Origin: Alistipes sp.
GTDB lineage: Bacteria > Bacteroidota > Bacteroidia > Bacteroidales > Rikenellaceae
DNA length: 44,786 nt
Reading direction: 5' to 3'
Assembly (NCBI GenBank): GCA_017937765.1
Contig: JAGBCY010000024.1
Location: forward strand, 1 to 44,786
Shown here: piece by piece, positions 1 to 44,786 of the stretch
How positions within the stretch are numbered: position 1 is the stretch's first letter
How the letters are laid out: each line of letters opens with the position of its first letter
Made by a program: the position numbers and the translations under genes
Notes under the pieces: generated by a model
The model's database searches: none
Seen by the model: only the letters and a program-made list of their open reading frames with translations
What the model was told of the DNA's origin: nothing

Positions 1-427
1 ATTTGTCCTTATTCATTGCTGTCAATAGTTATATGACTGCAAATTTATAATTTCAAATCGTTGCGCCCGAAAAATCTCTGCAACTAACTATATTTCAATA
101 ATTTCAAAGAACATCCCCAAATTTTAATGGGACAGTAGTGTTATAAAAAGTTGTTTGTTGTGTATGTTTTTAGCCAAAGCCTATTTGCCAACCGAGGGGA
201 GAGGGACGCAAGTCCCCCCCCCTCAGGAAGTTAGCCAGTGCCGTGTGCGAATTAAGAGTCGTAGTACGGCCTAATATTTATTATTATGCGACAAATATAA
301 GAATTTTTATACAAACCTCCAACGTTTTTTTGCATTTTTTTATAAATAGGTATGACAGAATGATCCGAACTAAATATTTCTTTCTCCTAATAGTTGGCCG
401 CCTAACCACCTATCAGCGAAAAAAATA
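1..427. other. AT-rich intergenic left edge, no convincing gene
   Basis: No reading frame here looks like a gene. A 67-codon frame at 243-446 has an AT-rich, Phe/Tyr/Arg-heavy composition unlike the neighbouring genes and runs into the efp promoter. A GC-rich imperfect hairpin lies at 194-224 (GAGGGGAGAGGGAC, loop gcaa, then a C-run). A possible minus-strand -7 box (CAAATTTA, 40-47) could serve a gene to the left of the window, but no good -33 box accompanies it. Confidence 0.5.
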
Positions 428-459
428 TTTTGTCGGTTCGGAATAAATGTGTATCTTTG
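428..459 (+). promoter_or_regulatory. Bacteroidota-type promoter of efp
   Basis: A TTTTG at 428-432 is followed after 19 bases by TATCTTTG at 452-459. This fits the -33/-7 pattern of the Bacteroidota primary sigma factor. It lies about 65 bases upstream of the efp start. Confidence 0.75.
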
Positions 460-524
460 CGCGGTTGTGGATATGGCAACCGATTGTATAAGAACATATA
501 AATTAACTAAATAACTATATTTTT

Positions 525-1097
525 ATGACAATTACAGCATCAGACATCAAGATCGGTATGTGTGTTGAGATGGACGGCAAGACTTTTATTGTTGTTGACT
601 TCCAGCACTGTAAGCCCGGTAAGGGTCCCGCATTCGTGCGCTCAAAGCTCAAGAACCTCGAGAACGGTAACGTCCTCGATAAGACTTTCTCTTCTGTATC
701 GCAGAAGATCGAGCAGGTACGCGTAGAGCGTCGTCCCTATCAGTTCACCTACGAGGACGACCTCGGTGCACACTTTATGCACACCGAGACTTTCGAGGAG
801 ATCAACATCGACAAGAACCTTATCAACAACGCAGACCTTATGGCTGATGGCCAGATCGTTGAGGTTATGTTCCACACCGAGAAGGAGACTGTTCTCTCGG
901 CTGAGCTTCCTCCCATCGTTGATATGGAGGTTACCTACACCGAGCCCGGTGTTCGTGGCGATACCGCATCTACCAACTCTTTGAAGGCTGCTACCGTTAA
1001 CACTGGTGCAACCATCAAGGTTCCCTTGTTCATCAACACTGGTGACAAGATTCGTGTTGATACACGTACTCGTGAGTATTACGAGCGCATCAAGTAA
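525..1097 (+). CDS. efp: Elongation factor P
   Basis: EF-P binds between the ribosomal P and E sites and relieves stalling on polyproline stretches. The 190-aa length matches the family (about 188). Domain I carries the loop CKPGKGPAFVR, whose Lys33 is the residue that other bacteria modify (lysylation, hydroxylation or other chemistry). The two OB-fold domains follow, and the C-terminal signature (GDTASTNSLKAATVNTGA near 144-161) is present. The start is an ATG about 65 bases behind a clear promoter. The gene stands alone. Its stop codon merges directly into the first of two tandem hairpin elements, which are therefore likely to form the end of its transcript. Confidence 0.97.
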   Translation: MTITASDIKIGMCVEMDGKTFIVVDFQHCKPGKGPAFVRSKLKNLENGNVLDKTFSSVSQKIEQVRVERRPYQFTYEDDLGAHFMHTETFEEINIDKNLINNADLMADGQIVEVMFHTEKETVLSAELPPIVDMEVTYTEPGVRGDTASTNSLKAATVNTGATIKVPLFINTGDKIRVDTRTREYYERIK

Positions 1098-1225
1098 TTT
1101 CTTGTGATAAGGGGCCATCTTTGCCCTATCTAAAAAGTAAGACCCCTCGGGCTGTACTAAATGTACTATCCCGAGGGGATCTTCTTTTCAGATAGAACAA
1201 ATCTAACCCCTTCTGACAAGAAATT
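1096..1225 (+). repeat. Long rod-hairpin element A1 (3' end of efp)
   Basis: A 130-nt element starting inside the efp stop codon. The outer stem is AATTTCTTGT (1096-1105) with ACAAGAAATT (1216-1225), a perfect 10 bp. An internal loop of GAT opposite CTG follows, then AAGGGG with CCCCTT. The middle stem pairs CTATCTAAAAAG with CTTTTCAGATAG. The distal stem is CCCCTCGGG with CCCGAGGGG, and the loop core is CTGTAC-N-GTACTAT. It is one of at least eleven related copies in the window and has no T-run, so it is not a classical intrinsic terminator. Confidence 0.85.
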
Positions 1226-1230
1226 GTGTC

Positions 1231-1354
1231 TTTCTCGTGATAAGGTAGCATCTACCGCCGCTAACAAATTATCTCGTCAATGGGCAGTACGGTAAGTACA
1301 GCCCATCGCCTCGAAATTTGCCGAGCGTTGTATCTGCTACCTTCTGACAAGAAA
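1231..1354 (+). repeat. Long rod-hairpin element A2 (tandem with A1)
   Basis: The second copy, five bases after A1. The outer stem TTTCTCGT/ACAAGAAA has one mismatch. The conserved GAT/CTG internal loop is followed by AAGGTAGC/GCTACCTT. The middle stem is CGCTAACAAATT with AATTTGCCGAGCG, and the distal stem ends in ATGGG/CCCAT type pairing with CAGTAC...GTACAG. The stem sequences differ from A1 while the pairing is kept. Confidence 0.8.
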
Positions 1355-1356
1355 TT

Positions 1357-1440
1357 GCGCTGTGCTATCCAAAACGTTATATCTACAATCATAATTATTC
1401 CTCATTCCTCACTACTCACCGCTAATTACTAATTAATTGT
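1357..1440. repeat. Downstream tail with CTCACTACTCAC/TAATTACTAATTA motif
   Basis: After A2 comes gctgtgctatccaaaacg..., which resembles the sequence after element E (26812-26837). It is followed by a TCACTACTCACCGCTAATTA-type tract at about 1398-1438. Similar tracts occur at 26865-26898 and 31344-31376, each downstream of a hairpin element. The two therefore seem to travel together. Confidence 0.5.
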
Positions 1441-1492
1441 TGCTCTTTATCGGCTTTCGTTTGCTCTTTCGCTTTAAATGTATATCTTTGTG

Positions 1493-1500
1493 GCCGAAAC
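1493..1500 (+). promoter_or_regulatory. -7 box upstream of AspT-like gene
   Basis: TATCTTTG lies 26 bases upstream of the ATG at 1527. The -33 region at the expected distance (CTTTA at 1472-1476) is only a weak match, so this is a partial promoter call. Confidence 0.55.
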
Positions 1501-1526
1501 AGTGACTAACCCAAAAATACGTTATA

Positions 1527-3233
1527 ATGAATTTTGAGTGGCTTAAGACTGTCGTGATGGGTAGTGGCGATGCCGCGCACCCCTCGATAGCACACACCGT
1601 CTTTGTCTTGGCGGCCGTTATCGCCTCGGGCATAGCTCTCAGTCGTATCAAGATCAAGGGCATATCTTTCGGTATGACGTGGATTCTGTTCACGGGTATT
1701 GCCTTTGGTCACTTCCTCGATCCGGGGAGCATTCACCACGATACGCTGCACTTTATCAAGGAGTTTGGCCTTATCCTCTTCGTCTTCTTCATCGGCTTGC
1801 AGGTAGGACCGGGTTTCTTCTCGTCGCTAAAGAGCGGTGGTATTAAACTCATCAGTCTTGCCGCGCTGGTCATACTGCTTGGCGTAGTGCTGGCATATGT
1901 CATCCACCTTGTAACGGGCGAGCCGTTGCCTACGATGGTGGGCGTGCTCTCGGGTGCTGTGACCAATACCCCCGGTCTTGGTGCTGCGCAGCAGGCCTAT
2001 GCTGACTCTGGTATGGCCGACCCCGCTATTGCTGACTCAATATCGTTGGGCTATGCCGTAGCATATCCTTTGGGTGTTGTGGGTATCATCCTCACAATCA
2101 TCATTATGCGCTATGTGCTGCGCGTAGACTTTAAGAAGGAGGATGAGGGTCTTGCTGCCTTGAGCGATGTGACGAACCTGCCGCAGCGTTTCTCGGTGGA
2201 GTTCACCAACGAGATGCTCGAGGGTAAGACTATCGCCGTGGCTCATATGCTTATCAATCGCCAGTTTGTGGTGTCGCGTATTATGCACGCCTCGGGCGAG
2301 ATTGTTATGGCCGACGGTAACTCGAAGCTCACCGTGGGCGACCGCCTGCGTATCATCTGCACCGAGGAGGATAGCGAGGCGATTCTCGCATTCTTCGGTA
2401 AGCCTGTGGAGATGACGGCTGACGACTGGGGTGCTACGGCTATGCAGTCTACGCCGCTCGTGTCGCGTCGTATCCTCATCACACGTGAGGAGATCAACGG
2501 TAAGAAGTTCTCGGACCTTCGCCTCCGCACGCGCTACGGTATAAATATCACCCGTGTACACCGTGCCGGTGTCGACCTCATCCCTTATCAAGGTATGGAG
2601 CTTCAGGTGGGTGATAAGGTTATGGTTGTGGGTCCCGAGGCAGCTGTTGCTCAGGCCGAGAAGGTGCTCGGTAACTCGCTCAAGAAGCTCGACCATCCCA
2701 ACCTCCTGCCCGTATTTATCGGCATAGCCCTCGGTGTCGTCCTCGGCTCTATGCCTCTGATGAATATCCCGCAGCCCGTGAAGCTCGGCTTGGCAGGCGG
2801 TCCGCTTATCATTGCCATCCTTCTTGGTCGTTATGGTCCTCATTTCCACCTCGTTACCTATACTACGATGAGTGCCAACCTGATGCTCCGCGAGATAGGC
2901 CTCGCGATGTTCCTTGCGGCCGTAGGTATCGGGGCGGGCGACGGTTTTATCGACGCAGTAATAAATGGTGGTTATAAGTGGATTGGCTATGGTGTGATTA
3001 TCACCGTTGTACCCCTTGTGCTCGTTGCGCTCCTCGCGCGTCTGAAGTTCAAGCTCAACTACTACACCCTTATGGGTCTTATGGCGGGCTCTATGACCGA
3101 TCCCCCAGCCCTCGGCTTTGCCAGTGCATCATCTGGTAACGATATGCCTGCTGTGAGCTATGCCACTGTTTATCCAGTAGTTATGTTCCTGCGAGTATTA
3201 ACCGCTCAGCTCCTAATGCTCGCGGCCCTTTAA
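1527..3233 (+). CDS. AspT/YidE/YbjL-family transporter with two TrkA-C domains
   Basis: An inner-membrane protein of 568 aa built as an inverted tandem. An N-terminal membrane half (about 20-185) is followed by two cytoplasmic TrkA-C/RCK-C regulatory domains (about 205-290 and 300-385) and a C-terminal membrane half (about 395-565). The duplicated helix motifs GVLSGAVTNTPGLG and GLMAGSMTDPPALG mark the two halves of an AspT-type permease. Known AspT exchanges aspartate and alanine, while YidE/YbjL substrates are unknown, so I do not assign a substrate. The length fits the YidE class. The gene has its own promoter, and its stop codon leads directly into hairpin element B1. Confidence 0.88.
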   Translation: MNFEWLKTVVMGSGDAAHPSIAHTVFVLAAVIASGIALSRIKIKGISFGMTWILFTGIAFGHFLDPGSIHHDTLHFIKEFGLILFVFFIGLQVGPGFFSSLKSGGIKLISLAALVILLGVVLAYVIHLVTGEPLPTMVGVLSGAVTNTPGLGAAQQAYADSGMADPAIADSISLGYAVAYPLGVVGIILTIIIMRYVLRVDFKKEDEGLAALSDVTNLPQRFSVEFTNEMLEGKTIAVAHMLINRQFVVSRIMHASGEIVMADGNSKLTVGDRLRIICTEEDSEAILAFFGKPVEMTADDWGATAMQSTPLVSRRILITREEINGKKFSDLRLRTRYGINITRVHRAGVDLIPYQGMELQVGDKVMVVGPEAAVAQAEKVLGNSLKKLDHPNLLPVFIGIALGVVLGSMPLMNIPQPVKLGLAGGPLIIAILLGRYGPHFHLVTYTTMSANLMLREIGLAMFLAAVGIGAGDGFIDAVINGGYKWIGYGVIITVVPLVLVALLARLKFKLNYYTLMGLMAGSMTDPPALGFASASSGNDMPAVSYATVYPVVMFLRVLTAQLLMLAAL

Positions 3234-3360
3234 TTTTTGATTATAAGGCAGCATCTACTGCCGCTAACAAAAAGTGCCGTCAATGGGCTGTGCCTCTATG
3301 TACTATCCCATCGACGGCATTTTTGCTGAGCGTTGTATCTACAGCCTTCTAATCAAAATT
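3232..3360 (+). repeat. Long rod-hairpin element B1 (3' end of AspT-like gene)
   Basis: It starts in the stop codon of the transporter gene. The outer stem is TTTTGAT with ATCAAAA, a different sequence from A1 but paired in the same place. The internal loop is the variant TAT opposite CTA. The middle stem is CGCTAACAAAAA with TTTTTGCTGAGCG. The distal stem is TGCCGTCaATGGG with CCCATcGACGGCA, with an A/C mismatch that recurs in A2 and D1. The core CTGT...TACTAT is kept. Confidence 0.82.
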
Positions 3361-3362
3361 TA

Positions 3363-3463
3363 TTTTCTGTGATAAGAGGCCTACCTCGGCACATCCCTAA
3401 AAGTGATACCCCTCGGGCTGTACGTTTAAGTACTATCCCGAGGGGTATCTTTTTGCGATGCCC
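3363..3463 (+). repeat. Truncated rod-hairpin element B2 (tandem with B1)
   Basis: The left half begins TTTTCTGT-GAT-AAGAGGC as in the intact copies. The middle stem (CATCCCTAAAAG with CTTTTTGCGATG) and a perfect 12-bp distal stem (ATACCCCTCGGG with CCCGAGGGGTAT) are present. The right outer arm that should pair with TTTTCTGT is missing, and the sequence runs straight into the 10-base repeat. Confidence 0.75.
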
Positions 3464-3473
3464 ACATCTTGCC

Positions 3474-3523
3474 CCCATATTAACCCATATTAACTCATCG
3501 GAACCCATTTTAACCCATCGAAA
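3474..3523. repeat. 10-base tandem repeat, five units
   Basis: Five consecutive 10-base units read CCCATATTAA, CCCATATTAA, CTCATCGGAA, CCCATTTTAA and CCCATCGAAA. They lie between the broken element B2 and the promoter of the SPFH operon. There is no spacer structure, so this is not a CRISPR array. Confidence 0.8.
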
Positions 3524-3543
3524 TAAAAAATCTTCCAAAATTC

Positions 3544-3575
3544 TTGCATAATTAAAAAATATTGTCGTATCTTTG
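3544..3575 (+). promoter_or_regulatory. Promoter of the micro-ORF/SPFH operon
   Basis: A TTG at 3544-3546 precedes TATCTTTG at 3568-3575 by 21 bases, close to the phylum consensus. The next ATG, at 3656, belongs to a 43-codon frame. Confidence 0.65.
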
Positions 3576-3655
3576 TGATATCAAAATAATATCATTTAGA
3601 TGGTGGTATTTTTAGTGGAGAGGAAATTGTATAACTCAGTTAAAACCTTACAGCT

Positions 3656-3787
3656 ATGAAGACAAAGAGTTCGTTTTGGAGGTGGCTTGTTGGTGGCTAC
3701 TCGGTAGGTAAATTGCGTGTTTGGCCGTGGAAAGCGGAGTTTTGGCGTCTACGTACGCCAGAGAAGAGGACCGACGTAAAGCTATAA
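3656..3787 (+). CDS. Possible 43-aa Trp-rich basic leader peptide/small protein
   Basis: An unrecognised short frame with ATG start and TAA stop. It encodes 43 residues with five tryptophans (8, 10, 23, 25 and 30) and many Arg/Lys residues. It is the only frame between a good promoter (3544-3575) and the SPFH gene at 3834, so it would be the first frame of that transcript. It has no signal peptide and no long hydrophobic stretch. It could be a real small protein, a leader peptide or a chance frame. Its GC-richer composition compared with the flanking AT-rich sequence mildly supports coding. Confidence 0.4.
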   Translation: MKTKSSFWRWLVGGYSVGKLRVWPWKAEFWRLRTPEKRTDVKL

Positions 3788-3833
3788 TTGAGTGTCGAAG
3801 GTTAAAATTGTAATCGTCTAAAATATTAAAACT

Positions 3834-4772
3834 ATGAAAAATTACACCTATTCGGGCTGGAAGCTAAATGGCTTTGTGGCCCTCGTATTGAACCTATTGT
3901 TCGTTGCCGCTTTGGTTGGCTGCATCATCTGGCAGGCAAACAGTGTCGAGGCTAATGCTTTGGCCATTACGGGTATTGTGGTATTCGCGCTTGTGATGCT
4001 GATAATGCTCGGCGGTTATATTATGCTCGAGCCCAACGAGTCGCGCGTACTGCTCTTCTTCGGTAACTATCGCGGCACGTTCTACGACACGGGCTTCTGG
4101 TGGATCAACCCCTTTATGACGGCAAAGAAGCTGTCGTTGCGCGCACGCAACCTCAACGTAGATCCTATCAAGGTAAACGATAAGGCGGGTAATCCTATCC
4201 TTATCGGTTTGGTTGTGGTGTGGAAGATTAAGAACGACGGTGCTTACAATGCGGTGTTCGAGATTGACTCGCCTTCGGAGGTTGGTGCCGTGGGTTCTAA
4301 TAGCCGTATGAACATCTTGGAGAACTTCGTGGCTGTGCAGAGCGACTCGGCACTACGTCAGGTGGCTGGTATGTATGCCTACGACGAGAATACTAAGGAC
4401 GATAGCGAGGAGGTAACGCTCCGTTCGGGAGGCGAGGAGATAAACGAGAAACTAACCGACGAGCTTAACGAGCGTCTTATGATTGCCGGCATCGAGGTTG
4501 TCGAGGCACGCTTGAACTACCTTGCATATGCTCCTGAGATTGCTGCGGCGATGCTTCGTCGTCAGCAGGCCGATGCCATCATCTCGGCACGCGAGAAGAT
4601 TGTCGAGGGTGCTGTGTCGATGGTGAAGATCGCGCTTGAGCGTCTCTCTTCGGAGGATGTTGTCGAGCTCGACGAGGAGCGTAAGGCGGCTATGGTGAGC
4701 AACCTGCTTGTGGTGCTCTGTGCCGACGAGGCGGCTCAGCCTGTGGTTAATACCGGTACGCTTCATAACTAA
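3834..4772 (+). CDS. SPFH/Band 7 domain membrane protein
   Basis: A 312-aa membrane-anchored protein of the stomatin/prohibitin/flotillin group. Two hydrophobic segments (about 12-34 and 43-64) are followed by a Band 7 domain that begins at the typical ..[18 protein letters not shown].. edge and runs to about residue 280. It contains the characteristic amphipathic helix region rich in A, E and R ([20 protein letters not shown]). Such proteins form ring or cage assemblies at the inner membrane, often around proteases or in lipid microdomains. The exact role here is unknown. It is followed after 17 bases by a ribbon-helix-helix gene and then a membrane protein gene, which suggests a conserved three-gene unit. 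Confidence 0.88.
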
Positions 4773-4789
4773 TCTGATGCCATACCCCT

Positions 4790-4996
4790 ATGGCTAAGGA
4801 GTCAACAACACGCAACTTCGTGCTTCGCGTCGATGGCGAGACGATGGATGCCCTCGAGAAGTGGGCAGCCGATGAGTTTCGCTCCGTGAATGGACAGTTG
4901 CAATGGATCATTGCCGAGGCCTTGCGTCGTAGCGGGCGCAAGCCTCGGGCAACAAAAAGGGCTAAGGAGGGAGGTCGTGATGAGGCTAAAGAATAG
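4790..4996 (+). CDS. Arc-like ribbon-helix-helix small protein
   Basis: A 68-aa protein. The segment TTRNFVLRVDGETMDALEKW has the beta-strand plus first-helix pattern of Arc/MetJ ribbon-helix-helix proteins, and a second helix (NGQLQWIIAEALRRSG) and a basic tail follow. Proteins of this kind usually bind DNA as dimers and repress nearby promoters. Target and partner are unknown here. It lies between the SPFH gene and a membrane protein gene whose start it overlaps by 17 bases, so the three are probably co-expressed. No toxin gene is recognisable next to it. Confidence 0.75.
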   Translation: MAKESTTRNFVLRVDGETMDALEKWAADEFRSVNGQLQWIIAEALRRSGRKPRATKRAKEGGRDEAKE

Positions 4997-5489
4997 ATAT
5001 AGCATCTGGCATATTCGTTATACGCCGTTTGAGTCGCGGGCTATGCGCCGCCTAAGACGTAGTGGCGGGGGTGATAAGTTCAGCGTGGGCGATGTGTTTA
5101 TCGCCGCGTCGGTTCTTATGCTTTTTAGTTTCGATATATTTCCCGAGGGTATCCCCTTCCCGGAGTGGGTACAGATGCTCGCAGCTTTGGTCGCGCTGAT
5201 CGTGGGCCTCATTCTTAACTATCGACGCCTTGCTCCGCGCACCTGTTGGTCGCGTGCTGCGTGGGCCTCGGGCTTGTGGGCGGCAGCGATGACTATCCTT
5301 CCCTTCGTGCTCTACTGGACGGGTGAGATTCCAGAGATTGAGATGGCCTATATGGTTGTGGCGGTAGCTGTGGTCGTATGGTTTGTCTGTCTTGGCTGTG
5401 TGTTGCGCCTAAGATACATACGTCGTCGTTCACGCTCGGAGATTGCTCTGATGAGGATGAGAAGAAAGAGAGCGATGAGGATAATGTAA
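4980..5489 (+). CDS. Four-helix membrane protein, unknown function
   Basis: The protein is 169 aa if started at the ATG at 4980, which has a strong purine-rich upstream sequence (AAGGAGGGAGG). An in-frame upstream ATG at 4890 would lie inside the preceding gene and is less likely. Four hydrophobic segments are visible (about 35-54, 61-80, 93-116 and 123-145), followed by a very basic C-terminal tail (RRRSRSEIALMRMRRKRA), which probably faces the cytoplasm. It overlaps the ribbon-helix-helix gene by 17 bases, which suggests translational coupling. I do not recognise the family. Confidence 0.7.
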   Translation: MRLKNRYSIWHIRYTPFESRAMRRLRRSGGGDKFSVGDVFIAASVLMLFSFDIFPEGIPFPEWVQMLAALVALIVGLILNYRRLAPRTCWSRAAWASGLWAAAMTILPFVLYWTGEIPEIEMAYMVVAVAVVVWFVCLGCVLRLRYIRRRSRSEIALMRMRRKRAMRIM

Positions 5490-5524
5490 AAAATAAGTGC
5501 ATCAGACGATGCACTTATTTTTTG
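5489..5524. terminator. Bidirectional intrinsic terminator
   Basis: A near-perfect hairpin, AATAAGTGCATC, loop AGAC, GATGCACTTATT, is flanked by an A-run on the left and a T-run on the right. It can terminate both the plus-strand SPFH operon and the minus-strand htpG gene, which converge here. Confidence 0.9.
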
Positions 5525-5538
5525 TTGCAATAGCTGTA

Positions 5539-7596
5539 TTACTCAATCAGCGAGATGCTGCGCTGGATAAAGTCCGTGAGGCTCTTACCCTTAAGCATAC
5601 CGTTCGAGAGCAGCGCGAGGTCGATAATCTGTCGTACCTTGCGGTTCTCGCGGCCTATCTCCTCGAGGTGTGTGTCGCGCTCCTGGCGAAGCTCCACGAC
5701 GCGCTTCGAGAGTGTCTCGCGCATATCGCGCTCCTCGGGCGTGAGGTCTTCGGCCTTCTTATCCTTGACGGTCTCCTCAAAGCGGCTCTCCTCCTGCTCC
5801 GCTGCCGTGATCTTCTTGCCGATGGTGCGGAGCTTATCGCCATACTCTCTCTCCACCTCGCCAAGAATATCGAGGACGATGGGGTGGTTGCCGTTCACGG
5901 TGATGGTGAAGTTGTCGGGCATCTCGGCGTAGAAGCGGCTCATCTCACCTCCGCTCGTTGTGGCCATATCCTTCATACGACGCATAAACTCGTTCTGGGT
6001 GATGATAACGGGGGCGGCATCCTTCGACATCGCCTCGAACGATACGTGGTAGTGAATCTTCTCGTCCGTAGGCATCTGGCTCTCGAACACGGGGCGCATA
6101 ATCTGCTGCTGCTCCGAACTGAGCGACATAGCCTCGCGGTTCTCCTTGCGGATGAGATTCTCCACTACGTCGCTGTCCACGCGTACGAAGCGTACCTTCT
6201 CGTTCTTCGACTCGAAGTACTGGATGTAGTGGCTGTCGAGCTGGCCGTTCATCTCGAGGATGTCGTAGCCCTTAGCCTTCGCTGCCTCGACAAAGGCATT
6301 CTTGCCCTCAACGTCGTTGACATATAGTGCGATGGTGAAACCATCCTTGTCGGTCTGCAAGTCCTTGATCTTCTCGACATACTCCGCCGAGGTGTAGTAC
6401 TTACCCTCGATAGACTTCCAAAGCATAAAGTTCTGGGCCTTCTCGGCAAACTTCTCGTCCGTGAGCAGACCATACTGAATGAAGATCTTGAGGTCGTCCC
6501 ACTTAGCCTCGTAGTCGGGGCGCATAGTGTTGAAGAGCTCCTGCAGACGATCGGCAACCTTACGGGTGATGTAGCCCGAAATCTTCTTTACGTTCGAGTC
6601 GCTCTGGAGATAGCTACGCGACACGTTGAGCGGAATGTCGGGCGAGTCGATAACGCCGTGAAGCAGCGTGAGATACTCCGGTACGATGCCCGTCACCTCG
6701 TCGGTGACGAACACCTGGTTAGAGTAGAGCTGTATGCGGTTCTTCTGAATCTCGAAGTTGGTGCGAATCTTCGGGAAGTAGAGAATGCCCGTGAGGTTGA
6801 ACGGGTAGTCGATGTTCAGATGGATGTAGAACAGCGGCTCCTCGCTTGCGGGGTAGAGGTCTGCGTAGAAGGCCTTGTACTCCTCCTCGGTGATGTCGGT
6901 GGGCTTGCGTGTCCAGAGGGGCGTGGTGTTGTTGATGATGTTATCCTCGTCCGTATCGACATACTTACCATCCTTCCACTCCTGCTTCTTGCCAAAGGCG
7001 ATGGCTATGGGCAGGAAGTGGCAATACTTACGCAACAACTTAGATATCTCGGCACGCTGGGCATACTCCGCACAGTCGTCCGAGAGGTGAAGCACGATAC
7101 GCGTTCCGCGGTCGAGCTTCTCGTCGAGCTCCTCCATCTCAAACTCGGGCGAGCCGTTGCACGTCCAGTGCACGCTCTTCTCGCCCTCGCGGTACGACTG
7201 CGAGAAGATCTCCACCTTGTCGGCCACCATAAACGACGAGTAGAAACCGAGGCCGAAGTGGCCGATGATAGCCTGATCCTTGTACTTGGCCATAAACTCC
7301 TCGGCACCCGAGAAGGCTATCTGGTTGATGTAGCGGTCGACCTCCTCCATTGACATACCTATACCGCGGTCGGTGATTGTGAGGGTCTTCTTCTCCTCGT
7401 CGACGTTGATACGTATCGTGAGGTCGCCGAGCTCGCCCTCAGCCTCGCCCTTCGATGCGAGAGTCTTTAGTTTTTGTGTGGCATCCACGGCATTTGACAC
7501 AAGCTCGCGAAGGAAGATTTCGTGATCCGAATAGAGGAACTTCTTGATTACGGGGAAGATGTTTTCAGTCGTTACCCCAATTTTTCCGTTTTTCAT
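5539..7596 (-). CDS. htpG: Chaperone protein HtpG (Hsp90)
   Basis: A cytosolic ATP-dependent Hsp90 chaperone of 685 aa, somewhat longer than E. coli HtpG (624) as is common in this phylum. The N-terminal GHKL ATPase domain shows FLRELVSNAVDAT (catalytic Glu31, Mg/ATP-binding Asn35), ITDRGIGMS (near 73-81) and GHFGLGFYSSF (111-121). The middle domain and the C-terminal dimerisation region follow. An acidic/charged insertion lies near 590-630. The start ATG is followed by the typical short N-terminus seen in the family. It is transcribed away from lepA, and its upstream region holds a palindrome centred on the likely -33 box. It ends at the shared terminator at 5489-5524. Confidence 0.97.
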   Translation of the reverse strand: MKNGKIGVTTENIFPVIKKFLYSDHEIFLRELVSNAVDATQKLKTLASKGEAEGELGDLTIRINVDEEKKTLTITDRGIGMSMEEVDRYINQIAFSGAEEFMAKYKDQAIIGHFGLGFYSSFMVADKVEIFSQSYREGEKSVHWTCNGSPEFEMEELDEKLDRGTRIVLHLSDDCAEYAQRAEISKLLRKYCHFLPIAIAFGKKQEWKDGKYVDTDEDNIINNTTPLWTRKPTDITEEEYKAFYADLYPASEEPLFYIHLNIDYPFNLTGILYFPKIRTNFEIQKNRIQLYSNQVFVTDEVTGIVPEYLTLLHGVIDSPDIPLNVSRSYLQSDSNVKKISGYITRKVADRLQELFNTMRPDYEAKWDDLKIFIQYGLLTDEKFAEKAQNFMLWKSIEGKYYTSAEYVEKIKDLQTDKDGFTIALYVNDVEGKNAFVEAAKAKGYDILEMNGQLDSHYIQYFESKNEKVRFVRVDSDVVENLIRKENREAMSLSSEQQQIMRPVFESQMPTDEKIHYHVSFEAMSKDAAPVIITQNEFMRRMKDMATTSGGEMSRFYAEMPDNFTITVNGNHPIVLDILGEVEREYGDKLRTIGKKITAAEQEESRFEETVKDKKAEDLTPEERDMRETLSKRVVELRQERDTHLEEIGRENRKVRQIIDLALLSNGMLKGKSLTDFIQRSISLIE

Positions 7597-7666
7597 ACTC
7601 TTAGCTATTTTAGTTTACGTTCTATTCTCTGTACGTGGGCCATCGTGGCCGCGATTTTGCCTACGA

Positions 7667-7730
7667 CAAACCGTGTGCCAAGCCTCATAAACTGACAAAT
7701 TGTCAGTCGAGGATGATCTCGGCTGTCAGT
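7667..7730 (-). promoter_or_regulatory. htpG promoter with overlapping palindromic operator candidate
   Basis: An inverted repeat ACTGACA-AAT-TGTCAGT (7691-7707) is followed by another TGTCAGT half-site at 7724-7730. Read on the minus strand, the palindrome centre supplies a TTTG (7696-7699 complement), and 21 bases later comes ACGGTTTG (7667-7674 complement). This is a plausible -33/-7 pair although the -7 is off consensus. A palindrome on a -33 box in front of a heat-shock gene suggests a repressor or stress regulator site. The regulator is not identified. Confidence 0.5.
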
Positions 7731-7768
7731 CTTAGATACGCCCCGAGTATAGGTGTGTTTGCATATTT

Positions 7769-7799
7769 TTTGTAATTCCCGAAAAAATGCCTATATTTG
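7769..7799 (+). promoter_or_regulatory. Promoter of lepA
   Basis: TTTG at 7769-7772, a 19-base gap and TATATTTG at 7792-7799 fit the Bacteroidota consensus, 42 bases upstream of the lepA ATG. Confidence 0.75.
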
Positions 7800-7841
7800 C
7801 AAACTATTTTTATGATAAGGAAAATAAAGTTGTCATCATAG

Positions 7842-9632
7842 ATGAAGAATATACGTAACTTTTGCATTATAGCACACATCGACCACGGTAAGAGTACGCT
7901 CGCCGATCGTCTCCTTGAGAAGACCAACACGCTGAACCAGCGCGAGATGCAGGCACAGGTGTTGGACGATATGGACCTCGAGCGCGAGAAGGGTATCACC
8001 ATCAAGAGCCACGCCATACAGATGGAGTACAAGGCACGCGATGGTCAGAGCTACACGCTCAACCTTATCGACACTCCGGGACACGTAGACTTCTCGTACG
8101 AGGTGTCGCGTGCCATCGCTTCGTGCGAGGGTGCGCTGCTTGTGGTGGATGCTACGCAGGGTATTCAGGCACAGACCATCTCTAACCTTTATCTCGCCCT
8201 TGGTCAGGATCTTGAGATTATCCCTGTGCTCAATAAGATTGATTGCGAGTCGGCGATGATTGACGAGGTTAAGGATCAGATTATCGACCTCATCGGTTGC
8301 AAGGAGGAGGATATATTGCTCGCTTCGGGTAAGACGGGTCAGGGTGTTGAGGATGTCTTGGAGGCTATTGTCGAGCGTATCCCCGCACCTGAGGGTGACG
8401 AGAACGCTCCGTTGCAGGCCCTCATCTTCGACTCGGTATTTAATCCCTTCCGTGGCGTTATTGCCTACTTCCGTGTTTTCAACGGCACGATCCGCAAGGG
8501 TGACCACGTCAAGTTCTTCAATACGGGCAGCGAGTATGATGCCGATGAGATTGGCGTTTTGAAACTTAAGATGGTCGAGCGCGGTGAGATAAAGGCTGGC
8601 GACGTGGGCTACATCTGCTCGGGCATCAAGAACTCCACGGATGTGAAGGTGGGTGACACGATCACTGCCGTTGCGAACCCCTCGAAGGAGGCTATCGCCG
8701 GCTTCGAAGATGTGAAGCCTATGGTCTTTGCCGGAGTCTATCCCGTTGAGGCTGACCAGTATGAGGACCTGCGTGCCTCGCTCGAGAAACTCAAGCTCAA
8801 CGACGCATCGCTCACGTTCGAGCCCGAGAGCTCACTGGCCCTCGGCTTCGGCTTCCGATGTGGCTTCCTCGGCCTGTTGCATATGGAGATTATTCAGGAG
8901 CGTCTCTATCGCGAGTTCGATATGGATGTAATCACCACCGTGCCCAACGTGTCGTACCGCATCACCACGACACAGGGCGAGGAACTTGAGGTGCATAACC
9001 CATCGGGCCTTCCAGAGATTACGAAGGTGGCAAAGATTGAGGAGCCATATATCCTTGCGCAGATAATCACCAAGGCCGACTTCCTCGGTAACGTGCTCAA
9101 ACTCTGTATCGACAAGCGCGGCGTTATGAAGAACCAGTCCTACATCACGCAGGACCGCGTGGAGGTAAACTTCGAGATGCCGCTCTCGGAGATCGTCTTC
9201 GACTTCTACGATAAGCTCAAGAGCATATCTAAGGGCTATGCCTCGTTCGACTACCACCGCACGGGCTACCAGCCGAGTAAGCTCGCCAAGCTCGATATCC
9301 TGCTCAACGGTGAGGCTGTCGATGCTCTCTCGTCGCTGATATATGCCGACCACGCCTACGACTTCGGCCGTAAGATGTGTGAGAAGCTCAAGGAGCTCAT
9401 CCCGCGCCAGCAGTTCGATATCGCCATTCAGGCAGCTATCGGTGCAAAGATTATCGCTCGCGAGACGGTTAAGGCTGTGCGTAAGGATGTTACGGCCAAG
9501 TGTTATGGTGGTGATATCTCGCGTAAGCGTAAGCTTCTTGAGAAGCAGAAGGCCGGTAAGAAGCGTATGCGTCAGATTGGCTCGGTGCAGGTGCCGCAGT
9601 CGGCGTTCTTGGCTGTGCTTAAGATGGATTAA
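7842..9632 (+). CDS. lepA: Elongation factor 4 (LepA) GTPase
   Basis: A ribosome-associated translational GTPase that acts on stalled or mis-translocated ribosomes and during 30S assembly. The length of 596 aa is standard. The G domain shows [10 protein letters not shown] (G1, about 11-20), EKGITI (G2) and DTPGHVDF (G3). Domains II, III and V and the LepA-specific C-terminal domain follow, ending in the conserved basic [20 protein letters not shown] region. It is alone in its transcript between the divergent htpG and a tRNA gene. Directly after its stop lies the right half of a rod-hairpin element. Confidence 0.97.
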
Positions 9633-9674
9633 AATTTGCCGAGCGTTGTATCTGAAGCCTTCTCGCAACAAATA
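9632..9674 (+). repeat. Orphan right half of a rod-hairpin element (C)
   Basis: The sequence AATTTGCCGAGCGTTGTATC followed by TGAAGCCTTCTCGCAACAAA matches the right halves of A2 (about 1313-1356) and B1 (about 3320-3360). No left half is present, so it cannot form the complete rod. It begins at the lepA stop codon, the same position relative to a gene as the complete copies. Confidence 0.75.
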
Positions 9675-9772
9675 GAGTTCTTTGATAAAGTGAATAGTAA
9701 TGAGTTAGTTGTATTGGTGTGCGAAATAACACTGATAATCTATCAATTACTCATCACTAATTAATTTACATT

Positions 9773-9845
9773 GCGGTAGTAGCTCAGTCGGTAGAGCATC
9801 GGCTTCCCAAGCCGAGGGTCGCGGGTTCGAGCCCCGTCTACCGCT
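9773..9845 (+). tRNA. tRNA-Gly (anticodon CCC)
   Basis: A 73-nt cloverleaf. Acceptor stem GCGGTAG/CTACCGC, D-arm GCTC/GAGC, anticodon stem TCGGC/GCCGA with loop TTCCCAA (anticodon CCC), T-arm GCGGG/CCCGT with loop TTCGAGC, discriminator T. All stems pair, with one G-T pair in the T stem. CCA is not encoded. It decodes GGG codons. Its 3' end is duplicated 119 bases downstream. Confidence 0.95.
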
Positions 9846-9875
9846 CAGCGTGCTGAAGGTCCGACGGGCTCTCAG

Positions 9876-9887
9876 CCGCGACCCTCG
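9876..9887 (-). repeat. Inverted fragment of the tRNA-Gly variable/T region
   Basis: CCGCGACCCTCG is the exact reverse complement of the tRNA segment at 9813-9824. Just before it, GACGGGCTC (about 9863-9871) is close to the complement of the T-arm segment GAGCCCCGTC. Together they form a degenerate inverted copy of the tRNA 3' half, so the tRNA precursor could fold back on it. Confidence 0.6.
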
Positions 9888-9938
9888 AACGCCCCTCTCA
9901 GGGGCTGGGGGTGTAAACATAAAAAACGGGCGCGTAAG

Positions 9939-9965
9939 CGCGGGTTTAAGCCCCGTCTACCGCTC
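9939..9965 (+). repeat. Direct repeat of the tRNA-Gly 3' end (att-like)
   Basis: 27 bases match the tRNA 3' end (9820-9846) with two mismatches, in the T-loop (TTTAAG in place of TTCGAG). tRNA 3'-end duplications are the usual footprint of tyrosine-recombinase integration. The interval between the copies is only 92 bases and has no integrase, so any element has been lost, or the copy arose by local duplication. Confidence 0.75.
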
Positions 9966-9966
9966 C

Positions 9967-10092
9967 CTTTGATGTGATAGTGTGTCTCTGTGGCACCAAG
10001 CTCATTGCCCCGAATGGGGAAATACGCCGAGTATTACCCCATCCGTTTCAATTTCGACTTGGCACCGCAGCTAACGCACTCTGACATCAAAG
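9967..10092 (+). repeat. Rod-hairpin element D1 (after tRNA-Gly)
   Basis: The outer stem is CTTTGATGT (9967-9975) with ACATCAAAG (10084-10092), a perfect 9 bp. The conserved internal loop GAT (9976-9978) lies opposite CTG (10081-10083). Then AGTGTG pairs with CGCACT. The middle stem contains CCAAG/CTTGG. The distal stem CGaATGGGG/CCCCATcCG carries the recurrent A/C mismatch, and AATAC gccga GTATT caps it. Confidence 0.82.
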
Positions 10093-10100
10093 CATTAGAG

Positions 10101-10212
10101 GTGATAGTGTGTCATCTGTGGCACCAAGCTCATTGCCCCGAATGGGGAAATACGCCGAGTATTACCCCATCCGTTTCAATTTCGACTTGGCACCGCAGCT
10201 AATACACTTTGA
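10101..10212 (+). repeat. Rod-hairpin element D2, near-identical tandem copy of D1
   Basis: From GTGATAGTGTGTC onward it is almost base-for-base identical to D1 through GCACCGCAGCTAA, at a period of about 127 bases. Its outer stem is degraded: the left flank no longer matches, and the right side reads CACTTTGATAAC. The duplication looks recent, while the outer arms have diverged. A 70-codon frame running through both copies simply repeats the same peptide and is not a gene. Confidence 0.8.
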
Positions 10213-10275
10213 TAACAAATTACTGTCGATTGTTTTCAAGACCTTACAACTCAACACCGAAATAAACCTATAACT

Positions 10276-11580
10276 ATGAAAAAACTTATCCTTTCCATCG
10301 CTCTTGTTGTAGCGGCGATAACCTCGCTCTCGGCGCAGAGCTACGAGCCTACCAAGAAGAATCTTAAGGCGCGTGAGGAGTTTGCCGAGGATCGCTTCGG
10401 TATCTTCATCCACTGGGGTATATACAGTATGTTTGCTCAGGGCGAGTGGTATCTGCAGAATGCGGGCCTCAATCGCGATGAGTATGCCAAGGCGGCAGAC
10501 GCCTTCTATCCTCACCGCTTCGACGCTAAGGAGTGGGTGGCGGCAATCAAGGCATCGGGTGCACGCTATGTGTGCTTCACGACGCGCCACCACGACAGCT
10601 TCTCTATGTGGGATACCGATGAGTCGGACTTTAACATTGTAGATGCTACGCCATTCAAGCGCGATGTGTTGAAGGAGTTGGCACGAGAGTGTAATAGGCA
10701 GGATATCAAGCTCCACCTGTACTACTCGCACGCCGACTGGATGCGCGATGAATACCCGCGCGGTCGCACGGCAAAGGATGTAACGGGACGCGACTCTACG
10801 CTTATCAACTGGCCGGCGTACTACGACTTTATGAATCGCCAGATCGAGGAACTCCTAACTAACTATGGCCCCGTGCGTGCCATCTGGTTCGATGGCTGGT
10901 GGGACCACGACGAGGATCCAACGCCGTTTGACTGGCAGCTCGACGAGCAGTATGCTCTGGTGCACAGACTGCAGCCCTCGTGCCTCGTTGCGAACAACCA
11001 CCACCAGTCGCCCTTCGAGGGTGAGGATATCCAGATCTTCGAGCGAGACCTGCCGGGTGAGAACACCCACGGATTGTCGGGTCAGGAGATCAGCCGATTG
11101 CCGTTGGAGACCTGTCAGACAATGAACGGTATGTGGGGATATAAGGTTGTGGACCAGAACTATAAGAGCACCGAGACACTTATTCGCTACCTTGTGAGCA
11201 CGGCGGGTAAGGGTGCCAACCTGCTCCTCAACGTAGGTCCTCAGCCTAACGGTGAGTTGCCCGCTGCGGCCATCGAGCGTATGGAGGCTATGGGCGAGTG
11301 GCTTACAGAGAATGGCGAGACAGTCTATGGCACGGTTGCCGGTGACGTTGCGCAGCAGGAGTGGGGTTGCACGACACGCAAGGATAAGCGACTCTACGTT
11401 CATATCTTCGAGCTCGAGAGCGAGGAGCTGATGTTGCCGTTGGAGTGTACGGTGGTGTCGGCAAAGGATTTTGCTACGGGCAAGAGGGTCGATTTCGAGA
11501 CGACAGACGAGGGTGTTGTGCTCAAGGTTGGCAGAGTTGTTGATGAGGTTGACCATATCGTTGAGCTGGTTACAAAGTAG
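10276..11580 (+). CDS. Alpha-L-fucosidase, GH29 family
   Basis: An exported glycoside hydrolase of 434 aa that removes alpha-L-fucose from glycans, probably host mucin or plant material in a gut setting. A signal peptide (MKKLILSIALVVAAITSLSAQ, cleavage near 20-22) directs it to the periplasm. The GH29 hallmarks are FGIFIHWGIYS (41-51, substrate-binding His46-Trp47), RHHDSFSMWD (104-113) and IWFDGWWD (203-210), where Asp206 is the expected catalytic nucleophile. The C-terminal region (from about 360) is a short beta domain. No SusC/SusD or other polysaccharide-utilisation genes are nearby, so it is a stand-alone enzyme gene. Confidence 0.93.
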   Translation: MKKLILSIALVVAAITSLSAQSYEPTKKNLKAREEFAEDRFGIFIHWGIYSMFAQGEWYLQNAGLNRDEYAKAADAFYPHRFDAKEWVAAIKASGARYVCFTTRHHDSFSMWDTDESDFNIVDATPFKRDVLKELARECNRQDIKLHLYYSHADWMRDEYPRGRTAKDVTGRDSTLINWPAYYDFMNRQIEELLTNYGPVRAIWFDGWWDHDEDPTPFDWQLDEQYALVHRLQPSCLVANNHHQSPFEGEDIQIFERDLPGENTHGLSGQEISRLPLETCQTMNGMWGYKVVDQNYKSTETLIRYLVSTAGKGANLLLNVGPQPNGELPAAAIERMEAMGEWLTENGETVYGTVAGDVAQQEWGCTTRKDKRLYVHIFELESEELMLPLECTVVSAKDFATGKRVDFETTDEGVVLKVGRVVDEVDHIVELVTK

Positions 11581-11628
11581 CCGATAGCGCGAAAATATTG
11601 AAAATTCTTAATAATATCGTAATAATAT

Positions 11629-11660
11629 CGCAGTCCACGTTTGGGGATTGCGATTTTTTT
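11629..11660 (+). terminator. Intrinsic terminator of the GH29 gene, overlapping the secDF promoter
   Basis: CGCAGTCC (11629-11636) pairs with GGATTGCG (11645-11652) and is followed by a seven-T run. The loop contains TTTG, which is at the right distance to be the -33 box of the next promoter. Confidence 0.8.
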
Positions 11661-11670
11661 GCTATCTTTG
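11640..11670 (+). promoter_or_regulatory. Promoter of secDF
   Basis: TTTG at 11640-11643, a 19-base gap and TATCTTTG at 11663-11670. The -33 box lies in the loop of the preceding terminator. The leader to the ATG at 11793 is about 115 bases. Confidence 0.8.
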
Positions 11671-11792
11671 CGCGATTAACGCGCGAACGTGCAAAACATT
11701 ATGCACTTTGTGCGCTGGGAGTTCGGCACCAAATGGTGGCCGAGTGGGGTATGAAAATACATAAACAATAAATAACAAAACTTTTTTAACAA

Positions 11793-14696
11793 ATGCAGAG
11801 TAAAGGAATTATTAAGGGTCTGGCATTGCTGTTAGGTCTTGCCAGCATCTTCCAGCTCTCGTTCACCTTCGTTACACGCAGTATCGAGGCCGAGGCTGAG
11901 AAGCAGGAGAATCCCAATGCTTATCTCAACGAGCAGTGGGACGAGAAGGTTTATCTTGGCTACACCTATGGTGAGTGCAAGGAGAAGGAGTTGAACTTGG
12001 GTCTTGACCTCAAGGGTGGTATGAACGTTATGCTCGAGATTAAGGCCGAGGACGTTATCCGCACCAACGCTTTCAATAACGTTGAGGTTCGCTCGAACGT
12101 TATGCTCACCGAGAGCATCGACGCAGCCTTGAAGCAGGCTTCTAAGATGGAGTCGCCCAGCGAGGTTGTTGATGCCTACGTAGCTGCAATGTCGAAGGAG
12201 GATCTCGTAGCTATCTACGGTACTGACGATGCTGCTACTATCGCTCGCGACTTGAAGGATCACATCGACGGCTCGGTATCTAAGATGAACGAGGTGTTGG
12301 CTACACGTATCGACCTTCTCGGTGTCGTTCAGCCCAACATCCAGCCCATCACCGGTACTAACCGTATTATGGTTGAGCTTCCTGGCGTTAAGGAGCCCGA
12401 GCGCGTAAGTAAGCTCTTGGCTTCTACGGCTAACCTCGAGTTCTGGGAGGTGTGCGACAACGACGACGTTACAGCTATCCAGCAGGCATTGTTCGCTGAG
12501 GCTGATGCTATCGTTCGCGACTACCTCTTGGCTGAGGGTGCAGACGAGACAAAGGTTAGCTACCGCCCCTTCAGCGAGTTGCTTATGTCGACTTATCCCG
12601 CTATTGGTGCCGATGGCCAGGAAATGAACTTCCCCATTAGCACTCCTTTGGTGGCTGCTGCAGATAAGAGCAACATCAACCGCATCAACGAGTATCTCCA
12701 GATCGACGGTGTTGACGCTCTCATCCCCGCTGACGTTAAGCTCGCGTGGTCAAACAAGAGCTCGATGGATAGCTCACAGGGTACTTTCCTTCTCTACGCT
12801 TTGAAGGGTAAGAATGGTGCTATGATGCCCGTTTTGGATGGCTCAGGAATCACATCGGCTCGTGCTCAGGGTGGCCAGTATGGTGGCTTCGAGGTGTCGA
12901 TGACTATGGATGCTAAGACAGCTATCGAGTGGGGTAACATCACTGGTGCAAACGTAGGTAAGTCTATCGCTATCGTTCTTGATAACTACGTGTACTCGGC
13001 TCCCCGCGTAAACGATCGTATCGACGGTGGCCAGTCTTCAATCACTGGTAACTTCTCGGCTCAGGAGGCTGAGGATCTCGCAAGCGTACTTAGCTCAGGT
13101 AAGTCGCCCGCGCCCGCTACTATCATCTACTCGGAGGTTGTAGGTCCGTCACTCGGTGCTACCTCTATCAAGGCTGGTTTGATCTCGTTCGTATTGGCAT
13201 TCTGCCTTGTACTCCTCTATATGGCATTCTTCTACAAGACGGCTGGTTGGATGGCTAACGCTGCACTTATCTGCAACGTATTGCTCCTTATGGGTGTGCT
13301 CGTATCGTTCGGTGCTGTGTTGACACTTCCTGGTATCGCCGGTATCGTTCTTACGATGGGTATGGCCGTGGATGCTAACGTCATCATCTTCGAGCGTGTT
13401 AAGGAGGAGTTGCGTGGCGGTAAGGGCATTATGCTCGCTATCAAGGATGGTTTCTCGAACGCTTACTCGGCTATTATCGACGGTAACCTTACTACTATCA
13501 TCACTGGTGTTGTTCTCTTCTTCTTCGGTACTGGTCCTGTTAAGGGCTTTGCAACAACCCTTGTGCTTGGTATCATCACATCGCTCTTCTGCTCTATCTT
13601 CATCACTCGCGTACTTATCGAGTCGCGCGTAGCACGTCGTGGTACAATGGCATTCTCACGTCCTTTGACCGAGAACTTCTTGCAGAATGTTAAGTTTAGC
13701 TTCATCGCTAAGCGTAAGGTTTCGTACATCCTCTCTGGTACGTTGATCGTTGCGTCGGTTATCTCGCTCCTCACCCTCGGTCTTAACCGCGGTGTAGAGT
13801 TTACGGGTGGTCGTTCGTATGTTGTTAAGTTCAACGAGACTGTTGATGTAGATAAGGTGCGTCAGAGCCTTGAGGCAGAGTTCGAGGCTGTTGCCGATGC
13901 TGCTAACTCTTCAATCGAGGTTAAGCAGTTCGGTAGCGACAACCAGGTTCGTATCGTTACTCAGTACCAGCCCACAGGTCTTGAGGGTGAGGAGGCTAAC
14001 GATGCAGTAGACCGTCTGTTGTTCGCTGCTCTCGATGAGTTCTTTACAATCGACGACTTCGGCTTCGAGGAGTTCCGTACGGCTGGTGAAGGTATCGCTC
14101 AGTGGGGTATCGCTTCATCGGAGCAGGTTAACGAGTCTATCTCATCGGAGATGACCGTGAACTCAATCATCGCCGTTCTTATCTCGCTTGTAGCTATCGG
14201 TATCTATATCGCTATCCGTTTCCGTCGTTGGCAGTGGGCTATGGGTGCAACCCTCGCTTTGGCACACAACGCCATCCTCGTTATCGGTATCTTCTCGATG
14301 CTCTACGCCATTATGCCCTTCAACTTGGAGGTTAACCAGGCGTTCATCGCTGCGATCCTTACCATCATCGGTTACTCTATCAACGATACAGTGGTTATCT
14401 TCGACCGTATCCGTGAGTACCTCGGTCTCTATCCCAAGCGTGATATCAAGACTAACATCGACAACGCTATCTGCGCTACATTGGCGCGTACCGTCAACAC
14501 GTCGGGTACTACGTTGGTAACGCTCTTGGCTATCTTCATCTTCGGTGGTGAGACTATCCGTGGTTTCGTCTTCGCGTTGATCCTCGGTGTTGTTATCGGT
14601 ACTTACTCTTCAGTATTCGTGGCAACGCCTATCGCTTACGACCTTCAGCGTAAGAAGGCAGCTAAGGCTCTCGAGGCAGAGACTAAGGCTGAGTAG
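11793..14696 (+). CDS. secDF: Fused protein translocase subunit SecDF
   Basis: An inner-membrane RND-family factor that uses the proton gradient to pull secreted proteins through SecYEG. The single 967-aa chain joins SecD (about 1-610) and SecF (about 630-967), the usual arrangement in Bacteroidota. SecD begins with one TM helix, then LGLDLKGGMNVML (69-81) and a large periplasmic region, and ends in a six-helix membrane core with GMAVDANVIIFERVKEEL. SecF repeats the plan with GVEFTGGRSYVVKF and GYSINDTVVIFDRIREYL. The paired VDANV/INDTV segments hold the conserved Asp residues of the proton path. It is a monocistronic gene ending at a strong terminator. Confidence 0.97.
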   Translation: MQSKGIIKGLALLLGLASIFQLSFTFVTRSIEAEAEKQENPNAYLNEQWDEKVYLGYTYGECKEKELNLGLDLKGGMNVMLEIKAEDVIRTNAFNNVEVRSNVMLTESIDAALKQASKMESPSEVVDAYVAAMSKEDLVAIYGTDDAATIARDLKDHIDGSVSKMNEVLATRIDLLGVVQPNIQPITGTNRIMVELPGVKEPERVSKLLASTANLEFWEVCDNDDVTAIQQALFAEADAIVRDYLLAEGADETKVSYRPFSELLMSTYPAIGADGQEMNFPISTPLVAAADKSNINRINEYLQIDGVDALIPADVKLAWSNKSSMDSSQGTFLLYALKGKNGAMMPVLDGSGITSARAQGGQYGGFEVSMTMDAKTAIEWGNITGANVGKSIAIVLDNYVYSAPRVNDRIDGGQSSITGNFSAQEAEDLASVLSSGKSPAPATIIYSEVVGPSLGATSIKAGLISFVLAFCLVLLYMAFFYKTAGWMANAALICNVLLLMGVLVSFGAVLTLPGIAGIVLTMGMAVDANVIIFERVKEELRGGKGIMLAIKDGFSNAYSAIIDGNLTTIITGVVLFFFGTGPVKGFATTLVLGIITSLFCSIFITRVLIESRVARRGTMAFSRPLTENFLQNVKFSFIAKRKVSYILSGTLIVASVISLLTLGLNRGVEFTGGRSYVVKFNETVDVDKVRQSLEAEFEAVADAANSSIEVKQFGSDNQVRIVTQYQPTGLEGEEANDAVDRLLFAALDEFFTIDDFGFEEFRTAGEGIAQWGIASSEQVNESISSEMTVNSIIAVLISLVAIGIYIAIRFRRWQWAMGATLALAHNAILVIGIFSMLYAIMPFNLEVNQAFIAAILTIIGYSINDTVVIFDRIREYLGLYPKRDIKTNIDNAICATLARTVNTSGTTLVTLLAIFIFGGETIRGFVFALILGVVIGTYSSVFVATPIAYDLQRKKAAKALEAETKAE

Positions 14697-14717
14697 TGAA
14701 GAAAACTGATTATCGGT

Positions 14718-14761
14718 AAAAAATAGGTCGCAATCTCTTTGAGGTTGCGGCTTATTTTTTT
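14718..14761 (+). terminator. Terminator of secDF, overlapping the next promoter
   Basis: CGCAATCTC (14729-14737) pairs with GAGGTTGCG (14741-14749) around a TTT loop, extended by A-rich and T-rich flanks and followed by a T-run. The TTTG at the tip and first pair is also the -33 box of the next promoter. Confidence 0.85.
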
Positions 14762-14768
14762 AACTTTG
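14738..14768 (+). promoter_or_regulatory. Promoter of the ybbR-like/coaE/folP/lolD operon
   Basis: TTTG at 14738-14741, a 19-base gap and TAACTTTG at 14761-14768, 23 bases before the ATG at 14792. It repeats the terminator-loop/-33 overlap seen before secDF. Confidence 0.78.
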
Positions 14769-14791
14769 CGGATGTTAATGTTGAATAACCT

Positions 14792-15199
14792 ATGGAGAGA
14801 ATAAAGAGATTTTTCGGTTGGCTTCGGGGGTGGATATCTCCCGCCTATATCACGATGCTTGTTGCGGCCTTTGTGCTGTGGTATATCACCAAGTTAGGTG
14901 AGACCTATACCACAGATCACAGCGTCACGGTCATTGTCGGGGACGATGAGTTCGAGGTCGACTGCACCATCCGTGGTAAGGGTACCAACCTCATAAACTA
15001 CACCATCTCGTCGCGTCGTAGCCGTTTCGATATCCCCGAGTCGGAGCTTACGTTCGATAGGGAGGTTACCGACAACGATGGTGTCACCTTCCGTCATATC
15101 ACCTCGCTCTCGCTCCAGCAGGCACTCACAGCGCGTATGATCGACGTCGATGTCGTTGCTGTGGGCTCGGTGCCGCCACTTAAATCCAAGGAGCAATAA
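14792..15199 (+). CDS. Short YbbR/CdaR-like single-pass membrane protein
   Basis: A 135-aa protein with an N-terminal basic region, one TM helix (about 19-37) and a beta-rich extracytoplasmic segment. The pattern VLWYITKLGETYTTDHSVTV resembles the start of YbbR-domain proteins, which in related genomes often sit directly before coaE and are about 320 aa long. Here only about one repeat's worth of domain remains, and the frame ends cleanly 18 bases before coaE, with no sign of a downstream frameshifted remainder. Function is unknown. In Firmicutes, YbbR (CdaR) regulates diadenylate cyclase, but no such cyclase gene is in this window. Confidence 0.6.
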   Translation: MERIKRFFGWLRGWISPAYITMLVAAFVLWYITKLGETYTTDHSVTVIVGDDEFEVDCTIRGKGTNLINYTISSRRSRFDIPESELTFDREVTDNDGVTFRHITSLSLQQALTARMIDVDVVAVGSVPPLKSKEQ

Positions 15200-15217
15200 C
15201 GCCTAATATATAAGTAT

Positions 15218-15817
15218 ATGTATAAGGTTGGTATCACAGGGGGTATAGGCTCGGGCAAGAGCTACGTGTGCTCGATTCTTGGCGAACTCGGTGTTGCGGT
15301 CTACGACTCAGATAGCCGTGCTAAGGAGCTTATGCTCTCGAGTGCGGAGCTTCGTGAGGCTCTGATGTCGCGCTTCGGTTGTGAGGTGTTTACGGCCGAG
15401 GGTGTCAATCGTGCCTATCTTGCCGAGCGTGTATTCTCGAGCGAGGAGGAACTCAGGGCTCTCAACGCCATTGTTCACCCTGCGGTTATGGCCGATTTTG
15501 ATAGGTGGGCCGAGGAGCAGGAGGGGGAATATGTGGTGCTTGAGTCGGCGATTCTTTTTGAGGCGCATCTTGAGGATCGGGTCGATTGTGTTGTTGTTGT
15601 TATGGCCCCCGAGGAGCTGCGCTTGGAACGTGCTATGAGGCGCGATGGAGCATCTAAGGAGCAGATCGAGAGCCGTATGCGTAACCAGATAACTGACGAG
15701 GAGCGTGCCGATCGCTCGAAGTATGCGATAGTGAATATCGACGCCGAGGAGCTTCGCGAGGATGTCGAGCAGTTGCATAGGAGATTGAGTTATGATGCTG
15801 TCGCCCAACGAGATTAA
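15218..15817 (+). CDS. coaE: Dephospho-CoA kinase
   Basis: It catalyses the last step of coenzyme A synthesis, ATP-dependent phosphorylation of the ribose 3'-OH of dephospho-CoA. The length of 199 aa is normal. The P-loop GGIGSGKS (8-15), the DSDSRAKELM substrate region, IVHPAVMADFDRW and the lid region RAMRRDGASKEQIESRMRNQ are all characteristic. It follows the YbbR-like gene after 18 bases. Its 3' end overlaps the start of folP by about 26 bases, so it belongs to the same operon. Confidence 0.96.
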   Translation: MYKVGITGGIGSGKSYVCSILGELGVAVYDSDSRAKELMLSSAELREALMSRFGCEVFTAEGVNRAYLAERVFSSEEELRALNAIVHPAVMADFDRWAEEQEGEYVVLESAILFEAHLEDRVDCVVVVMAPEELRLERAMRRDGASKEQIESRMRNQITDEERADRSKYAIVNIDAEELREDVEQLHRRLSYDAVAQRD

Positions 15818-16628
15818 TCTCGCCGATAGCCACGTTATGGCTATCATCAACCTAACGCCCGACTCGTTCTATGCGGCCAGTCGTCGTGCGACGTTGGAGG
15901 ATGCGTGCGCGGCTGTTGAGAGGGCCTGCCGCGAGGGAGCTTCGATTGTCGACCTCGGCGGCTACTCATCACGCCCGGGTGCGGCGGATGTAAGTGTCGA
16001 GGAGGAGTGGCAGCGTGTGCATCGTGGCTTGGAGGCTGTGCGTAGGGTAGAGGCTGGCGTTGTCGTGTCTATTGATACGTTCCGCTCGGAGATTGTGCGG
16101 AGAGCATATGAGGAGTTTGGTGAGTTTATCGTGAACGATATCTCGGCTGGTGAGCTTGATTGCTCGATGGCGGCGACGGTTGCTCGCGTGGGACTGCCGT
16201 ATGTGGCTATGCATATGCGCGGTACGCCCGAGACTATGCAGTCGATGAAGGATTATGAAGGTGGCGTTGTCGGCGATGTGTGTGATTATCTGGCTCGTCG
16301 CAGCGAGGAGTTGCAGTTTGCGGGTATTGCGCGCGAGAGGATTATCCTCGATCCGGGCTTCGGGTTTGCAAAGAGCGCGGAGCAGAACTTTGAGCTATTC
16401 AGAGGACTTGATGCTGTTCGCGAGTTGGGGTACCCCGTGCTTGTGGGCGTGTCACGTAAGTCGATGATATATAAGACCCTCGGTATATCGGCCGAGGAGG
16501 CTCTATCTGGCTCGTTGGCGTTGGCGTGGGAGGCATTAAGGGGTGGTCCTGCTATCCTTCGTGTCCACGATGTGGCTGCTACGCGTCAGGTCTTAGAACT
16601 TAGTAAACATTATTTTCAATCACGATGA
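15792..16628 (+). CDS. folP: Dihydropteroate synthase
   Basis: It joins p-aminobenzoate to dihydropterin pyrophosphate in folate synthesis and is the target of sulfonamides. The 278-aa TIM barrel shows MAIINLTPDSF (16-26), VDLGGYSSRPGA, SIDTF, VNDISAG, MHMRGTPETMQ, LDPGFGFAKSAEQNFEL and GVSRKSM. These are the pterin-, pyrophosphate- and pABA-binding loops in family order. ATG codons at 15792 and 15795 are both possible starts. The purine-rich TAGGAGATTGAG just upstream suits either. It overlaps coaE by 26 bases and the ATPase gene by 4 bases. Confidence 0.96.
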   Translation: MMLSPNEINLADSHVMAIINLTPDSFYAASRRATLEDACAAVERACREGASIVDLGGYSSRPGAADVSVEEEWQRVHRGLEAVRRVEAGVVVSIDTFRSEIVRRAYEEFGEFIVNDISAGELDCSMAATVARVGLPYVAMHMRGTPETMQSMKDYEGGVVGDVCDYLARRSEELQFAGIARERIILDPGFGFAKSAEQNFELFRGLDAVRELGYPVLVGVSRKSMIYKTLGISAEEALSGSLALAWEALRGGPAILRVHDVAATRQVLELSKHYFQSR

Positions 16629-17278
16629 TTGAGGTTCGTAATATAGTAAAACGCTTCGGCGATTTGGAGGTGCTGCACGGCGTGTCGATGAGTGTCGATA
16701 AGGGCGAGATTGTGTCGATCGTTGGCGTTAGCGGAGCGGGAAAGACTACGCTTCTGCAGATCATAGGCTCGCTTATGTCGGCCGACGAGGGCGAGGTGCT
16801 TATTGATGGTGTGTCGCTTAGCGGTATGGGCGACGATGCACTGTCGGAGTTTCGCAATCGGCACATAGGTTTCATCTTTCAGTCGTACCACCTATTAGCG
16901 GAATTCACTGCTCTTGAGAATGTTATGATGCCGATGCTTATCGGTGGTGTCGGCCGAGCCGAGGCCTCGAAGCGCAGCCGTGAGCTTCTCGATCTTGTTC
17001 ATATGTCGCACCGTTTAGAGCATAAACCCTCGGCACTCTCGGGCGGCGAGCAGCAGCGTGTGGCCATCGCCCGAGCACTGGCAAACAACCCTTCGGTGGT
17101 CCTTGCCGACGAGCCTACGGGAAATCTCGATACGGCTACGCGTGACGAGATACAACGTCTATTCTTCGAGCTCCGCGATCGTACGGGGCAGACATTCATT
17201 ATAGTAACCCACGACGAGGCACTCGCCGAGATGTCGGATCGTAAGATACAGATGAGCGATGGCAACATTATATTGTGA
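16625..17278 (+). CDS. ABC transporter ATPase, LolD/MacB type
   Basis: A 217-aa ATP-binding subunit of the MacB/LolD group. Walker A is GVSGAGKTT (34-42), the Q-loop is FIFQSYHLL, the signature LSGGEQQRVAIARAL begins at 138, and Walker B is VVLADEPTGNLD (158-169). The length and the PTGNLDTATRDEI continuation fit lipoprotein-release (LolD) proteins. No LolC/LolE permease gene is adjacent, so the permease must be encoded elsewhere and the exact substrate is unproven. It overlaps folP by 4 bases. Confidence 0.85.
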   Translation: MIEVRNIVKRFGDLEVLHGVSMSVDKGEIVSIVGVSGAGKTTLLQIIGSLMSADEGEVLIDGVSLSGMGDDALSEFRNRHIGFIFQSYHLLAEFTALENVMMPMLIGGVGRAEASKRSRELLDLVHMSHRLEHKPSALSGGEQQRVAIARALANNPSVVLADEPTGNLDTATRDEIQRLFFELRDRTGQTFIIVTHDEALAEMSDRKIQMSDGNIIL

Positions 17279-17279
17279 T

Positions 17280-18050
17280 ATGGGTCGCGATGAGATGTTC
17301 GAACTCTTGGAGCGTCTCCACGATGAGTTCAACCGCGAGAGCTTCATTGAGGCCGACCCTATAAGTGTGCCTCACGCCTTTAGTGCGACAGAAGATCGCG
17401 AGATTGCGGGCTTCCTTGCCGCCACCATTGCGTGGGGTAATCGTCGTGCTATCGTGAAGAGTGCCCACCGTATGATGCGTTATATGGATAATGCGCCCTA
17501 CGACTTCGTGCTCAATGCCTCGGAAGAGGAGATCGCTCAGCTATCAACCTATGTCCACCGCACCTTTAATGGCGGTGATTTCCAGACTTTTGTGCGCGCA
17601 CTGCGCCATATATACACCCGCTGGGGAAGTATGGGCGCGTACTTCGAGTCGGGTTACGAACGTCATCACGATCTTCGCCCCGTGCTCTCGGAGTTTAGGC
17701 GCGAATTCCTATCCTTGCCGCACGACACGCACGCCGATAAACACCTCTCGTCTATCGACAAGGGGGCAGCCTGCAAACGCCTATGTATGTACCTTAGGTG
17801 GATGGTCCGCCGCGATGAGCGCGGTGTGGACTTTGGCCTCTGGACGAAGATACCGATGTCGGCACTCTATATGCCGCTTGACGTCCACACGGGTCGTATG
17901 GGCCGTAGTATGGGACTCCTTAGCCGAAAGCAGAGCGACTGGAAGGCTGTGGAGGAGCTCACGGCGTCGCTTCGTAAGTTCTCGGCCGACGACCCTGTGC
18001 GCTACGACTACGCCCTCTTTGGAGTGGGTATCACGGGTATGTTCGATTAA
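17280..18050 (+). CDS. TIGR02757 family protein
   Basis: A 256-aa cytoplasmic protein of a conserved Bacteroidota family without an established biochemical role. The opening EMFELLERLHDEFNRESFIEADPISVPHAF, with IAGFLAATIAWGNRRAIVKSA after it, is diagnostic. The fold resembles helix-hairpin-helix DNA glycosylases, and MRRDERGVDFGLWTKIPMSALYMPLDVHTGR is the second conserved block. I chose the ATG at 17280, right after the stop of the ATPase gene, because the family alignment starts there. An in-frame ATG at 17259 would overlap the ATPase by 20 bases. Confidence 0.85.
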   Translation: MGRDEMFELLERLHDEFNRESFIEADPISVPHAFSATEDREIAGFLAATIAWGNRRAIVKSAHRMMRYMDNAPYDFVLNASEEEIAQLSTYVHRTFNGGDFQTFVRALRHIYTRWGSMGAYFESGYERHHDLRPVLSEFRREFLSLPHDTHADKHLSSIDKGAACKRLCMYLRWMVRRDERGVDFGLWTKIPMSALYMPLDVHTGRMGRSMGLLSRKQSDWKAVEELTASLRKFSADDPVRYDYALFGVGITGMFD

Positions 18051-18060
18051 ACGATGCAAT

Positions 18061-18759
18061 ATGTTTAGGTTCAAGCACTTTGCGATAGACGATAGCCATT
18101 CGGCGATGAAGATCGGAACGGATGGTGTCCTGCTGGGTGCTTGGGCACGTGTGGAGGGGTGCGAAAGTATCTTGGACGTCGGCACTGGCACGGGACTCAT
18201 AGCCCTTATGGCGGCACAGCGCAGTGCCGAGGCTCGGATTACGGCCATTGATATAGATGCTGCGGCAGCACGCGAGGCGCGCCATAATGCCGATCTGTCG
18301 CCCTGGGGTGAGCGAATCACTACCGCTCGGGCAGATGTGCGCAGCTATACCACGGAGCAGTCGTTCGACCATATAGTCTCAAATCCCCCCTTTTTTGTTG
18401 ATGCACCTCTGTCGCCCGATGCGGCACGTAGCGTCGCGCGCCATACGACGACCTTGAGCTTCGAGGAGCTTGTGGCCTCGGCCGAGAGGTTGCTCGTGGA
18501 TGGTGGACGCCTTAGCGTTGTGCTTCCGGCGGATGGTGCGGCACGCTTTCGTCGCGCAGCCTTTGGTCACTTGTGGCTCGGCCGCGAGACCGATGTCGTG
18601 ACTGTCGAGGGTGAGGCTCCGAAGCGCACACTTATGGAGTTTGTCCGCACGTCGCAGCCCCTGATGCCGCGGTGTGATACGCTCACGATACAGCACCGAG
18701 GAGGTGTGTATACCGATGAATATCGCCGTCTTACCGAGGAATTTTATCTCGCGTTTTGA
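18061..18759 (+). CDS. trmN6: tRNA1(Val) (adenine37-N6)-methyltransferase
   Basis: An S-adenosylmethionine-dependent enzyme that methylates A37 of tRNA-Val in E. coli (YfiC/TrmN6). At 232 aa it is close to the family length. It begins MFRFKHFAIDDSHSAMKIGTDG, a hallmark N-terminus, followed by the SAM-binding DVGTGTGLIA (39-48), acidic DID (64-66) and the catalytic NPPFF (108-112), which is typical of amino-group methyltransferases. The ATG at 18061 is 10 bases after the previous stop. A longer in-frame extension upstream lies wholly inside the TIGR02757 gene and is not real. Confidence 0.92.
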   Translation: MFRFKHFAIDDSHSAMKIGTDGVLLGAWARVEGCESILDVGTGTGLIALMAAQRSAEARITAIDIDAAAAREARHNADLSPWGERITTARADVRSYTTEQSFDHIVSNPPFFVDAPLSPDAARSVARHTTTLSFEELVASAERLLVDGGRLSVVLPADGAARFRRAAFGHLWLGRETDVVTVEGEAPKRTLMEFVRTSQPLMPRCDTLTIQHRGGVYTDEYRRLTEEFYLAF

Positions 18760-18785
18760 GATTTGCGAAATAATGAGTATATTTG
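18755..18785 (+). promoter_or_regulatory. Promoter of the DUF4831 gene
   Basis: TTTG at 18755-18758, a 19-base gap and TATATTTG at 18778-18785. The -33 box overlaps the last codons of trmN6. Confidence 0.72.
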
Positions 18786-18811
18786 TCGCATTAGCCTATA
18801 AATAACCGATT

Positions 18812-19681
18812 ATGAAAAGAGTAATATTCATATTGACAGCTCTTGTGCTCTCGGCCGTTGTCTCGGATGTAGCGGCTCAGCAGGTCGTGAAGAAGCGCAT
18901 TGGAGTGTATAAGGAGGGGGGTGATGTGGTAGTGGCTGAGGCTGTCACCACGTTGGCCGTAGATATCACCGTCGAGCACGAGGTATTTGTTGCCGGCCCC
19001 TATGCTCGCTATGCCCAGAAGCTACTCGGCAAGCGTGCCTCGTTTGTCGATCGAGATCAATACACGATTGTCTCGGCCGATGTTGCAGTGCTGTCGCACG
19101 ATGCCTATGTTGCGTCGGATGCCTGCCCCGTGTCGGAGGAGGTTGTAGTGTCGGAGGAGCTGCCTCTGCAGATTGACCGTATGTCGGCTGTCGAGAAGAG
19201 CCCTGAGGTTGCGGCAAGTGCTGCTGCTGAGCAGATTATCGCTCTGCGTCGTGCACGCCTCGAGCTTATCACTGGCGAGATGGGCGATGGTGTCTTTGGT
19301 GCTGGTTTGGAGAGCGCATTGGCCGAAATCGGCCGCTTGGAGCAGGCCTACCTCGAATTGTTCTATGGTAAGAGCTATGTTACACGCTCTTCACAACGTG
19401 TTCTACTACCTGTGAACGAGTCGAATAAGACATATGTTGTTGCGCGCTTTAACCCCAATAGCGGTATCGTTGCTAAGGATGACCTCACGGGTGAGCTGGT
19501 TATGCTCAGCATCCTGCCCTCGGAGTGTGAGTATCCTGCGGGTGATGCCAAGGGTGTGGTGGCGTATCGCTATGCCAACAATGCCGAGGTGTCGTTGACG
19601 CTCGGTCAGGAGCTCATCACACGTCGCGTGTTGCCTATCTATGAGTTTGGTAAGACGGTGATGTATCTTCTTCCGCGATAG
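18812..19681 (+). CDS. DUF4831 family exported protein
   Basis: A 289-aa secreted or periplasmic protein with a clear signal peptide (about 1-22, ending VAAQ). The segment VTTLAVDITVEHEVFVAGPYARYAQKLLG is the DUF4831 signature (TTxLxVxVxVExxxxxxGPYAxYAxKYLG). The C-terminal half is beta-rich, with conserved VARFNPNSGIVAKDDLTGE and GVVAYRYANNAEVSL. This is a Bacteroidota-restricted family without a known function. It has its own promoter and is followed after 12 bases by an AlkD-like gene, so the two are probably co-transcribed. Confidence 0.85.
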   Translation: MKRVIFILTALVLSAVVSDVAAQQVVKKRIGVYKEGGDVVVAEAVTTLAVDITVEHEVFVAGPYARYAQKLLGKRASFVDRDQYTIVSADVAVLSHDAYVASDACPVSEEVVVSEELPLQIDRMSAVEKSPEVAASAAAEQIIALRRARLELITGEMGDGVFGAGLESALAEIGRLEQAYLELFYGKSYVTRSSQRVLLPVNESNKTYVVARFNPNSGIVAKDDLTGELVMLSILPSECEYPAGDAKGVVAYRYANNAEVSLTLGQELITRRVLPIYEFGKTVMYLLPR

Positions 19682-19693
19682 AGAGTTACGACT

Positions 19694-20338
19694 ATGGACA
19701 ATACCCAGAGAATGATATCGTTGCTCGGCCGTCTGCGTAAGCAGATGAATGGAGCTGTGGCCGAGAGTATGGCCGCACACGGCCAGCAGTATGGTCTGAA
19801 TTATGGCGTGAGCATCGCCACGATCCGCGAGATTGTGGCTACGGAGGAGCGCGACTATGACTTCGCGAAGTACCTCTATCGCCAGCAGGTGCGCGAGCTG
19901 AAACTTGCAGCGTGCCACATTGCCGATCCTAATAGGGTCGATGTCAACGAGTTTCCGTTTTGGTCGCGTGGCATCGCCAATGCTGAGTTGGCTGAGGAGT
20001 TGGCCTTCGCGCTGCTCTCGAAGATCTACGACATCAACTCGCTTATGGGCGTGTGGTCGACCGAGAGCAACGAGATGATTGCCTACGCTGCACTTATGGC
20101 CGCCTCGCGTAACGAGCGCACAACGTCGGAGGTTGCGTTCGTCGCATCGGAGAAGGCCGTTAAGGCGAATCCCGATTCGGTCTACATAGCACAGGGTGTT
20201 GTGGCTCTTATGTGCTACGTCGCTTCGCGCGATAAGTCGGTGAGGGTGGGTATCCCCTCGCTCCTTGAGTCTATGCCCGAGTGCCGTGCTAAGAGCATCG
20301 TAAGCGAGGAGCTCGAGTGGCGAATGGAGTATCTTTAG
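19694..20338 (+). CDS. AlkD-like HEAT-repeat protein (putative DNA alkylation repair)
   Basis: A 214-aa all-helical protein. LNYGVSIATIREIV with RQQVRELKLAACHIADP resembles the early HEAT repeats of AlkC/AlkD DNA glycosylases, which remove bulky alkylated bases without base flipping. The assignment rests on this pattern only. I cannot confirm the catalytic Asp/Trp residues of AlkD from sequence alone, and the family in this phylum may do something else. It sits 12 bases after the DUF4831 gene and ends before an intrinsic terminator. Confidence 0.55.
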   Translation: MDNTQRMISLLGRLRKQMNGAVAESMAAHGQQYGLNYGVSIATIREIVATEERDYDFAKYLYRQQVRELKLAACHIADPNRVDVNEFPFWSRGIANAELAEELAFALLSKIYDINSLMGVWSTESNEMIAYAALMAASRNERTTSEVAFVASEKAVKANPDSVYIAQGVVALMCYVASRDKSVRVGIPSLLESMPECRAKSIVSEELEWRMEYL

Positions 20339-20364
20339 TAGATTACTGGTAAGCAATAGATTGT

Positions 20365-20395
20365 GGCGTGGTTGGTAGGAACCACGCCATTTTTG
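20365..20395 (+). terminator. Intrinsic terminator
   Basis: GGCGTGGTT, loop GGTAGG, AACCACGCC, then ATTTTTG. It ends the DUF4831/AlkD-like transcript in the gap before the convergent thioredoxin gene. Confidence 0.88.
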
Positions 20396-20416
20396 TTGGG
20401 TGAGGGACCTCTCTAA

Positions 20417-20466
20417 AACTTAAGCAGAGAATCTCCAGAACTTAGAAGGAACCTCCCCAGAACTTA
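20417..20466. repeat. 22-base tandem repeat at the 3' end of the thioredoxin gene
   Basis: Two adjacent 22-base units (20417-20438 and 20439-20460) share the pattern AACTTA..AG..A.CTCC.CAG. A half unit precedes them (GGACCTCTCTA), and AACTTA starts a third that includes the stop codon of the thioredoxin gene. The function is unknown. Confidence 0.65.
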
Positions 20467-20790
20467 TTTGTAGCCGTTGGCGCGTTCATAGTGGCGAATG
20501 ATGTCGCATAGCTGATTGTAGGCGATGATCCCGCTGTCGCGCCAGAGGGGCTCGCTGCGACGGAAGAGTATGAACGTCGGCACTGAGACGATGTTGTAGT
20601 GGCGGACAAGCGGTATACTCGATATCGCCGAGGTGTCGACACGGATGAGCGTGACAAGGTCGCCCATCGCCAGCGCGAGGCGGTCGAGCGTGGGGTCCAT
20701 AGCGCGGCAGGCTCCGCACCACGTGGCGTAGAAGTCGATGAGCGTAAGTCGCTCCGAGGCGACTATGTTGTTGAAGTCGGATGTTTTCAT
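20464..20790 (-). CDS. Thioredoxin-like protein (WCGAC active site)
   Basis: A 108-aa protein with one thioredoxin fold and no signal peptide, probably a cytosolic disulfide reductase. The active site is FYATWCGACRAMDP (Cys25 and Cys28) and the cis-proline is in VSVPTF (Pro71). The residue between the cysteines is Gly-Ala instead of the canonical Gly-Pro, which usually shifts redox potential toward a more oxidising protein. The start at 20790 gives a standard thioredoxin N-terminus. A further upstream frame would run through an AT-repeat and hairpin and is unlikely. It is the last gene behind radA, from which a hairpin separates it. Confidence 0.85.
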   Translation of the reverse strand: MKTSDFNNIVASERLTLIDFYATWCGACRAMDPTLDRLALAMGDLVTLIRVDTSAISSIPLVRHYNIVSVPTFILFRRSEPLWRDSGIIAYNQLCDIIRHYERANGYK

Positions 20791-20808
20791 ACGATATATA
20801 TATATATA

Positions 20809-20841
20809 ATACTCTCGCTGTCGGTTATACAGCGAGAGTAT
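20809..20841 (-). terminator. Perfect 13-bp hairpin between radA and thioredoxin gene
   Basis: ATACTCTCGCTGT (20809-20821) and ACAGCGAGAGTAT (20829-20841) pair perfectly around a 7-base loop. On the minus strand it follows the radA stop and is followed by an alternating TA tract (20794-20808), not a T-run. It may stop or attenuate transcription into the thioredoxin gene or stabilise the radA mRNA end. Confidence 0.65.
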
Positions 20842-20868
20842 ATCAAAATCCATACCATTCGGCCTCGA

Positions 20869-22227
20869 TCAGAACAGAGCCTTTGGCAACTGCTCGATGC
20901 TCGAGATAAAGACTACCTCGATACCCTTCGGACACTTTATGCCTTTCTCCGCGAAGCTCGAGACGACGATACGCTTGAAGCCGAGACGCGCAGCCTCCAA
21001 GATGCGCTGCTCGGTGCGGGGCGCGGGGCGCACCTCGCCCGAGAGGCCTATTTCGCCGGCACAGCAGACGCTCTCCATAAGCGCACGGTCGTAGTACGAC
21101 GATATGATGGCGGCAACGACAGCTAGGTCCATACCCGTGTCGGCAATCTTGAAGCCGCCGGCAAAGTTTAGGAATACATCCTTTTGAAACATCTTCATTC
21201 CCACACGCTTTTCGAGCACGGCGAGCAACATATTCAGGCGTCGCTGGTCGAAGCCCGTGGTCGAACGCTGTGGCGTACCATAGGCAGCACCGCTAACGAG
21301 TGCCTGTACCTCGATAAGATAGGGCCTAAGACCATCCACCGCAGCACCTACGGAGCAGCCGGCAAGCGGCTCGTCGTAGTGCGTGAGGAGTATCTCCGAG
21401 GGGTTGGCCACCTCCTTGAGGCCCGAGTCGCGCATCTCGAATACGCCAATCTCGTACGTCGCACCAAAGCGATTCTTTATGCCGCGGAGGATGCGGTAGG
21501 TGTGGTTGCCGTCACCCTCGAACTGGAGCACTACGTCGACTATATGTTCCAAAATCTTGGGGCCCGCAATCGAGCCATCCTTCGTGATGTGGCCGATGAT
21601 GAATATGGCGATACCGTTAGTCTTCGCAACCTTGAGGAGCGTTGCGGCACACTCTCTAACCTGCGTTACGCTTCCCGGCGACGACTCCACCAGATCGGTC
21701 GATATGGTCTGTATTGAGTCGATGATGACGATGTCGGGGCGTTCCTCCTCGATCTCCGCTACGATATTTTCGAGCAGCGTCTCGGTATATATGGTGCACT
21801 CCTCGTTGTGAATGCCTATGCGCGTAGCTCGCATCTTTATCTGCTCGGCCGACTCCTCGCCCGAGACATAAAGCGTGCGGAGCTTGTTGTCCGTAAGGGC
21901 GAGTTGTAGCGATAGGGTAGACTTACCGATGCCCGGTTCGCCACCAAGAAGAATCAGCGAGCCGGGGACAATGCCGCCACCAAGCACACGGTTAACCTCG
22001 GCATTGCCCGTGTCGATGCGACGCACGGTCTCCGACGTGATATCCTGTACCTTGCACGGCTCGGCCTTAGGCACCGAGGCAACACGTCGTGCTACCGACG
22101 TCGACTCCTTCTGTACGATGTGCTCGGTTATGGTGTTCCACTCGCCGCACGCGGGGCAGCGGCCCATCCATTTCGAGGTCTCGTTTCCGCACGAGGTGCA
22201 GAAGTATGCGCGCTTTACCTTTGCCAT
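20869..22227 (-). CDS. radA: DNA repair protein RadA
   Basis: A RecA-like ATPase that promotes branch migration during homologous recombination. Its 452 aa match the family. In order: a C4 zinc finger (Cys10, Cys13, Cys24, Cys27), Walker A GGEPGIGKST (95-104), Walker B (DIVIIDS, about 164-170), the RadA-specific KNRFG motif (250-254) and a Lon-protease-like C-terminal domain. It begins 7 bases after rseP, so it belongs to the operon LytM-dxr-rseP-radA. Confidence 0.97.
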   Translation of the reverse strand: MAKVKRAYFCTSCGNETSKWMGRCPACGEWNTITEHIVQKESTSVARRVASVPKAEPCKVQDITSETVRRIDTGNAEVNRVLGGGIVPGSLILLGGEPGIGKSTLSLQLALTDNKLRTLYVSGEESAEQIKMRATRIGIHNEECTIYTETLLENIVAEIEEERPDIVIIDSIQTISTDLVESSPGSVTQVRECAATLLKVAKTNGIAIFIIGHITKDGSIAGPKILEHIVDVVLQFEGDGNHTYRILRGIKNRFGATYEIGVFEMRDSGLKEVANPSEILLTHYDEPLAGCSVGAAVDGLRPYLIEVQALVSGAAYGTPQRSTTGFDQRRLNMLLAVLEKRVGMKMFQKDVFLNFAGGFKIADTGMDLAVVAAIISSYYDRALMESVCCAGEIGLSGEVRPAPRTEQRILEAARLGFKRIVVSSFAEKGIKCPKGIEVVFISSIEQLPKALF

Positions 22228-22234
22228 AACGGTA

Positions 22235-23554
22235 TTAGCTAAAGAGACGGATTATGTCGTTGGCGTTGGCATATATCATAAGCGCGAGCAGCAAGAAGAG
22301 ACCGATATACTGCATAATCTCGAGGAACTTATCGCTCGGCTTACGGCGCGTGATGATCTCCCAGAGGGTGAATAGCGCGTGTCCACCATCAAGACCCGGG
22401 ATAGGTAGAATGTTTATAATGGCGAGCACCACCGAGATAAAGGCCGTGAGCGACCAGAAGTTCACCCAACTCCACTCCTCGGGGAAGAAGCTGCCGATGG
22501 CGATGAAGCCGCCGACCTGCTTGTAGCTCTTGGTCTCGGGGTTAACGATCATCTTAAGCTGCTCCCAGTACGAAGCCACCTGATTCCACGTGCGCTTAGC
22601 ACCTGCGGGGATCGACTCCCAGAAGCCGTACTCAACGGTGCGGGGATCGGGCATCTCGACCGTCACACCCATTTTTGCCTCCTTGTCAATCGCCACACTA
22701 AGCGTGATGGTGTCGGTAGCGTTACGCAGCACGTCGACCTCGACCTGACTATTTGCCGCGGTCTTAAGCAGCTCCTTGCCCTGTACAAAATCGGTCACGG
22801 GCGTCGAGTTGATGGCGAGGACCTTGTCGCCCACCTCGAGGCCAGCCTCGCGGGCACTATCCTCGTTAATCTTGCCGATAACGAAGGGAAGGTTAATCTG
22901 GTAGAAGTCGCCAATCGAACCATCCTCGCGCATAGCCACGAGCTCCTGAAGCGAGATGGTGATATCCTGCTCTACGCCATCGCGTGAGATTCTTATGGTG
23001 CGGTCGCTGTCGGTGATAATCAGACGCTCGCGGATCTTGTTTACCTTGCCAACCTTCTCGCCGTCGATAGCGATAATGCGGTCGCCATCCTTAAAGCCGA
23101 GAGCCTCAGCGCGCTCGTTGAAGATGTAGCCATTCACGATGTCGTCGTTGTGGTAGTAGCTCTCGCCCGTGGTGTAGATGATGCCTGTGTAGATGGTTAT
23201 GGCAAGCAGAATGTTCATCACGATACCTGCGAGCATAACGATAAGCCTCTGCCACGCGGGCTTCGTGCGGAACTCCCAGGGCTTGGGCTCCTCCTTCATC
23301 TGCTCGGTATTCATCGACTCGTCGATCATACCCGAGAGCGACACGTAGCCACCCATAGGCAACCAGCCGATGCCGTACTCCGTCTGGCCAATCTTGCGCT
23401 TATAGAGTGTGAACCAGGGGTTGAAGAAGAGGTAGAATTTCTCGACACGTATGCCAAAGATGCGTGCCGTGATGTAGTGGCCAAACTCGTGGATGAGGAC
23501 GAGTAGCGATAGCGATGCAAAAAATTGTAGAACCTGAATCAATGTTCCGCTCAT
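22235..23554 (-). CDS. rseP: Site-2 protease RseP (M50)
   Basis: An inner-membrane zinc metalloprotease that cuts transmembrane substrates such as anti-sigma factors and signal peptide remnants. The first helix carries IHEFGH (21-26), the catalytic Zn site. Two PDZ-like regions lie in the periplasmic middle (DGDRIIAIDGEKV and VGDKVLAINSTPV), and the C-terminal helix has NILPIPGLDGGH, whose Asp is the third Zn ligand. The 439 aa are normal. It lies between dxr and radA, the common dxr-rseP pairing. Confidence 0.96.
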   Translation of the reverse strand: MSGTLIQVLQFFASLSLLVLIHEFGHYITARIFGIRVEKFYLFFNPWFTLYKRKIGQTEYGIGWLPMGGYVSLSGMIDESMNTEQMKEEPKPWEFRTKPAWQRLIVMLAGIVMNILLAITIYTGIIYTTGESYYHNDDIVNGYIFNERAEALGFKDGDRIIAIDGEKVGKVNKIRERLIITDSDRTIRISRDGVEQDITISLQELVAMREDGSIGDFYQINLPFVIGKINEDSAREAGLEVGDKVLAINSTPVTDFVQGKELLKTAANSQVEVDVLRNATDTITLSVAIDKEAKMGVTVEMPDPRTVEYGFWESIPAGAKRTWNQVASYWEQLKMIVNPETKSYKQVGGFIAIGSFFPEEWSWVNFWSLTAFISVVLAIINILPIPGLDGGHALFTLWEIITRRKPSDKFLEIMQYIGLFLLLALMIYANANDIIRLFS

Positions 23555-23595
23555 AATCTTTTTCCTTTACTTAAGTTTATTATTTTGTTTACGTT

Positions 23596-24753
23596 TTATC
23601 TATTTAGGTACCTCTGGGCAAGGTCGCGCGCCTCGCGGTTCGAGAGGTCGTAGTCCGCAAGCGTGGGGCGGGTGACAAACGACGCATTGTCCAACGCATA
23701 GCGTATTGCCCCCACAATATCCGTATAGCGACAGCGGTGCTGAAGGAAGGCGGCGACGGCCACTTCGTTGGCTCCATTCATCGTGCAGGCTGCCGTGCCT
23801 CCGCGCTCGAGACACTCATAGGCGACATCCAGCGCGGGGTACTTCTCGCGGTCGGGTGCCGAGAATGTGAGGGTGGGGTAGTCGAGAATCGATAAGTGTT
23901 CCATCGCCTCCTTCGCACGCTCGGGATAGAGCAGGGCGTAGCTTATCGGCGTGTGCATATCGGCATTGCCGAGCTGTGCCTTGACCGAGCCGTCCGTAAA
24001 CTCGACCATCGAATGGACGATAGACTGCGGATGGATAACCACCTTGATGCGCTCGGGCTCGATGTCGAAGAGCCAGCGCGCCTCGATGACTTCGAAACCC
24101 TTGTTTACGAGCGTCGCCGAGTCGATTGTAATCTTTGCACCCATCGACCACTGCGGGTGCTTCAGAGCCATCTCGGGCGTCACATCCGCGAGCTCCTCGC
24201 GCGGAATGTCGCGCAGTGCTCCTCCGCTGCAAGTGATGATTAGGTTGCGTATGCTCTGGCGGCGTTCGCCCTCTAAGCACTGCATAATCGCCGAGTGCTC
24301 CGAGTCGATGGGAAGTAGTTCGATGCCCTTGCGTCGCGCCGCTCCCATAATCAAATCGCCACCTACGACCAACGTCTCCTTGTTGGCCAGTGCTATGCGC
24401 TTGCCGCTCTCGATGGCTGCAGCCGTGGGGTGCAGACCCGAGTAGCCAACGAGGGCATTCACGATGGTGTCGCTACGGTAGCTGCGTGCTACGTGGGTGA
24501 TAGCTTCGCTGCCCGCCATCACCTCAATCGAGGTATCCGATAGAGCGGCCTTAAGCTCCGAGTAGTGGCTCTCGTCGCCGATAACGACGCTCTCTGCACC
24601 AAACTCGCGAGCCTGTTCAGCAAGCTCTCTCCAGCGGCTGTGGGCCACAAGCGAGGTGATGTGAAAACGCTCGGGATGACGACGTATGATGTCGAGGGTC
24701 TGTACTCCTATCGAGCCGGTAGATCCAAGTATTGTAACTCTTTCGATTGCCAT
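23596..24753 (-). CDS. dxr: 1-deoxy-D-xylulose-5-phosphate reductoisomerase
   Basis: It converts 1-deoxy-D-xylulose 5-phosphate to 2-C-methyl-D-erythritol 4-phosphate with NADPH, the committed step of the MEP isoprenoid pathway and the target of fosmidomycin. The length of 385 aa is typical. It shows the NADPH-binding GSTGSIGVQTL (10-20), ALANKETLVVGG (121-132), the metal-binding PIDSEHSAI (148-156, with Asp150 and Glu152) and HPQWSMGAKITIDSAT. It follows the LytM-like gene after 9 bases and precedes rseP by 41. Confidence 0.97.
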   Translation of the reverse strand: MAIERVTILGSTGSIGVQTLDIIRRHPERFHITSLVAHSRWRELAEQAREFGAESVVIGDESHYSELKAALSDTSIEVMAGSEAITHVARSYRSDTIVNALVGYSGLHPTAAAIESGKRIALANKETLVVGGDLIMGAARRKGIELLPIDSEHSAIMQCLEGERRQSIRNLIITCSGGALRDIPREELADVTPEMALKHPQWSMGAKITIDSATLVNKGFEVIEARWLFDIEPERIKVVIHPQSIVHSMVEFTDGSVKAQLGNADMHTPISYALLYPERAKEAMEHLSILDYPTLTFSAPDREKYPALDVAYECLERGGTAACTMNGANEVAVAAFLQHRCRYTDIVGAIRYALDNASFVTRPTLADYDLSNREARDLAQRYLNR

Positions 24754-24762
24754 TGTTCCAAA

Positions 24763-25623
24763 CTAAAACAGAATATAACGCTCGGGGTCGACGGCTGTGC
24801 CATCCCTCCATAGCTCGAAGCCGAGCTCCTTGCTCGTTTGCTCGCTATCCTCGGGCGTAGAGCTGTGCAGACGGCCTATCACCGTACCATTTTGTAGTGC
24901 CTGACCTTTGCGAACGAGGATCTCGCCGAGGTGCTTGTACACCGAGATGTAGCCGCCGTTGTGCTGGATGGTTATGCTCTTAAGACCCGATGCCTCGCTC
25001 TCGGTGGCTATGACCGTACCATTCTCTATGGCCATCACCGAGCCATCGCTCTCGAGTGGTATGATGGCTATGTCGTAGCTCGACTCCGGGGCGTCGAAGT
25101 TACGTGCGATGGTGCCTCGCATAGGTGCGCTAAACATTGCGGCCTCGCTCTTTAGTGGCTTAGTATTTGAGAGCGAATAGTCGCCCGTCGTGCTCTCCAG
25201 CGCAGCGCGCAGCAGCGAGTCGGCACGCGTGGGGAGTATGCGCGACTTGTCGTAGCGTATGGTGTCGGTGAGCACGGTGGAGTGTAGCGTCGGTGTGCTG
25301 CCACCCATAATCGTGGCAACAGCCTCGTTGTAGGCAAGTAGCTCGGCCATATTACGCTCCATAAGGTCGATGCGCATAACGCTCTCGACCAGTGCCTCGC
25401 GCGTGCGCTCCGACTTTGTGCGGTAGCCGGGTAGTATATCGAGAATCGAGGTGTAGGCCATAAGTAGCAGTAGCAGCAGAAAGACGAGAAAGACGAATGC
25501 CGTCACCACACCTGCAAAGCCGATGGGCGATAGGTTGACCTTCCAATGCAGCTCCTCGGTGTCGCGGTCGCGCATCGTGAGCTGTCGTTTATCTGTGAGA
25601 TATTGCCAAAATCCTCGTAACAT
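24763..25623 (-). CDS. Membrane-anchored LytM (M23) domain protein, catalytically degenerate
   Basis: A 286-aa protein with a cytoplasmic N-terminus (1-33), one TM helix (about 37-58), a helical coiled segment (about 68-105) and a C-terminal LytM/M23 domain (about 163-286). The fold signature is intact (FSAPMRGTIARNF, GGYISVYKHLGEI, VIGRLHS, GFELWRDGTAVDPERYI). The zinc site is not: the first His of HxxxD is Glu180 (only Asp184 remains), and the HxHF motif reads ELGF (Glu266, Gly268). His231 is kept. It is therefore probably not an active endopeptidase, and by analogy with EnvC/NlpD it may activate an amidase or act structurally. It heads the operon with dxr, rseP and radA. Confidence 0.87.
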   Translation of the reverse strand: MLRGFWQYLTDKRQLTMRDRDTEELHWKVNLSPIGFAGVVTAFVFLVFLLLLLLMAYTSILDILPGYRTKSERTREALVESVMRIDLMERNMAELLAYNEAVATIMGGSTPTLHSTVLTDTIRYDKSRILPTRADSLLRAALESTTGDYSLSNTKPLKSEAAMFSAPMRGTIARNFDAPESSYDIAIIPLESDGSVMAIENGTVIATESEASGLKSITIQHNGGYISVYKHLGEILVRKGQALQNGTVIGRLHSSTPEDSEQTSKELGFELWRDGTAVDPERYILF

Positions 25624-25684
25624 ATCCTTTACTATTTCTCAATACTTATTACTCGATACTCATTAATGAGTATGTATAACCCGA

Positions 25685-25692
25685 CAAAGATA
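25685..25692 (-). promoter_or_regulatory. -7 box for the LytM-dxr-rseP-radA operon
   Basis: CAAAGATA on the plus strand reads TATCTTTG on the minus strand, about 60 bases upstream of the LytM-like ATG. No clear TTTG lies at the -33 distance, so the call rests on the -7 box and its position. Confidence 0.5.
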
Positions 25693-25710
25693 ACGAAAAT
25701 GGTTGGATAC

Positions 25711-25741
25711 TTGGTATTTTCCGATAACTTTTTTACCTTTG
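25711..25741 (+). promoter_or_regulatory. Promoter of the nucleotidyltransferase gene
   Basis: TTG at 25711-25713, a 20-base gap and TACCTTTG at 25734-25741. It is divergent from the LytM-operon -7 box. Confidence 0.65.
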
Positions 25742-25776
25742 TGCTACGAAATAGACTTTAAAAACGAAATATTGTT

Positions 25777-26682
25777 ATGGTAAAACCTACTCTTTTGGTC
25801 TTAGCAGCGGGTATGGGCTCGCGCTATGGATCGCTCAAACAGATGGATGGTGTAGGCCCTAATGGCGAGGCTATCATCGACTACTCGGTCTACGATGCTA
25901 TACGTGCAGGATTTGGTAAGGTGGTGTTTGTCATCCGTCACTCTTTCGAGGCCGACTTCCGCGAGGTGTTCAACGCAGAACGCTTTGGCCATAAGATCGA
26001 AGTCGAGTATGTATTCCAGGAGCTCGACTATCTCCCCGAGGGCTTCGCTTTGCCCGAGGGTCGTGTTAAGCCGTGGGGTACAAACCACGCCGTGATGATG
26101 GCCTCGGGCGTTATCAACGAGCCCTTCGCCGTGATCAATGCCGACGACTTCTACGGCCGCGAGGCTTATGCCGCTATCTGCGACTATCTCAAGACGTTGG
26201 AGGGAACTGAGGGTCGCTACTGTATGGTTGGCTATCAGGTGAATAAGACCCTCTCGGAGAACGGTACGGTATCGCGCGGTGTCTGCACCGTTGATGAGGA
26301 TGGTAACCTCCGCGGTATGGTCGAGCGCACACAGATAGAGCGCGTCAATGGTACCATAGTATTCCACGATGGTGGGGCAGATGAACCTCTTGCGGAGGAT
26401 ACTCCCGTGTCGATGAACCTCTTTGGTTTCACGCCCGATTACTTCCGCCACTCCGAGGCATACTTCAAGGAGTTCCTTGCGGTAAACATCGAGAACCTGA
26501 AGGCCGAGTTCTTCATCCCTCTTATGGTGAATAAGGTGATTAACGAGGGCACTGCGTCGATGCGCGTGCTTAGAACTCCAAGCGATTGGTTTGGCGTGAC
26601 TTACAAGGAGGACAAGCCTATGCTTGTTGCCAAGATTGAGGAGCTTATTGAGCGTGGGGTTTATCCGCGCAACCTCTGGTAA
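25777..26682 (+). CDS. Sugar-phosphate nucleotidyltransferase-like protein
   Basis: A 301-aa cytosolic protein of the NTP_transferase (GT-A) fold. The start LLVLAAGMGSRYGSLKQMD (6-24) is the nucleotide-binding signature with variant spacing from RfbA/GalU. VINADDFYG is the metal-binding acidic loop. Substrate cannot be read from sequence; the family in this phylum is annotated generally as nucleotidyltransferase. It has its own promoter and is monocistronic. Its stop codon is the first base triplet of hairpin element E. Confidence 0.82.
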   Translation: MVKPTLLVLAAGMGSRYGSLKQMDGVGPNGEAIIDYSVYDAIRAGFGKVVFVIRHSFEADFREVFNAERFGHKIEVEYVFQELDYLPEGFALPEGRVKPWGTNHAVMMASGVINEPFAVINADDFYGREAYAAICDYLKTLEGTEGRYCMVGYQVNKTLSENGTVSRGVCTVDEDGNLRGMVERTQIERVNGTIVFHDGGADEPLAEDTPVSMNLFGFTPDYFRHSEAYFKEFLAVNIENLKAEFFIPLMVNKVINEGTASMRVLRTPSDWFGVTYKEDKPMLVAKIEELIERGVYPRNLW

Positions 26683-26811
26683 TTTCTTGTGATAAGGGGT
26701 TATTCTCGGCACATCCCAAAAGCTTAAATGGCCACGGGCTGTAGCTTTAGTACTATCCCGTGGTCATTTCTTTTGCGATGCACCAAGCCTAACCCTTTCT
26801 GACAAGAAATT
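26681..26811 (+). repeat. Rod-hairpin element E (3' end of nucleotidyltransferase gene)
   Basis: Starting in the stop codon, AATTTCTTGT (26681-26690) pairs perfectly with ACAAGAAATT (26802-26811). GAT lies opposite CTG, then AAGGGGT pairs with ACCCTTT (one G-T pair). The middle stem CATCCCAAAAG/CTTTTGCGATG and the distal CCACGGG/CCCGTGG follow, with the core CTGTAG...AGTACTAT. It lies between convergent genes, oriented with the plus-strand gene. Confidence 0.85.
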
Positions 26812-26898
26812 ATGGCGTGCTGTCCCGAATGTTATATTCCCAGCTCGCCCGAGCCAACGAATTTATTGCTCACTACTCACTACTCACTGCTCATTACA
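26812..26898. repeat. Downstream tail of element E with CACTACTCACTACTCACT tract
   Basis: GGCGTGCTGTCCCGAATGTT resembles the 20 bases after element A2 (1358-1378). A CTCACTACTC repeat tract at 26865-26898 follows, comparable with 1398-1438 and 31344-31376. Confidence 0.5.
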
Positions 26899-26910
26899 CT
26901 CTACGCGGCA

Positions 26911-28011
26911 TTATGCTTTAGGCAGCGTGAACGTGAACTCCAAGCCGCCAACCTTGCGATTTTCAACCGAGATATCGCCGCCGTGGAAGAGCACTGAGTT
27001 CTTGACGATCGACAGACCGAGACCCGTGCCGCCGAGCTTGCGCGAGCGACCCTTGTCGATGCGGTAGAAACGCTCGAAGATGTGGTCGATGTGGTCATCG
27101 TCGATACCGATACCGTTATCGGCAAAGGAGATGGTGTACATAGTCTCATCCTCGCCCACGAGTTTGATGTAGATATCGCGGCCGCCAGAGTAGGCTATGG
27201 CGTTGTCCGTCAGGTTCTTCATTATCGACATCAGCAACGTTGAGTTGCCCTTGATGGGCATACTATCGGGCAGGCTGATATTTACGCGCATACGCTTATC
27301 ATCCGGCAGCAGTGCTACCTCCGATGCTACCTCGTCGACAATTGCGCGGAGGTCTACCGAGTCGCGCTCGATACGGTTGCTACCATCCTCGAGGCGTGTG
27401 ATGGTCGACACGTCGGTGAGCAGCTGTGTGAGACGCTGGCAGTGGGCATAGCACTTGGCGATGAACGACTCGCGCTCCTCCGCAGTCATATCCTTCGACG
27501 TAATCATCGTCTCGAGATATCCCTGAATCGCAGCCACGGGGGTCTTAAGTTCGTGGTTGATGTTATTCGTGAGTTGACGCTTGATGCGCAGTTTCTCCTG
27601 CTGCTCGTGTAGCGCGTTGTCGTGCTCGCGCTCGACATCCTCCGATGCCTCGCGCAGACGACGATACAGGTCGATGATATGGCGTGCAATATCGCCGAGC
27701 TCGTCGTTGGCGAAGTTGGGGATCGACTCGATGTCGGCACCATTCTCCATAGCCGTTGCGGCACGCTCGAGGCTCTTGATGTTGCGATTCAGACGCACGG
27801 CAAGCATCAGAGCGATGACGATAGAGACGCCCGCAACGCCAATGATGGCGAAGAATATACCCTCGTCGATGCCGTTGATCGTGCGGTTGTGGCTCAAGAG
27901 CGAGAAGTGGTAGGTAATGAACCCGCCGATGAGCGCGATGATGAGTATTGCCAGCAGCAGATACATACCACCGCGGTAGCTGATAATCTTAGATTTTGAA
28001 TCCATAGCCAT
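26911..28011 (-). CDS. Sensor histidine kinase (PhoR-like)
   Basis: A 366-aa membrane kinase. Two TM helices (about 16-36 and 52-73) bracket a periplasmic loop of only about 15 residues, so it probably does not bind a large external ligand. A HAMP region (about 74-125), a short coiled coil and a HisKA domain with NNINHELKTPVAAIQGY (His153) come next. The ATPase domain shows N (NLTDNAIAYS), G1 (FADNGIGI) and GTGLGLSIVKN. It overlaps the response regulator gene by 23 bases. The divergent phosphate transporter suggests phosphate signalling, by context only. Confidence 0.92.
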   Translation of the reverse strand: MAMDSKSKIISYRGGMYLLLAILIIALIGGFITYHFSLLSHNRTINGIDEGIFFAIIGVAGVSIVIALMLAVRLNRNIKSLERAATAMENGADIESIPNFANDELGDIARHIIDLYRRLREASEDVEREHDNALHEQQEKLRIKRQLTNNINHELKTPVAAIQGYLETMITSKDMTAEERESFIAKCYAHCQRLTQLLTDVSTITRLEDGSNRIERDSVDLRAIVDEVASEVALLPDDKRMRVNISLPDSMPIKGNSTLLMSIMKNLTDNAIAYSGGRDIYIKLVGEDETMYTISFADNGIGIDDDHIDHIFERFYRIDKGRSRKLGGTGLGLSIVKNSVLFHGGDISVENRKVGGLEFTFTLPKA

Positions 28012-28687
28012 ATCCTGTTCGTGTTACTATGTTATTGCCATACGCACCGAGTTTCTTGCGTAGGCGTGTTATGTTTACGTCAATCGTGCGGTCGAGGACT
28101 ATGACCTCGTCGCTCCATACGCACTTCATAATCTCCTCGCGCGAGAGTATCTTGCCGCGCGCCGAGAGCAGGAGCACGAGGATGTCGAACTCCTTGCGCG
28201 TGAGTGCCACCTCGCTGCCATCCACCCGACAGCTCTTGTCGAGGTTATTAACCACAAGACCCTCATACGTGATCACTTCGCTGTGATCCGTAGCGGTCTC
28301 CTGCTGTTGGAGTCGCCTTGTGCGACGCAACACGCTGCGCACTCGTGCCATCACCTCAGCCACGGAGAAGGGCTTTGATATATAGTCGTCGGCTCCGATA
28401 TCGAGGCCCTTGATTTTGTCGGCCTCGGAGTCTAAGGCTGTGCAGAATATTATCGGTATCTCGGCCGTGTCGGGGCGTTTACGAAGAATGCGAGCAAGTC
28501 CCAAGCCGCTCAACTCTCCCATCATAATATCGAGTATCAGGAGGTCAAATGTCTTGATATCCAGCATTAGAGCCTCCTCGGCACTCAGTGCTGTTGCCAC
28601 CACATAACCCTCACGCTCGAGGTTAAACTTCAAAATCTCACACAGTGACTCCTCGTCGTCAACAACCAAAATGCGATAGGTGCTCAT
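27989..28687 (-). CDS. OmpR/PhoB-family response regulator
   Basis: A 232-aa two-domain transcription factor. The receiver domain has the acidic pocket VVDDEE (8-13), phosphoacceptor Asp53 (LLILDIMMG), Thr83 and Lys105 (ISKPFS). The C-terminal winged helix (about 130-232) ends with VIVLDRTIDVNITRLRKKLG and TGYGYGF, as in PhoB/OmpR. It is the first gene of the pair and overlaps the kinase gene. It lies divergent from the PiT phosphate transporter with 236 bases between them, so regulation of that gene is plausible. I saw no certain Pho box. Confidence 0.94.
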   Translation of the reverse strand: MSTYRILVVDDEESLCEILKFNLEREGYVVATALSAEEALMLDIKTFDLLILDIMMGELSGLGLARILRKRPDTAEIPIIFCTALDSEADKIKGLDIGADDYISKPFSVAEVMARVRSVLRRTRRLQQQETATDHSEVITYEGLVVNNLDKSCRVDGSEVALTRKEFDILVLLLSARGKILSREEIMKCVWSDEVIVLDRTIDVNITRLRKKLGAYGNNIVTRTGYGYGFKI

Positions 28688-28895
28688 AACGTAATCTTTA
28701 GCTTCAAATCCTTGTCAAAGGTACAAAATTTGGAGCATATCCCATTCATTGTTACTACAAATTTAATAATAATTTAGCAATGAAACAACACTGCAACATC
28801 TTTTCTTGCTCTTTTTCGTTCAATGTGGCGATTAAAAAAATACAATTATCATCCATACGATGCGAAAATATTGTGTGTTTATAATAATTTTTATG

Positions 28896-28903
28896 TATCT
28901 TTG
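28896..28903 (+). promoter_or_regulatory. -7 box of the PiT gene
   Basis: TATCTTTG, 20 bases before the ATG at 28924. A TTG at 28871-28873 is 22 bases upstream, slightly long. A weak -33 would fit an activated promoter, for example by the divergent response regulator. Confidence 0.6.
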
Positions 28904-28923
28904 TCCCACAAACTGATAAATGT

Positions 28924-31140
28924 ATGGATCTGTTTATTGTTATCACCTTGGCAGTTCTTGCCATGATGGGTATCATCGTCGGTGTTTCGAACGATGCCGT
29001 AAACTTCCTAAACTCAGCCTTCGGATCGAAGGTGGCCAAGAAGAATATTATCCTCTCGGTCGCTGGCATCGGTGTGATGGTGGGTGTTATGACATCGAGC
29101 GGTATGATGGATGTGGCACGTAGTGGCGTGTTCTACCCTGCAATGTTTAGTTACGAGGAGATTATGATTCTATTCCTCGGTATGATGCTCTCGAACATCA
29201 TCCTCTTGGATATCTACAACTCGCTCGGCTTACCAACCTCTACGACCGTGTCACTCGTCTTTGGCTTGCTCGGCTCGGCAATGGCCCTCGCACTATATAA
29301 TATATGGGGCGGTACCACCGAGGCATCGCTCGGCGAGTTCATCAACTCGGGTAACGCCTTGGCTATTGTGTCGGGTATCCTGCTCTCCGTAGTCTTGGCA
29401 TTCTTCACGGGTCACCTTCTGATGTACATCTCGCGTATAATCTTCTCGTTCCGCTACCATAAGCTCTTCAGCCGTTTTGGTGCTCTGTGGTGCGGTATCA
29501 CGGTTGCGGGTATCATCTATTTTACGGTGTTTAAGGGCTTGAAGAGCTCGGGCCTTATCCCTGAGGTGGTGACCAACTACGTGAACGATAATACGGCTAT
29601 ATCACTGCTTATCCTCTGGGTCGGTAGCTCGCTCCTACTCTGGGTGTTGCAGCGTTGCAATGTCAATATTTTGCGCGTCTCTATCCTTGCCGGTACCTTC
29701 TCTTTGGCGTTGGCATTTGCGGGTAACGACCTCGTGAACTTTATCGGTGTTCCTTATGCTGGCTACGACTCATATATGATTGCTCAGGCATCTGGCGCAG
29801 CACCCACCTCTATGGCTGCCCTTTCGGAGCCTACGCAGGCAAACTTCTGGATTATGTGTGCTGCGGGCTTGGTGATGGTGGTTACGCTCTTTACCTCGAA
29901 GAAGGCTATGCGCGTAATCGAGACCGAGCGCAAGCTCTCGTCGCAGAGCGAGGAGGCACCCACAAATAGCGAGGCTACGGTGGCGTCGCGTGGTATTGTA
30001 CGCGGCGTGCGCCGTATGAACGATGCCCTCGCAGCCATCACGCCTAACGGTGTCAAGAGGTTTATCAACAGCCGCTTCGAGCAGTTGCCCGAGGATGAGC
30101 GTGGCGATGTGAACTACGACCTTATCCGCGCTACGGTGAACCTCACGGCAGCCGCAATCCTTATCTCTATCGGTACGCAGCTCAAGTTGCCTCTCTCGAC
30201 TACCTACGTCGTATTTATGGTGTCGATGGGTTCATCGCTTGCCGACCGTGCGTGGGGACGTGAGAGTGCCGTTTACCGTATCACGGGCGTCACAACCGTG
30301 ATTATGGGTTGGTTTATCACGGCCGTGGGTGGCTTTGTTATCGCTCTTGTCGTAACCCTCGTCCTTGCTTATGGTGGCACGGTTGCTATCATCGGCGTCA
30401 CGGTGGTATGTCTCTTCCTGCTCATCAAGAGTAACTTCTCGAAAGATAAGGCGGAGAAGGAGCGCGAGGAGTCGGCCGTATCGAAGATTGGCGATACGCT
30501 CAAGCAGAGCCCCGAGGAGGCACTCATCGCCTATACCGAGCACGTATGTTCGTCGATGGAGAAGGTTACGATGATCTACGACCGTACCATCGTTGCCGTC
30601 TTTAAGGAGAACCGCAAGGTGTTGCGCGATATGGTGCGCGAGGCTGAGGACTTCTACCACTCTACACGCGAGCAGAAGTACGAGATCATCCCGCTGTTGC
30701 GAACCCTTGAGGAGAGCGATGTAAGCACGGGCCACTTCTATGTTCAGGTTGTGGACTATATCTCGGAGACGAGTAAGGCGTTGCTCCACATCACGCGTCC
30801 CTGCTACAAGCACGTCGATAACAACCATACGGGTCTCTCGAAGGAGCAGGTTTACGACCTCAAGCGTATCAACGACCGTGTGGAGGAGATTTTTGGCGAG
30901 ATTAATGGTATGCTTCGCTCGCGCACGTTCGACAATATGGAGTCGATTCTTAACAAGCGCGACGAGATGTTCGACCTTATCGACGAGGTTATGCAGAACC
31001 AGCTCCGTCGTCTCCGCGACACTGGTGGCTCATCATCGGCCAATATGCTCTTCTTCAACATCTTGACGGAGACAAAGACGATGGTGCTCCATTCGCGAAA
31101 TATTATGAAGTCGCTCGAGCACTTCGTTCATTCTTCGTGA
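28924..31140 (+). CDS. PiT-family phosphate transporter with C-terminal PhoU/DUF47-like domain
   Basis: A 738-aa inner-membrane protein. The two PiT signature halves are GVSNDAVNFLNSAFGS (about 20-35) and GNDLVNFIGVPYAG (about 267-280), with a third related membrane segment near 390-440 (LRLPLSTTYVVFMVSMGSSLADRAW-like). These carry phosphate coupled to protons or sodium. From about 510 to the end the protein is soluble and helical with DUF47/PhoU-like character (EHVCSSMEKVTMIYDR, FYHSTREQKYEIIPLLRTLEE). In other bacteria this regulatory part is a separate protein. The gene is divergent from a PhoB/PhoR-like pair. Its stop codon lies within the left arm of hairpin element F. Confidence 0.9.
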   Translation: MDLFIVITLAVLAMMGIIVGVSNDAVNFLNSAFGSKVAKKNIILSVAGIGVMVGVMTSSGMMDVARSGVFYPAMFSYEEIMILFLGMMLSNIILLDIYNSLGLPTSTTVSLVFGLLGSAMALALYNIWGGTTEASLGEFINSGNALAIVSGILLSVVLAFFTGHLLMYISRIIFSFRYHKLFSRFGALWCGITVAGIIYFTVFKGLKSSGLIPEVVTNYVNDNTAISLLILWVGSSLLLWVLQRCNVNILRVSILAGTFSLALAFAGNDLVNFIGVPYAGYDSYMIAQASGAAPTSMAALSEPTQANFWIMCAAGLVMVVTLFTSKKAMRVIETERKLSSQSEEAPTNSEATVASRGIVRGVRRMNDALAAITPNGVKRFINSRFEQLPEDERGDVNYDLIRATVNLTAAAILISIGTQLKLPLSTTYVVFMVSMGSSLADRAWGRESAVYRITGVTTVIMGWFITAVGGFVIALVVTLVLAYGGTVAIIGVTVVCLFLLIKSNFSKDKAEKEREESAVSKIGDTLKQSPEEALIAYTEHVCSSMEKVTMIYDRTIVAVFKENRKVLRDMVREAEDFYHSTREQKYEIIPLLRTLEESDVSTGHFYVQVVDYISETSKALLHITRPCYKHVDNNHTGLSKEQVYDLKRINDRVEEIFGEINGMLRSRTFDNMESILNKRDEMFDLIDEVMQNQLRRLRDTGGSSSANMLFFNILTETKTMVLHSRNIMKSLEHFVHSS

Positions 31141-31256
31141 TAAGAGGGCATCTTCGGCACATCCCAAAAAGGTAAGATGACCACGGGCTGTACTTCTTGT
31201 ACTATCCCGTGGTCATCTCTTTTGCGATGCACTAAATATGCTCCCTTCTGACAAAG
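31138..31256 (+). repeat. Rod-hairpin element F (3' end of PiT gene)
   Basis: GAT-AAGAGGGCAT at the left faces ATGCTCCCTT-CTG at the right. The outer arms are poorly paired in this copy. The middle stem is CATCCCAAAAAG with CTTTTGCGATG, and the distal stem is a perfect 12 bp (GATGACCACGGG with CCCGTGGTCATC). The core is CTGTAC...GTACTAT. The PiT stop codon TGA provides part of the conserved internal loop. Confidence 0.82.
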
Positions 31257-31343
31257 GATAAGGGTGTGCTATAAGAGGAAAACTTCTTGCCGTAGGAAGT
31301 TCTAATGGCCGCTTTGTTTGAATGGTGCTTCGCTCGAAAAATT

Positions 31344-31376
31344 ATTACCAACTACTCACTACTCATTACTAATTAA
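31344..31376. repeat. ACTACTCACTACTCATTACTAATTA tract
   Basis: The third example of this low-complexity tract, about 90 bases downstream of element F and directly before a hairpin terminator. Compare 1398-1438, 26865-26898 and the shorter ATTACTCATCACTAATTAAT at 9746-9765. Confidence 0.55.
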
Positions 31377-31380
31377 AAGT

Positions 31381-31404
31381 AAGGCTCACCAACGGGTGAG
31401 CCTT
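31381..31404 (-). terminator. Hairpin terminator of the M20 peptidase gene
   Basis: AAGGCTCACC, loop AAC, GGGTGAGCCTT forms a 10-bp stem. On the minus strand it follows the peptidase stop and leads into TACTTTTAATTAG, a weak T-rich tail. Confidence 0.78.
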
Positions 31405-31414
31405 CTTGCGTGTG

Positions 31415-32785
31415 TTACTTCATCTCGGCGAAGTACTTGTAGAAGTAGGGTAATGTCTCCAAGCCCTTATAGAACTGGTCGAGACCGTAGCTCTCGTTGG
31501 GCGAGTGGATGGCATCCTTCGACAGACCGAAACCGAGCAGGATCGACTTGATGCCGAGGATGTTCTCAAAGCCTGAGATGATAGGAATCGAGCCGCCAGA
31601 GTAGAAGGGTAGCGGTGTAATGCCAAATGTAGTCTCCACAGCCTTCTCGGCAGCCTTGTACGCGGGCAGGTCGGTAGGTGACACGTAGGGTGCGCCACCG
31701 TGCAAGAACTCAACCTTCACCTTCACGCTCTTGGGTGCGATACGGCGGAAGTGCTTCTCGAAGAGCTTGGCGATCTTCTTGAAGTCCTGATTAGGAACCA
31801 GACGCATAGAGATCTTAGCGTATGCCTTCGAGGGAATTACGGTCTTGGTGCCCTCGCCAGTATAGCCGCTCCAGATACCGTTAACGTCGAGTGACGGACG
31901 GATACCCGTGCGCTCCATTGTCGTGTAGTCGATCTCGCCGGCTACGTCACCGAGGTCGAGAGCCTTCTTATACTCCTCGAGCGAGAAGGGAGCCTTGTTG
32001 AGGGCCTTGCGCTCGGCATCCGAGAGGATGCGCACGTCGTCATAGAAGCCGGGGATAGTCACACGGCCGAACTCGTCGGTGAGCGACGCTACGAGCTTAG
32101 CGAGCACGTTAGCGGGGTTAGCAACAGCACCACCGAAGAGACCAGAGTGCAGATCCTTATCGGGACCTGTAACCTCTACCTGCATATATGTAAGACCGCG
32201 CAATCCCGCTGTAATGGTCGGTGTTTCGAGACCAATCATAGAGGTGTCCGAAACGAGGATGATGTCGGCCTTGAGGAGCTTCTTGTTGTCGGCGCAGAAC
32301 TTATAGAGGCTGGGCGAGCCAATCTCCTCCTCGCCCTCGAGCATAAACTTAACGTTGCAGGGGAGGGTGTCGGTTGCCACCATCGCCTCGAAGGCCTTAG
32401 CGTGCATATAGAGCTGGCCCTTGTCGTCATCGGCACCGCGACACCAGATACGACCATCCTTAATCTCGGGCTCGAAGGGGTTTGTCTTCCACTCGTCGAT
32501 GGGGTCCTCGGGCATCACGTCGTAGTGGCCATAGACGAGGACGGTCTTTGCCTTCGGGTCGATGATCTTCTCGGCATATACCACGGGGTTACCCTCCGTA
32601 GGCATCACCTCAGCACGGTCGGCACCAGCCTTCACGAGCGACGCTGCCAACCACTCGGCGCAACGCACCATATCCTCCTTGTGGAGCGAGGGCTGCGCGC
32701 TGATTGAAGGTATGCGTAGAAGGTCGAAGAGCTCCTCCAAGAAACGCTCTTTGTTCTGGTTGATGTAGTCGTTTGCAAGTTTCAT
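31415..32785 (-). CDS. M20-family dipeptidase (CNDP-like)
   Basis: A 456-aa cytosolic di-zinc metallopeptidase of the M20 family that cleaves dipeptides. Zinc and catalytic residues are in VYGHYDVMPEDP (His87, Asp89), GADDDKG (bridging Asp near 120) and MLEGEEEIGSPS (Glu-Glu near 152-154). The central lid and dimerisation domain (about 200-360) with LHSGLFGGAVANP is present, and the last His ligand is near the C-terminus (SKDAIHSPNESY). Family members include carnosine/Cys-Gly dipeptidases. The substrate is not readable. It stands alone between a terminator and the glmM gene. Confidence 0.9.
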   Translation of the reverse strand: MKLANDYINQNKERFLEELFDLLRIPSISAQPSLHKEDMVRCAEWLAASLVKAGADRAEVMPTEGNPVVYAEKIIDPKAKTVLVYGHYDVMPEDPIDEWKTNPFEPEIKDGRIWCRGADDDKGQLYMHAKAFEAMVATDTLPCNVKFMLEGEEEIGSPSLYKFCADNKKLLKADIILVSDTSMIGLETPTITAGLRGLTYMQVEVTGPDKDLHSGLFGGAVANPANVLAKLVASLTDEFGRVTIPGFYDDVRILSDAERKALNKAPFSLEEYKKALDLGDVAGEIDYTTMERTGIRPSLDVNGIWSGYTGEGTKTVIPSKAYAKISMRLVPNQDFKKIAKLFEKHFRRIAPKSVKVKVEFLHGGAPYVSPTDLPAYKAAEKAVETTFGITPLPFYSGGSIPIISGFENILGIKSILLGFGLSKDAIHSPNESYGLDQFYKGLETLPYFYKYFAEMK

Positions 32786-32887
32786 AATATGTATAGTTTT
32801 AAGGTTTGATTATTTAAATTAGCAATGTTCCTTACTGGGATGTCATCAGGATAAATGTCCGCATCAACGAAAAATCATCTCTAATTT

Positions 32888-34279
32888 CTAATTGTTCGAT
32901 ATTTGTTCTATTTCGGAAATGAATCGCTTGGCTAAAGCTTCGGCCTCGGCCATCGTTTTTGCCTCGGTATAGACGCGGATAATAGGCTCGGTATTCGACT
33001 TACGGAGGTGTACCCAGTTCTCCTCAAAGTCGATCTTTACGCCATCAATATCGTTGACTCTCTCGTCTGAGTATCTGTCTTTTATGGTTGCAAGAATCTT
33101 GTCGACGTCAATCTCTGGCGTAAGCTCAATCTTGTTCTTCGAGGCGTAGTATGCAGGGTATGTACCGCGCAACTCCGACATAGTCATATCGAGGCTTGCG
33201 AAATAGGTCAAAAAGAGAGCAACGCCCACCAGTGCATCGCGGCCATAGTGAAGCTCGGGATAGATGACTCCGCCGTTACCCTCGCCACCGATTACTGCCC
33301 CCGTCTCCTTCATCTTCTTCACGACGTTCACCTCGCCCACGGCAGCTGCTGCGTAGGTGCAACCCTCGTAACGTGCCGTGACGTCGCTAAGGGCACGCGA
33401 CGATGATAGGTTTGATACGGTATTACCCTTCGTGTGCTTGAGGACGTAGTCGGCCACAGCCACCAACGTGTACTCCTCGACAAACATCTCGCCGTTCTCC
33501 ATCACAAAGGCCAAGCGGTCGACGTCGGGGTCAACGACAATGCCGAGGTCGGCACCCTCGCGGCGTACCACCTCTGATATCTCCGTGAGGTTCTCGGGCA
33601 GAGGCTCAGGGTTGTGGGCAAACTCGCCCGTCGGCTGGCAGTTGAGCTCGATAACCTCGCAGCCGAGCTCGCGAAGGAGGGTGGGTATAACCTCGCCACC
33701 TATGGAGTTTACGGCGTCGACAACGACCTTGAACTTGCGCTTACGCACCGCCTCAGCGTCCACGAGCGGCAGGGCTAACACCTGCTCTATGTGCTTGGCG
33801 TTGAAATCTTCGCGAAGGATTACCTTGCCGATGTTGTCGATGGTGGGGTAGCTGAAATCAACATCCTCAGCCATAGCGAGAACCTGCTTGCCTTCTGCAT
33901 CGTCGAGGAACTCACCGTGCTCATTCAGAAGCTTCAGGGCGTTCCATTGGCGCGGATTATGCGAAGCGGTGATGATGATGCCGCCATCAGCCTTGTGTGT
34001 TATCACGGCCATCTCGGTGCCGGGGGTTGTACACATACCGATGTTGATCACATCGACACCCGTGCCCAGAAGCGTTCCTTCGACCAACGAGTCGACCAAC
34101 GAGCCAGATATGCGGGCGTCGCGACCAACGACAACGGTGATGCGCTTCTCGGGATTCTTATCTTTGATAAGACGGGCGTATGCCGTAGTAAACTTGACGA
34201 TGTCTATGGGTGTGAGGTTATCCGCGGGGCAGCCACCTATGGTTCCACGAATACCTGAAATTGATTTGATGAGTGTCAT
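32888..34279 (-). CDS. glmM: Phosphoglucosamine mutase/phosphohexomutase
   Basis: An alpha-D-phosphohexomutase of 463 aa. It shows VVVGRDARISGS (49-60), the phosphoserine loop IIITASHNPRQWNALK (101-116, active Ser106), the metal loop VVDPDVDRLAFV and the sugar-binding loop GEGNGGVIYPELHYGRD. The overall form and the GEGNGG loop favour GlmM (glucosamine-6-phosphate to glucosamine-1-phosphate, for UDP-GlcNAc and peptidoglycan). A phosphoglucomutase/phosphomannomutase role cannot be ruled out. It is divergent from the nucleoside phosphorylase gene. Confidence 0.82.
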   Translation of the reverse strand: MTLIKSISGIRGTIGGCPADNLTPIDIVKFTTAYARLIKDKNPEKRITVVVGRDARISGSLVDSLVEGTLLGTGVDVINIGMCTTPGTEMAVITHKADGGIIITASHNPRQWNALKLLNEHGEFLDDAEGKQVLAMAEDVDFSYPTIDNIGKVILREDFNAKHIEQVLALPLVDAEAVRKRKFKVVVDAVNSIGGEVIPTLLRELGCEVIELNCQPTGEFAHNPEPLPENLTEISEVVRREGADLGIVVDPDVDRLAFVMENGEMFVEEYTLVAVADYVLKHTKGNTVSNLSSSRALSDVTARYEGCTYAAAAVGEVNVVKKMKETGAVIGGEGNGGVIYPELHYGRDALVGVALFLTYFASLDMTMSELRGTYPAYYASKNKIELTPEIDVDKILATIKDRYSDERVNDIDGVKIDFEENWVHLRKSNTEPIIRVYTEAKTMAEAEALAKRFISEIEQISNN

Positions 34280-34398
34280 ACTATCTCAAAAATTGTTATC
34301 GTTACGTAAAAAACGGTGCAAAAGTTTTGCTATTTCTGACAAAATTATTAATTTTACGCGAATATTAAAAATAAATTGAACATAAATTATCGCGACAT

Positions 34399-35274
34399 AT
34401 GAGAACAATACCCTCTTCTGAGCTGATTATCAATGCAGATGGCTCTATCTTCCATCTCCATCTGAAGCCCGAGCAGCTGGCCGATATCGTTATCCTTGTG
34501 GGTGATCCCGGCCGTGTGGCTATGATTGCGGAGTATTTCGACGAGAGAGAGTGCGAGGTGTCGAATCGTGAGTTTAACGCCGTGACCGGAACCTATAAGG
34601 GTAGGCGTATGACGGTGCTTTCGACCGGTATCGGCATCGGTAATATCGACATATGCGTTGCGGAGCTCGATGCGTTGGCCAATATCGACTTCGCCACGCG
34701 CCAGACTAAGGAGGAGTTCCGTCGCCTCACGCTCGTCCGCCTCGGCACCTCGGGAGCTATTCAGGAGGATATCAACGTGGGCGACATTGTCTTCTCGCGT
34801 ACCTCGCTCGGCTTCGACGGCTTGCTCTCCTACTACGAGGGTAGGGACTCGGTCTGTGACCTCGACCTCGAGCGTGCCTTTATGGAGCACACGGCGTGGT
34901 ACGAGAAACTGCCATACCCCTACTTCGTGAATGCCTCGGAGGAGCTCTTCGAACTCTTCAAGGATTCGACGCTTGAGGGTATCACCATTGCGGCTCCCGG
35001 CTTCTATGCGCCTCAGGGCCGTTGGGTGCGTCTGCGTCCTCACGATATGGAGCTTAACGCTAAGATCGAGTCGTTCCGCTTTGGCGAGCGTCGCATCACC
35101 AACTTCGAGATGGAGGGCTCGGCACTTGCTGGCCTTGCACGCCTCCTCGGCCATAGGGCTACGACCATCTGTACGATCATTGCCCAGCGCGTGGCAAAGG
35201 ATGCCTGCACCGACTATAAACCCTTCGTGCGTCGTATGATCGAGATGGCACTCGACAAACTCGCAACATTATAA
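34399..35274 (+). CDS. Nucleoside phosphorylase (uridine phosphorylase-like)
   Basis: A 291-aa member of the PNP/UDP phosphorylase family that splits nucleosides with phosphate in salvage. The phosphate-binding start VGDPGRVAMIAEYFD (34-48), the central RLGTSGAIQEDINVGDIV and the ribose-binding NFEMEGSALAGLARLLGH are in family order. The Glu-Met-Glu segment is the standard ribose contact. Base specificity is not certain; the phylum's copies are usually called uridine or general nucleoside phosphorylases. It precedes dnaN by 44 bases, possibly in one transcript. Confidence 0.88.
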   Translation: MRTIPSSELIINADGSIFHLHLKPEQLADIVILVGDPGRVAMIAEYFDERECEVSNREFNAVTGTYKGRRMTVLSTGIGIGNIDICVAELDALANIDFATRQTKEEFRRLTLVRLGTSGAIQEDINVGDIVFSRTSLGFDGLLSYYEGRDSVCDLDLERAFMEHTAWYEKLPYPYFVNASEELFELFKDSTLEGITIAAPGFYAPQGRWVRLRPHDMELNAKIESFRFGERRITNFEMEGSALAGLARLLGHRATTICTIIAQRVAKDACTDYKPFVRRMIEMALDKLATL

Positions 35275-35318
35275 CAACCAAGCAAAATAACAAAATAAAA
35301 ATATAAACGATTAACATT

Positions 35319-36446
35319 ATGAAATTTACAGTATCAAGTTCAGCACTACTCGCGTTGCTCGCAACAACAGGTAAGGTTATCAGCAACAAGAACACACTCC
35401 CCATCCTCGACTTCTTCCTCCTTGAGCTTAAGGATAACGAGCTCACCGTTACGGCATCGGACCTCGAGACTACGCTTATCGGCCATCTTCACGTCGATAA
35501 CGTGGAGCGTGAGGGAGTCATTGCTGCCCCTGCAAAGCTTATGCTCGACTCGTTGAAAGAGTTTCCCGAGATGCCTCTGGAGTTCGATGTGAACGACACG
35601 ACGTGGGAGATTCGCGTGAAGTGGGCAAGCGGCTCGCTCTCGATCCCCGGTGCAAGTGCAGTAAGCTACCCCGCGATGCAGACCATCGGTGCCGAGCATA
35701 AGGAGATACTTATGGATGTAGATATGCTTATCGCCGGCATCAACAAGACCATCTTCGCTACGGCCGACGACGAGCTCCGTCCCGTGATGAATGGCGTGTA
35801 CTTCAACTACGAGGAGGGTAAGATTACCTTCGTGGCAACCGATGCTCACAAGCTCGTGCGCTCTACGGCTGAGTGTGCCGACGTGGACTTTAACTCGTCG
35901 TTCATTCTTCCCAAGAAGCCTGCCAACTTGCTCAAGGGCGTGCTTCTCAAGGAGGAGGATCCTATCCGCGTGACGTTCGATGCCAAGAACGTAATCTTCG
36001 ACCTTAAGAACCACAAGCTCATCTGCCGCCTTATCGAGGGTAACTATCCCAACTACAACGCCGTGATTCCCACGGCTAACCCCAACAAGGTGTTGGTTGA
36101 CCGCGTGGAGCTCGTCAACGGCATCAAGCGTGTGGCTGTGTGTTCTAACCCCACGACAAACCTTATCCGTATGGATATCGCGGGCAATAAGATCAGTCTC
36201 GCAGCTCAGGATATCGACTTCTCGGTATCGGCTAACGAGACCATCTCTTGTAGCTACGACGGTCAGCCTGTGACCATTGGCTTCAAGTCGACATTCCTCG
36301 TGGAGATCCTCTCAAACATCGACACTCCCACCGTGCAGATCGAGCTCGCCGACTCTACCCGTGCCGGCGTATTTAAGCCCGTTTACGATGATAAGCACTC
36401 GGGTGAGGTGTTGATGCTTTTGATGCCGATGATGATCAACGCATAA
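35319..36446 (+). CDS. dnaN: DNA polymerase III beta subunit (sliding clamp)
   Basis: The ring-shaped clamp that tethers polymerase III to DNA. The 375 aa contain the three repeated clamp domains. Recognisable marks are GKVISNKNTLPILDFFLLEL in domain 1, the KTIFATADDELRPVMNGVYF and TDAHKLVRS region in domain 2, and the C-terminal hydrophobic pocket end (GEVLMLLMPMMINA). It is not next to dnaA or gyrB, so this is not an origin-type dnaN cluster. The stop codon leads into tandem hairpin elements G1 and G2. Confidence 0.96.
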   Translation: MKFTVSSSALLALLATTGKVISNKNTLPILDFFLLELKDNELTVTASDLETTLIGHLHVDNVEREGVIAAPAKLMLDSLKEFPEMPLEFDVNDTTWEIRVKWASGSLSIPGASAVSYPAMQTIGAEHKEILMDVDMLIAGINKTIFATADDELRPVMNGVYFNYEEGKITFVATDAHKLVRSTAECADVDFNSSFILPKKPANLLKGVLLKEEDPIRVTFDAKNVIFDLKNHKLICRLIEGNYPNYNAVIPTANPNKVLVDRVELVNGIKRVAVCSNPTTNLIRMDIAGNKISLAAQDIDFSVSANETISCSYDGQPVTIGFKSTFLVEILSNIDTPTVQIELADSTRAGVFKPVYDDKHSGEVLMLLMPMMINA

Positions 36447-36569
36447 TTTGTTGTGATAAGGGGGGCTTTGAATCTTTGCTTGCCTGAAAAATGCTCATTT
36501 ACCTCGAGTAAACTCCGCTTTTTCAGCCTGCGACGAATCTCCACATCTAACCCCTTCTGACAACAAATT
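36445..36569 (+). repeat. Rod-hairpin element G1 (3' end of dnaN)
   Basis: It starts in the dnaN stop codon. AATTTGTTGT (36445-36454) pairs perfectly with ACAACAAATT (36560-36569), a compensated change relative to elements A1 and E (C to G on the left, G to C on the right). GAT/CTG and AAGGGG/CCCCTT are identical to A1. The inner part differs: CTGAAAAATGC/GCTTTTTCAG, then TTTAC ctcga GTAAA. Confidence 0.84.
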
Positions 36570-36573
36570 GGGT

Positions 36574-36690
36574 TGTTTGCTGAGCTAAGAGGTCACCTTC
36601 GACATCTGGCTTGCCGTTGAAGGCGGAGCATATTTGACGTATGGGAGCATTTCAGTGGTTGCAGTCATAACCCCTTTTAACAGCAAATTA
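36574..36690 (+). repeat. Rod-hairpin element G2 (tandem with G1, divergent)
   Basis: TTTGCTG (36576-36582) pairs with CAGCAAA (36681-36687), another compensated outer stem. The internal loop and inner stems are poorly conserved (AAGAGG facing CCCCTTTT), and the distal core motif is lost. It is the most divergent copy I accept. Confidence 0.6.
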
Positions 36691-36791
36691 CCCGTGCGTC
36701 CCGTTTGGTGGGATGCTGTTGTGGAGAGAATGTTTTACTCTTTGAGAAAAAGGTTTGCTCCATAGATTACTAATTGATAATTACATTTACT

Positions 36792-37553
36792 TTGAACTTA
36801 AAGCTTAAACGTCCGATAATATTCTTCGACCTCGAGACCACAGGTGTCGATACGGCGAAGGATCGTATCGTCGAGATATCGATGATAAAGATTGCGGTGG
36901 ATGGCACAAAGACCGTAAAGACGCGTCGCGTAAATCCCGAGATGCACATCCCCGAGGCGGCCACGGCCGTGCACGGCATCACCGACGAGGATGTCAAGGA
37001 TGAGCCCACCTTCCGACAGCTGGCCAAGTCGTTGGCACAGTTTATCGAGGGGTGCGACTTTGGCGGCTTCAACTCCAATCGCTTCGACCTGCCGGTGCTC
37101 GTCGAGGAGTTTATGCGTGCCGGTGTGGAGTGTGATTTCCGCAAGCGCAGGTTTGTCGACGTGCAGACAATCTTCCATCGCAAGGAGCAGCGCACGTTGG
37201 TGGCTGCCTATAAGTTCTATTGCGATAAGGATCTCGAAAATGCCCACTCGGCCGAGGCCGATACGATGGCTACGTACGAGGTGCTCGAGGCGCAGATAGA
37301 ACGCTATCCTGACATTGGCGATACGGTGGAGGCGTTGGCCGACTTCTCGGCAGGAGCCCCTATGGTTGACTATGCCGGCCGTCTGTCACTCAACGACAAG
37401 GGCGAGGAAATCTTTGCCTTTGGTAAGTATAAGGGGCGTCGTGTGGAGGATGTATTCCGCGATGATCCGAGCTACTACTCGTGGATGATGAATGGCGACT
37501 TCCCGCTTTACACAAAGAAGGTGTTGACCGAGATACGACTACGCAATAAGTAG
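36792..37553 (+). CDS. DnaQ-like 3'-5' exonuclease
   Basis: A protein of 253 aa if started at the TTG at 36792, which gives the common family opening (M)NLKLKRPIIFFDLETTG. No in-frame ATG precedes the exonuclease motif. Another TTG at 36774 would add six residues. Exo I is FDLETTG (Asp13, Glu15), Exo II is HGITDEDV...NSNRFDLPVL and Exo III is HSAEADTMATYEV. The C-terminal part (about 205-253, FAFGKYKGRRVEDVFRDDPSYYSWM) is a DUF3820-like domain often attached to these enzymes. It may proofread for polymerase III or act in RNA turnover. The gene follows dnaN after the hairpin pair. Confidence 0.85.
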   Translation: MNLKLKRPIIFFDLETTGVDTAKDRIVEISMIKIAVDGTKTVKTRRVNPEMHIPEAATAVHGITDEDVKDEPTFRQLAKSLAQFIEGCDFGGFNSNRFDLPVLVEEFMRAGVECDFRKRRFVDVQTIFHRKEQRTLVAAYKFYCDKDLENAHSAEADTMATYEVLEAQIERYPDIGDTVEALADFSAGAPMVDYAGRLSLNDKGEEIFAFGKYKGRRVEDVFRDDPSYYSWMMNGDFPLYTKKVLTEIRLRNK

Positions 37554-37586
37554 CGTTTGTCGTGCGATTTGCGAATAAATGATCAG

Positions 37587-39599
37587 ATGATGAGACGACT
37601 GCGTATATTGCTCGCGGCAATGGCTGTGCTCGTTGTTGCCGTGGCTATGGCCATAGAGCCATCAAACACTATCGTTACCATTGACGGTAAGAGCTACTAC
37701 AAGCACACGGTCGAGAGTGGCCAGGCGCTCTATGCCCTGTCGAAGGCCTACAACGTCACCGAGACTCAGATTGTGGAGTGTAACGAGGGCCTAAGTGCCG
37801 AGACGCTGAAGGCTGGAAGCGTTATACTCATTCCTCGTGTCGAGCAGCCAACGGGTGTCAAGGGTAAGATATTGGGCTCGGGCTCCACGTCAAAGACCGG
37901 TAAGGAAGATGCAAAGTTTATTACCTATGAGGTTAAGGCGGGTGACACGATCTACTCGGTAGCCCGCAAGTATAAGATATCGGTGGAGGTGCTCGAGAAG
38001 GATAACCCCTCGATTGATATCGAACATATCTCGCCGGGTATGAAGCTACGCATACGTCGTTCGGAGAGTGGCTCGGTGACAACTGAGGATATCGAGCGCG
38101 AGCGTAGAAAACGAGCCGAGGAGACGGAGCTCAAGGATGGCGAGCATAGGGTGCAGGCTGGCGAGACGGTCTACTCGCTGTCGCGAAGCTATGGTATGAC
38201 CGAGGAGGAGTTTCTGGAGCTTAATGGACTAAAGAGTGCTGCCGAGCTTAAAGCAGGTATGGTAGTGCGCACCAAGCCTCAGGCTGCAGAACAATCTACA
38301 CCAGCTAATTCTACAACCCCTGCTACGCCTTCAGCTCCTGCTACTGCAGCTACCCCCGAGCGTGCGGAGTATCACGGCGTGGATGCTGTCGTGGATAGTG
38401 CCGTTGCGGCGGTGTCCGAGGACGATGTAGCCGAAGCGAGTGCAAGTAGTGGAAATGCGTTTTATATGGACGACGCGATGCTTAACGACGTCTATGTCCA
38501 GCCCCTCGACGTTGCATTCCCGCCGCTTAGTATGCACCACACGCTGAAGGTGGCTCTTATGCTACCGTTCCATTACAACAATAAGGTGAACCCCTACTTT
38601 GTCGACCTCTATCGCGGTGTGCTTATAGCTATGGAGGACCTTAAGGCTGAGGGGTATAACATCGAGCTCTCGGTGTTCGATACGTGTGGCGATGGCAACC
38701 GCATCAGTGATATTGTCTCATACGAGTCGGGACTCTTGGAGGCGCAGCTGATAATCGGCCCGGTCTACGAGGCGGAGTTCCGCTACGTGCTTGGATATGC
38801 CGAGGAGAATGGCATCCCGGTGGTGTCGCCTCTTGCCGACATCGAGAAGTTGCAGAGCCCCGTGCTGTTCCAGATGCCAGCGGAGGATGACAACAAGTAT
38901 GATAAGATGGCCGATATCTTCGACGGCAGTCGCGAGATTGTGACCATCTACGCTGGCAATACCGATAAGGGCTTTGCCTCGGAGATTCGCTCGCACTCGG
39001 CACAATCGCCCACGCGCGACCTCAACTTCGTCTTTAACCGCGAGTCGTTCTTCTATCGTCGCAATGCCGATGGCTCGAATGGCGAAAAGATAGATATCTC
39101 GGCACTTATGCGCACGAAGAACGAGAAGGCATTTGTGGTTGTTGCGGCTAACGAGACAGACGTAGACCGTATCCTCACGACGCTATCCTCGACGAAGTCG
39201 TCGATCGAGGGTCGCGGTATGACCTATGGCAGCTACGTCGTTATCGGCAACCGTAAGTGGTTGCAGAGCGATAACATCGACCGCCAGTCATTCTTCCGTA
39301 ACAATGCCATCTTCGTCGTCCCGTATCACGCTAAGCGTAGCAGCGATAGTGTCCGCCTCTTCGATGGCCGCTATGTCAAGGCTTATGGCGTGTTGCCCTC
39401 GATGTATTCCTACCGTGGCTACGATGCCGCTATGATCTTCTGTCGCAAGATGTTCACGGGAATTGATGGCTCGATGCTTACCGAGACATTCACGCCGCTT
39501 GCTACGAGCTACAACTTCGACCTCGTGGGTGGCCTCTATGTAAACACTTGCTGGGTGAGGGAGGATTATAAGAGTAACTTTACCATCGAGGTTAAGTAG
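37587..39599 (+). CDS. LysM-repeat protein with periplasmic-binding-protein domain
   Basis: An exported 670-aa protein. The ATG at 37587 (or 37590) gives a clear signal peptide (MMRRLRILLAAMAVLVVAVA). Three LysM repeats (about 38-84, 112-157 and 186-229), which bind peptidoglycan, are followed by an Ala/Thr/Pro linker (231-258). The C-terminal type 1 periplasmic binding-protein-like domain (about 315-665) begins HTLKVALMLPFHYNNKVNPYF and contains FDTCGDGNRISDIV. No ABC permease is near, so transport is unlikely. A cell-wall sensor or synthase-activator role comparable to LpoA's binding-protein-like domain is possible but unproven. Confidence 0.85.
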   Translation: MMRRLRILLAAMAVLVVAVAMAIEPSNTIVTIDGKSYYKHTVESGQALYALSKAYNVTETQIVECNEGLSAETLKAGSVILIPRVEQPTGVKGKILGSGSTSKTGKEDAKFITYEVKAGDTIYSVARKYKISVEVLEKDNPSIDIEHISPGMKLRIRRSESGSVTTEDIERERRKRAEETELKDGEHRVQAGETVYSLSRSYGMTEEEFLELNGLKSAAELKAGMVVRTKPQAAEQSTPANSTTPATPSAPATAATPERAEYHGVDAVVDSAVAAVSEDDVAEASASSGNAFYMDDAMLNDVYVQPLDVAFPPLSMHHTLKVALMLPFHYNNKVNPYFVDLYRGVLIAMEDLKAEGYNIELSVFDTCGDGNRISDIVSYESGLLEAQLIIGPVYEAEFRYVLGYAEENGIPVVSPLADIEKLQSPVLFQMPAEDDNKYDKMADIFDGSREIVTIYAGNTDKGFASEIRSHSAQSPTRDLNFVFNRESFFYRRNADGSNGEKIDISALMRTKNEKAFVVVAANETDVDRILTTLSSTKSSIEGRGMTYGSYVVIGNRKWLQSDNIDRQSFFRNNAIFVVPYHAKRSSDSVRLFDGRYVKAYGVLPSMYSYRGYDAAMIFCRKMFTGIDGSMLTETFTPLATSYNFDLVGGLYVNTCWVREDYKSNFTIEVK

Positions 39600-39643
39600 T
39601 ACGCAACCAGCGCAACAGCAAAACACAAGCAGAAATCAGACTT

Positions 39644-40297
39644 ATGGCGAATATATCATCCCCAATCCCCGAGAAGACCATCGAGCGTCTCAGCGAGTAT
39701 CGTCGCACGCTGCTCAAGTGCCACGCTCAGGGTATCACCCACATCTTCTCGCACGTGCTTGCCGGTATGCACGGCATCACGGCGGTGCAGGTGCGTCGTG
39801 ACCTTATGCTCATAGGCTTCTCGAGCGATACGAAGAAGGGCTATGACGTGAAGGTGCTCATCGACTTTATCAACGGCATATTGTATAGCGAGCAGCCGAT
39901 GAATATGGCCATAATTGGTATGGGCCACTTGGGTCAGGCCGTGACGAAGTATTTTAACGGCAAGGGCCTGAAGCTGCGCATCACCGCTGCCTTCGATGTC
40001 GACGAGCGCAAGGTGGGCTCTACCATCGACAATATCCCGTGCTACCATATCGACGAGTTCGAGCAACGTGTCGAGGAGCTCGATATAAGCATTGTCATCG
40101 TCTCGTCGCCCACGTCTGTTGCCTCGACTCTCGTGCTGCCGATCATCAATGCAGGCATCAAGGGTGTGCTTAACTTCACCTCCGCTCCGCTCAACTTCCC
40201 GCAGGGTATCGTCGTCGAGAACTACGATATCACAACACTTCTTGAGAAGGTGGCCTACTTCGTTAAGGTCGCCGAGGAGAGCAATACTACGCTATGA
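39644..40297 (+). CDS. rex: Redox-sensing transcriptional repressor Rex
   Basis: A 217-aa repressor that reads the NADH/NAD+ ratio. The N-terminal winged helix (about 7-80) includes the conserved PIPEKTIERLSEYRRTL and VQVRRDLMLIGF recognition region. The Rossmann domain begins MAIIGMGHLGQAV (88-100) and continues through ITAAFDVDERKVG, where the acidic residue after the second strand favours NAD(H). Rex usually controls fermentative and respiratory genes. The targets here are not visible. It overlaps ribF by an ATGA junction, so the two are translationally coupled. Confidence 0.95.
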   Translation: MANISSPIPEKTIERLSEYRRTLLKCHAQGITHIFSHVLAGMHGITAVQVRRDLMLIGFSSDTKKGYDVKVLIDFINGILYSEQPMNMAIIGMGHLGQAVTKYFNGKGLKLRITAAFDVDERKVGSTIDNIPCYHIDEFEQRVEELDISIVIVSSPTSVASTLVLPIINAGIKGVLNFTSAPLNFPQGIVVENYDITTLLEKVAYFVKVAEESNTTL

Positions 40298-41040
40298 AGA
40301 TAGACTACGGCTTCGATATTGCTGAGCCCGCACGTAGGGTCGTTACCATCGGTTCGTTCGATGGCGTCCACTTGGGCCATCGTGTGTTGCTCGGACATCT
40401 TAGGAATATGGCCTCACGGCTCAATGCCGAGAGCGTCGTTGTGACGTTCGATCCCCATCCGCGCATAGCTATGGGACGTGCCGAGGGTATGCAGCTGCTT
40501 ACTACCGTCGAGGAGCGAGCTCGTCTGCTTGCTGAAGCGGGTGTCGACCGTGTTGTCGTTGCGCGCTTCGACGATAAGTTTAGAGCACAACCCTACGAGG
40601 AGTTTGTACGCCGTGTGCTTGTCGATAGGCTCGGTATGGTGGGTATGATCGTTGGCTATAATCACCGTCTGGGGCAGGGTAGCGAGGGTAACTACGAGCG
40701 TCTGTGCCCCGTTGCCGAGGAGTGTGGCTTCGAGCTCGAGCGTGTCGAGCAACATACCGCCTCGGGCGATAAGATAAGTTCGACGGTTGTGCGTAATGTG
40801 ATTGCTGGGGGCGATATGCGTCGTGCCGAGGAGCTACTCGGTACGGGATATAGGGTGTGCGGAGTGCTCAGCGATGGAGTGTTGCGCGATATCAACAAGC
40901 ACAAGATGTTGCCACCGGCGGGTAGTTATCAATGCTCCATAGCGCGTGGCGACGTACGCACAAAACATATTGCCACAATTGAGAATCGTAGCATATATAT
41001 CCCTAATGCGGAGGATGGCGAGGTGGTGCTCGTCTTCTAA
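40294..41040 (+). CDS. ribF: FAD synthetase-like protein, RibF family with degenerate C-terminus
   Basis: A 248-aa member of the RibF family. The N-terminal FMN adenylyltransferase domain is intact: GSFDGVHLGHR (20-30), FDPHPRIAMG, and the late IGYNHRLGQGSEGNY and KISSTVVRNVIAGGDM blocks. The riboflavin kinase domain expected after it (about 120 residues with the PTAN Mg/ATP motif) is replaced by only about 65 residues, with no PTAN. It therefore probably makes FAD from FMN but cannot phosphorylate riboflavin. A full-length RibF would be needed elsewhere in the genome. The frame ends cleanly one base before the convergent rfbB. Confidence 0.85.
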   Translation: MKIDYGFDIAEPARRVVTIGSFDGVHLGHRVLLGHLRNMASRLNAESVVVTFDPHPRIAMGRAEGMQLLTTVEERARLLAEAGVDRVVVARFDDKFRAQPYEEFVRRVLVDRLGMVGMIVGYNHRLGQGSEGNYERLCPVAEECGFELERVEQHTASGDKISSTVVRNVIAGGDMRRAEELLGTGYRVCGVLSDGVLRDINKHKMLPPAGSYQCSIARGDVRTKHIATIENRSIYIPNAEDGEVVLVF

Positions 41041-41041
41041 T

Positions 41042-42067
41042 CTATTTGCGCTTAAGTGCCTCCTCGGCCCACTCTCTATTCTCGAGATACCAGCGCACCG
41101 TGCGCCTCAGTCCCTCGTCGAACGATGTCTCGGCGTGCCAGCCTAAGTCGCGTTGTAGTTTCGATGAGTCTATGGCGTAGCGTAGGTCGTGACCTGCACG
41201 ATCCTCTACGTAGCTAATCAACGTCTCGCTCTCGCCCTTCTCGCGACCAAGTTCCTCGTCGACAATAGCAATCAGCCTACGCACGAGGTCGATATTGGTC
41301 CATTCGTTATCGCCTCCGATGTTGAAGGTCTCACCCTCAGCAGCACGATGAAATACTACATCAAGTGCTCGGGCGTGGTCGCCCACATAGAGCCAGTCGC
41401 GGATGTTGAGGCCCGTGCCGTAGACCGGAAGCGGGCGGCGGTTGACGATGTTATATATAAATAAAGGTATCAGCTTTTCGGGATACTGCCTCTCACCGTA
41501 GTTATTCGAGCAGTTGGTGATTACCGTGGGTAGGCCGTAGGTGTCGTGATAGGCACGCACGAAGTGGTCCGACGATGCCTTCGATGCCGAGTATGGAGAG
41601 TGGGGATTGTAGCGTGTCTCCTCGCTAAACTTGCCGCCGTCGAGTTCGAGGGCTCCGTAGACCTCATCGGTGGAGATGTGGTGGAAACGCTTGCCCTCAT
41701 AGTTACCCTTCCACGCCTTGCGTGCGGCCTCGAGCAGCGTTAGCGTACCCGTGATATTGTTGTGAGCAAATACAAGCGGCGCACTTATCGAGCGGTCGAC
41801 GTGGCTCTCGGCGGCGAGGTGAAGTACACCGTCGATGCCGTGGTCGCGAAATATTCGCTCCACGAGTACCGCATCCGTGATGTCGCCCTCGATGAATGTG
41901 TGGTTCGGTGACTCTAACACGTCGGCAATGTTTGCCGTGCTACCTGCGTAGGTCAGCTTGTCGAGTGTCACGATATGGTAGTGGGGGTACTTCTCGACGA
42001 AGAGCCTCACAACGTGGCTGCCGATAAAGCCGGCACCACCAGTAATCAGTATATTGCGTCGTGTCAT
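41042..42067 (-). CDS. rfbB: dTDP-glucose 4,6-dehydratase
   Basis: The second enzyme of dTDP-L-rhamnose synthesis, converting dTDP-glucose to dTDP-4-keto-6-deoxyglucose. This extended short-chain dehydrogenase has 341 aa, with the NAD-binding TGGAGFIGSH (9-18), the catalytic STDEVYG (132-138, Asp134 and Glu135), YSASK (Tyr159, Lys163) and RDWLYVGDHARA. It is the last gene of the rfbACDB order, overlaps rfbD by 4 bases, and ends one base from the convergent ribF without a visible terminator between them. Confidence 0.97.
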   Translation of the reverse strand: MTRRNILITGGAGFIGSHVVRLFVEKYPHYHIVTLDKLTYAGSTANIADVLESPNHTFIEGDITDAVLVERIFRDHGIDGVLHLAAESHVDRSISAPLVFAHNNITGTLTLLEAARKAWKGNYEGKRFHHISTDEVYGALELDGGKFSEETRYNPHSPYSASKASSDHFVRAYHDTYGLPTVITNCSNNYGERQYPEKLIPLFIYNIVNRRPLPVYGTGLNIRDWLYVGDHARALDVVFHRAAEGETFNIGGDNEWTNIDLVRRLIAIVDEELGREKGESETLISYVEDRAGHDLRYAIDSSKLQRDLGWHAETSFDEGLRRTVRWYLENREWAEEALKRK

Positions 42068-42936
42068 AATGACTCCTTTATTATATCCATTACCTCCTTG
42101 AGACGCTCGCGCCAGGGTAGTATCCTAATGCCCGAAATCTCGCCTATGCGCCTTGTGTCGAGCACCGAGAATGAGGGTCGCTCGGCCTTCATCTCGCGCT
42201 CGCGACTGCTGCACGCCACCACGCGGCAACTATCAATACCAGCCTCCTCGACTATCGTACGCGCAAAATCATACCACGTACATTCGCCGCCGTCGGCGTA
42301 GTGATAGATGCACGACATATCATCCGTCGTGCCGCTGTCGATGATGCCAACAAGTGTCTCGGCAAGACCGAGTGCCGAGGTGGGTGTGCCTCGCTGGTCG
42401 TTGACAACGCTTATCTCCTCGCGCTCGCCAGCGAGACGTAATATAGTGAGCAAGAAGTTCTTGCACCACGGTGAGTATAGCCACGAGGTACGTATCGTAA
42501 TCGAGTCGCGAGCCTTGAGTGCCTCGAGCTCACCCTGTGCCTTGCTCTCGCCGTAGACGTTTACAGGCTCGGGTGTGTCGTCCTCGGTGTAGGGCGTGTT
42601 ACGCTCCTCGTTGCCACCGAACACATAGTCCGTGGAGATGTGTATGAGCTTTATGTCGTGGTTGTTGCACACCTCGGCAAGCGTAGTTACCGCATTGCGG
42701 TTGATGGCATATGCCTCTTCGCTATGTTCCTCGGCACCCTCTACGTTGGTGTATGCCGCGCAGTTTATTATCGTGTCTATCTTATTCTCCGCAATATATC
42801 GCTCCACGGCCTCACTGTCGCAGATGTCGAGGTCTTGGTGTGTTGCGAATAGGTAGCTATTGGGGCTCGTGCTCGATTTAAGGCGTATCGCTCGGCCTAA
42901 CTGTCCACTACCTCCGGTGACAAGAATCCTACGCAT
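42064..42936 (-). CDS. rfbD: dTDP-4-dehydrorhamnose reductase
   Basis: The last step of dTDP-L-rhamnose synthesis. The 290 aa start [17 protein letters not shown], the cofactor-binding fingerprint, with ATG at 42936 overlapping the rfbC stop by 8 bases. A frame extending eleven codons upstream inside rfbC is not needed. STDYVFGG (101-108) and YGESK (Tyr128, Lys132) are the catalytic elements. The RHTSWLYSPWCKNFL-like block (here RTSWLYS) is the family substrate loop. Confidence 0.95.
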   Translation of the reverse strand: MRRILVTGGSGQLGRAIRLKSSTSPNSYLFATHQDLDICDSEAVERYIAENKIDTIINCAAYTNVEGAEEHSEEAYAINRNAVTTLAEVCNNHDIKLIHISTDYVFGGNEERNTPYTEDDTPEPVNVYGESKAQGELEALKARDSITIRTSWLYSPWCKNFLLTILRLAGEREEISVVNDQRGTPTSALGLAETLVGIIDSGTTDDMSCIYHYADGGECTWYDFARTIVEEAGIDSCRVVACSSREREMKAERPSFSVLDTRRIGEISGIRILPWRERLKEVMDIIKESL

Positions 42937-43501
42937 AGTAGTCTGTGTTATAGTCAAATAGCTCGCCACACTCGCCGAGTGTCAAGCTCTTTAGGTCCTT
43001 TGTCGATAGTGTCGCCTTGTTGGAAGTGATGCCCCAGTCGATGGCGAGCGCAGGGTCATCCCAGCGAATCGCACCCTCACACTCGGGAGCGTAATATGCG
43101 TCGCACTTATAGGCTACGATCGACTCCTTGTGTGCTACGAAACCGTGGGCAAAGCCGCGAGGAATGAATAGCTGGCGATGGTTTTCGTCGCTGAGCGTCA
43201 CGGCCACATAGCGACCAAACGTCGGCGAGCCGCGGCGTATGTCGACCGCAACATCCAGAACCTCGCCCTCGATGACGCGCACCAGTTTCGATTGTGCGTG
43301 GGGTGGTAGCTGGAAGTGCAGACCGCGAACTACGCCTGCCGCCGAGCGCGACTCGTTATCCTGAACAAAGCGTGTCTCGATGCCCGTATATTCTCGAAAG
43401 CGAAGCTCGCTGAACGACTCGAAGAAGTATCCGCGATCGTCGGCATAGACTTCGGGTTCGAGGATGACAACGCCATCTATATCGGTGTGTATCAGTCTCA
43501 T
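42929..43501 (-). CDS. rfbC: dTDP-4-dehydrorhamnose 3,5-epimerase
   Basis: It epimerises the 4-keto-6-deoxy sugar at C3 and C5. The 190-aa cupin has [18 protein letters not shown] (59-76, catalytic His62), DVRRG-type [20 protein letters not shown] and [10 protein letters not shown] with [12 protein letters not shown] at the end. All landmarks are present. It overlaps rfbA by 4 bases and rfbD by 8, as expected for a tightly coupled operon. Confidence 0.97.
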
Positions 43502-44364
43502 AACTTGAGTAGGTATTGACCGTATTGATTTGCGCGCATAGGCTCAGCCAGGCGGTGCATCTCTTCGCGTGTTATCCAGCCGTTGCGCCAAGCTATCTCC
43601 TCCAAACAGGCGATCTTCTGTCCCTGACGCTTCTCGATGACCTCCACAAATATCGAGGCCTCGGCCAGCGAGTCGTGCGTGCCCGTATCAAGCCAAGCAA
43701 AGCCTCGGTCGAGGATCTCGACGTCGAGTTCCCCGCGCTGGAGGTACTCCTGATTGACGCTCGTGATCTCCAACTCACCGCGTGCCGAGGGCGTAACCGT
43801 ACTGGCAATGTCAAGGACGCTGTTGGGGTAGAAGTATAGTCCTGTCACGGCGTACTCCGAGCGTGGGTTTGCGGGCTTCTCCTCGATTGATAGCGCGCGT
43901 CCCGCATCGTCAAACTCAACGACGCCATACCTCTCGGGGCGGTCGACACGATAGCCAAATACCGTGGCACGTCCCTCCGACTCGGTGCGCCGTACCGCGT
44001 TGCGGACGATATTCTCGAGACCTGCACCGTGGAAGATATTGTCGCCAAGAACAAGGCACACGGGGGCATCGCCCACAAATTCGCGGCCGATGATGAATGC
44101 CTCGGCAAGACCGTTTGGCTTGGGCTGCTCGGCATACGAGAATTCCATCCCTAACTCCCGGCCATCGCCCAAGAGTCGACGGAACGAGGGTAGATCATCG
44201 GGTGTAGAGATTATGAGCACCTCGCGAATGCCAGCCATCATAAGCACCGAGATAGGGTAGTAGACCATCGGCTTATCGAAGATGGGAAGTAGCTGCTTGC
44301 TCACACCCTTCGTAATCGGGTAGAGCCTCGTGCCACTGCCTCCTGCAAGTACAATACCTTTCAT
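43498..44364 (-). CDS. rfbA: Glucose-1-phosphate thymidylyltransferase
   Basis: The first, feedback-regulated step of dTDP-L-rhamnose synthesis. The 288 aa begin [20 protein letters not shown] (nucleotide binding), followed by [24 protein letters not shown] (metal-binding Asp) and [19 protein letters not shown]. The length is normal for the short RmlA type. It heads the minus-strand operon rfbA-rfbC-rfbD-rfbB and has a promoter about 150 bases upstream. Confidence 0.97.
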
Positions 44365-44511
44365 ATGTTAGTTTGTTGCCTTGTTGTTTTTGTCTTATAC
44401 GCCGCTACGCGCCTGCACTTGTGCTTGGTGTTAAACTTTCTGCACACTATGTAGTAACTATCCTGCCATAGTATAACGCGCGCACCCGTGCTGACGTATG
44501 CGTTAATCATA

Positions 44512-44543
44512 CAAAGTTACTATTTTTATGCTGATATTCCAAA
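44512..44543 (-). promoter_or_regulatory. Promoter of the rfbACDB operon
   Basis: On the minus strand TTTG (complement of 44540-44543), a 20-base gap and TAACTTTG (complement of 44512-44519). This leaves a leader of roughly 140 bases before rfbA in which I see no frame or strong hairpin. Confidence 0.7.
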
Positions 44544-44734
44544 TTTGAGAGCCTATGGAGGGAAGAAAATATATCCGACCGAAGAAGTTTTGGCGGTAAT
44601 TCGAGCGAAACGAGCTTGAGAAATAAGTGAGAGATGTAAATTTATTATTTAGTTTAATGTGTTGGTTTGCAATGTGTTGATATGTATGCGTCGTATTGAA
44701 CCGTGAAAAAGCAGAAATATTTTTTATAAAAAAG
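44544..44734. other. Intergenic region between divergent promoters, nothing recognised
   Basis: An AT-rich spacer between the rfb promoter and the rightmost promoter. It contains no credible frame, repeat copy or hairpin that I can identify. Confidence 0.5.
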
Positions 44735-44765
44735 TTTGCAGAATTAAAAAAAGTACTTATCTTTG
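44735..44765 (+). promoter_or_regulatory. Plus-strand promoter at the right edge
   Basis: TTTG at 44735-44738, a 19-base gap and TATCTTTG at 44758-44765, an excellent match to the phylum consensus. The gene it drives starts beyond the window. Confidence 0.75.
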
Positions 44766-44786
44766 CACTCGCTTAACCAAGGTTAG

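What the first reader, a model, noticed from the sequence alone, without database searches (positions are those of the whole stretch)
1096..1225. A family of ~125-nt rod-hairpin elements sits at the 3' ends of genes and shows compensatory base changes
Copies lie at 1096-1225, 1231-1354, 3232-3360, 3363-3463 (truncated), 9632-9674 (half), 9967-10092, 10101-10212, 26681-26811, 31138-31256, 36445-36569 and 36574-36690. The outer stem changes while staying paired: CTTGT/ACAAG, TTGAT/ATCAA, GATGT/ACATC, GTTGT/ACAAC, TGCTG/CAGCA. The distal stem also covaries (CCCCTCGGG/CCCGAGGGG versus CCACGGG/CCCGTGG). An internal loop of GAT opposite CTG, and a core GGGCTGTAC...GTACTATCCC, are kept unpaired or near-unpaired. 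That is the signature of selection or transposition on an RNA or DNA structure. I do not recognise a named family.
Basis: seen in the sequence. Interest (0 to 1): 0.85.

Follow-up and report, generated by a model that had tools for sequence, protein, structure and literature searches.

The report
Hairpin repeats anchored at stop codons
A family of roughly 125-letter DNA hairpins occurs dozens of times in a gut bacterium's genome, mostly starting exactly at the end of a gene, where it seems to take over the job of stopping transcription and is replaced as species diverge, like a small mobile element.

Summary
The repeats are real. A model from 32 copies finds 85 places (63 sites, 20 tandem) in this 1.92-Mb Rikenellaceae genome. 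No Rfam family matches. Covariation is strong: 92.6% of cells paired, score 0.321 against 0.109 in shuffles and 0.05-0.09 in slid structures. Copies start at a gene's stop codon in gene orientation (151 of 173 first copies) and hold a hairpin with A-run and T-run, like a bidirectional terminator; at efp they stand where relatives have an ordinary terminator. At the same gene in different species, copies are no more alike than at unrelated genes (70.9% against 69.0%). So this is a turnover-prone, probably mobile, non-autonomous element rather than an inherited cis-regulatory RNA. Two surprises: the strand antisense to the gene folds better in 199 of 212 copies, and rods with the same cap, mostly starting at stop codons, occur in Desulfovibrionales-like and Spirochaetaceae MAGs. 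The stop codon is probably the target TA plus the element's first base. The mobilising enzyme is unknown; REP-type transposase and integron integrase were not found in 41 genus genomes.

The parts
1096..1225 (+). Rod copy 1 (cap type GGGCTGTAC..GTACTATCCC); starts in the TAA stop of efp (525-1097)
   Evidence: CM 126.9 bits; efp by NCBIfam; junction
1229..1356 (+). Second, tandem rod after efp (GGGCAGTAC subtype), 3 nt after copy 1
   Evidence: CM 98.7 bits
3232..3361 (+). Rod in the TAA stop of an AspT/YidE-type transporter gene (1527-3233)
   Evidence: CM 106.7 bits; gene by NCBIfam
3361..3492 (+). Tandem second rod; recognisable to about 3463, 3' arm lost
   Evidence: CM 79 bits
9620..9674 (+). 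3' half of a rod directly after the stop of lepA (7842-9632)
   Evidence: nhmmer partial match, model 90-128; gene by NCBIfam
9966..10093 (+). Rod directly after what looks like a duplicated tRNA 3' fragment (about 9928-9966); AATGGGGAAATAC subtype
   Evidence: CM 83.6 bits; sequence
10093..10221 (+). Tandem second rod, 95% identical to the previous one over 105 nt
   Evidence: CM 86.4 bits; repeat D4
26681..26811 (+). Rod in the TAA stop of ORF 25777-26682 (no NCBIfam match)
   Evidence: CM 119.9 bits
31129..31260 (+). Rod at the end of ORF 28924-31140; the rod's own TGA is the stop codon here
   Evidence: CM 115.8 bits
36445..36569 (+). Divergent rod in the TAA stop of dnaN (35319-36446); outer stem kept, inner part changed
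   Evidence: CM 67.1 bits; gene by NCBIfam
36574..36689 (+). Weak, divergent tandem second rod
   Evidence: CM 43.5 bits

Best explanation
The rods are a non-autonomous, MITE-like hairpin element family that spreads or is replaced in trans. A copy enters at the TA of a stop codon in the orientation of the gene; the element's first base rebuilds the stop (TA+A = TAA here, TA+G = TAG in Desulfovibrionales-like genomes), so the protein is unchanged. Its apical hairpin, flanked by an A-run and a T-run, then serves as a bidirectional intrinsic terminator and takes the place of the gene's own. Shown by sequence: repeat family, covariation, stop-codon position, turnover, missing ordinary terminator at efp. 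Inferred: active movement, insertion at TA, terminator function, and recognition of the folded bottom strand by an unidentified enzyme.
For: 85 places in the genome, 20 of 63 sites tandem. At 51 orthologous sites with proteins 77-100% identical, rods average 70.9% identity against 69.0% at non-orthologous sites of the same genomes; the best own-genome copy is closer in 47 of 50, though that is a best-of-many comparison. efp in 30 genomes keeps the ERIK* end (ERIR* in three rod-free ones) while carrying different rod subtypes, decayed pieces or none. Stop codon at the rod's 5' end in 151 of 173 first copies; only 5 copies show the mirror case at the 3' end, although 88 have an antisense ORF ending within 300 nt. 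TAA at 72 of 83 rod-bearing ends against 234 of 409 rod-free ends, p=1e-7; TAG 5 of 83 against 139 of 409, p=2e-8. 5' flank TA in 94 of 126 first copies with recognisable ends. TTTT at 75-81% T after the apical stem with AAAA at 67-73% A opposite. efp: 21 of 22 genomes without an intact rod have a canonical terminator within 170 nt; in the 8 rod-bearing genomes every hit up to 400 nt lies in a rod or rod remnant, and 5 of 8 have one. Chitinophagaceae rods lie inside a repeat with GGGCCTGCTG inverted ends and TA on both sides in 4 of 6.
Against: No transposase could be linked: no autonomous copy, nor a split one wide enough to hold a gene, was found in the fetched loci; Y1 transposase was found in 0 of 41 genus genomes; reverse transcriptase is missing from six rod-rich genomes. 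A TA duplication is not clean in this genus: after the 3' end come TG 37, TA 32, TT 22 of 115, and TA on both sides in only 21 of 93 single copies. TAATT is plentiful between genes (34 rod-free intergenic sites against 5 at stop codons, by 36 hand-picked window ORFs), so TA targeting alone does not explain the stop-codon bias. Two rods of a Desulfovibrionales-family genome have unrelated outer stems, one after a TGA stop. 4 of 51 orthologous rods are over 85% identical, so some copies are inherited. 3 of the 8 efp rod sites pass no terminator rule, one of them with only 125 bases available. Termination was not measured.
Confidence: 0.5

Rival explanations
1. Single-stranded DNA hairpin site: the bottom strand, folded as a rod with a fixed cap, is the substrate of an unknown recombinase or nuclease, in the way attC bottom strands are for integron integrases.
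For: Bottom strand more stable in 199 of 212 copies (mean 13 kcal/mol, RNA parameters) and 206 of 212 with DNA parameters; in 21 of 21 copies from other lineages, folded with fixed flanks; equal for copies with and without a convergent gene (means 12.6 and 13.4); random imperfect palindromes give 81 of 150. A.C mismatches (105 cells) outnumber G.T (50) on the top strand, i.e. wobbles lie on the bottom strand.
Against: Integron integrase above cut-off in 0 of 41 genus genomes, Y1 transposase 0 of 41. The mismatch counts are not independent: three pairs hold 41 of the 105 A.C cells, and without them the counts are 64 and 46. A bottom-strand transcript would give the same asymmetry.
Confidence: 0.2
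2. Host-kept terminator or 3'-UTR RNA element, inherited at the same genes and homogenised by gene conversion; nothing is mobile.
For: Covariation, terminator-like anatomy, replacement of the ordinary terminator at efp, sites shared between species (51 orthologous pairs).
Against: 13 of 37 same-genus genomes gave no match, and at efp genomes without an intact rod use ordinary terminators; the sense RNA is the worse-folding strand; orthologous rods carry little memory of common descent.
Confidence: 0.15
3. Palindromes maintained by replication template switching: one arm is copied onto the other, so arm changes look compensatory without selection.
For: 298 cells carry double changes against 93 in shuffles. 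Outer stems differ by locus in a Desulfovibrionales-family genome and in Spirochaetaceae while inner parts look alike (read).
Against: Does not explain the fixed cap, the conserved internal loops, the strand asymmetry or the family-wide similarity.
Confidence: 0.1

Closest known systems
ERIC/IRU/RU-1 and other bacterial MITE-like palindromic repeats
   Same: 127 bp intergenic mobile repeats, co-transcribed with neighbouring genes (PMC2229807, passages)
   Different: No sequence match of one rod in 20,395 E. coli records; placed at the stop codon itself in one orientation; strand-asymmetric fold; cap shared by unrelated lineages
Integron attC sites
   Same: Palindromic site recognised as a folded single strand, bottom strand favoured, with little sequence conservation (PMC4792948, passages); a cassette can supply an in-phase stop codon (PMC8876359, passages)
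   Different: No integron integrase above cut-off in the genus; no constant AAC crossover triplet in the outer stem (seen); rods follow housekeeping genes in place; attC hairpins are reported not to end transcription (PMC8876359, passages)
REP elements with RAYT (TnpA_REP)
   Same: Extragenic palindromes, thought to be mobilised in trans
   Different: REPs are 20-40 bp (PMC3733652, start of abstract); Y1 transposase in 0 of 41 genus genomes
Bidirectional intrinsic terminators
   Same: A-run, hairpin, T-run at the gene end
   Different: Embedded in a 125-nt repeated rod that starts at the stop codon and is shared among many genes
Palindromic candidate structured RNAs of Bacteroidetes (HMP2_4205, 132 bp; HMP2_1032, 106 bp)
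   Same: Length class, palindromic, predicted terminators (PMC8040213, passages)
   Different: Sequences are in supplements that were not open here, so overlap is untested

Membership tests
Any Rfam 15 family | Score at or above a family's gathering threshold | tested here: not met
   Only a tRNA in the window; nothing at the rods up to E=5 in the window, L158, L141, L114
REP/RAYT | Y1 (HUH) transposase in the genome | tested here: not met
   0 of 41 genus genomes, controls ring in 5 of 14; assemblies are 71-99% complete
REP/RAYT | Short 20-40 bp palindrome with GTAG or CGTC tag | tested here: not met
   Rods are about 125-132 nt and start AATTTC
Integron attC | Integron integrase present | tested here: not met
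   0 of 41 above cut-off; weak hits occur in all 41 and in all 14 control genomes, none of which passes the cut-off either
Integron attC | Bottom-strand hairpin favoured | tested here: met
   199 of 212 copies by predicted energy
Integron attC | Conserved AAC crossover triplet on the bottom strand | tested here: not met
   Consensus outer stem AATTTCTTGT/ACAAGAAATT has none; GTTGT variants do (read)
ERIC | Sequence similarity to enterobacterial copies | tested here: not met
   No blastn match up to E=0.1 in E. coli genomes; only window:1096-1225 was used
MITE (DDE transposon-derived) | Multi-copy, no coding gene, inverted ends | tested here: met
   no gene between split ends in the fetched loci
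MITE (DDE transposon-derived) | Target-site duplication | tested here: inconclusive
   TA on both sides in 4 of 6 Chitinophagaceae copies, 21 of 93 single copies of this genus, 3 of 9 Desulfovibrionales-like copies (read)
MITE (DDE transposon-derived) | Matching transposase with the same ends | tested here: inconclusive
   No autonomous copy in the fetched loci; whole genomes were not scanned for DDE transposases
Intrinsic terminator | Stable hairpin followed by a T-run | tested here: met
   5 of 8 efp rod sites pass the strict rule
Intrinsic terminator | Transcripts end there | not testable with these tools
   Needs Term-seq

The most novel reading that the evidence does not exclude
A new class of mobile hairpin, recognised as a folded single bottom strand through a fixed apical cap (GGG-ATA-GTAC..GTAC-AG-CCC on that strand), which is aimed at stop codons, rebuilds the stop and installs a terminator. 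The same class would exist in Rikenellaceae, Desulfovibrionales-like bacteria, Spirochaetaceae and (inside a larger repeat) Chitinophagaceae, moved by an enzyme not yet known.
Probability: 0.3. Interest if true: 0.87.

Novelty: new variant of a known kind. Interest (0 to 1): 0.64.

Why it matters
If right, transcription terminators in a group of gut bacteria are being handed out by a mobile element that enters exactly at stop codons without harming the protein, a placement that I know of in no described repeat family (from memory; my paper searches were limited). The strand asymmetry and the cap shared by unrelated phyla point to an unknown machine acting on folded single strands, and the question of how hairpin sites come to sit at gene ends becomes testable.

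Tried and rejected
Named RNA family: rejected. A recalled lead, the skipping-rope RNA (in Rfam as RF02924), was dropped because nothing at the rods matched. REP/IS200-type mobilisation: not supported in this genus. Integron integrase: not found above cut-off. Retroposon primed at the stop codon: weakened, since reverse transcriptase was not found in rod-rich G011, G017, G021, G022, G028, G035 and truncated copies more often keep the 3' part (24) than the 5' part (11), overlapping loci included. Carriage by phages or plasmids: no match of the core in viral contigs, nor of one rod in phages or plasmids. Sense 3'-UTR RNA as the selected fold: weakened by the strand asymmetry. Gene truncation by insertion: not so at efp, whose C-terminus is unchanged. 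A phylum-wide motif: not supported; outside this genome only G242 (5 matches) exceeds 3, and controls reach 3. The simple terminator scan was uninformative because it allows no internal loop. In one search one genome (G021) was misread; supersede it. One search printed nothing. One search looked only 170 nt past the stop, mostly rod; one search extended this to 400 nt.

Full report
Observation. The window holds ten rod copies and one half copy, all on the + strand. The window is contig C20 of a 1.92-Mb, 85.7% complete assembly. blastn with one copy finds 31 places in that genome; a covariance model from 32 copies of this genome finds 139 matches on both strands at E up to 0.05, which reduce to 85 places in 63 sites, 20 of them tandem (a lower bound, since 150 of 429 candidates were scored). 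Nothing in Rfam 15 matches the rods.

Structure. For a cleaner test I took copies with a cap of the TGTAC/GTACTATCC type, thinned them below 88% identity (80 of 124) and aligned 55, the window copy and 54 of these, from many genomes. A 47-pair rod is 92.6% paired; 29 pairs show changes on both sides; the covariation score is 0.321 against 0.109 (sd 0.006) in 500 shuffles, none of which reach it, and 0.05-0.09 when the 3' partners are slid. Relatedness inflates shuffle tests, but the slid controls keep it. The cap never varies in this set because it was the selection criterion. Template switching between arms could also produce double changes, so this is evidence for a kept palindrome, not yet for RNA.

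Position. An HMM search over 226 fetched loci plus the window gave 252 unique copies. Of these 48 are second copies in tandem; 178 first copies have an ORF of at least 100 codons ending within 160 nt upstream or 14 nt inside, and in 101 of the 178 the stop codon coincides with the rod's first bases (offset -1 or 0); 26 have none, partly because loci are short. With copies of score 45 or more (212, 173 of them first), 151 of 173 have such a stop within -12 to +13 of the 5' end; the mirror test at the 3' end, run on copies not followed by another, gives 5, although 88 have an antisense ORF ending within 300 nt. In some cases the stop codon is the TGA inside the rod (31129-31260 here). ORFs stand in for gene calls throughout. 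One rod follows a tRNA directly (L118), and two rod matches lie about 32 nt after 5S rRNA genes (L065, L161).

Turnover. 24 of 37 same-genus genomes, own included, have matches, and 0 of 24 genomes of other genera in the order. At most 56 candidates per genome were scored there; five of the 24 genomes have only one or two matches, which may not be true rods. At efp the protein end ERIK* is unchanged (ERIR* in three genomes without rods), yet genomes carry different rod subtypes, one or two copies, decayed pieces or none. Rods therefore mostly carry no memory of shared descent at a site, which fits movement or frequent conversion.

Function. After the apical stem four positions are 75-81% T, with four positions 67-73% A opposite (the cap was located in 205 of 212 copies): the anatomy of a bidirectional intrinsic terminator. 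At efp, 21 of 22 genomes without an intact rod have a hairpin plus T-rich tail within 170 nt of the stop; three of these 22 (G003, G029, G061) look like decayed rods. In the 8 rod-bearing genomes every hit up to 400 nt lies in a rod or a rod remnant; 5 of 8 have such a hit and 3 (G000, G006, G062) have none, G062 with only 125 bases available. Termination itself is inferred.

Stop codon. Among ORFs of at least 180 codons, rod-bearing ends use TAA in 72 of 83 cases against 234 of 409 rod-free ends (p=1e-7), and TAG in 5 of 83 against 139 of 409 (p=2e-8). This is expected if the element enters at TA and its first base, A, completes the stop. In Desulfovibrionales-like loci the same count gives TAG 5 of 5 against 15 of 35 (p=0.047). 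Of 198 copies with score 55 or more, 150 had both ends recognisable; the 5' flank is TA in 94 of 126 first copies, but the 3' flank is TG 37, TA 32, TT 22 of 115, and both flanks are TA in 21 of 93 single copies, so a TA duplication is not clean. TAATT is also common away from genes (34 rod-free intergenic sites against 5 at stop codons in the window, with 36 hand-picked ORFs), so a preference for stop codons, or strong selection, is still needed.

Strand. With RNA parameters the strand antisense to the gene folds more stably in 199 of 212 copies (mean 13 kcal/mol), with DNA parameters in 206 of 212. Among copies with at least 700 nt downstream the bias is the same with a convergent ORF nearby (120 of 130) and without (55 of 58), and random imperfect palindromes show none (81 of 150). 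In paired columns A.C cells (105) exceed G.T cells (50) on the sense strand, though three column pairs hold 41 of the 105; without them it is 64 against 46. So the fold under constraint appears to be that of the bottom strand, as ssDNA or as an antisense transcript.

Beyond the genus. The five genomes behind five of these hold 1, 5, 3, 6 and 6 exact matches to a shorter core, with 1, 1, 2, 0 and 2 for the reversed control. In 8 of 9 Desulfovibrionales-like copies an ORF ends with TAG 0-5 nt before the rod (the ninth is ambiguous), and 3 of 3 single Spirochaetaceae copies do likewise with TAG or TAA. In a family sample of 59 genomes, 7 have a match; G471 has four, and the two of these that I could read also start at a stop codon. 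0 of 6 Chitinophagaceae copies start at the end of a long ORF, but these lie inside a repeat with GGGCCTGCTG inverted ends and TA on both sides in 4 of 6. The bottom strand folds better in 21 of 21 of these copies, folded with fixed flanks. The cap was the search key, so it is not independent evidence; rod form, position and strand bias are. In 394 other Bacteroidota genomes only G242 (5) exceeds three core matches, and reversed controls reach three; viral contigs have none.

Mechanism and rivals. I favour a non-autonomous MITE-like element acting in trans, with the stop rebuilt at TA and a terminator supplied. Y1 transposase (0 of 41) and integron integrase (0 of 41 above cut-off, though no control genome passes it either) were not found in the genus; reverse transcriptase (16 of 41) does not track the rods. 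DDE transposases were not surveyed. No autonomous copy was seen in the fetched loci.

Literature. Searches listed no paper whose title or abstract start describes this family; the library holds only open-licence papers. Fremin and Bhatt (PMC8040213, passages) list palindromic Bacteroidetes candidates of 80-132 bp predicted as terminators, which might overlap; their supplements were not open here.

Noticed in passing
window 1357-1440, 26812-26900, 31263-31380; L005, L008, L010, L019, L047: After the last rod of a site many copies share a tail, roughly GGTGTGCTATCC..CGTTATATCTC, often followed by TACTCACTACTCATTAC-like repeats; the mobile unit may be longer than the rod.
   Followed up: partly
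window 9928-9966: Part of a tRNA 3' half seems duplicated just before the rod at 9966, next to the intact tRNA at 9773-9845.
   Followed up: no
L093 (G003), L090 (G061), L094 (G029), after efp: What look like decayed rods whose remaining hairpin has a T-run, as if turned into an ordinary terminator.
   Followed up: partly
L279, L283 (G471): Two rods of one Desulfovibrionales-family genome have unrelated outer stems starting at the stop codon; in L283 pairing seems to run into the last codons, as if a rod sat in the loop of a native terminator.
   Followed up: no
L272, L275, L277 (G462:C85): A Spirochaetaceae MAG contig end carries three cores spaced 89 nt apart as an array.
   Followed up: no
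G242: A Bacteroidota genome of another family has five CTGTACTAC-type core sites, above control; not examined.
   Followed up: no
L080, L145, L171, L001: Some sites keep 6-12 nt of what looks like an older rod's 5' end between the stop codon and the present rod, as if one rod replaced another.
   Followed up: partly
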